Of a stretch of 64,000 bases of DNA, positions 1-64,000 are shown piece by piece. Source of the stretch: Cymodocea nodosa (lineage: Eukaryota; Streptophyta; Magnoliopsida; Alismatales; Cymodoceaceae). The position numbers and the translations under genes were made by a program. The stretch spans positions 16,512,001-16,576,000 of the forward strand of contig CM072343.1 of assembly GCA_036874045.1 (NCBI GenBank). The letters run 5' to 3'. How positions within the stretch are numbered: position 1 is the stretch's first letter; the number at the start of each line of letters is the position of its first letter. The notes under the pieces are model-generated. The model searched no databases. It was not told where the DNA came from and saw only the letters and a list, made by a program, of their open reading frames with translations.

Positions 1-1821
1 GAGGAACAACAACTAGGACCTTCAGTTCCACCATTTAAGCCGTTGGCACAAGTAGAAATGATGGGGCCTTCAACTGAAGAAGAGTTAAAGGAATTTCAAC
101 CACTAGTTCAAGTTGGGAAAAACCAAGGAGAATCAGAAGATTTGGTAGTGGCTAAAGCACACCTAGTGTTTGATGCACTTTACAAAAAGAGGGCTGTAGA
201 AAAGTTGAAAGCCCAATATAAAATCAAAATGGAACAACATCAAGAAGCTACTACCAAACCTGCTACAAAAGGAGATGAAGGTGGTCCTTCGAGACTAGTA
301 ATTATAGAAAAAGTTAAACAGGAAGAGCCAGTACCTGTGGCTCGAAGGCCTGTAGAGCCTACTTTTGTAGATTTAATCTTAGAAGAAGAAGAGGAAGAAC
401 ATGCACAATTAATCAGAAAAAGGAAAGGAAAAGAGATAGTGCTTGACTATCAAGAAGAGATTAAATCTAAAGCACCAATAGCAACAGGGCTTGTGAAGCC
501 AATTTTTATAAACCTGCTATCCGATTCTAAGGAGGAGCAGGAGGAGCAGCAGTAGGAGGAGCAAAGACAAGAAGAAAATCAGGTTGAAATTAATCTACAG
601 CCTGTACAAGAAGAAAAAACATAAATTAGGATAGAAACTGAATTGCCCGTGACTCCATCCCAATCTGTTACAAAATCAGAAAGAACAGTAATAGAATAGA
701 TTGATAGTCAGGAGGAAGAAGAAAGAGTAGAAAATGAAGAGGCTGAAAGAAGCCATTTGAACAAAAATAACTTCACAGATTCCATTAAAGAGCAAGAAAC
801 TCTTCAGCAATTTCTGCAAAGCATTCAAGATGGAGTGGAGAGTTCTGCCGACTTACCACCATAGACAGAAGCAAAAGCAAAAATTCAGGAATCTATAGAG
901 AATGTTCAAATGTAGCCTATAAAAGAGAAAGAGCAAGAACAAACCCCTTTGGAACAACAAAGTCACATTCTTGACCCGACTGAAACAACAATTTTGAATG
1001 AAGTATATTTTTGTAGTCAGGAAGCTTATATCAAATACCAAGAAATAAGGGGTTACGATATCATTTACAGTAGACCAATAAATTGGGATGGAATATAAGA
1101 AATCAAAGATTTTTTTGAATTCCAAGGTCTACTATAGTTCATTTCTCAAGAAAGAGGGCATGCAGTATATGAGAATTTAGTGCCCTATTTCTATGCAAAT
1201 TTAAGAGAAGGAGAAGGAGGATTAATTTCCAATATGGTGGAAGCTGATGTATAGATAACACTAGAGCTTCTCTACAACATTTTTGGATTGAAGAATGAAG
1301 GACTAAAAATTTTGGAAGACACAACTACTGTCGAGTGGACTGAACAGGAAATCAAAGATTGTTTAGTTATCAATCCTAGTGTACCTTTATTAAACAGATT
1401 GAAGCATTTAAGTGGTAAAGCACACATGGTAGCTAACATTCTGATTAAAAATGTCTATCAACGACAGGGTCATGACATAGAATTAAATCAATTTGTCAAA
1501 GAGGACACATATGCAGTTGTAAACAGGATTCAAATAAATTGGTCTGTAGTTTTTATCTCCAAGTTGAAAGCAGTAAAGAAAAAATTGTTTTATGGAGATT
1601 TAATTCCACTACTGATGGTGGATTGTATTGATTTCACGAAATGGACATAAAAAAGGATCAGATCAAGAACCATTTCAGTGAAAGAATACAGAAATTTTGT
1701 AGCTGTAGAGATAGCAATACCTTCTAGAGGCATTATATGAGCTGTAGAAAGAATTAATCAATTAGAACTTCAATTAGAAAAACTCTAGAAGGAAGTAGAT
1801 GAACTTAGGAATAAAGATTAA
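1..1821 (+). pseudogene. Decayed long ORF of a Ty3/gypsy-type element
   Basis: One reading frame (frame 1) can be followed from the window edge to a TAA at 1819 without a frameshift, but it carries about a dozen in-frame stops: TAG at 553, 697, 862, 913, 1135, 1252 and 1786, TAA at 622, 1096, 1648 and the end, TGA at 1738. The first 300 codons are Glu/Gln/Lys-rich and low in complexity. The middle contains a segment around NLVPYFYANLREGEG that resembles the 'putative plant transposon protein' domain of Athila/Tat-type gypsy elements (recalled from the family, not searched). A short coiled-coil-like tail (NQLELQLEKL) precedes the end. A gag relic of a gypsy element follows 760 bp downstream on the same strand and in the same frame. 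Inference: an accessory ORF (ORF1-like or env-like) of a dead gypsy element. The 5' end lies outside the window. Confidence 0.6.
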
Positions 1822-2580
1822 ATTGTATTGTTCGTCTACTTGTGTAAAATTATATGAAATTGTATGATGTACTTGTAATGTAATTGATTCATATTACATA
1901 AAATGACCTACAAGTTAAATCTTTATATAATGTTCAGATTTAAACGAATTTTGATTAGAATGATGCATTAATGACATAGATTTAACTTTATTTTAGTTAG
2001 TAGAATGAAAAAGAAAAAAAAAATAGAGAGATACTTACGTGGAGTAAAACTTAGAAGTTGCTAAGTGTTAACTCAACGAAGTAAGTTCTTTGAGTTAACC
2101 GTAACTGCACGAGGTCAGTAATATAATATAAGGTCACTCCATTGAGTTATCTGTAACTCAACGAAGTTAGTCCGTGGAGTTAGCAACAATAATCGACTGT
2201 GTTCCATTGAGTTATCTGTAACTCAACGAGGTTAGTTTGTGGATTAAGCAGAATGATTATTCTTTTAACCACGAACGAAACTTCATTGGCTTAGCGGTTA
2301 CTAAAATTTGAAATTAATAGTGGTACACATACCCATAAAAATAGGAACCACGATGCACATTGCAAGACACGTTCTTGCAATGAGATTTATTCACTTTATG
2401 GATGTACATTATATATATAAATCAGAATGTTATTTACGAGTTACCAACACTTTTAAAAGAAAGGAGAATGCGTTGAAGGAACTGGAAGGAGAAGCAGCTG
2501 ATTCAACTTAATCCGACAATAAATATTTACTGAATGGAAAACTTCAGACTGGTATATAATTAATCTTCTGCTATTTATTT
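1822..2580. other. Non-coding spacer with 65-bp repeats
   Basis: No gene is seen between the long ORF relic and the gag relic. It holds two near-identical copies of a segment starting CCATTGAGTTATCTGTAACT (2138 and 2203, period 65 bp) and a more diverged copy near 2085. The core GAGTTATCTGTAACTC is an inverted repeat. A 67-codon ORF at 2308-2511 has no recognisable domain. Confidence 0.5.
2136..2245 (+). repeat. Two tandem copies of a palindrome-centred 65-bp unit
   Basis: The units at 2138 and 2203 share CCATTGAGTTATCTGTAACT followed by CAACGA and a GTTAGT motif. Each has at its centre the inverted repeat GAGTTA-TCTG-TAACTC. Related GTTAACTGTAATTCAAC and GTCCGTTGAGTTA motifs recur near 2045-2105, 4130-4165 and 5215-5260, so the family spans about 3 kb, as expected for LTR or leader sequence of one element. 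Confidence 0.7.
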
Positions 2581-3234
2581 ATGAGTACATGGACTCGTTC
2601 TCTAAGCACTAAACGATTAATAAGAACACCTACCCAGGAATTTTCATCACAGAGGAGTCCTGAAAAATTTTCTGAACTGAACTTTAACGAAATTCTTTCG
2701 GGTGTAGCTAACCTTTCTTTAAAAGAGAACATAGAAATGGTTGTTCCAGTAGAAAAATCATTAGGAGAAATTCTGTATCCAGAATTAGTTGATGAACCTT
2801 CATGTATTCGATTACCAAACTTTGAGGGAGATAGGTTTGAACTAAAATCTAATTATTTTAGTCAATTACCATATTTTCATGGATTAGAAAGAGAGGATGC
2901 CTATTATTTCCTTAGAGAATTTAATGAAGTTTGTCAAATGATGAAAATGCCGAACATGAGTATAGATGCTATTAAACTTAGATATATCCCTTTTTCTTTA
3001 AAAGACACAGTTAAGAGATAGTTATATACTTTGTCGCCTGATTCAATTTCTACATAGACTGAATTTTGCTCTATTTTTCTGAAAAAATATTATCCAACAC
3101 ATCAAACGATTAAAAAGAAGAAAGAAATCTTAATGTGTAGCCAAAAACAGGGTGAATCATTCTAGAAATATTTTGAAAGATTTAAAGATTTACTAATGTT
3201 TAGAATGAAAAAGTGCATATTATTAACGGTTAAA
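2581..3234 (+). pseudogene. Ty3/gypsy gag (Retrotrans_gag) relic
   Basis: The open part covers 146 codons (2581-3021), and the frame then continues through three TAG codons (3019, 3055, 3163) to TGA near 3235. The pattern LPYFHGLEREDAYYFLREFN, then FSLKDTVKR-[stop]-LYTL, ST-[stop]-TEF, KKYYPTH and SF-[stop]-KYFERFKDLL is that of the gypsy gag domain. In that family the three positions now read as TAG are normally Trp (RW, TW, FW/AWERF), so each is a TGG-to-TAG change. The protein would package element RNA into virus-like particles; this copy cannot. Protease and pol are not found downstream, where non-coding LTR-like repeats follow. Start chosen at the ATG with an N-terminal segment typical of gag. 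Whether it belongs to the same element as the upstream ORF is inference. Confidence 0.75.
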
Positions 3235-3359
3235 TGATGGTTAATTGCATAATATTTAGCTTATCATATGAGAATTAAGTCATTATGTTATAATTACATT
3301 GTTATATGCTTTAATTAGAATTACCACTTAATTTTGGGGAATTAATGTCAATTTAGTAC

Positions 3360-4165
3360 ATTTCTGAACTATCGGTAAGTTGTAGGCTGTGAAATTCTTA
3401 AGTATCCGAATTTTCTGATATTTCAGACAGTTATGTTTAACATGCCAAACATATTTCGGACAGCTATGTTTAACCGACTGAACATGTCAGATAGTTATGT
3501 TTAAATTTCCGAATAATTATGTTTTAAAAGAATATTTTATTATTTCTTAAAGTACACGTGTCAAAACCATAATGCATGACTTAAGTGAACTTTCGGTGAG
3601 TTATCTATAACTATCTGAAATTGCAGCTGGGCATTGAATAGTTATATGTGTAACTCTTCAAAATCTCCTTTTATTTATAAAATAGCTGTAGACATGTGTC
3701 ATGTTCTGGGAAAGTGACTTAAGTGGATTTTCAGTGAGTTATCTATAACTATTCGAAATGCATCTGAGCATCGGATAGTTAGACCTGTAACTCTCCGTAA
3801 TGTTTCTTTTATTTATAAATAGTTGATGACACATGTCGAGATCTGGTAGATTTACTTAAGTTATATATCGGTGAGTTATCTGTAACTATCTAAAATGCAT
3901 CTTAGCATCGGATAATTAAGTTTGTAAGTATCCGAAATGCACCTGAGCATTAGATAGTTAAATTTATGTACGTGTTAAATTTAAATGCTTTAGTATATCA
4001 CGTGAGATGCACATGTTTAACTCGTTAAGTTAGCATAACTGTACACGTTGAGTTACATGAATACACACTAAGGTAATGCGTTATGTTAGCGGCTTATTTC
4101 TTTATTGCATGTGTTTTATAGTTAAATTAACGAAGTAAGTCCGTTGAGTTATCTGTAACACTACA
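3360..4165 (+). repeat. LTR-like region with ~137-bp tandem repeats
   Basis: Three diverged copies of a ~137-bp unit begin with ACTTAAGT at 3579, about 3715 and 3854. Each contains GGTGAGTTATCTRTAACTAT, a GCATCGGATAGTTA-like segment and CTTTTATTTATAAA. Before them, a shorter motif CAGATAGTTATGTTTAA recurs at about 3425, 3460 and 3490. There is no coding capacity. The inverted TAACTAT/ATAGTTA words and the position beside gypsy relics suggest LTR or promoter DNA of a retroelement (inference). Confidence 0.6.
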
Positions 4166-5200
4166 GACTATTTATTTTCTAATATGCCACTATAGCGGTT
4201 GTAGGAATAAAACAGTTGGAAGAAAAACCACGATCGCATGTATCATGTAGGAATTTACTCGTCGAAGGGAAAAGAAATCATCGTCGTTGATATGAATGAA
4301 GGAAATCCAATTGACCATTCAAGCAGAAGCAGTTACCACTGAAGAAATATAAAAGAAAAGACGAAAAAGAAGTAAAGGGTGTGTAATCGATGGGTAATGG
4401 CTAGTGTGTATAGAGGAGGAGCATCGAGCTTTCTACAGACAGTGTTGGCAATTCTCTGAAGTACCACACCAACCATTATCACCACCACATTACCACCACC
4501 ATAATCACCAACCATTGGAGGTTTGTGAGGATAATTTCCTGATGTAGGGTTGATTCCGAGCTAAACATAGTGCCTGACAACCACTGTGAGGAGTGATCGT
4601 GTCGTGGGAAGGGAAGACATTTTCACTAAGCGCCGACTCATATTTCAGGAGATCGTAAAGCTTCTAGCATTGGTTTCGGGTTGATGCCTGTATGCTGAAA
4701 AAGAGATTATCTTGCAATTCTGGACTCGCGATTCTATAGGGAGAGGAGACAGAATTGTAAGTGGTTTAATTTTTAGTGGTATAATCGCGTCACATGTAGT
4801 GACGGAAGTATTTACTGTCGACTGAGATTACTTTACATTTCACCTTTCGCCCATTTCCATGTTCATATTAAAACAAAAATACTAAAAACAACTTATCTGT
4901 GTTTGTATTTTGTATTTGAGTATTGTATTGTTTGTGTTGTATCGTGATTAATGTTATCCTTGTCAGTGTTGTGATTGTTTTATGTTTGTTTTAGTTTTAC
5001 AGTTTACTGAAATTGGTTCGTTCAAAAGACTTAAAGATTTTAATGGTTACTGTTTGAATTATCTGAATGTTAGTATTGCCTAATGATAAATCCAGTATTT
5101 ACTAACATTAAAGAGCTTAATTGATGTTATTTACAATCTATGGAATCACCCAATGGTTAGCCGAATTCCTCTGTAAATAGTAGTATTAAATAGGAAATGT
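4166..5200. other. No gene seen; probable LTR/leader sequence
   Basis: No conserved protein is visible in any frame. Small ORFs here (for example a His/Thr/Pro low-complexity one on the minus strand near 4333-4515) come from CCACCA repeats. The sequence is intermediate in GC and is bracketed by the repeated GTCCGTTGAGTTA motif, so it is best read as part of the same dead retroelement. Confidence 0.4.
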
Positions 5201-5504
5201 AGGCTCGTGGAGTTAACTTAAGTCCACGAGGTTAGTCCGTTGAGTTAACTGTAATTCAACAGAGAGCTTATTGAATATATAAATTTGATTGTTAAAAACA
5301 GAACAATTCTCAATTCTTAAGTAATTCCCTGTGGGATCGACCTGTACTTGCACACTAATACAATATACATTGTGCACTTGCAGTTAAAATACAAATTGGA
5401 ATTAATATCTAATTTGTGTGAAAGGTTGTTTATTTACTTCTAAAAAAAAGGAATAGGCATAAAGATAAATTAACTAAGTAAAAACAGAAGTTAACAAATT
5501 CAAG

Positions 5505-5530
5505 TTTTTCTGGTGCGTTGTTGGAGATCC
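5505..5530 (+). other. Decayed primer binding site (tRNA-Asp type)
   Basis: TGGTGCGTTGTTGGAGAT, preceded by CAAGTTTTTC, matches the Athila/Tat-lineage primer binding site TGGCGCCGTTGCCGGGGA, which pairs with the 3' end of tRNA-Asp, apart from one missing C and transitions of the C-to-T/G-to-A type. About 175 bp upstream, CCCTGTGGGATCGACC is the usual sequence near the end of such leaders (family knowledge). This marks the end of a 5' LTR on the plus strand. No intact gag or pol follows; an unrelated LTR fragment starts within 40 bp. Confidence 0.6.
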
Positions 5531-5555
5531 AAACAAGTTTTTTGGTGTCGTGCTA

Positions 5556-5795
5556 GCCAAGTGAACAATAACTTAATAAAACCTAAGTGAATCTTGAGGA
5601 TAGACTAGCTAAGTTAGTGAACCACTTAAAATTCTCCTATGTTGTTTATTTACTACTGTTGTGAATGTTTATTTTATAATTATACTTACTGATTAATTAA
5701 ATCAAGTGACTAAGTTAGAAAAGAGTTAAAATAACACATAGATCACCATTAACCTCCCCTTTGGTGAGCCATTCAATCCTAACACAAAGGTTATT
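5556..5795 (+). repeat. Copia-type LTR 3'-end fragment
   Basis: This stretch aligns by eye with 37415-37628. Both contain GTAGACTAG-like/GATAGACTAGC words, a shared AAGTTGGTGAACCAC-type segment, an AT-rich middle and a pyrimidine-rich end, here AACCTCCCCTTTGGTGAGCC then ATTCAATCCTAACA. The terminal TCCTAACA is as expected for an LTR end. Only the 3' part is present here. Confidence 0.6.
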
Positions 5796-7180
5796 AAGTC
5801 CCTTCACTAAAGAGTAATATTTCACATGCCATACAAGACAATGATCACAATGTAAATTAGAATACAACCTAAACATTAGTTGTTCCTTTACCATTATAAA
5901 AGAATGAAAAGAACCATAGGCAAATGTGGAAGATGCAAACTTAGTATAATCAATAGTGGGAGTGAGTTTTCATGATCCATATGATTACATATCATTTGAG
6001 GATGACCTTCAAGATTAGTTTGATTATCATTCAGAGATCGAGTACATGGAGTGATGTTGGATCTACTTATGGTTCAAGTTATTAAAGTTATGAAAGTAGA
6101 CAAAGTCACCACAATTATCAAAATTATAAACCACCAGAACCACCAAAGGCAAGAGATGGAGATATATGAGAAAATAGTGAAAAGGATTTTAGGGTATGAA
6201 TAGCATTAATTATTCATGTCCAAGTTATCTTCAAATACTAAATATTATGAGATGGTTATCGACTATTAGAGATGCTATCTCTACCATGATGTGTGTGGGC
6301 ACTTTATAGATATAGAAGGGAAGGAAAGTATGAGATGCAATCAAATGGAATATATCTAACTCATGTATCTATAGTAACAGCATTTGGAAGGTGATGATAA
6401 TGAGTACAAACCTCCTTCAAACACTCAACATGGTGCTAAATTGTATTTTGTAAAGGTTAGTAAATTATTTTTTACATTTTGTTGTTTAGTTTTGTGGTTA
6501 ACTATCAACAAGAATACAAATTGTATAATTCATTGTATGTGATATTTTTGAATATAATTGTCTAACATTTAAATCTTATTGACTTTAAATATCTATTAGA
6601 ATTTATTTTACTTTATCATTGAATTTCAAGTTTAAATTCAAGGTTTTCATTTCAAAATTTGATGCTTCTTTAACTTTGTCCAATCTCCATCAATATTTGA
6701 AATGATACAGATATTGAATACCTTGGTTGAAAGTTTAAATGTTCATATACAACTTGTTTGTTTAATTTGATGATTTTCATGGATAGATGTTGTAAATCAA
6801 GTGAGAGTCATAAACTTGAGAGGACTACTTGATTTCCATCGATTCCACCTTTGGATTATTGTAGTTTGCATGTTTTTCTTTCTTTCTTTTTATTCTACGA
6901 GATTTAGGTAAGAGTAAATTCATTTTGGTTGGTATTGATGATTTCACATATTTTTATTATGAACCCTAAAATTACCAAGTCATAAATAGAAAGAGCAAAA
7001 AATAGCATATTAAATTTGATTTTATTATACTATTTGATAAGGTAAGACACATTTATGCAATTGATCTGAAAAATAAGGGTGAGACTAGTTAAATGCCAGG
7101 TGAGAAAAATAAGGAATGACTCCACCAACTAAATGTGTTTTCCACTTCTACAAGTTATGAAGACATCACCATACTAATAT
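5796..7180. other. No gene seen; flank of the Harbinger relic
   Basis: AT-rich sequence without a recognisable protein. It may include the lost 5' part of the PIF/Harbinger element that follows, but no 5' copy of its terminal inverted repeat was found. Confidence 0.3.
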
Positions 7181-7192
7181 TTTTTTTATACA

Positions 7193-7618
7193 GGTAAGTT
7201 TTACTTAGTTGATGCTGGATATCCAAATCGACCATAATATATTTGTCCATATCGAGGTGTAAGATACCATCTTTCTGATTATGTTAATGATAGAGTTCCT
7301 CGTAATGCTGTAGAAAATTTCAACTATAGACATTCACAACTGAGAACAGTCATTGAGCGTACATTTGGAGTTGTGAAACATTGATTCTCAATATTATGTA
7401 GTCAAATGCCATATTCATATGAAACACAAGTGAAGATTGTCATCGTATGTTTTTTGCTTCATAATTTTATTCGTAAGATTGATAAGGAAGATTTACTTGA
7501 GGACCTACAAGATGAGTTGAAAGAGTTAAATATTATTGATGACATACAACCAATAGGAGAGATACATATAGAAAGCAATGCACAGGTTCGAATGACTAAG
7601 AACAAAAAAAAGAAATGA
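7193..7618 (+). pseudogene. PIF/Harbinger transposase C-terminal relic
   Basis: A single frame reads KFYLVDAGYPNRP, stop (7235), YICPYRGVRYHLSDYV, then FNYRHSQLRTVIERTFGVVK, stop (7382), and MPYSYETQVKIVIVCFLLHN with FIRKIDKED. This order (YYLVDAGY, PYRG.RYH, N.RHS.LRN.IER.FGV.K, Q..IV...ALHNFI) is the C-terminal half of the plant PIF/Harbinger DDE transposase (DDE_Tnp_4). The D of VDAGY and the E of IERTFG match the second and third catalytic acidic residues of the family. The N-terminal half with the first D is missing and two stops interrupt the frame, so it is inactive. It would cut and paste DNA at TTA/TAA targets. Confidence 0.85.
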
Positions 7619-7739
7619 CAGATAAGATGTGAGAATATATGATGATGGCAATGTGGGATGTAAGAACTGCTTGATATTATTTAGTATTGTAATATTTCAA
7701 TTAAGATGTATTTATATTTTTCAAATATTAATTATAATA

Positions 7740-7895
7740 AACTTTTGTCAGAATTTCCATCAGAATTTTCCGTCCTACGCTAAACCTCTTTCATAATTTT
7801 ACTTTTCATTTTCGTTACAAATTTTCCATTTTCTTTCCGTTAGAATTTTCCTTTTCTTTTCCGTCATAATTTTTCGTCATGCACTAACAGACCCT
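7740..7895 (+). mobile_element. Candidate 3' terminal region of the Harbinger element
   Basis: Downstream of the transposase relic, TTTTCCGT/TTTCCATT/TTTCCGTT words repeat and end in CATGCACTAACAGACCC followed by TAA. Reversed, this gives a terminus GGGTCTGTTAGTGCATG next to a TTA/TAA trinucleotide, the usual PIF/Harbinger target duplication. The matching left end was not found, so the boundary is inference. Confidence 0.4.
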
Positions 7896-8109
7896 AAAGG
7901 TAGTGAGGTAAGATATACTTAGTAGACCATATAATTTATAACATTAGTGAAGAAAAATGAAAGCAAGTTATGTAATTTATGTAAATTATATAATTCATAA
8001 CATTTATAAGTAAAGACTACATGATTCATGACGCTTACATGAGCAAGAGCAAAATGTTTTAAGTAAAAGTCATGTGAGTGAAAATTTTATGCTTTTGCAC
8101 AAATATTCC

Positions 8110-8349
8110 TCATTCGATGGTAAGAATCAAAACTCCCAACATTTTACTCAATTTAAATGTTGAATTTGAGAATCCCTTCTTATTTTTGTTAAGCCATTTC
8201 ATTCTCCAACACAATAGTGATCTGATCTCACAGGCATAGATTGAACCTTCACTTGCCTGATCGTTCGATTCACCACATGTGGACGAAAGAACTTTAGGCT
8301 CATGAAAATCATTCTTGCAATCCAACTCAGAATGAACAGATACCACCAC
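8110..8349 (-). CDS. Unassigned 79-codon ORF
   Basis: An uninterrupted minus-strand ORF with mixed composition (KNDFHEPKVLSSTCGESND and CEIRSLLCWRMKWLNKNKKG). It lies about 450 bp downstream of the CNX3 stop codon on the same strand. No domain is recognised. It could be a remnant exon or chance coding in 3' flanking DNA. A plus-strand 34-codon ORF at 8432-8536 starting MIVQTLSRQREAASRRV resembles an organelle presequence in composition but leads nowhere. Confidence 0.2.
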   Translation of the reverse strand: MVVSVHSELDCKNDFHEPKVLSSTCGESNDQASEGSIYACEIRSLLCWRMKWLNKNKKGFSNSTFKLSKMLGVLILTIE

Positions 8350-8805
8350 ACTTCAACTTTTCTTGTACCATGGAATCAACAAGGAAAGAAATTATAGGTT
8401 TAAGAAGTTACCGATATCCAAAAAGTTGAATATGATTGTTCAAACACTTTCAAGGCAGAGAGAGGCTGCTTCAAGGAGGGTTCTCAATTACTCCAACGCA
8501 AGAACAAATTCTGCAATCTCCAGTTCATTCCTTTGACAGTTACCATGATGCCAAGGCGTCATATCTCACAAATTATCTGTCTGGACAACATCAAAAATGC
8601 CTCTTCTCAGCATTTCTCAATAACACAAGGAATAAGACAGCAGCAACAACAAATTCAATGTGATTAACCATTATCATCTTTTTCCATTCTAAAGGAAGGG
8701 CCTTCTTCCCCATTGATTGACCACTATCATCATCGTGTTTGGAAACAAAGATAACAAGAATGATAAAATGAATGTCAAAAGATACTCCACAAAACTAAAT
8801 ATTGC

Positions 8806-9384
8806 CTACAGCTTTCTTATCCATGTTCCACTCTTGCCACCGGTCTTCTTGTCAAGACGGATGTTGGTGATCTGAATGTCCTTTGAAGCAGCTTTACACA
8901 TGTCATAAACTGTAAGACCGGCAACAGTAGCTGCAGTCAATGCTTCCATCTCTACCCCTGTTTTCCCTGTTGTAGAAGCCTCGCTAGTTATGTTGATGCT
9001 AAATTCCTTCTCATTGAGAGTTAAATCAACGTTAACATGTGTAAGGCTAATGTTGTGGCAGAGTGGTACGAGGTTGCTGGTTTGTTTTGCTCCACTAATT
9101 CCTGCAATCTTTGCTACGTTAAGAACATCACCTTTAGCTATCTGGTTAGCTGCAACCAAATTGAATGTGTTTTGGCCAAGTAGAACCTCGCAACTAGCTG
9201 TTGCAACTCGTTTCGTGTCATTTTTTACAGAGACATCGACCATCTGGGCCTTCCCACTGCTGTTTACATGGGTTAGACGGGTTTCCGTTTCACTTGGGCA
9301 AGGTGAAAAGTGCACAGATTCTTGATTGGTTTGTGAGCTGTCAAAACCAGATGGAAGAGGATCCCCAAAGACAGACTCCAATTC
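8806..9384 (-). CDS. CNX3: CNX3 exon 2 (MoaC catalytic core)
   Basis: Acceptor TTTCAG precedes GAATTGGAG; the exon stays open for 192 codons to TAG. It carries the whole MoaC fold, including the LCH and GVEME motifs. A linker rich in Ser and Gln (about 40 residues) connects to the presequence, as in other plant orthologs. Confidence 0.93.
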   Translation of the reverse strand, partial: ELESVFGDPLPSGFDSSQTNQESVHFSPCPSETETRLTHVNSSGKAQMVDVSVKNDTKRVATASCEVLLGQNTFNLVAANQIAKGDVLNVAKIAGISGAKQTSNLVPLCHNISLTHVNVDLTLNEKEFSINITSEASTTGKTGVEMEALTAATVAGLTVYDMCKAASKDIQITNIRLDKKTGGKSGTWIRKL

Positions 9385-11934
9385 CTGAAACAAAGTCCAC
9401 GTAATAATGCAGTAACAATAAACAATGAACTCACATGAAAGATCACAGAACTTCTATATGGTATCATACAAGTGGAGCAAAACTACAAAAAAAAGAGAAA
9501 TTCTACCAAGACAAATGAGAATAAAACAGAAACAATGGTAAAAATGATTTTAATAGCTATTACAATTTTTTTATTTTATCTTGGAGTTTCAAGTCAAAAT
9601 CCGATGTTTTTCCTTTGAAATTTGATGTTTCTGTGACTTTGTCCCATCTCTATCAAAATTTCCATTGATACTCGATGTCTCCTTTTTTTGATATATTGAT
9701 ACTCAAAACAGATTGAATTTCATGGTTATTACCTCTGTAGGGTTAATCCCACAAGGATATATCATGATAGAGAAAAATCAAAGCATTGTTTAGCAAAAAC
9801 AAACTATACCTAGAAGTATTTTGATTGGATGAAGAAAACAAACCAAGTAAATTGAAGAACACAGACAACAACAAAGGATATAATATAATGTAATGTAATG
9901 ACATGCTAAAGAAAAAGTTGCAATGACAAGTTGAAAAAGATGCACTAGGCAAGAGGACTGAATTAGAAAAACACTTGCTTGGTATTTAATATAAGAATGC
10001 ATGAAATTCATTAATTGATTATTGAAGACTTAGTTGCTGATGAAATATGCCCACCTTATTAAGTTCTGTGGTTGTGATATCGATGTCATTTTTACGGCTC
10101 AAGCACTGAGCAATATATTAATCTCAATCAAACCAATCCAATAATAATACTAATACGCATATTTCAAGAATATGTATATTTTAGAAGAATTGGATCAAAA
10201 ATATATATACTTCTTTTTGCAAGGAAAAATATTAAAAGAGCTTTAAAGATATATATTTAATTAAAAGGATCTACAAAAAGACTTGCATAATTAAGGAAAA
10301 GTGATGCCGATCTCCAAGGCAAGGTCTTATCATACCTTGATCCCTAGGCAGTGCCTAGGCTCTTATCTTAATAAGTATGGACTGAACCCACACATGGTGG
10401 ATTTACAATGCACTAATTTGAACCATTTGGTTATATCTATCCCTACCTGGCACATGTTCTTAGCCTCTATCCATGATCATATCTTGGCAGCCCAAGATAA
10501 GTTTTTGCAAGGTAGGTTGTTTTTTTTGACTCAAGGAAAGCATGTAAAAGTTTCATGGCAAAGCTTTAAACAAAGAAGTTAGATGTTCACTTCATTGATT
10601 TGACTCTATGAGCTCATTTGTGCACTTAAAATTAAATTTGATGGAATTTAAATTCTACGAAATTTAACAAAAATGAAATTCGAAATTTAAGTGTGTGTAC
10701 GTTTAGGAATTTGATAGAAATTGAAATTCAGATGTTTGTGTATATAACAAAATTAAACATAATTAATTTTTAATGAAGTTCTTAATTAGTCAAAATGTAA
10801 TTAATCAATGAATTAATTATTTACATTAATCAATTAACATATTATAAAATTATATCTTTATATATCATTTATCAATTAATTAAGTATATATCATTTATCA
10901 AAACCAAGTATATGCAAAAATATAAGTATATATCTACATCCATGTATTTCATGATTATTCTTAAGATCAAAAAATTCAAAAGTAAAATATCTTAGTTGAA
11001 ATTGTAAAATAGAACTATTATATCATCACAACAAAATAAGATCTTAGTTAAAATCATTACTATATGTTTAAATTTTGAAGGATTTCAAACTCAAGACTAG
11101 GGAAATTTTTTTTCCCAAAATTCAACTGGAGGTGAAATTCATTTTCCTCTGTTAGAAAATGAATTCCATCTGCATACAAACAAGCCTTAATCAGAATCTA
11201 ATAGAAAATAAATTCTTTTCGGTCAAATTTTGGTTACACAAACCTCCCTTATGTTTCCATTAAAATAACTAGGTTGAGTGGCTTATTGAATGATTAAAGG
11301 AAGGGTTGCCCATTTAGTAGAAAAGGGGAAAGCACTAAATGAAGGCTAAAGGGGGAAGGGGAGGTGAATGGACACTTTCTTCATTGTTCTATGAATCTAC
11401 AACACTTTTTCCTAAGACTCAAAATCTAATGAAAGCCACACTACTACAATAAGTCTAAGTCTTCTTTGGAATAGGAAAGCTTCCCAACCTTGCTCCCTAA
11501 TATGGGGTATGTACTTGCATGCCACTAAATGTTACTTACATGCCATTAAAAAACATTGTTTCAGTAACATGCAAGTCATGTTTAGTGGTATACAATAATT
11601 TGGTAATTTTTGACATTCAACTAAAAATTAAAAAAAAAAAACCTCATAGGTGTAGCAGTCTGGACTCTCTTTAGAATAGCAGAGTAATGTGGACATGTGT
11701 CTGTACGTTGTTATACTTTGCAAGAAGATCAATGAAATAGAAAACGACTGCTAAAATTTAATATAAAAAATGCATGATATCTATCAATCCATCAGTAGTT
11801 GAAGGGTTAGATGTAGATGAAATTGAGCCAACCTTATTAAATTCTGCAATTGTGATACCAACGTCATTTTTACTGCTCAAGCACCTTTTTAGCAGAGCAA
11901 ATTGCATCCTTATTGGTCTCGATATGGCAGACAT
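8806..11934 (-). CDS. CNX3: Cyclic pyranopterin monophosphate synthase (CNX3/MoaC), mitochondrial
   Basis: Two-exon gene: exon 1 11934-11833, exon 2 9384-8806, with a 2448-bp GT-AG intron in phase 0. The join reads EFNK|ELESVFGDPLPSG, as in plant CNX3 proteins. The product (226 aa from the chosen start) converts the GTP-derived MoaA/CNX2 product to cyclic pyranopterin monophosphate, the first intermediate of molybdenum cofactor, in mitochondria. The MoaC core is complete: VDVS near its start, GISGAKQTSNLVPLCHN, TGVEMEALTA with the two Glu, DMCKA with catalytic Asp and Lys, and the KTGGKSG tail. Asn replaces the usual Pro after LCH. The N-terminus MSAISRPIRMQFALLKRCLS is basic and lacks acids, a plausible mitochondrial presequence. 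The ATG at 11991 or 11907 is also possible. Because TTTTGTTTCAG at about 11969-11979 looks like a 3' splice site, exon 1 may be preceded by a 5'-UTR intron. Confidence 0.9.
9985..10140 (-). pseudogene. Decayed duplicate of CNX3 exon 1 inside the CNX3 intron
   Basis: This interval aligns with 11755-11930 on the same strand. It still encodes CLSRKNDIDITTTELNK followed by a GT donor (AATAAG|GTGGGC), against CLSSKNDVGITIAEFNK in the distal copy. A small deletion removed the region that holds the ATG, and an in-frame TAA lies 5 codons before the conserved Cys. It therefore cannot supply the presequence, but it could splice to exon 2 as a cryptic exon. The intronic bases just after the donor are also duplicated, so the duplication was at DNA level. 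Confidence 0.75.
10141..11750. other. CNX3 intron body, no gene supported
   Basis: AT-rich intron DNA. A 93-codon plus-strand ORF (10301-10582) has no recognisable domain. A perfect 17-bp palindrome CCTAGGCAGTGCCTAGG is at 10343-10359. Confidence 0.4.
11833..11934 (-). CDS. CNX3: CNX3 exon 1 (presequence)
   Basis: Encodes MSAISRPIRMQFALLKRCLS then SKNDVGITIAEFNK and ends with AATAAG|GTTGGC, a usable donor in the right phase for exon 2. A diverged second copy of this exon, lacking the ATG, lies 1.7 kb closer to exon 2 (10056-10135). Confidence 0.75.
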
Positions 11935-11991
11935 GAAAGCTAAGGTGCTTAATTGCTTCAAAAATCCTGAAACAAAATATTGATATATCAA

Positions 11992-13240
11992 TGATTTTTA
12001 CCTTCATATACAAAGTAAAAGCTAACATATACAATAAACTAAATAAAGGAATAAAATAGACTAAGGATATGGCAACACAAAAAACTAGTTAAAAGAGGGA
12101 GAGAGAGCTTGGAAAAATATCTCCAAAGAGGAACACTATCAAACAGATAGAATTAGGAGCTCAAGGTGCTATTTGAGTGTTCGTAGTTAGCCTAAGAATA
12201 TAAGATAGTACATTAATCCAAATGTTTACAAACTAGTTATTAGTGTTTTTTCTAGAATAAGAAATATAGAAATATAGAAAACTCATTTCATTAGATAAAG
12301 AAATAAAAAAGTATAAGAAATTGGGATGATCCAAGAAAAAATGAAGCTAAGATAAAGTTCGTGAATATATTTAGATAAGGAATATGTTATTAGATTAAAT
12401 GGTACATCAATAAAGTTTTAAATACAAATTTTCATTTATGTCCTATAGTAATTGACATGACATTTTAATAGTTAAGGATTTACGATCAACAAAGTTTTCA
12501 AAGAAGATAGCTATTGAATAAGAATTTATTAACAATATATGAGGAATAAATGACTCAAATAAAATTCAAGACAAAAGGATACAGACTAAAGCACACTCAA
12601 AAATATATATCATTATATCACATAGATAAAATTTATAAAAGAGGAAATTTTGTTATGTTAAATAAGCATCTTCCGTGTTCTTTTATGATAAGGTTGGCAT
12701 TTAATTGCTATTTCTTTTAAAATAAACATATGTAAAGAAAAAATAGAATATTTAGATATTAAAAGACGACAAAATGGAGTTTTCAGAATATTTAGATTCT
12801 AGTATTTTAAATTTCCTTGAAAATCTACCTAAACAATTACCCTTTGATCTTGTAAGTAACACTTAGAATATAATAAGGTTAAATCAAGGTATACTCAGAG
12901 CTAATAACTAACAATAAACTTGGACAAAAATAACTGAATCACACCACACCAGAATACAAACATAGATAAGTAAATATACAAGGAGAGTAAAAGAAAGGAA
13001 TAGGAGAAACATTACAAACCACATGATCATAAACAACCAACAAAAGAATACAAACTAAGTAGATGGTTTAAAAGAATGGGAAGGAGAACCACATAAAGAT
13101 TAAGGATAGAAAAAAAGGATAGAGGCAGGGAAAAAGTAGAACAGATACATAGTGACTATAGGGCCATAGTGGTTGGGAGGAGGGCGTGATTAGGGTTTCC
13201 CTCTTCTTACCTAGATCACTTGCACTTTTTAGACCCTCAA
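11992..13240. other. CNX3 upstream flank, no gene seen
   Basis: AT-rich, A-rich on the plus strand, no supported coding region. The right part (from about 13020) is probably leader sequence of the LTR element whose primer site is at 13241-13253. The CNX3 promoter should lie here; no element was recognised with confidence. Confidence 0.35.
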
Positions 13241-13253
13241 ATCCTCGATACTA

Positions 13254-13413
13254 TCTTGAAACAAAAGATTAAAGGTGAAAGTGAAATTATTATTCATAAG
13301 CAAACATAAAGTCTCTATTTATAGAGACCATACAAAGAGGATAAAATATACTTAAATAATGTGCCACTAAACTCACATATACTTAAAACCCTAATAAATT
13401 ATTTTCTCTAACA
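13254..13413 (-). repeat. Copia-type short LTR with adjacent primer site
   Basis: Read on the minus strand, it starts TGTTAGAGAAAATAATTTAT, has CTCTATAAATAGAG in the middle and ends just before TAGTATCGAGGAT (13241-13253), a mutated form of the initiator-Met primer site TGGTATCGAGC. The layout matches the LTRs at 15492-15644, 18101-18251 and 54216-54380. No partner LTR was found at lower coordinates. Confidence 0.6.
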
Positions 13414-13429
13414 CAAGCCAACCGAAAAT

Positions 13430-15486
13430 CACAACCATTGATGAGGCTTGAAGTCCTGCTGTCAGAGATCCCATGATGCCTGATAAGGTTCCAGCCAAGC
13501 ACTAATGTTTTGGAGGTGGCACGGTCATGGACACCTATAAAAGAATTACAACCCTCCCTCTTTCCCTAATAATAATAATGAATAAGAAGAAGAAGAAAAG
13601 TACGTGTGTAGTGAAAAAGATAATTGTAATAAAATACTAGAAGATTGTAGGATAGCATGACAATGGTGTTGATAACAAAGAGCAGAATGTCATAGAAGGG
13701 GATGGCAGTACAGTGTATAACAAAAGAAAGAAGGGGCCAGTAATAACAGATCCGTCTGGCACTATTGTCTCTTCTGAGCATACTAGCCTAACAAGGTTTA
13801 TGAAGTTTGATGTGACAGATAAGTTGACATTCACATTGAAAAGTGAGCAAATCTGGAGGTGGTCGACCATATATGGCTTCAAAAGGAGTGGTAACCATTG
13901 AAGTATGGTAGGCTGTATTGAACCAATACTCAGCCTGTGCCAACCAGGGATACCAACTTCACTGCTGATCATGACAATTGACAAACAGCATAAGTTTCTA
14001 AACACATTCTGTTTGACTGTCTGTTGGGGTGATATGCTGTAGACACTAGCAATTTACTCCCATGGAGCTTGAAACCTCCTGCTATAACAAACTAATAAAT
14101 GTTGCATCACGATCAAGGACAATTTCTCTAGGGAGACAATGCAAGTTTGAAACATTCTTGACAAACTCAATAAGTAACACAGAAGCTAAGGATGCTGTAA
14201 GGCAATGAAACAGGGCATACTGCATACATTATCAAGTAGTCTACAACCATTCAGATCACTGTATAACCATGGGCATATGGATTCAATACTCACATGTATT
14301 TCAAGAAATACAACATATTGGTTAATAACAGATTGTGTAATGGATCTAAATCAGTGAATTGGTTGGGTCAACATATTTTTTGTGCTGTCAGGTATCCAGA
14401 TTGCACAATCCTTTATAATGATCATTCAATCCTGTGCACAAGATGTGCACCCACTTCTCTCCAAAATTTCTTGAACTCTTGGGTGGATCAGCTGGATCTT
14501 AGTGTTTTCCACCTGGATCTTGAAGAAAACTCACCAATCTACACTCCAAAGGCGTTTTTTTTCTCTAGAAAGTATCATTCCAGCTTGAATGTCTTCAATA
14601 GTTGAATCTTGAGGTAAATATTGTTTTCCATTTCATTTCTTCCATTTTAAAGTAGATCCATGTCTGTATGTGAAGTTTTGTGTTTATATTTTGCAACTTT
14701 TGCATTTTTTTGATTTGTCAATGATCCTTTGTGATTATTCAAAATTTTATAGATTTTAAGGATGAAATCAACAAATCTTAGATCAATTTGCAGAATAATG
14801 ATAAATTTCAGGTTTTTAATGATTAACACTGAATTTTTTCCATCTTTAGAATTTTTTTGGTAATACGAGTACATGAGCAATACATTGTAGAGTAATTACA
14901 TGATGTTGATAAGTACATGGTTTAAGTCTTTTCTAATATATGCAACTACTGTATCTCTATTTAATTGATATTTTATAATATGATAATTGCCTAAAAAATT
15001 CATCTAACTGTTTTTATATGTTTGTTATATCTTATTTTATCTTATCATTGAGTTTCAAGTAGAAATTTGGATTTTTTTTCACTGTTTTTATGAAAATATT
15101 ATGTTTGCACTGATATAATTTTTAATACTCGATACATTTTCATTTTCTAGGAAGCCAATTTTCAATATGATACTGATATTTTATTCTTTGGTCATAGAGT
15201 CTTGCAATAAACCGACAGCACAAATTCAAATATTCAAATATTAGCAAGCCATTTTGTAGTAAAGAAAGCTACTGACTTCATGGTATTTTTGTTTGTTCAA
15301 ATTTCCATTGTGTCATTTTCTATAGTAGTTTTTATAAGCTGGATCAGTATCATATAATTGGTACACTTGTAGCCAAACTAGTGTAATTGAGTTCACAACT
15401 TGCAATTGAATCTCTTTAGGAGATGAAGAAACTCCATCAGGCAACCTAGATAAAGCATCTACTACCTTGTAAGAGAACTCTGATTT
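13430..15486 (-). pseudogene. Ty3/gypsy integrase relic (with RNase H/integrase linker)
   Basis: On the minus strand, DALSRLPDG (about 15430-15470) closes the RNase H connection. FLYYKMAC near 15250 and a degraded zinc-binding segment follow. The integrase core then reads LPREIVLDRDATF, YHTSMVTTPFEAIYGRPPP and AEYWFNTA, all hallmark gypsy integrase motifs, at about 14200-13860. The frame shifts several times and stops are common. An AT-rich stretch at 14610-15130 shows no match and may be a further insertion. The tail near 13440-13530 faintly resembles the end of a chromodomain. The reverse transcriptase half of the same element is at 18257-19115; the two are separated by the 15492-18251 insertion. 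Confidence 0.75.
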
Positions 15487-15491
15487 AAACT

Positions 15492-18251
15492 TGTGAAAAC
15501 ATAAGAAATGGGTGGAAGTTGATTGATATTAGCAAAACCAATGTCTCTATACATAGAAACTCCAAGAACACAATCCATACAATTCTACCAATGGAAGACT
15601 AAACCTAATATACACATAACACTAATATATTATTTACTCTAATACTCTCCTTTAAGTTGAAGCATCTAACTTACAACCAACTCAACAAGCGTAAACATAT
15701 TAGAAAATAATAGATACAAAGATAAATGTTTAGCATTAAATATTGCATATTATATATATATATATTGATGTATTATTATGCTTCACAAAAAGGTATTTTA
15801 TATGATTTTTCAAGAATTACAGGTTAAATAATTTACAAGGGCATAAGTGGAAAAGAACTTAAATGGAAAGATTTTGTGAAGATTCATGTTTCCCCATGAT
15901 TCAAGCTATGTTGAAGGAGAAGAACACCTAAAGATTACTAGACTAGCATTTATTTCATTGTGCAAACTTTAGTTTATATTTAGCAGTAGTGTAAGGGCAT
16001 TTTAGGACTTTTCTCTTTAAGAGTAGAATTGTATTTTTGGCTACCCATATATATTGCATGTTTAGGGTTTGAGAGGGGGAACCAACATTTCACATCCTCT
16101 CTCGTGCATCCTCTCCTCCACCTTGTTCCAACAGTTTCTCCAAGACTTTCCCATCACATTCAATGAGACTCCTCCCCAGTGATAGCTTGGAGGGTGCTTG
16201 TGTGGACGTGGCTTGAGGAAGTAGAAGACTAGAAATGATTTGGCGGACGATTGCCCTTATTTCTCCAACAAATTTGGTGCTTCAAGGTGCATGCATAGGC
16301 TGTGGCAAGAAGAAAGCATATTTGGTGGGCTTCCTAGCTTGTGTTCTCAGATTGGAGGTCACCACATTCAAGACTTGCTTGTGGACGTGGGCTGGATGCT
16401 GCAACTAAGGACGGATCTTCTGTGTGAAGTGCATGTGGATGCACCTATCTCTCCCTACATCTTGGCATAAACTTTCAAAAGGTGTTGTGTTCACCCATTT
16501 ATCATTTTTCCTACGATAGAGTAAAATAGTTTAATAGATAGGTTTTTATTTCTGCATGCATACTTAGTTGTTTTGTAAGCAAACAATATTCCTATTGAAT
16601 GGATGTTAATATTTGTATATGTGGTGTTCATATTTTGTGCAGTGCATCTATTTATATTCCTTGTATTATTTGTATGATGCTTGTATTGTTTGGTGCTTAT
16701 TTTCAGTTAATCTTGGTGTATTTTTTTGTGTAGATTAGTGTGTATTTTAGTGGAGATTTTTGTGTGTTTGGTACTGTTGCAAATCTGCAGGTTTGCAACA
16801 ATGTGGTTTTTGTAAGTTATTTCTGTATTAATAGTGCACTTGATTAGCTTTCCAACAAGAATTTGTTTGAAAATTTTGGAGTTGGAGAGCTCAAGATATG
16901 AATGTTGGAATATGCATGAGTTTTCTGTAGTTCACTAGGAGTAGGAATCCCAAAAGTTTTGCATGTATAAATTGTAGGATTAACTTAATTTAACAACACT
17001 AATCCCTAATGTAGATTTAGAACTAGTAACTTAAAATATTATTTGATGTTCTCAATTCCTTGTGATTCAAACTGTACTTATCGGTATTATTCAACAAGCA
17101 TCATGCACTTGTGGATAAAAATAAATTTAAAATTTGCACAGCAATAAACATAAAAGCCAATTGTTATAGCAATTGTAGTAAAAAGGTGGTAGTAATTGTT
17201 GTAGCAAAAGTAACAACAATAGAAATAATTTGAAATAAGTCTAAAAATAATTATATCTTAAAAAATAATAAATTAATCATCGAATGATATAGTTTGAGGT
17301 AGTAAAATAGATAGATAAATGTGGTCTATCCTTAGAAACTAAAGATAGGTAGATAGACATAATCTACATTTTTGTGATTTTTTCTCTCTTCTTTTTTCTA
17401 TTTTTTTAAATTTCCATTACTTTTATACTCTTTTTCTACAAAAACCTTTTTCCTTTATTTTCTATATTTCTCTCACCCTTTTTTTTTCTCCTTCCTTTTT
17501 CTCTTTCTCTTTCTTTCTTTCTTTTCTTTTCTTTCATCTATCTTCTACTCCTTTGTCTTCTTCCATTAACAACAACTACAAACTAGGGTGGGATGGAGGT
17601 CTATGAAGTTGTTGAGGGAAAGTATGAGGTGAGAGTCTATGACAATGGCAAGAGAGGGCTCACGAGGTCCTAGTGGTAATAGTGGATGCTAGATGTATAG
17701 GAAGTAGTGGTGTGTCTATGATGGGTGAGAGGACATCAATACTTAGAATGTTATACAAGGTGATGACAAAAAAATTGGAGAGAGGTACGAATGTAGCCTT
17801 CAATGATGACAAGAAAAAGACCAAGTGTGGTTGATGATGATACTAGATACAGGTGGATGCATTGATGACAACTTGAATGGGTAGAGAGAGTCCAACAACA
17901 CTAGTGGCAATGGCTTGGGTAGGGGTTAGCGATAGTGGATGCAACCCAAGCCATTCCTTCAATGGTGAGGTGAATGGGTAGAGATGGATGCATCAATGGT
18001 GACTTGAATGGGTAGAGGATGGTGGCTAGGATTCCCTTCCTCCCTACATGAATCTCTCATACCTTTTAGACTCTCAAAAGTTATGTATGCTATGATATCA
18101 TGTAAGAACACAAGAAATGAGTGGAAGTTGATTAATATTAGCAAATACAATGCCTTTATATATAAAGGCTATAAGGACAAAATTACCACAATTCCAGCAA
18201 CGTGGGACTAAACCCACCATACACATAACCCTAATATATTATTTACTCACA
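15492..18251 (-). mobile_element. Nested LTR retroelement without recognisable pol
   Basis: Two direct repeats of about 150 bp (15492-15644 and 18101-18251) share AAGAAATGRGTGGAAGTTGA and an end in AATATATTATTTACTC. On the minus strand the 5' LTR is followed at once by TGATATCATAGC (18089-18100), a mutated initiator-Met primer site, and the 3' LTR is preceded by TTAAAGGAGAG, a polypurine tract. Flanks are AAACT (15487-15491) and AAGCT (18252-18256), a one-mismatch 5-bp target duplication, and the surrounding gypsy relic resumes on both sides. The 2.45-kb interior lacks any visible reverse transcriptase or integrase. This suggests a non-autonomous element mobilised by a copia relative, or one with its pol lost. 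Confidence 0.75.
16240..16470 (+). CDS. Unassigned 76-codon ORF inside the nested LTR element
   Basis: An open frame antisense to the host element, rich in Gly/Leu/His/Cys, without a recognised domain. GC is a little higher than around it. It may be captured host sequence or chance. Confidence 0.15.
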   Translation: MADDCPYFSNKFGASRCMHRLWQEESIFGGLPSLCSQIGGHHIQDLLVDVGWMLQLRTDLLCEVHVDAPISPYILA

Positions 18252-18256
18252 AAGCT

Positions 18257-19115
18257 AAACTAGGAAATCTATACCCATGAATTTCACCAACCACTTAAAC
18301 TAAGCTTGAGTGAAACCACATTGCTCTAGTAAATATTTTCTGCTCATATGATCAGTTTTAACAACAGAGCATTGTTCCCATAAGTAAGATTTCCATTTAT
18401 TAACTGCAATATTGATGGAAGGTAACTTCTCATAAGTTGATAACCCCAAATGTCACCTTTTTAAAGCTTGGCTTAGGAAGGGGATTGGCCTACCTTGTGC
18501 CAACACAGCACCTACTCCCCATGCCACAAGTGTCACATTCTATAAGAAAGGTTTTCTGGAAATTGGAAAGGACCGGGACTGATATGGAAGCAACAGCTTC
18601 CTTGAGAGAGGCAAAAGCATTGGTGGTCTCATCAGACCAATAGAAACTGTTTTTCTTCAGCATAATTGTAAGGAAGATGTTATCACTGCATATTCCTTTA
18701 TAAATTTCCTACAATAGCATGTCAAGCCTAGGAAACCTCCCATAGCTTTTGAACTTTATGGTCTAGACCACTCTACCATCAAAGCAATCTTTTTGGAACT
18801 AGCTTCACCCCTTCAACTGATAATGTGACCTAAGTATTCCACTTCCTCAAGACAAATAACGTTTGGAATACTTGGCATAAAGAAGGCTATCCTCCAGCAG
18901 CAGTAAGGTAGCATCTATGTGACGCAAATGTTTTAGTATTTTTTTTGAGAAATGGAAATGTTTTAATATTGTCTTACTGTAAATCAATATGTCATTAAAG
19001 ACAAAAAGAACAAGCTTTGTCAATCATGCCTTGAAGATATCATTCATCAAGATTTGAAATGCAGAAGGGTGTTGGTAAGCCCAAAAGGCATTACCTCCTC
19101 TCACGTTAAATTAGG
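18257..19115 (-). pseudogene. Ty3/gypsy reverse transcriptase-RNase H relic
   Basis: On the minus strand, from high to low coordinates: TPSAFQILMNDIF (the PFGLTNAPATFQ..MN motif), FVFNDILIYSKT (the YxDD box with F-N-D-D-like decay), YGRFPRLDMLL for the GFLGLTGYYR motif, FYWSDETTNAFASLKEAVAS and SNFQKTFLIECDTCGMGSR (RNase H first Asp region), then PKPSF and a degraded TDHKSL segment. Several frameshifts and stops. It ends abruptly on the right at the GC-rich island; the 5' half of RT and the gag are absent from the window. Confidence 0.8.
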
Positions 19116-19117
19116 GA

Positions 19118-19750
19118 AGAAGACGAGACGTAGAGGATGAACACACCCGTATCGTGAATCGTGATCCCAGCGTTCTCCCTCAGAAAATCAAGTAACTAGT
19201 TCTCTCTCAGCGTGGACGCTAAGACCACCACCACGACGCTGACGTGGGCGCCAAGGGAGAATGGACGTCAGACGAACAGTGGCCCGAGGAGCAAGTGCCT
19301 GCCGCCGATCACGTAGAAGTCCTGCGATCTGCTCAAGCCGCGGGATTCGTGGTGCCGTCTCCAAATGAGTTATCGCAGCGCTATCCCGACTCGACGGTGA
19401 TGGTTCGGGAACCGGCGGTCGTGGTCGAAAGTTTACTCGCGGGCGTGTACACGGGAGCCACCGCCCGCCTGCACGTCGCCGTGTGCTCGCACCGTCGTCT
19501 GCCACAGCCCAACTGTCAGCAGACGGCCACCTCGACAAGCCGAGGATCTCGTCAGTCGTGCACGCACAGACGCCGGCAAGTTTTTCCCTCCGCGCATCCG
19601 CGCCCCCAACCGGGCGCCCAGACGGTCTCCCTCGCGACCGCCCGCCGAAGTTCAGCCACCCGTTCCCGTCCGCAAGTCGCGCGCCGTCGGCTGCTCGCCC
19701 GTGAGCAGCCGGCTCCTCTGTTTCCGTCGGTGGAGGTCGGCTTTGATTTG
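19118..19750. other. GC- and CpG-rich island of unknown origin
   Basis: A block of about 630 bp at roughly 60-70% G+C with dense CpG (for example 10 CpG in 19441-19500), set in DNA of about 25-35% G+C. It begins directly where the gypsy RT relic is cut off and ends at TTGCTACAAGTTAAATTT. The plus strand has a 179-codon open frame (19244-19783) rich in Arg, Ser, Pro and Ala; another plus frame and a minus frame are also open for 73-116 codons. That is expected for GC-rich DNA, where stops are rare, so coding is not established. No domain is recognised. Possibilities: an exon and promoter CpG-rich segment of a captured gene, the leader of a young retroelement, or introgressed foreign DNA. Confidence 0.6.
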
Positions 19751-22480
19751 CTACAAGTTAAATTTATTTATTACTTAAAGTAACAATAATAAAAGGAAAA
19801 GATAAAAAATATAATAAGAAAATAATAATAATACAAAAAATTAAGAAAATTTGTTGTTCATTATGGCAAAAATTTCTATCAAATTTATATAGGATATTAT
19901 TATTGTTCCTTCCATTTACATTATAAGTTTATTGTATGCATAAAAAAATAAAAATAAAATTAAGTTTGAGATTAAGCGATAGATCTGTAATAAATAATTT
20001 CGTTATTCTTGTATATAAACTGGAAATATATTTGTAACAAGTCAAAATATTGAATTGAATAAAATTGCATTTTGTTATAAATCTGAATACATTGCTGCTA
20101 GTAAGTTGAAAAGTTAAATAAGACGAATTATGAGATATAGAAAAATTAAATATGGACAATTTGATATATATTATCAAGGCTATTTTTCTAGAACTTGACA
20201 AAAATGCCCTTGAGGCGAAATAGAGGGAAAAAATAAAATATAATGATAAAAAGGTAAGAAGTCTTGGTAAAATTTGTTTGAAAATACAAGTTGTGAAATG
20301 CATTCAATTCATCTTTTAAAAATACAATTCTTGCAAAATGCATGAGGAATAAAGTATTATGAAATATATTAACAATATGATTATCATAAGTAAAGACTTA
20401 TTTATTGCAAGTGATGATTATCCTTAATAGTTTGTAAGTTAGTTTTGAGATGGTAATTACATCTCTTAGAGTAAACCTTTTAAATTGTGAAGCTAAGTTG
20501 GGGAACTGAATAGGAAATCTTAGCCTACTTGAAAAGAAGCATGAAATGTACAAACAAATTAATAAAGATGAAAAATTAATCATAGCCAACTAGCTATTTA
20601 TGTGGTCAATTCAGCCATTTTAACACAAATTATACTAATAAAGATGAAAATAAAGGCAAGATCTTGAAATAAAGAGCAACCCACAAATGAGTATTTGTTG
20701 ACATAAGAGAATGCAATAATTTTGTAATACAATTCCTAGTTTTAATTTAATTATGGTACAACCTTACACATTACAAAGACAAATAAAAGATTCTAATCTT
20801 TCATAAAATTTAAAATTAGTGAATAACACATCTATATAAACAACAACACTTACTTAGATGTAAAAGATATTGACACCTATCTATTAGATCTTGGAGGCAT
20901 CATAATTTTAAAAATATCAAAAATTTAGAATTAGGTCAATTTCAACATTGCTTAATTAAAAAACCTTTGATAATTTATAGATAATTTTTCTAGATATGCA
21001 TATGTTTATTGATATTTCGTAAAACAAAGATATTAACCTATTTTAAGAAACATAAAATGAAAGTAGAAAGACAACTTAGAAGGAAAGTTAAGGTTTAAGG
21101 ATAGATAAAGGTGGAAAATACAATTCAAAGAAATTTAAATAATGTTGTGAATAATATGAAATTAAAAGGAATACAATAATGTCTTATATGTTATAATAAA
21201 ATGGTGTAACAATAGGAAAAAATAGAATTTTGATTAATTCTTTTAAAAGTATGTTTTCATATTTAGATCACTCTAAAGAATGTTAAGGAAAAGTTTTACT
21301 CACAACAAACTATATATTAAATAGAATAATCATCAAATCTGTTTTAAATAAACCTTATGAATTGTAAATCAGAAGAAAGTTTAATTTAAACCACTTATAA
21401 AAATAACATTCTATAACTTATATTCTTATTCTTAAACAACTTAAAGATGAGTTACACTTTAGGATATTAAAATACAAATTTATAGGACATTGTGATAATT
21501 CCTTTTGTTATAATTTTTAATGACAAAGATCCTCTACTAGTAATAGACGACAACTATTTTAATTGTTTTCCACGATGAGACCTTTGAAATAAAGGGGAAT
21601 ATCAACCTTAGTATAGAAAACATCAATGACCTCATGGAGATTGCGAGGGATGAAGAACATGTTGAACTTAACATAAAAAATCAAAATAAGTCTAAAGAAA
21701 GTTATTGTTAACGACAAAAGAATAAAACTTCAACTTTATTACATGAATGATTATCATTTGTATTCTTACAAGGTTTTACATTTGTTAGCGAAAAATTTAA
21801 AAGTTTAAGTTTCATACGAACGGTGAAAATAAAAATTGAAAAATTATACATCTTATATATCATGAAAGTGTCGTAAGAAATTTAATACATAAAATGTAGT
21901 GACCAAAGAGGCGATATTAGTGAGTGGTCAAAGAATACTATTGTAGATGACGTGTGAGGTGGTAGATTGGATTTTGGTTTGCTACAAACACTACCAAAAC
22001 TCCTACTTGCTATCGCTTGAGCACCCTCTCTCTATTGCTCAACTTTTTCTTGTTCTCTCTAGTTGTAGCCCGTCCCAACTTAGTTTAATGATATTTCTTT
22101 TTTTATCTTGCAAAAAAAGAAATCTTATGATTTAAAAATTCACCGAATATTCTTTAAACTTTGAATTTATCATCGATATCTTTATTATATTAACTTTTTC
22201 TTTTTATTAACCTTCAATTATTACTAAGATGATTATTATTGAATTTCCTTTGATTAGAATGTAACCTAACATGTTGTAAATGTTGGTGTAAAATGACCAA
22301 AAAACCATCATTTCAATACCTTCAATATTTTCACCATTTTTTTTATTTTCTTGCAAAATAAGCAATAAGTATAAGATTAAAGCCTTCAGTTGTGGTTTAT
22401 CAATACAAAGTGCTACAGAGACAGAGAAGATGAAGTTCAAAATGCCCAAAGGTTACAAAGCTTAAAATAAACGAACAAAA
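19751..22480. other. Very AT-rich stretch, no gene seen
   Basis: Long A/T runs and no conserved protein in any frame; the ORFs present are Ile/Phe/Ser/Asn-rich and typical of random AT-rich sequence. Confidence 0.5.
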
Positions 22481-23130
22481 GCAAAGGTAGATAAATCAAG
22501 AAAGAAGCTACAGCCTGTCATTACCCTTCACTTCATTCGCCCATCTTCAAGAAGAATTAGGTTATTTTTTTCTTCTTCTTTGGTTATTCAGAGGTCTGTA
22601 GAGAATGTGTTGAGAGAGCTATGGTCAATGGCACTCTCCAATGGGTTTACCTGCATCAACTTTTGCAACATTCTCTTCAACCTTGTCTTCATTTTCTTCC
22701 AACATACCATCCTTCCTCCTGCTCCTTATTGTCATTCCCATCTCCCTCCTTTGAAGCAACCTGAATGCCATTCTCACTGCCCTTGTCTAAGATCAAAGGG
22801 TTGAGCAAGAATGCAGTAAGAATTGGATTGGAGGTGGTGTCAAAGGATAGATTTGGGTAGAAAGTGGTCAAGAAAGGCTTGTAGTTGAGAGTGGTTGTAG
22901 TTCTATTCTACCTCTAAAAATATGGGAGGTACTTTGGATTTAAGGTTAGTTCAATGAGAATAAGGGTAGATATGCCATTTCACCTATGGAATTAAGATTC
23001 TAATCATAATCAAGTTAAGGGACATTGAGGGAATCTAACAGTTGCTAATGGCATGGGCATTAAAAAAAAGGAAATTTAAATTAATAGGTGTAGTTGGGTT
23101 AAATTCAAAATTCAAGAGGTATGAATATGC
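22481..23130. other. Unassigned segment left of an LTR
   Basis: Moderate GC, with a 60-codon minus-strand ORF (22689-22871: FYPNLSFDTTSNPILTAFLL and Glu/Asp-rich tail) and a plus-strand 74-codon ORF overlapping it. By position this would be the internal leader of the minus-strand LTR element whose 5' LTR is at 23146-23283. Nothing is recognised. Confidence 0.3.
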
Positions 23131-23145
23131 TCTAATAGCATGTTG

Positions 23146-23283
23146 TTAAAATAGAAAAATAAAAGATTCAAATTTCATTAAAGAGGGAGAATACAATATA
23201 TATATATATAGGCCAAAATAGATCCTAAGTTAGCAAATATCTATTTACCCACATATATAAGCATATATAAATAAAACACTAAA
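23146..23283 (-). repeat. Copia LTR (minus strand)
   Basis: TGTTAAAATAG...AAACACTAAACA on the plus strand. On its left, TGCTCTAATAGCATG reads on the minus strand as a mutated initiator-Met primer site. On its right, the minus strand carries a copia pol tail (GVNTFEYLCNKLGMINIYV) and a purine tract GGAAGAGTGTGAGAG. It is therefore flanked as both a 5' and a 3' LTR, as when two related elements recombine or insert in tandem. Confidence 0.55.
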
Positions 23284-23400
23284 CATCTCTCACACTCTTC
23301 CTACATATATATTTATCATGCCTAACTTATTACATAGATATTCAAAAGTATTAACACCTAACTCAAAAAATATCAACAAGTTGCACTATATATTAGAAAT
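23284..23400 (-). pseudogene. Copia RNase H C-terminal tail
   Basis: The minus strand encodes LGVNTFEYLCNKLGMINIYV, the conserved last segment of copia polyproteins (KGLG..F..LC.KLG..DIY). Upstream pol is absent, so only about 40 codons survive next to the LTR. Confidence 0.6.
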
Positions 23401-23581
23401 ACCAAAATTAGTGAGATATAAGCAAGTTTTCTCATATCTACATCTAATATTAGGCTGAAAATGTGGACAACTTTTGGGAATAAACTTTTAACAAAAAAAT
23501 CAAAAATTTAAATAAATGCCTAGAATGTGCCTAATTTCAACTTCTAGGAATTTAGCTAATTGGTTTAAAAGTTTCTATTTG

Positions 23582-25430
23582 TGTAAAATAGGGATTTTTT
23601 GGAGGGTGAAGAACTTCTTTCATTTATGTTACAGAGTATTTATACATAGAAAAGGGTAAATGAATCTTAAGATCCATTTACCCATATATACACAACTCAA
23701 CACTCCCTCAAGCTAGATGATATATGTCCATCATATCCAACTTGTTACAGAGATCTACAATCACACCACTAGTTAAAGGCCTTTGTAAGAATATTAGCAA
23801 GTTCTTTGGAAAGAGCGTGAATAACCCCTTTTATTACCAACTCTCGAATCAAGTGGCAATCAATCTTGATGTGTTTTGTTTGCTCATGAAATGTTGTATT
23901 TTTTACAATGTGAATGGTTGCTTGGTTGTTGCAGTGTATAGGCATAGGCTCTTGAATCTAAACTCCAAATTCTTTCAAGAGTGTAATCACATCATCTCAC
24001 ATGAAGCATCAACTATGGACCTGTATTCAACCTCTACACTAGATCTTAACACAACATTCTATTTCTTACTTCACTATGTAACTAGATTTCCTCCAATATA
24101 AGTAAGATATCCAAAAGTGGATTTTTGATCACCTTTGTTGTTTGCCCAACTAGAGTCATAAAATGCTTCAACACTTAGATGTCCATTCACCTTGTAGAAT
24201 AGTCATTTGCCCAAAGTTCCCTTGATATAGCTAAGTAAACATTGAGCATCAATCCAATGCACTTCTCTAAGTTCATGCTTCATGCTTCAATCCAATGTTC
24301 TTCTGGTGGTGACTCTTTGTCCCAAAATTGTAGATTTAATTCAATTAAAGTATTCTCTGGCTTACAGCTAAGGCACCCAATTTCAGACAAGTCTAGGGTA
24401 TACTTCCTCTATGATAAGATTATCTTTCTTGAAGAGTAGACAAACTCAATACCTAAGAAATAGCCAGGTCTTTCCATGTTCTTGATAGCAAAGTGAGCTT
24501 GGAGGTAATCTTTTGTCTCCACAATCCTTACTATATCACTCTTGATGAGAAGAATATCATCAACATACACTACAAGGAGAATGCATCCTCAAGGCATATG
24601 TTGAATAAAATCAAAATGATCCACTACACATCAATGAAAATTTACTTGAATCATCACTTCACTAAACTTCTTGAACCAAGCTCTTGAACTTTGTTTCAAC
24701 TCATAAATGACCTTCTATAGTCTACACACTCATGACTCCTCCTAAGTAATATACTCAAGAGGTTGCTCTATGTAAACTTCTTCAGATAGGTCTTCATAAA
24801 GAAGACATTCTTGACTTCTAATTGGTGAAAGTGCTTAACCTCTATTGATGGCCATAGAGAGAAGCACCTAAATAAAATTCAATCTAGCAACAGGTGAGAA
24901 TGTCTCAGCATAGTCAACTCTATATGTTTGTGTAAATCCACGTGCCACTAAACGAGTATTGTACCTAACAATGGAAGCATTAAGGTTATGCTTGATTGTA
25001 AATACCCATTTACAACTAACTACATTTACCCTAGTAGGACAAAATACTAACTCCCATGTGTCACGTGAGCAAAGTGCATCTATTTCATCATTCATTGCAA
25101 CCTTCCAACATAATAATTATAATGCATCCTAATAATTCCTTGGAAGAGACTTAGAAGAGATGGTCATGGCAAAGGTGCGACAAGGTGTAAGATGATTATA
25201 AGCAATAAAGTTAAAAATCAAATGTTATGTGCAAGAACAGATGCCTTTCTAGATAGCTATGGATAAGTCATTTGATATGAAGTCAAGAGGACCCATGTTT
25301 AGAGAAGGAATTGTAAGTAGTGACAACATGACATCATCATTGATAACTAAATCTCTCTCAATTAAACCAATGCTTCTCTAGCTAACATCATCCAACATTT
25401 CCAAAGGTCAAGTCATGAACATCCAACATT
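23582..25430 (-). pseudogene. Ty1/copia pol relic with 3' LTR
   Basis: LTR at 23582-23702 (plus-strand TGTAAAATAGGG ... CTCAACA), bounded on the minus strand by CTTGAGGGAG, a polypurine tract. Further right the minus strand reads copia pol from its 3' end: EYRSIVDAS, a CNNQATIHIVKNTTFHEQTK-like RNase H segment, and at 25095-24868 an open 75-codon stretch AMNDEIDALCSRDTWELV ... CKWVFTIKHNLNASIVRYNT RLVARGFTQTYRVDYAETFS PVARLNFI (spaces added), which is the start of the copia RT domain. The pre-RT segment is recognisable to about 25430 (SLPRNYWDAL-like). Stops and frameshifts throughout; integrase and gag are not found. Confidence 0.85.
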
Positions 25431-26555
25431 TTTCTACAAGCCTAACCAAACTTACATCCAACTACTTCGTGCATTTCGCTAATCAAGCCGTACAACTCTT
25501 CCAATGGAAACAATCTTGTTTTTGTCTTATTAGATAATTTCATTTGATTAAATCAAGCACTTAATTATTTTAGCTAGACATCTTTTTAGTTCAACTAAGC
25601 TAGCTCGTCCTCTCACCAAAATCATCTAACATGTTATAAGTCCTCACTATAACAATATGAGGCCGAACTGTGAATGTTAGGTCTATCCCTTATACCAAAA
25701 CTTCTAGGATTATGGGTGCAATGCCTCATGCACGACCTTTAGTAGAACAAATCTCAAGAGATCTCTTTACTGCCCAAAAGATATGTAAGTAATATAAATT
25801 TGTGCCATATGATCTTCTCTCAGAGGGTAAACTCCTTTTTGCCCTCATTGCCTACACTAAGCGACCTAACTTAGGGTCATCTATCACTTGAATGCTCACC
25901 TAAAATCCTTATGATGATGTTGACTAAAGTAGGTGGACACACACATGGAGTAGGGGCAATCTTAATCATTTTATCTTAGAAGCCACTATCAAGGTTCTTT
26001 AACAAAAATAAGTATACATGTGTGACTCCTTTCATGGTAGAGTCTAAAAATGAGTACATGGCAAGCCCATATTCTAAGCAGAAGTCAAGTGAACTTTAGA
26101 CATTGTCAAAAAAGAAATTAAAGATCAAGAGGGTGTAGAAATCAAACAAAAGATGGCAAAAAAGTTGTGCAAGTAAAGACCTTACATGGATATGGGAAAA
26201 GAGGGGATGATCTAAGAAAATTGAAATCCCTAGAAGTAAGGATCCTCTCTCTAGCTCTTAGCACTTGGCTCTCGACATTTAGCTCTCTAGACCCCAACTC
26301 AACTACACTCACTTGGCACCTACATCTTAGAGAATGAAGTAGTGAACTCGCAAGCATTCAAACCTATGAAAGGAGTATCCAACAAAAGCATCATCTACAA
26401 CACAAGTAAGCAAATGTTAAACTTAAAGCATTGCACCATGTAGAATAGAACATCAAGATCTTAATGATCAAAAAAGGTCATGAGAACCCCTTTTAGTGGT
26501 ATGAACCCTTACAACAATCACCCATGCTGATAAGCATGACTTCATCTCTCTCGTG
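25431..26555. other. No gene seen
   Basis: Low-complexity plant intergenic or retroelement leader-like sequence. A minus-strand 71-codon ORF near 26142-26357 is Leu/Ser/Arg-rich without a domain. Confidence 0.35.
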
Positions 26556-26559
26556 ACTA

Positions 26560-27185
26560 CATGAAATCTTGTAATTCACGTTCATACTCTTTATGAGACT
26601 ACCTACATACATCTTCACTAGTATCAACCCTAGCATTTATTTTAGAACCAACTTTGTAGTAGCATGAATCTTTGTTGTTTGCATTTATTTCTCCATCCTA
26701 GATCTACATGAATCCTTGTAAGTTTGTTATCATTATTGTTGAATATCTAACTTGAATCATTGTAAGGGTATTCTGGTTATTTGACCAATTGTATTGTCCA
26801 TGCTATTTAAGTATGGACCTAGGGCACCCATTAGAATGCTGATCATTTTTGTATTCCACCTAAAACAAGAGAGAACTTCAACCTTCTCCATCCATGGACA
26901 TACTTAAGTAGGGGAACCACGTAAATCCAAGTGTTGTGTGCTTGCTTCTCCATCTCTTCTTCCTCCTCTCTTGCATAACAATTATTATCATTTAGTTGTC
27001 CTATGTATTTTGCATGAATCTTTGTAGTTTACATCCATTTATTTTTGAAACCTATATGAATCCTAGTAAGTTCCATATTACCTTAACTTAACCATTTAAC
27101 TTTGAAAATCCTACATGAATCCTTACGATTTAGGTCCAACTCCTTAACCTTCGACTTACATGAATCCTTGTAGATTTACTACTTT
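26560..27185 (+). repeat. Dispersed array of a TACATGAATCCTTGTA motif
   Basis: About eight copies of TACATGAATCCTTGTARRTTT or close variants occur at about 26562, 26657, 26704, 26753, 27011, 27053, 27111 and 27157. Spacing is irregular (about 45-60 bp in two clusters). An LTR-like block (TGTAAGGGTATTCTGG to about 26990) lies between the clusters. Probably LTR or untranslated sequence of a retroelement. Confidence 0.5.
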
Positions 27186-27624
27186 TCGACTTATCATCAT
27201 TTGTCTCAGTAACATGCCATAACATTTCAATTGAACTACATCTTGTTGCACTTCAAAGGTTAGCCTTCAACTAGATAAGGTGAATGTCTAACATCTTTCC
27301 ATTTCGTACCCCAAAGACTTACCTACTTCCTCTATGTAGACTAATACCTTTTCTACATACTATCCTATAAAGAAGATCCTTTCTAATTTTTTTAGTTTTA
27401 CCTCAACAAACTAAATGATGACTTCATTTCTCATTCCTTTTGGATTGTCTACTCTGGTATTTCGATTCAAAGTATTACACATGATAAAAAGCTCATACAT
27501 ACTTTGACAAACCAAATTCATAATCCAAACCAATAAGTGGAGAGGTTCTTTTATATATTGGTGCTAAGTGCTATCCTCACTTTCTTCATTGTGGGATTTT
27601 TTCAATCAGTTAAAAATGATAGAA

Positions 27625-27960
27625 AAATTTGTTACAAAAACATTTTATTGTGTTTGAAGGAAAAAGAATTATAATGCAAATGTATTAAAGCATGTTACAA
27701 ATTTTCATAACATAATATAAATATCGAAAATCCTCTTACAAAAACATTATGTTCTGTTTGTGGAAAGAAATATTGTATTATAAAGCTATTGAATCATGTT
27801 ACAAATTTCCAAAACATTAAAAATCATGTAAGAAACATTCTGTTGTATTTGAGGATGACAACATTGTAATACAAATGTCTACTATTGGAAATTTACCATA
27901 AACATGCCACAAACTTTTAAAATCATGTTACAAAAACACTCAACAATGTGGTTCATGAGA
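27625..27960 (+). repeat. ~100-bp tandem repeat, three to four diverged copies
   Basis: Units begin with TTACAAAAACATT or TAAGAAACATTCT at about 27628, 27735, 27828 and 27927. Each contains TGTTGTATTTGAGG-like, an ATTGTAATACAAATGT-like and an AATCATGTTACAAA-like word. Periods are about 107, 93 and 99 bp. No coding. Confidence 0.6.
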
Positions 27961-28641
27961 GAAAATTATGATAAATGCATGCAATTATGTTTCAAATTAC
28001 ATTAGCCAACTTAAAATTTTTGAAAAAAAAATTTGTGCTAGAAAAAGGACTATTTGCAGGAGCATCCTTACATTTCATAACAAAGCGCCCGAGCTACTTG
28101 CATCTCATAGAGCATTTTACATTCATACATTCAATTGGCAGATTGATGTAAACAAGGAATCAGAGGATGATCCAACCTTTTTTCTGCAATTAGGCTAGTT
28201 ACTCATAGAGGAGTACAAGAAATTTGGATTAATGCCAAGATTTCAGTCTTGATCATTCAAAATTAGAAGTCCACATTTATGCCTATAATTAATAAATATT
28301 TTCTTATTCATGAGGTAACAACATGGTAATGATAGAATTTTCTCTTTTTTCCATTTTACAACTATGTTGTAATACATTATCATAAAAAAAAACATAGCTG
28401 CAATATCCACCCTTATCTAAAAGCTCCTCCAGTGGCAAAGCTATTCTCTTAATATTTTTGACAAGAGTGTCCGCAAGTGGGCATCTAAAACTTCATCAAT
28501 CCTAGAATGGTTTCTAAGCACTATTTTAAGCTTTTCCTGTATGCTTTTTGTGTCAATTTGTCACTACCATATACGGTTAATTAATAAAGGTAGCGCAAAC
28601 CTAAAGATGTCTGATCTAACTCACCCATCTAGAAATTTTCA

Positions 28642-28930
28642 GCCAAAAATATTTCTGTAGGTCCTTACAAAAATTTTTCTAGGCACATATGTTTTTTAAA
28701 TATTTTATTATAAAGACTGGTTAATCTATTGGTATAATCTACCATATCAAAATTTACAATGCAATTTATCCATGCAGCATTTTTTAGGCAAAAATATTTC
28801 TGTAGGTCCTTACAGAAATTTTTCAGGTAGGTACCTATTTTTTAAAATATTTTATATTTAAAAAAAAAAAATTATAAAGCTGATTAATCTATAGTGTGAT
28901 CTACTATATCAAAATTTAAACCTAACCCAA
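28642..28930 (+). repeat. ~146-bp direct duplication
   Basis: Copies at 28642-28787 and 28788-28930. Both start GCMAAAAATATTTCTGTAGG, continue through TCCTTACARAAATTTTTC and end with a CTACYATATCAAAATTTA-like segment. A 12-bp A run sits in the second copy. Confidence 0.7.
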
Positions 28931-31265
28931 TTGTCATTAGCTAACATTCTTTTATTTGAAAATCAATGATTAAAATTGAGTAGAAAATAGTACAATTGCA
29001 AAAATTAATACTTATTATATACTTATAATCATCTAATGATAATATCTATATGGTCACTTTCACCCCACATATATTTCTAAGAGAGAAACACAGCATCTAT
29101 AAGAACCACAATTGCATACGCCTACACCACTAACTTGAACTTAATTTTGTTACCAATTGACAACATGTCCCGGTACAATCTGTGGACAAGCATTTTACCA
29201 AACAAGCTTAAACAGACAGTAAAGAGAATGTCTATCAATTTATAAGAGGGAACCAGTGTCTGAAACCTTTACTAGAATGAAGCTCAATTGTTTGGTTTAG
29301 TTATATCTTAAATGACAACATTATACATATTATTATCTACCGCATGAAGTTTTGGGCTAGTTTATGCCATACAGACGGACAAGACTATACATACTATTAT
29401 CCTCAACTTTACAAGCAAAGGCGACTTACAAATGTTGAAACAATAAATAATGAGACAGAAAAAACTCCTGGAATCTGCCAACATATTTCACTTATTTTTC
29501 TTCACGTGTTCTGCAAAGGGAATACAAAAAACGTAAGAGAAGACTAAACTAGCAAAACAAGAGTAGGGTATGAAAGATGTTTACGCTCAATGCAATACAC
29601 TATATTTGCTATTATGAAATCGTTCCAAACACATCAAAAATTCGGAAAACAAACCACCAAAGCATCTAAATATATTCCCCACATCCAAGAAGTCCATTCG
29701 AATGTGATATTGACCAAGTGATTCAGGTACTCGGTTGTCTTCATATGTGTACAAAAAAATCCTTCCTAGTGATTCTTAAAATGAATGAGAACCACCTTGC
29801 CATCTAAAGAAATTCATTATCCTTTCAATTGGTTTTTCACGACCAGTGAATGATGAACAAAGTTAGGAAAATAACAATTGATTCTACGGTATAGGTTGAT
29901 GCCATGTATTATAAAATTGCAAAAGCTGTTGATCCCTAGAGAGGAAATACTAATATACCACTTCCACCCTAAAACCCTGAATATACCTCCATTCTACAAT
30001 ACCCTGACATAAACAATGAAATAGATTGACAACACAGATACTGTAACTTTTTTTTTTCCCAAGAATCACATAAATGCATATGCTAAGCACAAGCAATGAT
30101 AGATTCAAATAAGTAATATTTGGGGTAAAAAAATTGATATAACATAATTAGGTAAGGGCAAAAAAATAAAAACACAAAGGTAAAATACAAAAGTGAAAAA
30201 TTAATATAACAAGACGTAACATATTATGTTGTTGTGTCGTGTTATATGGGTAAATTTGGAAAGTAAAAAGCTTGAAACACCATGTTTTTTATATATGAAC
30301 TAGGCTATAGATGAAGGTACTGGTAAACATAATGATTAACAAGAAGCCAGTAATAAAAATGTCAGAATAGAGTTAATAATAACGTGTAACATGCAAGGAA
30401 AGTGTTTTTTATGAAAATTTTGTTAAATACAAAATACAAAACATAATTAACGCAATACTCTAAGCCAATATTGATGTACTTTTATGTCCTGTTTGTGCCA
30501 CTATACGCCCAGGATATATACCCAACTGTATCATATACATGTAGTGATATCACATCCAATACAAATACAGTTGTATCATGGCAGATACAGAGTATCATAG
30601 CATCCAACTTCGTGCATAGATTATAAAATGCTGTTCCATCGATTCACAGTCTCAAACAGCTCAGCCATGTGTCCATATGATAAATAACACAAACTTCAAC
30701 TAATAAAGCACTCTTCTTTCCCTTTAAAAAAAACTAGGACATCACTCTCACAATGACAATTTCACTCTTTTCTGAGTGGTCAAACAATGTTACATTCACG
30801 CTGTTAAAGCTACAAATATCAAACTTTTCTTTCCTTTATTTCGAAGTGAAGAAGGGTGAATCTCGTTAAAGAATAGTAAGATACATCCAAGAGAGTAAAA
30901 GATATACCAAAATGGTAATTCCAAACTATTCTTTCCTTCCAATTCCAAATCAATTTTTACTTGTATTTCATACAGATGAAATAATTACCTTGAACATATA
31001 TATAATTTAAACAATAATCCAATCTTTAGTTGCCATTAGTTGTAGCTTGAATTTATAAAGATGAATGGGAAAACAAGTGTCAATCTTTTATATAGGAATT
31101 CAGAATAATTCAGGTGTTTGTATTTTCTTTGATTATCATATCTATGATTTTATTGTAATGTACTGTATTATATTAAATATACATTGTTTTCAACCATGGA
31201 GTCCACATTTACTTCAGATTAGTCAAAAATGATTTCATTCAGAATAGAAAAATTGCATCAGTTCA
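28931..31265. other. 3' flank of the JmjC gene, no gene seen
   Basis: AT-rich, with only short random ORFs. The 3' UTR of the JmjC gene should lie just left of 31658, but no polyadenylation site could be fixed. Confidence 0.35.
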
Positions 31266-31269
31266 AGAT

Positions 31270-31540
31270 AAAATAATAAAAAATATCTTAAATAATTTGA
31301 TTATACTCGTAGAAGACATAGATGCTTCTATAAGGTACGTAGAATTAATTAATGTAAGTAAAATTAAGAGGTAGAGGAAGACCAAAAATTACTTAATTAG
31401 AAATGGTAAAAAAAATTACAATTATATAATTTAACAGAAGATTTAGTTATGGATAGAAATAAAGGAAAGCAAAGGATTCATGGTTGACCCCATATAATAA
31501 AATTAAGACATGATGGTTATTGTTGTTGTCATCGTTTACA
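31270..31540 (+). mobile_element. RTE-type LINE 3'-end fragment
   Basis: The plus strand reads IRYVELIN, GRGRPKIT (from AGAGGTAGAGGAAGACC), then MDRNKGK and GFMVDP, i.e. the C-terminus common to plant RTE LINEs (..GRGRPK.TL.E...KDL....L..D..LDR..WR..IHVADP). It ends in TTATTGTTGTTGTCATCG, the TTG-type tail usual for this clade. Confidence 0.65.
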
Positions 31541-31657
31541 ATTATTGCAAAAAACAAAATAAGATGTTTTTAACAGATAAACAAGATGTACTTCTTGTAA
31601 AAAATAGCATGATGTCATGTAGCAGAAAATAACCAAGCGTAAGACTAAAAATTGTTC

Positions 31658-31732
31658 TCACTTGAATAACGAAATAATATCTGTGGCTTCCCTAATGGCA
31701 TAACTTGCAGCATAAAGAGCCATCTTTTTCAC
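31658..31732 (-). CDS. JmjC gene, last coding exon
   Basis: Acceptor [32 protein letters not shown] (space added) and TGA. Ending shortly after the YAASxAI word is usual for the family. Confidence 0.92.
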   Translation of the reverse strand: MKKMALYAASYAIREATDIISLFK

Positions 31733-34700
31733 CTACAAATAAATTATATGATCAAATCCAAGTACCTTGTAACACTGTGAAATAAATATAAAAGCATTTA
31801 GGCAAAATCCTCCACCGGGAAGATTTCTCTACTGAGGATTCCTAAAATGAGAAAAATAGAGATGACCATTGAAAATATAATATTTCTGGGGATCTTATTT
31901 GTAACTACAAAACGTCTAAGAAATTCAACAAAGATAATACTTAGCCACTCTATAGTAGTGAAAGGTTTACGATACATAGAAAGATATTCATACAAGCAAC
32001 AATAAAATTTGCCTGTATATCTAAATATGAAATTAGAAAGCATTTTTGAATTGTACATTGAAGAGAGCAAAAATTGTAACATGCATCTATCTGAGTGGCA
32101 ACAAATATCCAATCATCTCAAGGACTGATTGCAGCAGCATCTTTTATTATCTATGTGGATTCCTAGTAGAAAATTAGAGTTAACAATGATCTTTTTATTT
32201 GAGAAAAATTACCTGTACCAGCATAATTCACCATGAATCAAATGAATTACTCCCAATGTTTCTCAATAAATGAAAGGATGCATTCCTTTTCTGAATGAGT
32301 GAAAAGAAAGGGATATGTTCTTTAAGGTAAAGTATTTGGTAACTAGGGAAACCAGCTAGTTCAAAACAAAATGTTCATTCCTTCATGAGTAGAGTGAATT
32401 AGGTAGAGATGGTCAAAAAAGTAATATTGTTCTTTTCTTTAGCCAACTCACTCAAAATGGCAATTTTCTGACTGATTGTGTTCCTAACCCTTGGCTTGGG
32501 GTGTAATTTTGTACTTTGTTCTAGCTCACTGTTTTATTTTCAAAGGCAAGGTTTGGCAATGGTAATGTTGCTATAACATGACTTTAAAGTCAAAGGTTCC
32601 AACCCAAGAGCCAACCTCTTCATCTGTGGGGGTAGGTTCATGTACAGATAGATATATCCTTTCCCAATTTAACTTCAATTTTTCTGATCCATAATTTTTC
32701 TAAAGATTTTTTTCATCATACTTCATATATATCCTTACATCAGAAAAAAAAAAAAATTATTATTAGAAAAAAGTAACTTCAAAAGAAACCAGCTGCATAT
32801 ATGCAATGAGAAGAAAGTACCTCAAGCTTGTCTTCTTTAGCCCGATGTGTTTTTGGGAGAAGGCGAAACTCCTCAGTCAACTGAATGCATTCCCCAATAT
32901 TTTCAGGGGATACAAAATCTAACGCTACTTTGATACATGACTGAGATAAAGAAATCAAAATAATAAAGCATTAAATGACCAAAACAAGGCATTCATCCAG
33001 GCAATAAAAACTTGGATGACACATTTCCCCATAAATTGCAATCAAAACAAATGTATCACAAATACATCGGTGTATATATAATGTGACTCCTATAATATAT
33101 TACACAACATTATGACTCAACCTAAATTATACAAGATGGAGGAGGGTAATCAGAAATCTTTGGCCTTGGCTCAAAAATAAATTATAGCAGATGAAGATTC
33201 TAATAGAAACAAAATACACACCTCAAGATCAAATTTAGGAGTTAAAAATATAATAAATACAATTATTGTGTGCTATCTTAGGTCATATCCATTACTGTTT
33301 TCTCTTGTAACATCTGTAGCTGCTTCAACCAGTAATTTATAATTAATTTGTGTAACCATGTATAGAACTTAAATTAAAGGAAAACATTAACATAATGTTA
33401 AGATTAATCCATTGTGATCTAGAGGTCATCAATTCCTATCCTAGGAAATGGCCTCTTCATATATGTGGAGGCAACGAGTCATCTAAACACAGATTATCAT
33501 CATCAACATCATTAATAATAATAATAACTGAAATTCATAACGGTTTATGTAATTCCTATGCCACTGTCGGTGGCTACTAGCACTAAAGAGTTCTCAAACT
33601 CTACCAATAATCAATCATAGTGGGTATGGAGGAGGAAATCCTTCCCATGCTCTGTTGCTATAGAGGCTAAACCTATCATCCTTGGTGGTAGTCATGTTTT
33701 GCACCAGGAACCTTGATGTGAGGTGGACTATGAGACACATCTAATATCTCCTACTTAAATGCCTTGGGAAAGGTCACTGGGCTCATGATTGTTGCAATTG
33801 TCTTGTTCACTGGAATTGTTATAGATTGCATCACCATGCTAGGCAAGAGAACCCATGCCATACCAAATGTGTGGTGGCACCATGCTTTTGTAATAAAGAA
33901 TCTGGGAAAATTGTGGACTAGAACCTCCAAAGACATGCTACTTGGCTGAAGTGAATGAGATGTGTAAGTTCAACAGAGACAGCCAAGAGGTTTGCCTAAA
34001 ATAAGCCACACTTGAATGAGTCTCTAACTGAGCTGGAGGAGCCTGATGCTGAAAGAAAAAGCTTGTGTAACATTATGGGAAGAAAAATTCTGATACCAAA
34101 ACACAGGTGCTCTTCTTGTGCAATAAAGTTTCAACTTGTATAAAGTATAACTGAAACAAACGCTGTATGAAGTTGTTTAAAGATTCACCTGTCTATTCCT
34201 AACTTGATGAGGACATCCTGCCGGGATAAAAACTGCTTCACCAAGATGTTGCTCAAAAGTCCATGGTTCAATGTCTATCAAATGTAAACCAGAATATAAA
34301 TTGCAGAAACTTAAAAAATGAAGCTGTAAATATGGAATTCTGATTCTTTAGAAAGTTATATATATCACATTTTTAGTTGATGAGTTATGCACACAACAAT
34401 TCATAAGTGTGTGATTTACAAATGTTAGCAATGTCAAGCTTACCATACTCCTCTTTGAGTTGTTGCTTGTGCCTTTCATTTAAGAACAGTGTCTGATCAT
34501 GAATAGGATGATATACCTGGATAAAGTAATAACATTAAAGGTATGCAATGATATCATTTAATGTATTACCCCAACACAGAAACCAGTTTGTCACATACTT
34601 ACAGCATTGACAGGATGATTATTGATATGGCGGAATTCTTTGTGATGGTTTTTTAGATACTCTATCAGTTTGGGCACATCCTGCCTACGAAATATATCCC

Positions 34701-37700
34701 AAACAGCACCTCCATAACTGTCTGATTGAGAATTTTGGTTATATAAGGAATCATCAATTGCATATTGCTTCTTTGCTCCAGAAGCATTATCAATATCTTT
34801 GCATTTGTCTACATCCTGTAATGCACTGATATGCTCACTTTCAGCACTCGAAGACTCTTTTTTGAGGGGGAAATGGATGTCTGCATTACCACCTCCACTT
34901 AAAATTGCAGAAACACGGTTCTCCTTTACAGCAATTTCAGACTCGCTATTAGCACATACATTTCCCATTTCAGTGGTGAAGTGGGAGCTTATGTGGCTAG
35001 CATGTGACTTTTCTTCGACAACATGATCAAAAGAACCAATAGTAACATTTGTGGATGAATGCTTTGAATCATTTAGTTTCTTGTCATTCTGTCTAACCTC
35101 TGTATAAGTTTGCTTGAGAAGTGGAGAGACAGATTCCAATGCTAAACTACTGCCCATCTCTTTTCCTCTGTATAGTTCTTCCAAATCTTCATTTCTGTAT
35201 TTCTTCTGCACAGCTTCTATTCTACTGTGTTGCCAATGAGCCATTTTTACCTTAGCTGTATGAGTCAAAACGTTCACCTAACACAATTTTGGCTATAAAA
35301 TTAGAATATGTATTAAACAACAAATAATCAGCTTAAATATATAGGTCACTTGTTTACATGATTTTTTGTAATATTTCTGATCTAATCAAAAATATCAGGC
35401 TTAATTTTATACCTGAAATATCACTTTATTGGAAAGATTAAAGGGGAGAAACATGGCATCAATCTTGTATAACATGAGAACTTTTATAAATTTGCATTCA
35501 TTAACAGCCACTTTGCTGTCATTTCCACCAAAGAAAAGTAGTTGAAAAAAGTTACCGCATCAGACATATCACAATGCAGTTTTGTTGCAGAGTCACCCCT
35601 ACCAAGTTCATCCCGAAATCCATAAGCAATATAAGTTTTGGGTCCTAAGTCAGGCTTTAAGCGACCATCAGGGAACATAGTAGCAAGATTTAGCACACCA
35701 TTTTTTGGGTGGGTGTAATCATAAAAGGGGAGTGTTTCAACAAATTCTGCACAATGTCTTGGCAAGCGTTCTTCAAGTAAACTTGATGATGGCCAATCCT
35801 TCAGTTTCAGCATCTCAGGCCAACCATTTCTGTGCATACGCCCTTCTAAGTATCCTTTGAAGAACTGGTGTATATTTATTTCAACCTGAAAGGAGTTCAT
35901 GAAATCTTTAGCATAGGCAAGAATTTGAAGATAATTGCATGAAGGTAATTTCACTGAGAAAACTGATGCATTAATCAAATTGTAACTTCTAAGGAGTTAT
36001 GAAACAAAGAGGAATCAGTAAGATTTCACGTAACTCAATGTGAATTTCAAGTTTTCCAAATAGCAAAAGTAAATTGAGATGCCAACAGATTTCCAGCTTA
36101 ACAATCATTCAATGTTACAATATTCTATGGTTGCCTAAAATAGAACAATTGATATCTGAGTCTGTACTAACAGCATGCTAAATCATTGATATTTTATATA
36201 AACCACTTTGTTCAAGACTTTAGAAGAAAAATATGCGAAAAGAGCAAACAGCTATTACCATGAAATGATGCACAATTCAAAGAAAAGATCTAAGAAACAA
36301 GAGTACAACAATACAAACAATGCATAGTATTAGAACCATTGTGTTTTAATAATACAAAAATCTATGTGAGAAATTAAGATATATTTGACAAGTACAACTG
36401 AAGAATAGTCACAAATAGAAGGAAAAAGTTGAATAGTTACTCTATGAGTAAAGTAGGAGAAGTCGAATAATTATGAGATAATTGTTTGAGTTTCTTGAAA
36501 GGTTATAAGTCAACTATTTGTATTTAAGTGACTTCACGTGTGCAACTTATAATATCATGTGATCGAGGAAAAAAGGTAAAACTCATATAGTTATGAATTA
36601 ACTATTCAATTTTCTCGAATAGTTAAGATAACTCTACGACTTTATAGGATTGTCATGTACACAACTTATAATATCACGTGACTGAGGAAAGAAAACAAAA
36701 CTTGTATAGTTATGAATTAACTGTTTGAGTTTTTTAAATAGTTAAAATAATTCTACAACTTTATAGAGATCTTACGTGCGAAACCTAAGTCATCATGTAA
36801 CAAGTATAAAAGAACAATAGAAAAAAAACTCGTATAATTATGGTCTAATTATTCGAATTTCTTAGAGAGTTATGAGATAACTATCTGAGTTTGGTAGAAT
36901 AAGAGTCAAAATCTTCGACAGTCAAATGAACAGTAACTTTCCATTTTTAAGACTAGCAGATCAGTAAGTACAATAAGTTGAATAACGTTGAAAATCAAGT
37001 ACAGTAGATTAATACTGTTGAAGATAATATGATCATTGGAATTACAGATATAAATATAACCAGATCATTTAATGAAAAAAAAGAAAAAAAAACTTTACAG
37101 ATCATCTACCACTACAAGAAATATAATTCAAAATATATATTATAAATAATTGATTGAGAAAGCAAGAAGATTATCAAAGCTCTTCGTGCGCTAAAAGTCA
37201 GATTCGAGAAAGATATTTGATTTGTGGTTTCAACTTAAAAGCTACACAAAGTTGGTTGCTAAACTTTAACCTAAAAGTTCAAAGTGTTGTTCATGATTTC
37301 AACCTAAAAGTCTTACAAAGTTAGTTCCTGAACTTCAACTTGAAAGTTCAAGAGATTGGTTGTTGCTTCGACCTGAAAGCAAGTATATGTAAGTGGTTGA
37401 ACACTTAATGAAGTTCAAGTGAACCTTAAAGGTAGACTAGCCAAGTTGGTGAACCACCTAAAAATCTCTATATATTCTTATCTTTTATTTTTCGTTGTGC
37501 ATGCTTTAAATTATGTCTATATAAATGCAAGTTTGATTATTCAATTCATATAAATTAGAAAGAATTTTAATTTTTTATAGATGTCCATTCACCCCTCCCT
37601 CTGGTGATCTATTCAGTCCTAACACATAATTGATTACATATATAATATTGTAACTAATTTAGGGTTGCATGTATAAATTGTTGGAACTAGTAGGATCTAG

Positions 37701-40700
37701 TATCCATATTAGATCTGATTATCCATTTTGGTTGTATATATATTTGTAGCCCTTGTATTATTGAATAACATATAGTCATTATCTCCCTAAACTCATCTCT
37801 TAAATTGGTATCTCTTAAAGCCTTGTTAAAACCCTAAACCTAAGTGGTCACCACCACCTTTGTCAAACCCTTCTTCTTTGTAACCAACGATCTCTCTAGT
37901 GGGGCGTCATAGCCCTCGTACTCCCTCTATAATCTTGTTGCCTCCTTGCGATGAACAAGTTGCAAAGAACACCCAAGAATAGTTCCCCTTGTAGCATGTG
38001 AGTTGTAAGAAAACACCTAAGAACAATTTTCCACATAATGGAGTTGTTGACATCAAAATCATGGATGGGGAAGTTGAACATCATTGGTGTAAAGTTGAAC
38101 AAAACCAATTATTATCATAAGGCAAACACCTTCAAAATGTTTGTCATCACACAAATGAAAAAGAATCATTTGATAGATAACCCACCAGATGCAAAGGCTA
38201 TGAATTTTGCTACCTAGTGAGCGACGAATCATGCAATTAACTCCTGGATCATCAACAATGTTGAGGAGAACATCATGCAATGTATCCCTACCTTTGGTCA
38301 AGCAATCACATCTAAGAAATCCTATGAGCTACCTATGGAAATGACCAAAATATTTGGTGTGTATGTGAGATATATAAGCAACTCTTCTCGCACAAACAAG
38401 CAGATGGATTAGTACACTCATACCATAGTCATCTTCATGCTCTTCTAGATGACCTCGATGCTTATTAGCCATGCGTCACTAACATTCCTATACAAAGACA
38501 GTATTGTGAAGAGCTAGGAGTTGCCCTCTTTCTATTTGAATTACATCTTGATATGTTATCACAGATTCACTAACAATTTCTTGTAGTTGACAATATTCCC
38601 TCACTATATACAACATTCAATAGAGTTTTGTGCCTCATGACTTCAATTTCATTGCTTATTGAAGCTACTACACTTCTGGTAACTCCAAGATCATGTAACC
38701 CTAAATAGCATGATATATGTAACTCTTGTTTGAACTATACCTCATCAAAGCGAGGATAAGGGCACTCTAGTACTCAACCTCGCAACCCTTGTGTTTCTTA
38801 TGAATGGAAAAACCATCTATTTAATAGATGCTAGGACAAATTTAGGTGTCCTTCAACTCCTCTTTCAACCCATTTGACCACTACTGACACACAATTGGAT
38901 AATCATAACACAACAATTTGTAGATAGTCGATGATACAAGTTTCTCAAGTAGATTATGATGAATTGATGATTTTTTGGACTCAACAAAATAGTAAAGTAA
39001 CAGCCCATGCTCTATCTTCTAGTATGCAAGCCCTTTACACATCCTCTCATAATAATTCTTGGATAATTAATTTTAGAGCCTCTAATCAAATTTTTGGTAA
39101 TTGCACCCTCTTCACTTGTCTTATTGAAATGTCTTAATCTTAATTCAATTGCCTTAGTTGATGGGTGAAGATATCCTATATCTGGAGAAGGCACTACATC
39201 CATCAACCTTGATCTTTCCCTTGAAAAAGTCTTATATATCCTCGATTTCTCTGTTAATCCATTATCTATTAGTGTCATCACTAAATAATTATATTATTTA
39301 GTTACATTTTATCATTTTCATTGTATCTTTCAAGATCTACAAATGAGGAAGGGAATTAGTTTAGACCTTAAAATAGGTCATGACATATATATCCTTGCTA
39401 GAGTTGACATTTCACAAGGACTTATTTCAATGGTTACCTCGGGTAATTCCTGCTTGTTGTGACATTGTTGTCTTGAACATCCTTCTCTTGGCAAATTACT
39501 TGAAGTTTTACCTTAGTTATTTATAGTCCTTTTTATCATCAGTCTTATGTTATAAGTAAGCAATTTCATATTACTTATAAAAGTTGTGAATTTTCTACAC
39601 CCAACTTATTTGATATTATTCATTGTGATATTTAGAGATCCTCTAAAGTTGCATGTATCAAAGGTTATCAATATTATGCTGTTTGTTGATTTCTTATATG
39701 TCTCTTAGATATATTTGTTAAAAAATTAACATGTCTTTGATGTTATCCTTAATTTCTTTAATGAAATACAAACTCAATTTGCTATCACACCTAAGATTTT
39801 CCACATTGATAATGCTTTTGAGTTTCTTAATCTAATGTGAAATCTTTTTGCTTACAATATAGCATCATTCATTAAGCAACTAGCATACATACCTCCCAAC
39901 AAATGATATTGCAAAATGTAAAAATCTTCGTCTTCTCAATATTGCATGCACCCTTCTAGTTGAAATAAATGTACCCAAATATCTTTATTCTAATGTTGTT
40001 ATCACACCTTCTTATCTTATCAATTACATGCTATCCTCTCCTTTGGGTGGAGCAATTCCTCTTCAACACCTTACATCAAATCAAAAATTGTTTCCTCTCT
40101 CTCTAAAAGTCTTTGAGTGTACCACATTTATAAAAAACTTTGTAGTTAGATTAGACAAACTTTCTCCTCATTTCTTTAAATGTCTTTATTTGATATTCTC
40201 GTACTTAGAAGAGTTATCATTGTTATCATCATCTTATCCAATATTATTTTATTTTAGCTAACATTGTGTTTCATAAGGAAATTCCCTTCTTTTCTACTAC
40301 TTTCACTAAGGACTTACCTTCCTCTCTTCCCTAGCCTTCTTTTCTTGACCCCTTTTTTGGTTCTCAAGATCAATCCTAGGTGGTAGATGCATCTTCAACT
40401 TTAGACCACTCATCACCACCCTTGTAAGTTTATCTAAGATGTAGATATCATATATAGTCCACGACCTTAGCTAAGCTAACATCTTCCACTGACATAAATT
40501 GTGCTTCTCTTGATCTTCTCATTGCCCTTTATAAAGGTACATGTTCCTCTACATGCCATCTCATTTCCTATGTTGTTTCTTATGACTTCTTTCCTCCTCA
40601 TTGTATACAATTTGCCCTAGTCTTATTTTCAAATCTATTCTCAAAAGCTATTGTAAAACATTTATCCTTCCTTAATGAAAATATGTTGTGGATGTCAAAA

Positions 40701-43700
40701 TATAGGTTTTACATACTAAGGAGACAAGGGAGCTTGTTAACAAGCCCAAGGATATTCCTATTGTTAATTGCAAATGGATATTTACAATAAAATACAAACC
40801 TGATGGTTCTATTGAGCAACACAAAGTTCGTCTCATCATTAGAGGTTTTACACAGATATTAGGTGTTGATTATGTAGAGATTTTTTCTTCAATTGTCTAT
40901 CTCAATTTCATATAGGTTCTTTTATCCTTAATGGTTAGTAAAGTTTGGACAATGTCCTAACTTAATGTTTGAATTGTTTTTCTTTATAATGACTTACAAG
41001 ATGTGGTGTATATGGAACAATCTTCTACGTATGTTGCACAAGAGAAGAATTAGGTCTATCAATTGAGAAAGACAATTTATGAACTTAAGCAAAGTCCATA
41101 GACTTAGTTTCCTAAGCTTAACTCAATTATGATTTCACAAGGCTTCAAGAAGTGTGTGGTTAACAATTCAATTTTCATCAAAAAGCAATCAACTAGATAT
41201 ACTATTCTTATTGTTTGTGTTGATGATATCCTGTTGTTAGGTGACGATGTTAAAGGCATTAATACAACCAAAGTCTTTCTTGTTCAACACTTTGTCATTA
41301 AAGATATGGGTAAGCCAAAATACTTCTGAGACATCGAATTTACATATTCTAAAGGGAAGATGATACTCTTACAAAAGAAGTATGCTCTTGACTTATTGAA
41401 AAAAACAATTCTTCTAAGTTGTAAGGTAGAATAAGCCCCAATAAAAGTAAATCCACCTTTCTGGGACACCACATTTGAGTCTTTCAATGATATTTGACAA
41501 TAAAAGAGACTAATTGGCGAACTCATTTATCTTATGATTACTAAATCAGATACCTCTTATGTTGTAGGACTTTTGAGTCATTTGTGAAAAAACCAAGTAT
41601 GGTTCATTGGAATGGAGCCCTGAGAGTGTTAGCCTATATTAAAAGCAATCTAGGAAAAATGTCTCATTTATCCCAACAAGGGTCATTTAAATGTAGTTAG
41701 CTAGACAAATTCTAACTACACAAGAGACAAAGATGATAAAAGGTCTACTTCTAAATATTGCATGTATATTAAAGGAAACTTTGTAACATGAAAGAGTAAG
41801 AAACAAAATGTTGTTTCTAAATCAAGTGTTGGAGTACAAGGCAATGTCTCAAACAACTAATGAACTAGTTTGGCTAAAGTCCTTTCTCATGGAAGTTGGT
41901 ATTCATGTTTCAATTTCTATGATGTTGTATTGTGACAATCAAACTGTTATTTACATTGGAAGCAACAATATCTTCCATGAGCATATTGAAGTTAATTTCC
42001 TTTATATATGAGAGTTGATAGAAAGAGGTGTTATCATCACACCTTACACTCAATCTTTTTATCAACTTACAGATATCTTTACTAATAGTCTTGGTGTGGG
42101 AGTGTTTAAGCAATTTTGTAACAAATTGGGTTTGTTCAATCTATACTCACCAACTTAAAGGGGAGTGTTGGAACTAGTAGGATCTAGTATGTCTGGATCT
42201 GTATCAAATCCAATTATCCATTTGTGTTGGATATATATCTGTAACCCTTGTATTGTTGAATAACACAGTCATTATCTCCCTAAACTCATCTCTTAACTTA
42301 AATTATTCACCATGCCAAACTAAACAAGGAGTAAGCACTGGAACATCATGAAAAGGAAAAAAACTAGAAGACAGAGCCTTCACAAATAGATCTGTAAGAG
42401 AATTAAGAAGGCTATGGAAGTACATAATTAAGTGGATTTCTATTGCAATCCCAAGCCTCTGGTATATAGAAATTAAATGATGGAAGTAGAAAAGTGGACA
42501 TGTATGTATAGTTTAGCATGCCAAATCTTAGAATTATCTTGAATTTTAGCATGCATGACTATTCAAGAGGCAACTTCCTAAATATGCATGGCATTGACAA
42601 GTATGCAATAGCTACCCTAAATTTATCGGTAATAGGCCCATAAATAAGACGTTTTCAACCATTATGCTAGAAAAAGCTCCATCACAACTAACCATGATAT
42701 ATCATACAGCGATATCAAGTCGTAAATCATGTTTTCATTCTACCATATGGGGTCAACAACCTGAATCCTTCACTTGTTTATTTGCCAATCAAGATATACA
42801 TAAAAATTACTAAAAATTTCCTAGAAAGTAAGGGCAAAGAGACTGAACATCAAATTTTGTATATTTATGGCAACTAACATGATATGTAAATTAAAACTTA
42901 CATAAGACAAATGAAATCTCTTATATTATAAGCATGAAATACTATATAAACTGATAAACTACTCTCTATGCTATATTGGAATTACCATATTTTGAATACA
43001 AATCATAAATTTAAGGTTTTGGGGTCCAACAGTGAATGCAAATCTCCCATATGCATTATTCTCAGTGTCATTCAATCAAAAATAGGTCAGAGAAAATTTA
43101 TGAGTCCATTCCAACCGTTGTCTAAATACATCATATAAAAATCTCGTGAGAAAAATAGCAAAAGCCACTTTCATTTGAAAAATACTGAGATTTCAGTCCC
43201 TTAGGAACACGAAAACTCAACAAATTTATATTCAATAAAGAAAGGATAAGCCTTGACTCAAAGAAAAAATTTCTGTTTTGAGCAGGATGTCAGATTTAAA
43301 CCACTCCAATTGTGGAGGTAAACTTATGTAGTTTTACTGTCCCTAAGTCCCACAATGGTGGAAGTTTCACATGCAGGATTTGCCCATTTTTAGCTTTTAA
43401 GTAACACAAACACAAGGTTTTAACACTGGATAATTGTATCATTTTCTGTATTAAATTAGATTATCATTTGATCATTTACATAACAAGTTGACAAATTTCA
43501 CAGAATCAACACAATCCAAAGAGTCAATTGCAATGATGCCAAGTAAGCTGTAGATATCAAAGGACGGAAGATGCACCTCACACCAATCCAAGCAATCAAT
43601 GGCCTTGACAGTTCGACTTTCATTTTTAAATTTGCTTAATTTTGTCTCCCTGATAGCTCTCCACATTACCATTGGTTCCCAACTAAGTCCTGCTGTTTTC

Positions 43701-46700
43701 TCAAGAACACCTCGGACAATTACAGGCTCCCCTGCCATCCAGTGTCTTTGAAAATGTTCAACGTCATCATCAGACAAGTTGACTGCTTTTGGAGAGTACA
43801 CAAAGTTATCATGACCATTTTCTCGGCTAGCTGCTTGCCGAATGTCACCATCATTTTGTTTATATCCTTCAGATGATACATGAGTGCAACATATATGACA
43901 TCCTCTGGTGAAATTATTATCAGAGAACTTACAATTTACAGTTAGATCCTCTGCATTCTTAAGTAGCTTGACTAGCCAATTAACTTTAAATGTACGCTTC
44001 AACATGAGTAACCCTTTTCCACAGCCACCTCGTTCTTCTGGAGCACAAGGAATGCTACCGTCAGTGTTTGCCGTCCACTCAGGACAATGATCGGATGAAT
44101 CAAAAATAAGAGTGTTTCTTAGAAGCGGATCATTAGCTTCCCATCCAATTCTTTCACTTCTGGCTACGGTTGAGGTTCTTGTGCTCAAGTCTTCAGTCTG
44201 GGATCGCTCAATACAATGTTGACGGGCAGAATTTGCTTCACCGCCACCAGGTTGGCATCCTACACGGAGTTCTTGACAACAAGCCAGACAAAGATCATAG
44301 GAACAATCTGGGCAGCTTCTATAATAGTCAACAATGGAGGTCTGACAGTTGTCACTGTGGATTTTGAACAAGATATTAATAAGGGAAGATACATTAAAAT
44401 AATTCAAATTTCTTAAGGCTCAAGTGGTAATAGTACAGTAAAATGCTATGTTCTGGTAAAAATTATCAATTACATTTTCCCTTCCTAGTAATAGATGTCA
44501 GGTGGTCTTTTTTTGAGCGGTGATATCCAGTTACAGGCTTTTTGTTTTTGAGAAGGGTAAGATTTGAGTCACAAATGTTAAAATAAATCAAGGTACAAAG
44601 GATGATGATCAAAAGGATCATCCAAAAAGGAAAAAAAAAAGAAAAAGAACAAAAGAAAATGGAAAAGACGAATCACTCCGTGAGAAATGAAGCAACCAAA
44701 ATTTTGAAGTACTCTGTTGGCTTCTCAACTCTAGTGTCACATCCCCCTGAAGTTGCTGAAAATAATGTCATTCTGAACTACCCAAATAAACCAGCAAAAA
44801 ACTGCATGAATGGTAATCAGCACCTGGAAAGACTTGAGAGTCCCTACCTTTTTGGTGATGAGTGTGAGGAAAGTCAAGTTAATGACCACAATGTCTCCTA
44901 CATCAGCATGGAAGTCCAAAATTTGTATAATGTCCTCTTGTAATAAATCCCAATTCTTCGGAAACACCAAGATGGGAAATCCATTTATCCTAGAGACTTG
45001 TCCCCGACCATCATAAAGATTGTTTTCTGGAGCTTTTCAGAGAGTTTGCCAATAGCTCGTCCTTATTACTTTATTGATGACATTTTGTTTTTCATCTTTT
45101 TTTCCCTGCACCACCCATCATTTCACTTAACAGCACCTTGGAAAAAAGCACGAACAAGCCACATGCAAGGAAACTTGCACGTATGGTTTTGGCCAGAGAT
45201 GCCAATTATTGTACTAATATAGGTAGGTCCCTGTAATATGAGTGAGATTGTCATGGCACAAAAGCAGATATGGTTTGGTATTCTCTAATTTCCTGTATTG
45301 ATTATGTTTCTTATTCCTTGTCTGACAAAAACTAATCGAGCACCATCTTATATCCCAGAAGTAGAAGCCAAATCAATTGCAGGCTATAATGTAGAATATG
45401 CACAAGATTGGGATGCACAAATTGAATGAGAACCACTACATAGCCATGGTAACTCAGGTCAAAGTACAAGCAATGGCACTATATGGATTGCTGACACTTG
45501 TTACTTGACTAAATTGCAGCAAACAATAAATACAACGAGTCTTATGGGATCTAAATAAAGCCAAGTTAAGCTAAACAAGAGGGAAAGGCCCCAAAGCCAA
45601 GTTGTAGTGAGGATCCTAGGGTGGACCCAAGTCACCCAACATAATCTCTGGGATATAGGCAATAGCAAAGCTCCATTCTATGGCAGTTCAAGCTAGCACT
45701 CCTTTCAACATATCATCTTGCTTAATTCAAAATTCACATCATAAGAAGCACAGTCTCAACTCTCAAGAATATTGAGAGTAGCCATAGCAAAGCCATTTAG
45801 AAATCATACCTTAGAATGTCTCAATCACACAATCTTCCATACTAGAGATCTTCTTCAATTGGAGCCTAGACAAATCAACCGCCAGATGTGAATTCACTTG
45901 TGAAAGTCAAGCAAAGAAGTCTACAAAGCAATGATGTCCCTAAGTTGCCATTTAGAGGCTTTTTAGTTCCCCATTGATCGAAATGTATGTGATCAGATTG
46001 CTCTTTTCATGTTGGAAGCCATTCTATAGAAGAATCTAGTGTTTCTATCACCTTCCTTAAACCACAAAGCTCTCGAACTCTACCACCAAGAAATAACATG
46101 ATGTTTGCAAGAGATTGAATAGGTAAGAGAAAATTCTAGGTTAATTGAGAATAGACATTATAAATTATAGTGTACATGAAGAGAAAAATGTAGAAATGAG
46201 ATTGGAATAATAGTTGATAAAGTCCAAAAGACATTTTTTAATAAAAAAATAGAAGATAAAATTCTAATGATTAAGCTTATAATAGAAGAGGAATACTTAA
46301 TATTATTAGCAAATATGCACAAGTGGGTTGAGAAGTAGAATCAAAATTTAGAGAAAATATAAATAATTTAATTTAAAGTTACTGATGGGTGAAAAACTCT
46401 TTATTGGAAAGGATTAGAATGGAAATAGTGGGGATGAAAATAGAGGGTATAAAATTAACCATGAAAGATTTAGATTTGAATGTGGAAATGAAGGAAACTC
46501 AATTTTAGATTTTACTTTAGCTTGTGATAACAAATATATGCTTTAGGAGGAGAGGGGAACTAATTACAACTAAAAGTGGATTCCAAATAGATTTTTAAGG
46601 AAATATTAAGAGTCTAAAGGAAAAGTACCATTTGGTAAAGAAAGTTGGTGATAGAACGTAGATGTATAAAAAATGATAAAAGAAAAAGGAATGTTACAAA

Positions 46701-49700
46701 AACTATCAAAATGAAAAAAAAATTGAGAACTTTGAAAAATATAAATTAGCAAAAAAGAAGGCGAAGAAAATAGTTAGTGAAGTTAAAAATGAAGCTTATA
46801 ATGAGTTACATGACAGCATAAATACAAAATAAACTAAAATAGTATTTATTGCTAAGGGAAGAGAAAGAAAAATAATCTGCCTCCTGCTAAGTCAGACTAG
46901 CTAACTAGATGCACTCAAACTAGCCAGGACACTTGGCCTGCAACATAGCTTGGACTGATTGGTTGGATGGAGGTTGATCGAATCCCCTCTGATACTTAAA
47001 TTAGTTGAGTGGAATGAACAAAGATAAATCAAGTTTTCAGTTGCGATTAACATACATATAGCAATGCATTTAATATAGCATTTATACTTAAGCAAGGATG
47101 ATTGTGGGTGAGATCCAAACAATTGTTGCTGGTTGTGTAGAGCCAATGTGGATAGCATGTCAACTTCAAGATGACATCTGTACAACCTACCATACACCAC
47201 ATAGGCATTGCATGGCAACCATATCATACAAGTGTGGTCTACATAAGCATGCCTTGCCTCACTATACGTTCCTCAAGGATCATGTCAAATCTTTTGTTCC
47301 TCGAGGAGAATATTCTCTCATGAAGATGATGATCTCATTGGTGAAACCTTGGGCAGGAGACTTGGTTAGAATGGAAGGAACAGGTCAGACGACCACTCAC
47401 ACTAACAGCAATCACATGATGGCTAACCAACCACTTTACCTCTCCTACTCCATTTGATTTACGTTGCTTAGGCCAGCTCACCCAAACACCCTCATCAAGA
47501 TGGGCCACACTCCCTTCCTCCCACCCCCTCTTTCTCTCAGTCCTCTCTCTTTCATCTCTCTCCTCACCCTTTCCTCCTCTTTGCCTCTCCCTCTCTCTCT
47601 TGGGCTGATCACACAATTCTCATGTCGCCCCATGCATTCCACATCAATGGGGCCCATGGTGGTGGGACCCACTCAATTAGGCACCCTAATCGAAAAACTA
47701 GAGATTTGAGTGAAGTTATGTGAATTAAAAAGGATGTATTTATAAAAAATCTTAGTAAAAGATAATCAAATTAAAGAGAATATAGATATTTTGATGAAAG
47801 TCTTAATGAAACTACCATAAAAAAATTTATATACAAAATTTGGGTAATTGTGTTAATAATAAAAACTAAAATTATTTTAAAAGAGTTAATACCCAATTTT
47901 TAAAATTAGAAAAATGCCAAGAGAATGGAAAAATACTCTAATACTTGTATTTATAAATTGTAATAATTATCATGATATTTATGTTAATGAGTCATACATT
48001 GAAATTTTAGAAAGAGTAATTGGATAAGTTTTATGACATGTAACAATAATCACATAAACTTAATTTGGATTTATGTCAAGTAGACTAACAATGAAAACTA
48101 TTTATCTACTTAAACAATTAATTGGAAATTTTAAAGTTAAGAAAAAACATCTATATGGTTTTAGTTTATTTAAGAGAAGCTTGTGATGATGTACATAGAC
48201 ACATGTATGACAAAAAGGCAAGTAGTGTTAAAATTATATATAAGACGTGACAAGAAAATTTCCTATTAAAATAGGTTTACACTAAGAATCATTTCTAAGT
48301 CATTTGTTTGTCTTAATTATAGATTAAAAAATTCAACAAGAAAACCTTAATTTATTTGCTCATGACAGTTTAATTGATGAAAGTAAGGTAGAAGTTAATT
48401 TTAAATTAGAAGTATGGAGAGATACCTTAAAATCAAATAATTTAGAATATGTTAAAGATTGAATATTGTTAAAGCTATTGTAATGGGATTCACTTAACTT
48501 TAAACAGATATCCATTTATGTGCTCCTTTATATACCCTGGTGTACTCCTGTAAGATGTATGATACTATTTTGAAATAGTAATTCAACTTGGTATCAGAGT
48601 TAGGTTACCACTATCGGCAACTTTTCCCTTCCTCTTTGTTTTTTTTCATTTCTCTCTCCAATCCCAACCACTACCCACCACCTCACTGCCTAATGCCATT
48701 GATTCCCATCCCCTTCTTCCCAATCAGCATCGTATGTCATCAATGTTGATTGTGTAGATCTCGTATGGCACACTCTTCTTCAGTCGAGCAATCTGGCCCA
48801 ATCTCTCGTTGTCTGATAGTCCCGTCAAACTCAACTCTATCACCACCTGTTGCTCATTGAGAAGTCTCATCAGATTTGAGCAATCTAACTCACTGAGAAG
48901 CTCAACCCAATCTGTCTAATGCATCCAATAGTTGCCACTATTTTCTATGAGTCTAACTATCCGATGATGAAGTTGTCTGAAGTTCTAGTTGTCCGACCTT
49001 TCCTCTTTGATTGTCCCAGTCGTTCGATTCTCCTACATAATTGATAACATCGGTCGTCTACAAGGTCATGAAGATAAGGGTTGCAAACTTTGCCTAGATT
49101 GTGCTCTACCTATGAGCTACGATCTACCTAATACTTGGAACAAGTTAAAAAACAAAAAAAATAAGGCTTCCAACTCCAACACATCTTCATCTAGAGTTTC
49201 CCATGGAAGCACCAGAGCTTAGGTTGATCTACTTATTAGAAATTTTCCTTGAGCTTTTGAGAAGCTAAACGACCCTAATTACATGTTATGGGCTCATAAT
49301 TTTGAGACCATTGTGATACTCACCACCAAGAGCATCATCTATCTCTTTCACCACTTGATATGGATGATTCAATCTACAAAGATTGGGCTGCTGCTGATGT
49401 TGCAATTATCTCTTGAATGTTACCCAACATGGAATCCACCGTTACTCAAGGATTTCAATGGTTCAACCTGCCAAGAAGATTTGAGATGCTCTGTGCAAGA
49501 TCTACAAGTTTAAAAAGAATATCTCCAAAATTTTCCAAGTGTATGAACAATTATTCTGGCTTCACCAAGGAGAACAAACATGTCAAGAATACTATTGTAC
49601 TCTTAAAGGGTTGATAGATGAGTTAAACATCTATAAACCACCCACAACCAACATCACCACCTTTCAACGCTATCAAGAGGAGCTACCTGTCGTAGTTTAT

Positions 49701-52700
49701 CTAGCTAGTTTAAATTTAGATGTGGCTTCTAAGATTCAAGGGCAAGTCTTAGATGCAAAACCCATGTCAGGCCTAGATGAGACCTTTGCCTGGGTCATAA
49801 GGATCTCAACACAACCCTCTACCATACACAATTCTTCATACAATGATCAGTCTACCTTAATGATTTTTTATGGCCAATGTAGACGCAACAATAGGAGACA
49901 TAGCGACAGACAACATCCAAAATGTCAATGGTATGACAAGATAGGGCATCATTTGGAAAAGTATTAGGACAAATTCGCACACTTAAAGTGTTTTTGCCAA
50001 TATCAATCAGGAGAATCACTGTTCCAATAATGTCATCTCTTTTAGACCTACTATCATAATCTCACAAATGGATTACAACTGTCTGCTACAAAGACAAGAG
50101 ACTCAAACCACTACCATGAGTGCTCATACTTCTTTTACTCATCTAGGTACTAATGTCAATACTATCATTTTTACCTCTAGTGATGATCCCTGGATCATTG
50201 ATTCAGAAGCCTCCGCTCACATTTTAGGTATTTCCTTCTTATTTGATTGCATGTCCTCTTTCATCAACAAATCTATTGTTACCATTGTCAATGGTCATTT
50301 AGGTCTCGTCTTTGGTAAGAGAGAGATTCAAACTTCCTCTCAGATGAGACTATACGACGTCTTATATGTCATTAATTTTTCCTTTAATCTTTTATCTATT
50401 GAGGTTCTTACTATTCAACTACAATGTTCAGTGACCTTTTATTGCTTTCATTGCACCTTGCAGACATGACCAAGGATTGGTTTAAAGTATAGACAAAGGG
50501 CAGATGAGGTATACTTGCTAGTCCAAAATGATGTTCCTCATGGCTTAGTCGTGTGCATGTCCAGTATCAACTCTTCAATCTTGTGGCATTATCACTTGGG
50601 ACACCCTTCTTGGAGTAAGCTTCATCAAGTCTTACCATAGGCCTCTATTTCATCTTTCGAATGTAAGTCTTATTAGCTTGGGAAGCATCACCATGCTACC
50701 TTTAAGTACTTGAGTCTTACGTTGTCTACAAATATATTTGATCTTGTTCATTGTGATGTTTGGGGTCTTAGTTATGTCGCGTTTGTCTATGATCACTAGT
50801 ATTACATTGTGTTTGTTGATAACTTTTCTCGTGTGTCTTGAGTTTATCTTTTAAAAAATCATCAAAAAGTTATAGATGTACTTTAAAACTATATTGCGGA
50901 AATTAAGAATCAGTTCACCATTTGCGTCAAAATTCTTCGTACAGATAATGCTCTTGAGTTTATGTAATCTAATTTTCAAAAATTTTATTCCTCTTTTAGT
51001 ATTATGTACTAGACCACATGCTCTCGTACTTTGTAGTAAAATAGGATTGCTAAACACAAATATTGTCACATACTTGATGTTGCTCGCACCTTTATGGTGC
51101 ATATACGAGTGTCCAAGTTTCTTTAATCTGATGTGATCCTCATTGCTACCTATTTAGTCAACTAGATGTCCACTCCTTCAAGGGGACATTCCCCTTTATC
51201 ATCTTTATCCTAATACTGATCTATTTCCTATGACTCATATGTTTGGCTATGTTGGCTTTATTCAAGTCCAATCTCCTAGTATTAACAAGTTTTCTCCTAG
51301 AGTCATTAAGTATGTATTTATCGGATACTCTTGAACTCAGAAAGGATATCATCTTTTCCATCCACCTATTCATAGGTATTACACTTTCATGAATATCACC
51401 TTTTTTGAGTCACAACCTTACTTTGACTCTCCTAGTGATCCTCCCATTGTAGGTCCAAATTTCATTCCCCTTCCTTGTCCTATGGTGCTTGATAATAACT
51501 AGGCCTCTAATGCCCCCACTTCTGAAGAGGATCTTGCACTAAATGCCACAACTTCACCTTAGTTGTAGATATATTGTTGATGACCATGGCCTCCATCATC
51601 CCTATACTCCACTGTCCCTCCTCTCATCTCCGTCGATGAGTCCCCTCTTCTGGATGACTCCCTTCCTATTGCTTTACGAAAGGCTACCCACTCTTGCACC
51701 CAACACCCTCTATCTCATTTTGTTTTTTATGCTAATCTTCACTCTACCTTCCACAATTTTGCCTTGTCTATCTCCACTGAATCCTTGCCCAAGAATCATC
51801 ATGAGGTACTACAAGTACCACACTAGAAAATGGTCATAAATAAGGAGATGAGTGTTCTCTCTCGGGACATGTGAAATCTTGTTCCTTACCTTAACAAAGC
51901 AAATGTGGTTTCATGTCGTTGGGTTTATACTATCAAATGTTGGCCAAATAGTAGCATTGATAGGTACAAAGCCTACTCGATTGCATAGGATTTTTCAAAA
52001 GAATATAATGTCAATTATTCTGAGACGTTTTCTCTAGTTGATTGGCTAGACTTCATACAAGTGATAATGTTTAGAGTTGTCAATCGATCTTAGAAATTAT
52101 TTCAGCTTTATGTTAAAAATATTTTTCTCTATAGTGATTTTGAGGAACAGGTCTTTATAAAACAATCATCTAACTATGTTGCTTAGGGGGAGAATCATGT
52201 CTACTTACTCAACAAAGCTATTTATGACCTCAAGCAGAGTCCTAAGGTGTGGTTTAAGAAGTTCAATAATGTTACGTGGAGTGATAGATTTAACAACTGT
52301 AGAGTTGATTACTCCATCTTTATTAAACGAACTTCAAAGGGAATTGTTATCTTGGCAGTATATGTAGATAATATGTTAATAGGTGATGACACTCAAGGTA
52401 TCAAGGAAACCAAGAAATTTTTATAGAAGAATTTTGCTACCAAAGACATGGGCACACCACGATATTTTCTTGGGGTGGAACTTGTTTATTTTAAAGACAA
52501 TCTATTCTTATCACAATGAAAATATGCACTAAACTTACTAAAAGAGACAAGTCTGAAAGGTTGCAAGCTTGAAACTACACTAATAGAACAAAATCATCCC
52601 TTTTGGGAGGTTGAATCACCTCAATTTGGAGATCCAAGACAATACTAAAGGCTAGTTGGGAAACTAATATATTTGATTGTCATAAGACCAGATATCTCAT

Positions 52701-55700
52701 ATGTCATTAATTTACTTAGTCAGTTCATGCATACTCCTAATGAAACTCACTGGCAAGGTATACTTCAAGTGTTGGCTTACATCAAAAGTGTTCCTTTAGG
52801 TGTTGGCTTACATTAAAAGTGTTCCTGATAAAGGACTTCTATATAAAAAAAAGATCACTTGAAAGTTGAAGGTTATTCTAATGTTGGTTATGCTGGAGAC
52901 AAGATGGATAGAAAATCTAACTCAAGCTACTGTATCTACAATAAGAAATAAGAAATAAAACATTATTTCCAAGTCCAATGTTGAAGTTGAGTATCAAGCA
53001 ATGTCACAAACCACATCTAAGTTAATTTGTACCAAGGCCTTGTTGCAAGAGCTAGAAGTTGGTGTAAGTCTTCTGATGTTGATGTATTGTGACAATCAAA
53101 CTGTTATATATATTGTCAACAATCCTACTTTTCATGAGAAGATGAAATATGTTGAGGTTGATTGTCATTTCATTCGAGATAATGTATTGATAGGTGTGAT
53201 ATTCACCCTTTTTACTCATTTTGAAGATCAGGTTACTGATATTTTCACAAAAGGGTTGGGTGTTAATACCTTCAAAAATTTATGTAACAAATTAGACATA
53301 TTTGATATATATGTTCCAACTTAAGAGGAATTGTAATGGGATCCATTTAACTTTAAATGGATATCCATTTCTGTACTCCTTTATATACCCTTGTATATTC
53401 CTATAAGATGTATAATGCTATTCTGAAATAGTAATCCAACTAATACATGGTGTACAAATTTAGCAATGGTATGAAAAATGATGAAAACATAAAATTGGAC
53501 ATTCAAGAAATCCCCAAAAAGTAAAAATTTTAGATATTTAGGATCCATGATAAATAACAATAGAAAAATTATAGAATATGTTATTGGTAAAATTTAAAAA
53601 GGTTCCATAAAGTGGAAAAACACAATAGTGATGTAATGCAATAAAAAATTCCCTTAAAATTAAAAGGAAAAATCTACAGAAATCTATTCACCAGTTATAT
53701 TTTATGGTAAAAAATGTTTAGTTGTTAAACATGAACATGTGCAAAAGGTTAGTATTATGTATGATAAAATAGTAAGTAGAGTTCAAACTATATTAGAAGA
53801 GACAAGAAATTTTCAAACTAAAACAGGTTTACACTATGGATCATTTCTAAGTCATCTGTTTGTGTAATTATGGACAAAAAATTCAAGGAGGAATATCTTG
53901 ATTTATTTGTTCATGACAGTTTTAGTTAATGAAGGTAAGGTAGAAATTAATTTTAAACTAGAATAATGAAGAGCTACTTAAAATCAAATGATTTGGAATA
54001 AGTATGTCAAAGATTGAATACATAGAATACAAATTTAGTAATGATATTAACAATGATGTAAACATAAAATTGGATGTTTAAAAAATCCTTAAACGTAAGA
54101 ATGTTATATATTTAGGAGCTATAATAAATAATAATAGAGAAATTATAAAAGATGCTATTGACAAAATTGGAAAAGGTTGCATGAAGTAGAGAACACATTA
54201 GTGATGTATAATAACTGTAAGGGTAATGATGTATGAAAGTTATTTGTGTATTATAACTTCATAAGTTTAGTCCCACATTGGTTAAATCATGTTTATCTCT
54301 CTTATGCAATCTCTATATATAGAGGTCTCATCTTTGTTTATGAAATTAATCCACTTCTACCAATCTCTTGCATTCTCACATGGTAGAACTTAGATTTTAA
54401 AATTCTAAGAAGTGTAATAGGTCTAAGTAGAGAGGAGGGAAATCTTAACCATCACACTCCTCCCAACCACCACCACCAGCCCCTATTTAGGTTGCCACCA
54501 CTAATGCCACTGATCTATCCTATCCATTCAAGTTATCGTCGACACTCCTCCTCTTGTGTCCAATCTCTCTCCTACCATTCATCCAAATTTATACTCCCAA
54601 GATCCATTGCTAGAGTTCAAACCTTAATCCTTTATCAAAGGGGTGATCAAGAGGCCAACCATAAACCAAAACATGACCCAAACCTCAAATCTATTTGCAT
54701 CAATGATAGTCGTATCACCACCAACAACTTTCAAGAACAAATATCAAGCAACTATCTACTTGATAGTTACTCTTTGTTGTTTTTCACTTTGTCTTAATGA
54801 ATTTTTCTTATTAATGAACAAAATATTTAGTAAAAGAAGAAACCAATTACCAATACAAACGCTCATCCATGCCAAGTTTAGTCCTCATCACATCCACTTC
54901 TGTTGGCCGTATCCCTAAAGGAGAAAAATGCATCCAAATAAGTTTACTGTGCCTCTAACTTTCCATCAAAAGCTAATAAATAAGAATCCATTTGAACCCA
55001 TCAGAAGTAATAGATTTTGCTTTGAGAATTCCAGCAGATAACATTATGTGAAATGTTATCTTGAATTTCAATGTAGAACATTATATTACATGCATTATTT
55101 TCAATACATAGTCAGGAAACACCTTAGTTGTTTATCACATCAGCTATATAACCTTGAGAATATTGCAGAATTTTTAAATTAATTTTTATATATAAATCCA
55201 TTCTCGAATCACTAGTTGAATGAGAACAAGGGCCATTTAGACCAATAACACATCAACCTGATGATTAAATGTTCTGTGAAACTTTAACTGGATCAATTCT
55301 GAAAATTTGGGTAGTGTTTGGTTTAAATTATAGGTATACTAAATTATATATAATTAAGATTATGCAGATATAAGATAACAAAAATCATATGAATTATATG
55401 TATTATTATGAATATTTTTTATAATTTGTATGTTCAAATTATGCTAGTGTAAATTATAAGTATAAATTGCATAATTCAAGACATAATCCAAGGCACAATC
55501 TTTACATAGTCAATCATATTATACAACCTCTCACAAAGTCATTATGCTTAATCAATCAAATTATAGCCACCATCAGTCATGTTAAAGGCATTTGATTTAG
55601 ATTATAAATATCATCACACAATCCCATAATCAAGTACCCCGTAATCTAAATCAAATGATGCTTTAGTTAATTACCAAGAATATTTGCTTCCATTTCTACT

Positions 55701-55986
55701 TCTGAATTCTGTTCCTCATGAATCTGCCTAAGGAGAGGTAGAATTTTGTGTAGCAAGTAGAGCAATCTTTGCAATCTGAGATTTTTGTTTTCAGTTCGAC
55801 TATAAACCTGCAAAAAAATCTGAATTGTCAATGGGAAAACTTTATTTTATCTAAAAAGAACAATAAAACATATCAAAGAGAATTATATATACCGGAATGA
55901 CACTCCGCAAGCATGCCTTACAGTTGCAGTATCCACAGCAAAAGGGGCATGTAGTCTCAACCTCCTCTCTACTGCGTTCAGGATAC
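31658..55986 (-). CDS. JMJ25-like: KDM3-type JmjC histone H3K9 demethylase (JMJ25-like), 5'-incomplete
   Basis: Ten exons can be joined without any stop or frame break, giving 808 codons: 55986-55893, 55807-55675, 54914-54851, 44354-43577, 35885-35556, 35277-34603, 34516-34444, 34274-34189, 32940-32821, 31732-31658. All introns are GT-AG and all phases match. Order: end of the first zinc-finger region ([14 protein letters not shown]), a helical link ([19 protein letters not shown]), a second Cys cluster ([26 protein letters not shown], space added), then the JmjC domain with Fe(II) ligands His and Asp in KLHCDMSD and the second His in [10 protein letters not shown] roughly 150-residue Ser-rich insert splits the JmjC domain, as in relatives. 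Known role of the family: nuclear 2-oxoglutarate-dependent removal of H3K9 methylation from genes. N-terminal exons (CHQC finger) were not found up to 64 kb. Introns of 10.5 and 7.7 kb are packed with TEs. Which JMJ paralog it is cannot be told. Confidence 0.93.
32535..32690 (+). mobile_element. tRNA-derived SINE (Au-like) in JmjC intron
   Basis: TGGTAATGTTG resembles a Pol III A box, and AGGTTCCAACCCAAGAGCC about 35 bp on contains a B box (GTTCCAACC). AACCTCTTCATCTGTGGGGG then TAGGTTCATGTACAG is the conserved body of plant Au-type SINEs (..GCCTCTT..GGGGTAAGGCTGCGTACA). Degenerate, with a T/A-rich tail. Confidence 0.6.
32821..32940 (-). CDS. JmjC gene, C-terminal JmjC exon
   Basis: Acceptor [48 protein letters not shown] (space added); donor GTACTT. 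Confidence 0.94.
33395..33500 (+). mobile_element. Second degenerate tRNA-like SINE fragment
   Basis: AGAGGTCATCAATTCC matches a decayed B box and is followed by TGGCCTCTTCATATATGTGG, as in the SINE at 32.5 kb. The A box is weak. ATC/AAT microsatellites follow at about 33495-33530. It lies in the same intron as the first SINE. Confidence 0.45.
34189..34274 (-). CDS. JmjC gene, exon with third iron ligand
   Basis: Acceptor [28 protein letters not shown] then CPHQVRNRQ; donor GTGAAT. His of GCPHQV is the distal Fe(II) ligand. Confidence 0.94.
34444..34516 (-). CDS. JmjC gene, HDQTLFLN exon
   Basis: Acceptor [33 protein letters not shown] (space added) and one base; donor GTAAGC. Confidence 0.92.
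34603..35277 (-). CDS. JmjC gene, variable insert exon
   Basis: Acceptor GTGTTAG; begins [12 protein letters not shown], runs through a Ser/Glu/Asn-rich, poorly conserved stretch and returns to conserved [20 protein letters not shown] before donor GTAAGT. 675 bp, phase 0 at both ends. Confidence 0.93.
35556..35885 (-). CDS. JmjC gene, catalytic exon with HxD
   Basis: Acceptor [27 protein letters not shown] through [28 protein letters not shown] (space added); donor GTAACT. It carries the first two iron ligands (His and Asp of HCD). Confidence 0.95.
36400..37628 (+). repeat. Copia-type long LTR with ~120-bp tandem repeats
   Basis: Left part: three diverged ~120-bp units with CAACTTATAATATCAYGTGA at about 36542 and 36661 and a more decayed copy near 36780, each with TATAGTTATGAATTAACT and a GAATAGTTA word. 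Right part: GAGAAAGCAAGAAG/GCTCTTCGTGCG, a 68-bp duplication of TTTCAACCTAAAAG (37216 and 37284), and an end ATTCACCCCTCCCTCTGGTG with ATTCAGTCCTAACA. The end is shared with 5556-5795. No internal region is attached, so a solo LTR is likely. Its left edge is not defined. Confidence 0.55.
37679..42298 (+). mobile_element. Full-length but dead Ty1/copia element
   Basis: LTRs 37679-37806 and 42166-42298 (TGTTGGAACTAGTAGGATCT start) share nearly all features. A TAAAT target duplication lies at 37674-37678 and 42299-42303. Primer site TGGTATC follows the 5' LTR; polypurine tract TTAAAGGGGAG precedes the 3' LTR. Inside, read on the plus strand with many stops and shifts: gag-like DNA to about 38900, protease-type [14 protein letters not shown] (for WIIDSGA..H..G) at 39060, integrase fragments at 39400-40000, and RT pieces [19 protein letters not shown] (about 40780) and [20 protein letters not shown] with the catalytic DD, then RNase H ([20 protein letters not shown]) near 41830. 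It sits antisense in the 7.7-kb JmjC intron. Confidence 0.93.
42720..42800 (-). mobile_element. RTE LINE C-terminal scrap
   Basis: The minus strand carries GTGAAGGATTCAGGTTGTTG then ACCCCATATGG, matching the IHVVDP(I/T)WWDK end of RTE LINEs also seen at 31.5 kb. Only about 80 bp is recognisable. Confidence 0.4.
43577..44354 (-). CDS. JmjC gene, second Cys cluster and JmjC N-terminal exon
   Basis: The largest exon (778 bp). Starts at acceptor ATCCACAG with [17 protein letters not shown] and ends DCLDWCE before [26 protein letters not shown] and [13 protein letters not shown] are the conserved start of the JmjC region. Confidence 0.93.
44720..46095 (-). pseudogene. L1-type LINE reverse transcriptase relic
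   Basis: On the minus strand, from right to left: a [20 protein letters not shown]-type piece (for the L1 word RxxWLKEGDRNTxFFH, frame-shifted) near 46030, [19 protein letters not shown] (..IF.l..DKAPGPDGF) near 45030, [30 protein letters not shown] and [20 protein letters not shown] (for N.TFI.LIPK......DFRPISL) at 44970-44760. The order is that of the plant L1 RT N-terminus. The catalytic part of RT is absent. Lies in the 10.5-kb JmjC intron. The plus-strand ORF at 44602-44943 is its shadow. Confidence 0.65.
46120..48466 (+). pseudogene. RTE-type LINE relic, 5' part (endonuclease and RT)
   Basis: [10 protein letters not shown] then [20 protein letters not shown] and IGKDLNG-like, [19 protein letters not shown] and LACDNKY correspond to the RTE endonuclease. 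After an 820-bp unrelated insertion (46880-47700), [39 protein letters not shown] and HLYGFSLF follow the RT order. Frameshifts and stops are frequent. The copia at 48467 interrupts it at the RT thumb, and the LINE resumes at 53442. Confidence 0.8.
46880..47700. other. Unassigned insertion inside the LINE relic
   Basis: About 820 bp of clearly higher GC than the LINE on both sides, with a 119-codon plus-strand ORF (47098-47457), a C/T-rich tract (47515-47610, CTCTCTCTC) and overlapping ORFs on both strands. No domain or terminal repeat was recognised. The LINE translation breaks off on its left and resumes on its right. Confidence 0.45.
48467..53441 (+). mobile_element. Full-length but dead Ty1/copia element nested in the LINE
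   Basis: 5' LTR 48467-48588, primer site TGGTATCAGAG right after it, 3' LTR about 53330-53441 preceded by AACTTAAGAGGAA. Target duplication AATAT (48462-48466) and AATAC (53442-53446) in LINE sequence, confirmed by the uninterrupted relative at 54010. Inside: gag ([42 protein letters not shown] zinc knuckle) 49280-49970, protease [13 protein letters not shown] at 50190, [18 protein letters not shown] and LVHCDVWG of integrase (50590-50770), RT with CRWVYTIK (51920), [17 protein letters not shown] (52215), [20 protein letters not shown] (DD box changed to DN) and [21 protein letters not shown], RNase H with [15 protein letters not shown]. Many stops, but frames are longer than in the other copia copies. 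Confidence 0.93.
53442..54225 (+). pseudogene. RTE LINE relic, 3' part with internal tandem duplication
   Basis: [20 protein letters not shown], then a KYLGSIINNN-like piece, a [11 protein letters not shown] piece and YIRRDK follow the RTE C-terminal order. From 53799 the sequence starts again at an earlier point of the RT (GACAAGAAATTTTC..., [31 protein letters not shown]) and repeats [20 protein letters not shown] to about 54200. The repeat matches 48252-48466 plus 53442-53640. Confidence 0.75.
54216..54380 (+). repeat. Copia-type short LTR, truncated element
   Basis: TGTAAGGGTAATGATG to CATTCTCACA, then TGGTAGAAC where a primer site belongs. It shares GTTTAGTCCCACATTGGTT, CTCTATATATAGAG and AATCCACTTCTACC with the LTRs of the 15492-18251 element (read on its own strand). 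About 400 bp of leader follows (CACCACCACC, CAATCTCTC), with no partner LTR. Confidence 0.6.
54851..54914 (-). CDS. JmjC gene, 64-bp exon
   Basis: Acceptor TTCTCCTTTAG; encodes (G)[20 protein letters not shown] and two bases of Cys; donor GTAATT. Phases fit both neighbours exactly (2 + 60 + 2 bases). The family word DERxYC at its end confirms it. Confidence 0.88.
55313..55668. mobile_element. MITE-like element with terminal hairpin
   Basis: The ends GTAGTGTTTGGTTTAAATTA (left) and, reversed, GCATCATTTGATTTAGATTA (right) are imperfect inverted repeats. A second, almost perfect inverted pair at the right end (55588-55604 and 55642-55660, GCATTTGATTTAGATTA) can form a hairpin with a loop of about 37 bases. 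AT-rich, non-coding. The target duplication is unclear. The right end is about 10 bp from a JmjC gene splice donor. Confidence 0.5.
55675..55807 (-). CDS. JmjC gene, helical linker exon
   Basis: Acceptor TTTTTGCAG; encodes [44 protein letters not shown] and the first base of Gly. Donor GTAATT lies 13 bp from a hairpin MITE-like element. Confidence 0.9.
55893..55986 (-). CDS. JmjC gene, exon with zinc-finger end
   Basis: Acceptor GGAATAG, then a G that completes Trp, [31 protein letters not shown] and donor GTATAT in phase 0. The CxxCxxxCxCxxC spacing is that of the KDM3 RING-like finger. It is the most 5' exon visible. Confidence 0.9.
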
Positions 55987-56509
55987 CTATTCCAATATTT
56001 CACAAAACATTCATCTTTCCATCAAAACAAAAACAGCTTTATGACTAAAGATAAAAAACAGTTGGGAAGAAGTTTGTGTTGTGGTCAGGGACAGAGCTAG
56101 GATTTTTACGTTGTGGGATCTAAAAGAGTATATGAATGTATTGTGAAAATTGACAAAATTGTTCAATAATTTTGAGTTCCTTTTGGCTGTCCTCAAGCTA
56201 TATAAGTCATCTATATCATGGGTACTAATCTTATACCTTAAACAAATTATAGATACTTCATTCAGTAAATTATTTCATTCCATCATCTCTTATTATTTGT
56301 AGACATTTTGCCCATGCAACTAAATAAATGGCATTTACTATATATTGTTCTTTCATTTACAATATTTGTGTTGTTAATACATTTCTCGTAACATAAGCTA
56401 CGTACAAAATCAAAATAAAAGAATAAGTTATATATTTGTGGGCTTTAATTCTTTGTTCAAATCTTATTGTAGCCATTTCCATATTTTCAAGAACATTGTT
56501 GATGAAAGG
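55987..56509. other. Intron or upstream flank of the JmjC gene, no exon seen
   Basis: AT-rich; searched on the minus strand for the expected CHQC zinc-finger exon ending in a split Trp codon, without success. ATTTTTACGTTGTGGGATC near 56102-56120 looks like a transposon-derived word common in plant introns. Confidence 0.3.
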
Positions 56510-59500
56510 TGTTGACAGAGAAGAAGGAAAGAAAATGTGTATTTCACACTCCAATAGAAAGGTGTACGAGGACTTATGTATAAGTACATAAATGAGTAAC
56601 ACAACTTACAACACACAACTAATAACAACCTGATAACTTTAATGCATTAATGGGAACACCAATGTTTATACATGGGAAACACCAAAGGTCACATTAATGT
56701 ATAGTAACGTTACTCATGAATGTAAGTACATCTTTTCACATGGATTTATTCATTACACCACACATTCTCTTTCAAGTTAAAGTATATATATCAATCATGT
56801 CTAGCTTGTTATATAAACTTTCAAAAGAACTCACACCAAGACTTGTAGTGAGAATATTTACAAGTTAGTCTTCTAATCTAATATAAGGAGTAGATATGAT
56901 TCTCCTCGTTACATTGTCTCTGATGAAGTAACAATCAATTCCAATATATTAAATTCTTTTATGAAACATGGAATTTTTGGTAATATATATTGCAACTTGG
57001 TTGTCACAATACATAAATATAGGCATCCTAACTGCAAATCCTAACTCTTAAATTAGAAATTTCAATCATATCATTTCACATGTTGTCTAAACCATTACTC
57101 TATATTCTTCTTCTACACTAAATTTTGAAATTACATTTTACTTCTTACTACGTCATGTAACAAGTTTTCTTTCAATGTACATATAGTAATTTGAGGTGGG
57201 TTTTCTATCAATTTTATTTTCTATATAGCCTAAGTTAGAAAACTCTTCAATCATTAAGTGTCCATACTTCTCATATAGAAGTCCTTTCTCAAGTGCTTGT
57301 TTAACAAATACTAGGAAACAAAATGCTCCTTACTAATGTACATCTCTAGGTTTATGTATAAATTGACTAAGTACATTTACAACATAAGTAATATTTGGTT
57401 TTGTAATAGCTAAGTAAATAAGTTTACCAATCAACCTCCTATATCTTCCTAGATCATCTAGCAACTAAGAGGTCTCATCTCAAACGAAAGCATTTTGCTC
57501 AATTGAAGTATTTTCAGGTTTACAATTTTCTAATCCTGTCTCTTTTAACAAATCAAGGGTATACTTTCTCTGAGATAAAGATAACCTTCCATTTAAGTAT
57601 GCAAATTCAATGTCCAAAAAAGTACTTTGATTTTCCCACATCCTTAGTAGCAAAGTGTCTATTAAGAAACTATTTGACTTCAACAATGCTTACAACATCA
57701 TCTCTGGTCAACAATATATCAACATAAACAGCAAGTATAACATACCCTCTAGGTGTTTCTTTTCATAAAGACTAGATGATCAACCATACAGCTCTAGAAA
57801 CTACCACTACAAACCACCTTGCTGAATTTCTCAAACCCAGCTTTAAGACTTTCTTTAAGACCATAGATGACTTTCCTGAGCATACATATATGACTCTCTC
57901 CTTAAGCAACATAATTAAGAAGTTAATCTATGAGAACTTGCTCATCAAGATTATCATATAAAAATGCATTTTTGACATCAAGTTAAAAAATTTGCCAAGA
58001 CTCGTTAACAACAATAGAGAGTAGCACATGTATGGAGTTAAGGTAAGTAACTAGAGAAAATGCCTCAAAGTGAACAACATCATATGTCTATGAGAAACCA
58101 CAAATAATCAACCAAGCTTTATATCAATTAATGGGGTCATTAAGATTGTATTTGATGACATAAACCTACCTACAAAAGACAACATGCATCCTAGCAAGAC
58201 AAAAAATAAGATCTCAAGTGCAACGAATGCAAAGAGCAACCATCTTCTCATCCATTGTAGTCTTTTAGTATGGAATTTGAAGTGTTTCATAATAGTTCTT
58301 GGGTAGAGATCTAGTAGAGATGGATAGGGTAAAACTACGAAATGTATAAGCAATGTTAATATAGGAAAAAAATTAGATGAGATGCTAGGTTCATGTCTAG
58401 GTGCCCTTACATAAGACATTGGGAAGATAAAAACATATGGATCGACACTAGAAACAAGAGGATCTACATCAAAAGTAGAGAAAGGCAAAGCTAAAGGAGT
58501 AGGAAGTATCTATTGCCTACAAATATTTACCTAAAGGAGTTACAAATCAACAACGTCAAAACTAGAGGGATCTTTAGTTTGTGTGGTAAACGAACCATAG
58601 CCATCCTTAAGTGCAACAAGACCGGGAAAGTGAAAAGACTTGGATTCTCACAAAAACTCAAAATCAAGAGTAGAACTGAAATAAAATTGGGACTAAATAA
58701 ATGTGACATCAATGGAGATATAGTAATGACAACTTGGTGAGTGAAAAAGATGCATTCTTTTTATGTGCAATAATAACTAACAAAGACACTTGATAACACA
58801 AAGAGATAGCTTATCAAGACCTAGAGATAAGTCTTAAACAAAAGTCATACAACCAAAAACTTTAAAAAACAAAAGAAATAGATTTTTGTTAGAATAAAGA
58901 CGATGAAGAAAAACAACACCTCTTAAGAAGGTGGAGGGCATCCAATTGATCAAGAAGAATAGCATTAGATCATAAATACTTTGAGATTTACATCTATAAC
59001 ATAAGAGTCCAAGCTACATCAAGGATATGTAATGTTTCATTTCAACAACTTCATTTTGTTAAGATACATAGAGACAAGTAATCTGATGTATAATCCCTAA
59101 GGAGGAATAAATAGATTAAAACTCAATTTAAATGAACTCAAGAGCATTATTAGTGTACAAAGTCTTAAAGCAAATACAAAATTGATTTTGTATTTCTACA
59201 ATAAATACTTTGAATATATCAAGAACACCACAACAATCTTTCAAAAGGTAAACTCAAAAAATACAAGAATAATCATCAACAAATACAACATCATATTTAT
59301 GACCATTAATAGACAAAATATGACTTAAACCCTAAATATCACAATGGATTAAATCAAACATACTCTAAGAGAAAACAAGCTGCAATTAATATAAGGTAGC
59401 ATAGATGTGCTTCCTAAGTTGACACAACTTACAATCCAAAGGCAAAATAGTAATTCACATAAAAGCCTAACATTACTTTTCACACCATAGATGACTCAAA

Positions 59501-61668
59501 CGATAATTCCATAAAACTAAAAAATCTATAGTTAACATGCAAGCTAATAGTCTAATAGTTAACATGTACTAGTCTATACACTCCAATATTGCCTTTACAC
59601 CTTAAACCAATCCCTCACTCTGTCTATAAGTCCTAAAAAGTATAATGAAAAAGAAAGAAAGTTACTGAACATTGTAGCGTAATGATGATAACACTAATGG
59701 ATAAAATGTTAAAGAAAAAATCAAGTAAATATAAAACATTGTTCAACTTAATCTACAAGGATGCTTAAACATCCTCCTAACTAGGTACAAGACATGAAAC
59801 AACCATCAACAATGGTAATACTGGTTTTGTCTAAAAGGGAGATAAGACACTCCAACAAGGTAGATGTACCTAATATATAAGAAGTTTCAAACTCTATAAT
59901 TCAAGGACTATCATTAGAAGCAATCAAAGAAATAGTAGTGTTGATATCTAAATGAGAAGATAAGACTTAGGCACTCATAGTAGAAGAGTCTATTCCCTAA
60001 GTCTAGAGAAGACGCTCCTAATTAACCTGAGATAGTAACAATAGGATCAAATGATGATGTTTTGATTGTCTTAGGTGTGTCTATACTAACATTTGTCACC
60101 TAAGATTTTCCATGCTTATCCCAACACTTCTTAAAGTGATGCTTAAATTTACTACAATGATAGTACTTTGTGCTTTGTCAACCACCCTATCCTCCCCCCT
60201 CCTTGACCACAACCATCAGATGAAGATGCAACAAGAGCAGAATGGTTAAAAATGGATGATGTAGATTAAGTGAAGATATACATGACATGAGCAAAGGTTT
60301 CATCTAGATCAAGCATCTTCCCCCAAAACATGACCACAAAGTTGTGACGTAATTTCTAGATTCACACTAGCAAGGTAAATAGTAATAGCTACTTTCTCTC
60401 AATATCACTAAAAGGTAGATATATTGGCTATAAAAGGTATAGCCTAATAAACGTTGAATTCATCTATCAACCCTTGCAGTATACTGTAATGCTCCTGATA
60501 TGTTTTCTCACATTATTTCAATTGAAAAGGTTACTCAAAGACCTAGAATATCTTAGATATGTTCTTCTTGTAGCCATAAACTCTACAAAGATTATCCTAT
60601 ATCTTCTTTGCTAGACATATCATGGTGACATCCCAAGCCACAACTAGTTTCATACTAGACAACATTCATAATACAATAACAATATCATCAACATACCATT
60701 TTTTGTAGGTGACTTCGTTTACATCCAAAGAAAGAGAAACGAGACGATGTTCCTAACGATAGGCAATGACAATAGTTTCAAAATGTTGTGTCCATAAAAT
60801 GTAGTTTGCATTATTCAACTTCTCAAACACATCAAGAAAACTCTTAATCAACAACTCACAAGAAGTCTTTTCAACACAAAATTGAATTACAAGTTGATAC
60901 ACAACCACAAGCTAAACAACACCAAGGTAATTGATAGAAGCACAACGATACATAGCCTAAACTGATACCAACGCAGCATGATAACAAAGTAGCCATGAAG
61001 TACTACTAAAGCAACGAAAATGGCAACCAATCATAGGTAGGAGATACCACAAACGAAACACCTTCACGTCAAATGAATATTAATGACAATGAATATTAAT
61101 GACACAACGAATGAACATTAAGGTAGCAACATGGCTAAATGAATGATAGCATCTGACAAACAAGCACCTACAATCAGATGGAAACAACAAGCCAGGCAAA
61201 CAGGGTAGCATTTGGCAACGAACGATCCTATTAGCAAGCTTCCATAAACTAACAAGTGAAGGCAAGTGTGGTTGACATCTATGAGAGTCATCAATGCTAG
61301 TCATGTTAGAGTCAAAGGCTTGCAAGCAAAGACGAGTGGAGAAAGAAGATGAATAGTGAAAAACAAAAAAAGATGTAATTGAAAAAGGAAGAAGAAGGTG
61401 GGAGAATCTAATACTAAACCCTAGGACGTTTTTAACCTATTACTCTAATACCATGTTAAGAGAGAAAGAAAAGAAAATGTGCATTTCACACTTCAATAAA
61501 AAGGTGTATAAGGACTTATATATGAGTACATAAATGACATGACTCACAAAACACACCTAATAACTTTAATACATTAATGGAAACACCAAGGGTCAAATTA
61601 ATGTATAATGATGCCATCCATAAATATAAGCACATCGTTTCACATAAGTCTATGCATTACACCTCACA
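56510..61668 (-). mobile_element. Full-length but dead Ty1/copia element
   Basis: LTRs 56510-56764 and 61454-61668 (plus-strand TGTTRASAGAGAA ... ATTACACCWCACA) are flanked by perfect AAAGG duplications (56505-56509, 61669-61673). On the minus strand the 5' LTR is followed by TGGTATTAGAGTAA (primer site) and the 3' LTR preceded by a purine tract (TTGAAAGAGAA). Internal minus-strand order: a CCHC-like HCSKFKHHFKKCWDK (first Cys lost) near 60150, integrase fragments 58900-59500, the pre-RT and RT start (MRRWLLFAF, YPRTIMKHFKFH) at 58108-58488, and FLDIEFAYLNGRLSLSQRKY TLDLLKETGLENCKP (space added) at 57480-57686, a well-kept copia RT segment. Many stops. Confidence 0.93.
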
Positions 61669-62000
61669 AAAGGAAGCATGATAATGATACAGATCAAAGA
61701 GTTATAATGAAAGAATGACAATTGGAAATTCAAGAAGAATGTAGGAAAAACTGTGCAAGAGAAGACTCAATTTATAATTCCAGTTTTGTTTGATTTTCTA
61801 TAATTTTATTTTATTTATTTCAAAATTAAAAGCAAAAATTGCTAATTTTACAAACTAATTTTTTACATACATATATATGCACATTCATTGCTCATGGAAT
61901 CAAAGTGAGCAAAGACAATCACTATGATTGTTCAGCCATGAAATACATGTACCTTCTAAGCTAAAGACCACTATTCCATATTTAACCTCATTTTTACCTT
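61669..62000. other. No gene seen
   Basis: Short AT-rich interval between the copia element and the LINE tail. No exon of the JmjC or GH3 gene is visible. Confidence 0.4.
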
Positions 62001-62515
62001 CTATACAACAACAATAACCCAAGTCATAATCCTCACTACGTAAGGTCTATGACATGAATTTTTTTTCTTTTATGTATTCCTATCTATGGTCAAATGTTCA
62101 GTTAAATTACATAAATTTATTTATTTTTCACAATTTCTAACTAAATAGTTTTAAATCTTTGCCTACTTCTAATTACTTCTACTAAATAATTTACCTCTTC
62201 AAACTAATGCATCTTATAGTCTTCTAAAAATATGACTAAACTATTTAAATTGATTTTTCCTTATCTTATCTTCAATTAGTGCAACCACTTCTTTTATAAT
62301 ATTAACACTGATTCATCTAAACATTCATATATTTGTAATACTAACTTTTTACATATAGTCATGTTTTACAACTCAAAATTCTAAATTATAAAATATAGCC
62401 AAACAAATAATAGCTTTATAAAATTTTCCTTTTCATTTTAAGTGTATCATCCTATCACGTAATACTTTAAAAGCATTTCTCTACTCCATCTACCTTGCTT
62501 TAATCCTATGAATAA

Positions 62516-62632
62516 GGTGCATTTACACCTACTACCAAGCACTGACTCCTATAAGAACTCTGGAGTTAACTGTGTTTGGGCAGGAGTAGAACCAGGATGG
62601 GTGACCACTTGGGAAGTTCTCGTGCAGTGCCT
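62516..62632 (+). pseudogene. 5S rRNA-derived sequence (head of the retroposon)
   Basis: Full-length 5S-like segment with scattered changes, strongest over the 3' half, where the type 1 Pol III internal promoter (A box, intermediate element, C box) is located. It is not a functional 5S gene: no T-run terminator follows it directly, and it is fused to a 316-bp body. Confidence 0.8.
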
Positions 62633-62738
62633 ATGAGCAGTTGTGTTGGCTCTGCTCAATCATTGGCAAGCTGTAGCTGTGTCCACCACTTACCAAAGTG
62701 GGCCTAGCAAGGCCCCCTACAAACTTTCGTCTTCTTAG

Positions 62739-62907
62739 ATACTCTTGAGCTGTTTGAATATCCATTGAGACTCACATGTTATCACCTCCATGGATACTTC
62801 TGGTGTATACCAAGCTGTTTGAGTGTCCATGAAGGTTCACCTTCTATCACCTCTAAAGATACTCCTGGTGTTCACCAGGCTGTTTGAGTGTCTAAGGAGG
62901 ACCTTTG
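62739..62907 (+). repeat. Three ~65-bp tandem repeats in the retroposon body
   Basis: Units start ATACTCTTGAGCTG, ATACTTCTGGTGTAT and ATACTCCTGGTGTTC. The first has a ~10-bp deletion, the last is cut short before the poly(A). The shared core is GCTGTTTGAGTGTC, with TATCACCTC near the end of the first two. Confidence 0.75.
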
Positions 62908-63298
62908 AAAAAAAAAAAAAAAAAAAAAATCAGATTGAAAAAAAAAAAAATCCTATGAATAACATCCTCTTATATATTATAAATCCAAAGTACTTAAAGT
63001 CTTACTTTTATGAATCTCACACAACCATCTACTTATATACTTCCATCATTATTCCTAATTTTATTGAACTTACACTCTATATATTTAATTTTTGATCTAT
63101 TCAATATAAATTGATTCAACCCTAAAGGATCTTTGTATAATTCTAATTTAAAACTAATTTTGTCTTACTTTCATCAACCACAACTATGTCATCAATCAAT
63201 AGCATACACCAAAGCATTTTTCCTTGTATTTACTTAATTATTTCATCCATAATTAAGACAAATAAGTACGGACTTGACGAAGACTCCTAGTGTAACCC

Positions 63299-63424
63299 TA
63301 TATTTATTGGAAATTCCTTAATTTCTTCTCCAATAGTTTTAACATTAGTAACTGCTATTTCTATATTTATTGGAAATTCCTTAATTTCTTCTCCAATAGT
63401 TTTAACATTAGTAACTACTATTTC
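63299..63424. repeat. 63-bp tandem duplication in the LINE
   Basis: TATATTTATTGGAAATTCCT and the following 43 bp occur twice in a row with a single difference near the junction. Translated on the minus strand it duplicates VTNVKTIGEEIKEFPINI without breaking the frame. Confidence 0.85.
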
Positions 63425-63668
63425 ATGCATATCCTTTATATCAAGATATCTTATGGTACTCCTTTTCTTTTCAAAACTCACCACAATAAATTTCTCAATA
63501 CTCTATCGTAAGTTGTTTCTAAATCAATGACTTATCTCTAGAAACAACTTTCCTTCTACTTATTTGCTTGAACAAAATTTTCAAGTGTCATTCTATTTTA
63601 AAAGTGGTAGTTTCCTTTCCTCAGAAAATTTCATTTCTTAACTTCCACTTGACTAAACTTTTCATTAG

Positions 63669-64000
63669 AGACCCCAAACTCATGAAGAAGATTGGAGCAG
63701 CCACTGCTCTTGAAGTCAGGGTAATGGGCATTCCTTGCACATTTGCTCCTTGTATTGCAGTAAATGTTTTCCTCTTTGTGGACCGCCTCTACTAACCTAA
63801 TCATATCAGCTGACTTGAAAATTTCTTCTCCCATTTATGTTGAATCATTTAGGTTTGCAGAGATACAAGATGGGGTCAATGCCATGAAAGCTACAGTGAA
63901 GATCACACCATTGTCCAGGCAAGGACAGAGATAATTTCTGGTTTACAGGGAGATAATTCTTCCAATTCAACATTTTCAAAAAAGGGTTGTCCTTTTGTTG
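63669..64000 (+). CDS. Glycoside hydrolase family 3 beta-D-glucan exohydrolase, partial
   Basis: Two exons. Exon 63669-63759: (R)[30 protein letters not shown] (space added); GTAAAT donor. 93-bp intron. Exon from 63853: [34 protein letters not shown] (space added), [15 protein letters not shown], running off the window. This is the barrel region of plant GH3 exo-beta-glucanases (..[37 protein letters not shown]), which trim cell-wall beta-glucans outside the cell. Changes such as RWGQCHESY for RWGRCYESY and PC for PY may be neutral or early decay. The 5' exons (signal peptide, IGQM motif) are not within reach upstream; the polypyrimidine-AG at 63655-63668 is a good acceptor. Confidence 0.85.

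Follow-up and report, generated by a model that had tools for sequence, protein, structure and literature searches.

A candidate 5S rRNA-derived, poly(A)-tailed SINE family in the monocot Cymodocea nodosa, with many young copies in telomere-type repeats

The window analyzed here, a 64-kb stretch of the Cymodocea nodosa genome (C15:16512001-16576000), carries a retroposed element that, judged from its sequence, we classify as a monocot SINE derived from 5S rRNA, of polymerase III (Pol III) type and with a poly(A) tail. The classification follows from a full-length 5S head, constant starts, target site duplications (TSDs), kept promoter boxes, and the lack of a T-run terminator. The explanation that we favor, with a probability of roughly 0.88, is that read-through Pol III transcripts of the element would be mobilized by an L1-type partner that nicks at Y|AA, and that CCCTAAA tracts would act as serial sites for this nick.

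The retroposed copy occupies 62515-62948 on the plus strand, from A62515 to the end of its A-tail at about 62948. It is flanked by an exact pair of AATCCTATGAATAA, at 62502-62515 and 62949-62962, a sequence found at only these two places in the window on either strand. The original prediction described perfect 14-bp TSDs; the 14-bp pair is indeed exact, but the element itself probably begins with the final A of the left copy. An A precedes the aligned start in 41/46 genomic copies and lies outside the TSD in 12/25 copies with a clear TSD, so the window TSD amounts to 13 bp plus one shared A. The 5S rRNA-derived head (62515-62633, plus strand) matches Rfam model RF00001 across positions 1-120 at 42.8 bits (gathering score, 38), which bears out a full-length 5S-like head and places the start of the element at 5S position 1, give or take one base. 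The body consists of a first part that is not 5S-like (62634-62734, plus strand), which accompanies the head in full-length copies, and a hairpin-forming tandem array of 65-bp units (62735-62907, plus strand); as foreseen, it does not resemble 5S, with no Rfam family matching 62634-62907 up to an E value of 5. The array comprises units at 62748-62812 and 62813-62877 and a partial third, and its folding z score is −3.1, with 3/200 shuffles equally stable. The expected three repeats of ~65 bp describe the family fairly, since the consensus, as we read it, has two full units plus a third of about 51 nt, but they overstate the window copy, in which Tandem Repeats Finder (TRF) counts 2.2 units and the third stretch is 21 nt. 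The poly(A) tail (62908-62948, plus strand) is present as predicted and consists of A22, then TCAGATTG, and then a second A run. No second copy of the element was found within the 64-kb window, and two stop-free frames in it had no match in the protein database. Exact pieces of the body were not found in prokaryote genomes or viral contigs, nor were pieces of the head in viral contigs; the single viral-contig match was rejected as a 22-base chance match, the rest of that contig being unrelated. A-tails broken by short motifs (TCAGATTG, CATTT, or GAAATG) were seen at 62908-62948 and in five further loci (L022, L025, L026, L029, and L035), and such motifs could be marks of source copies or of stepwise tail growth.

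Within the head, a 5S-type internal control region with boxes A, IE, and C lies at 62564-62611 on the plus strand. We compared these boxes, using assumed box limits, with the genome's own 5S genes, whose 47 scored matches (of 10,838 first-look candidates) form the best-scoring cluster, at C1:9.26-11.27 Mb with 99.9-110.9 bits. In the consensus of the family, 4/39 box positions are changed relative to the own 5S versus 25/77 outside the boxes (P = 0.012), and in the window copy the respective values are 5/39 and 24/77 (P = 0.041). The Pol III boxes had been called intact, a slight overstatement given that in the window copy 1/15 positions in box A, 2/6 in IE, and 2/18 in box C differ from the own 5S. 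With an assumed Arabidopsis 5S as the reference, boxes and remainder did not differ significantly (7/39 versus 21/77; P = 0.36). Between 5S positions 3 and 109 the head aligns with the own 5S free of indels. The consensus head is identical to the commonest own 5S at 87/117 positions and to the assumed Arabidopsis 5S at 88/116; where these two references differ, the SINE sides with the own 5S at 8 positions, with the other at 6, and with neither at 4. Box C of the window copy holds AGGATGGGTG, given as the canonical C-box in PMC10853983. In the loci read, units of the 5S cluster at C1:9.26-11.27 Mb measure about 509 bp. The own 5S genes differ from the assumed Arabidopsis 5S at 17/119 aligned positions; provided that this reference is correct, such a number is unusually high among angiosperms.

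The exact TSD also bears on when the head diverged. Had the head moved away from 5S after insertion, an exact 14-bp TSD would have had a probability of 0.0007 to 0.005, in an estimate that used an assumed 5S sequence, published primers, and the boxes. The source of the window copy had therefore probably diverged beforehand, which is expected of a SINE lineage but not of a one-off chimera.

We searched the genome (374,616,459 bases in 28 contigs) with 62516-62907 as a DNA query and obtained at least 49 matches, 40 of 884 first-look candidates having been scored; most are full length and 88 to 98% identical. The 5′ 21-mer occurs at 515 places genome-wide at up to 2 mismatches, compared with 0 for the reversed control. 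Head and body occur together in dozens of full-length copies on many contigs, so the element is multicopy and dispersed; together with constant 5S starts, A-rich tails, and TSDs that differ from copy to copy, this supports the original prediction of a 5S-headed SINE family of this plant. From the window alone, with no second copy in 64 kb, the element might pass for a one-off chimera made when template switching joined 5S RNA to a polyadenylated transcript in a single LINE event, but this reading is refuted by the full-length head-plus-body copies on many contigs and fits badly with a head whose divergence from 5S probably predates an insertion with a still exact TSD, which leaves it a negligible probability.

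To describe the family, we read 46 copies including that of the window (query start ≤6 and end ≥340, other matches being dropped); as the best matches to the window copy, they are biased to the young in age and completeness. GGTGCA forms the first six bases in 41/46 copies. Twelve of the 46 lie in CCCTAA repeats, and the other 34 lack a telomere-type flank. Among these 34 nontelomeric copies, 25 have a clear TSD (score ≥10) and 9 do not; the 25 TSDs are all distinct, with lengths of 12 to 17 bp and one of 25, whereas cross-controls pairing the flanks of different copies gave 2/1122. The TSD starts with AA in 20/25 cases and is preceded by T or C in 23/25, against a frequency of 0.11 for the AA dinucleotide in the flanks; because the TSD can run into the A-tail, the nick was measured by AA beside it and not by the letter A alone. 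A consensus built from 43 copies (3 of the 46 were left out as short or divergent) is 402 nt long, compared with 392 nt for the window copy. In this young-biased sample of 43, the median divergence is 4.1% from the consensus and 6.9% between pairs. Copies measure 361 to 408 nt, plus one of 440 nt; length does vary, which bears out only in part the suggestion that the tandem repeats could set it. Two further 5S-headed sequences, at 270-397 of L013 and in L067 (C19:27799), match the SINE only to about position 182 and then continue in another sequence that they share; they may belong to another SINE family whose 3′ body differs.

Cassandra TSDs are 5 bp long. Cassandra is a known plant retroelement with a 5S promoter, which it carries within its LTRs (PMC10853983), and the present element might accordingly be a Cassandra-type TRIM or a solo LTR with 5S sequence. 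The two do have in common that a non-autonomous plant retroelement has co-opted the 5S promoter. Nonetheless, the 5S sequence here stands at the extreme 5′ end, whereas that of Cassandra, according to PMC10853983, never lies at the LTR termini, and the copies read open with 5S and finish in an A-tail, with TSDs of 12 to 17 bp, not in paired LTRs with the 5-bp TSDs of LTR elements. These features make membership in Cassandra exceedingly improbable. TSDs of 5 bp are likewise given for the plant element Helenus and for Ajax (PMC10886601).

The own 5S genes run into TTTTT in 10/10 cases read, unlike the SINE consensus, which is free of TTTT; the motif occurs in 8/43 copies. As a sign of selection, the lack of TTTT in the 392-nt stretch is not significant, since 465/5000 shuffles and 1224/5000 first-order simulations lack it too. 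AATAAA is absent between head and tail in 46/46 copies and from the consensus. With no AATAAA, no TTTT in the consensus, an A-tail, and an L1-type nick, the family resembles T-minus, L1-mobilized SINEs such as Alu and B1 (PMC8466645), from which its 5S head and plant host set it apart. 5S-derived T-minus families are mentioned for mammals in the same source (PMC8466645).

These features suggest the following route. Through the internal 5S promoter, Pol III would start at 5S +1, and because the element is without the T-run that ends real 5S genes, transcription would read through the body and the encoded A-tail and stop in flanking Ts. An L1-type LINE, to which the nick signature and the TSDs point, would supply endonuclease and reverse transcriptase; it would nick Y|AA sites, prime on the poly(A), and leave a duplication of 12 to 17 bp. 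Telomere repeats would offer the nick site in series, as CCCT|AAA, with the bottom-strand TTT-OH set against the poly(A) for priming. Such serial sites may explain why a large share of young copies lies in CCCTAAA tracts near contig ends in one direction, where they adjoin L1-type LINEs with the same placement.

The positions of the copies are consistent with this route. All 12 telomere-flanked copies among the 46 carry the C-rich strand in the sense of the element. The pattern GGATGGGTGACCACTTGGGAAG has 80 exact places in the genome, 68 of them on contigs of known length. Twenty-two of these 68 lie no more than 100 kb from a contig end, against 0.82 expected, an enrichment of about 27-fold in which nearness to chromosome ends is given by contig position, the contig ends themselves not having been read. 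Most copies (46/68) lie more than 100 kb from contig ends. Near the ends, 21/22 copies face inward (plus at left ends, minus at right ends), versus 24 plus and 22 minus in the interior. A second, overlapping list, made up of 79 of 100 listed places of the 5′ 21-mer (the rest lie on contigs of unknown length), gave 16/79 near ends against 0.83 expected, with 15/16 inward. We read 21 of the 22 near-end copies with their flanks, and 20/21 are in CCCTAA tracts; the exception (C20:1576320) is also the one that faces the other way. The near-end copies left unread are C16:16009819 and C13:50475, the latter being the second list's one outward copy. We compiled 28 5′ ends, 12 of them picked for being telomeric and 16 taken from end loci; 27 have a telomeric flank, including 15 of the latter 16. 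The A-run gives way directly to CCCTAA at 20/23 readable junctions, and one of the other three is a parsing slip. Thus, direction and repeat phase are fixed at telomeric insertions, but insertion is not confined to telomeric repeats, given the 34/46 copies read that lack a telomere-type flank. One copy (L066, at C18:15543808) is 5′ truncated: it begins at the box C region, immediately preceded by CCCTAAACC.

A LINE of roughly 6.1 kb lies between two SINE blocks near the right end of C1 (locus L011, 1621-7950; minus strand, about 7.9 to 1.8 kb). Its several open reading frames hold DUF4283 (E = 1.4e-7), Exo_endo_phos (1.1e-6), RVT_1 (1.5e-6, just under the cut-off), and zf-RVT (2.7e-19), and judged from these domains, not from a tree, it is presumably L1-type. 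Both its start and its short A-tail abut CCCTAAA. Relatives oriented alike with respect to the contig end were seen on C17, C10, C16, C9, C15, and C18, those on C17 being 90% identical over 4.4 kb and, for a second, 71%; further LINE 3′ ends run into CCCTAAA on C1, C16, and C17. Loci L011, L018, and L046 thus hold copies of this LINE at different contig ends, in CCCTAAA tracts and running in the same direction as the SINE, with the ORF2 domains spread over several open reading frames. All these copies come from stretches chosen for their SINE content; they speak for those stretches and are silent on LINE copies elsewhere. Comparison of the SINE consensus with a single telomeric LINE revealed no shared 3′ sequence apart from A. 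The proposed partnership therefore rests on nick site, tail, and location. Relaxed poly(A) recognition has been proposed for plant L1 elements and fits 3′ ends that SINE and LINE do not share (PMC3747384).

Subtelomeric duplication might instead be the main way in which copies reached the contig ends, in place of insertion into telomere repeats time after time. Neighboring LINE sequence does recur at several ends, and subtelomeres exchange readily. On the other hand, the 12 telomere-flanked copies are 69 to 97% identical to the window copy and have their own A-tails, and several different 5′ junctions (CCCA, CCCTA, CCTAA, and ACCTA) occur among them; a further copy is 5′ truncated (L066), and interior copies share the nick preference. 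We therefore consider duplication unlikely as the main route.

A stronger contender, though one we hold rather doubtful, is passive insertion, in which a preference for Y|AAA would be enough for an L1-type endonuclease of any kind to cut CCCT|AAA and copies would survive in telomere repeats because they do little harm there, with no telomere-specialized LINE involved. That interior copies use Y|AA too, and that 46/68 copies are interior, is in keeping with this. Against it stand the about 27-fold enrichment within 100 kb of ends and the LINE copies with junctions in CCCTAAA, the latter met only in SINE-bearing end stretches. Beyond insertion by an L1-type partner with CCCTAAA tracts as serial sites, we raise tentatively, at somewhat less than even odds, that a telomere-targeting L1-type LINE has recruited the 5S-headed SINE; nested, direction-fixed chains of both might then lengthen or buffer chromosome ends alongside telomerase, and the same machinery might seed the SINE genome-wide.

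Known telomere-inserting LINEs are TRAS and SART of Bombyx and Zepp of Chlorella, which lie direction-fixed in telomeric repeats and form nested chains. Here, by comparison, the host is a flowering plant, a SINE takes part, and most SINE copies are interior. By structure, the family appears to be of SINE3 type, with no descent from animal SINE3 claimed. With SINE3 and other 5S SINEs of animals (zebrafish SINE3, HaSE3 of Helicoverpa, and those of fruit-bat and springhare), it has in common a 5S head with Pol III boxes, a body, LINE-dependent spread, and TSDs in some copies (PMC3272025, PMC8466645); its monocot host, poly(A) tail, and many copies in telomere-type repeats distinguish it in this comparison of described features. 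CR1- or RTE-type tails are listed for SINE3/DeuSINE families and Ped-1 (PMC3747384). tRNA-derived plant SINEs with poly(A) are similarly short, poly(A)-tailed, and subject to L1-type mobilization (PMC3747384), but their promoter comes from tRNA and not from 5S rRNA. In the literature consulted, plant SINEs are tRNA derived, and 5S-derived SINEs are animal and, according to one abstract, fungal; no plant 5S-derived SINE was named in the titles or abstract openings of the papers listed, which lie outside subscription journals and Repbase.

The existence of such a young family suggests that in plants, too, a non-LTR element has captured the 5S promoter. It also offers a relative with which to test the speculation that Cassandra originated when a 5S SINE inserted into an LTR (PMC10886601). 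Moreover, the bias to telomere repeats, in a single nick phase and a single direction, hints at the way in which telomeric DNA could become a target for an L1-type endonuclease and poly(A), and retroelement traffic at plant chromosome ends becomes directly testable.

In the window, the SINE sits in a degenerate LINE on the minus strand, at 61990-63420 with approximate limits, which has a (TTG)n-type end near 62010 and an RVT_1 match with an E value of 6.8e-5, below Pfam's cut-off. From its tail type and its likeness to known RTE sequence, we take this host LINE to be RTE-like. A paralogue at 53442-53799 aligns across the joined flanks of the SINE with a score of 164, versus a maximum of 158 in 300 random joins; it did not yield a base-precise empty site, as a joint that kept the two TSD copies reached 182. 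Two 63-bp copies at 63298-63424, 98% alike, lie inside the same old LINE and are a recent local duplication. Elsewhere in the window, a group II intron domain (Rfam RF00029) at 45154-45214 is followed, to about 45400, by sequence that we take to read like mitochondrial nad1, and the stretch from 45154 to about 45400 is probably a nuclear insertion of mitochondrial DNA. Finally, a MoaC/CNX3 gene is located at 8.8-9.4 kb. Its five best named protein matches are from monocots, with Anthurium and Colocasia first, and in a CNX3/MoaC tree built from 30 of the 120 proteins listed and the window sequence (31 rows) it groups with these two Araceae and one further row, with a support of 97/90.
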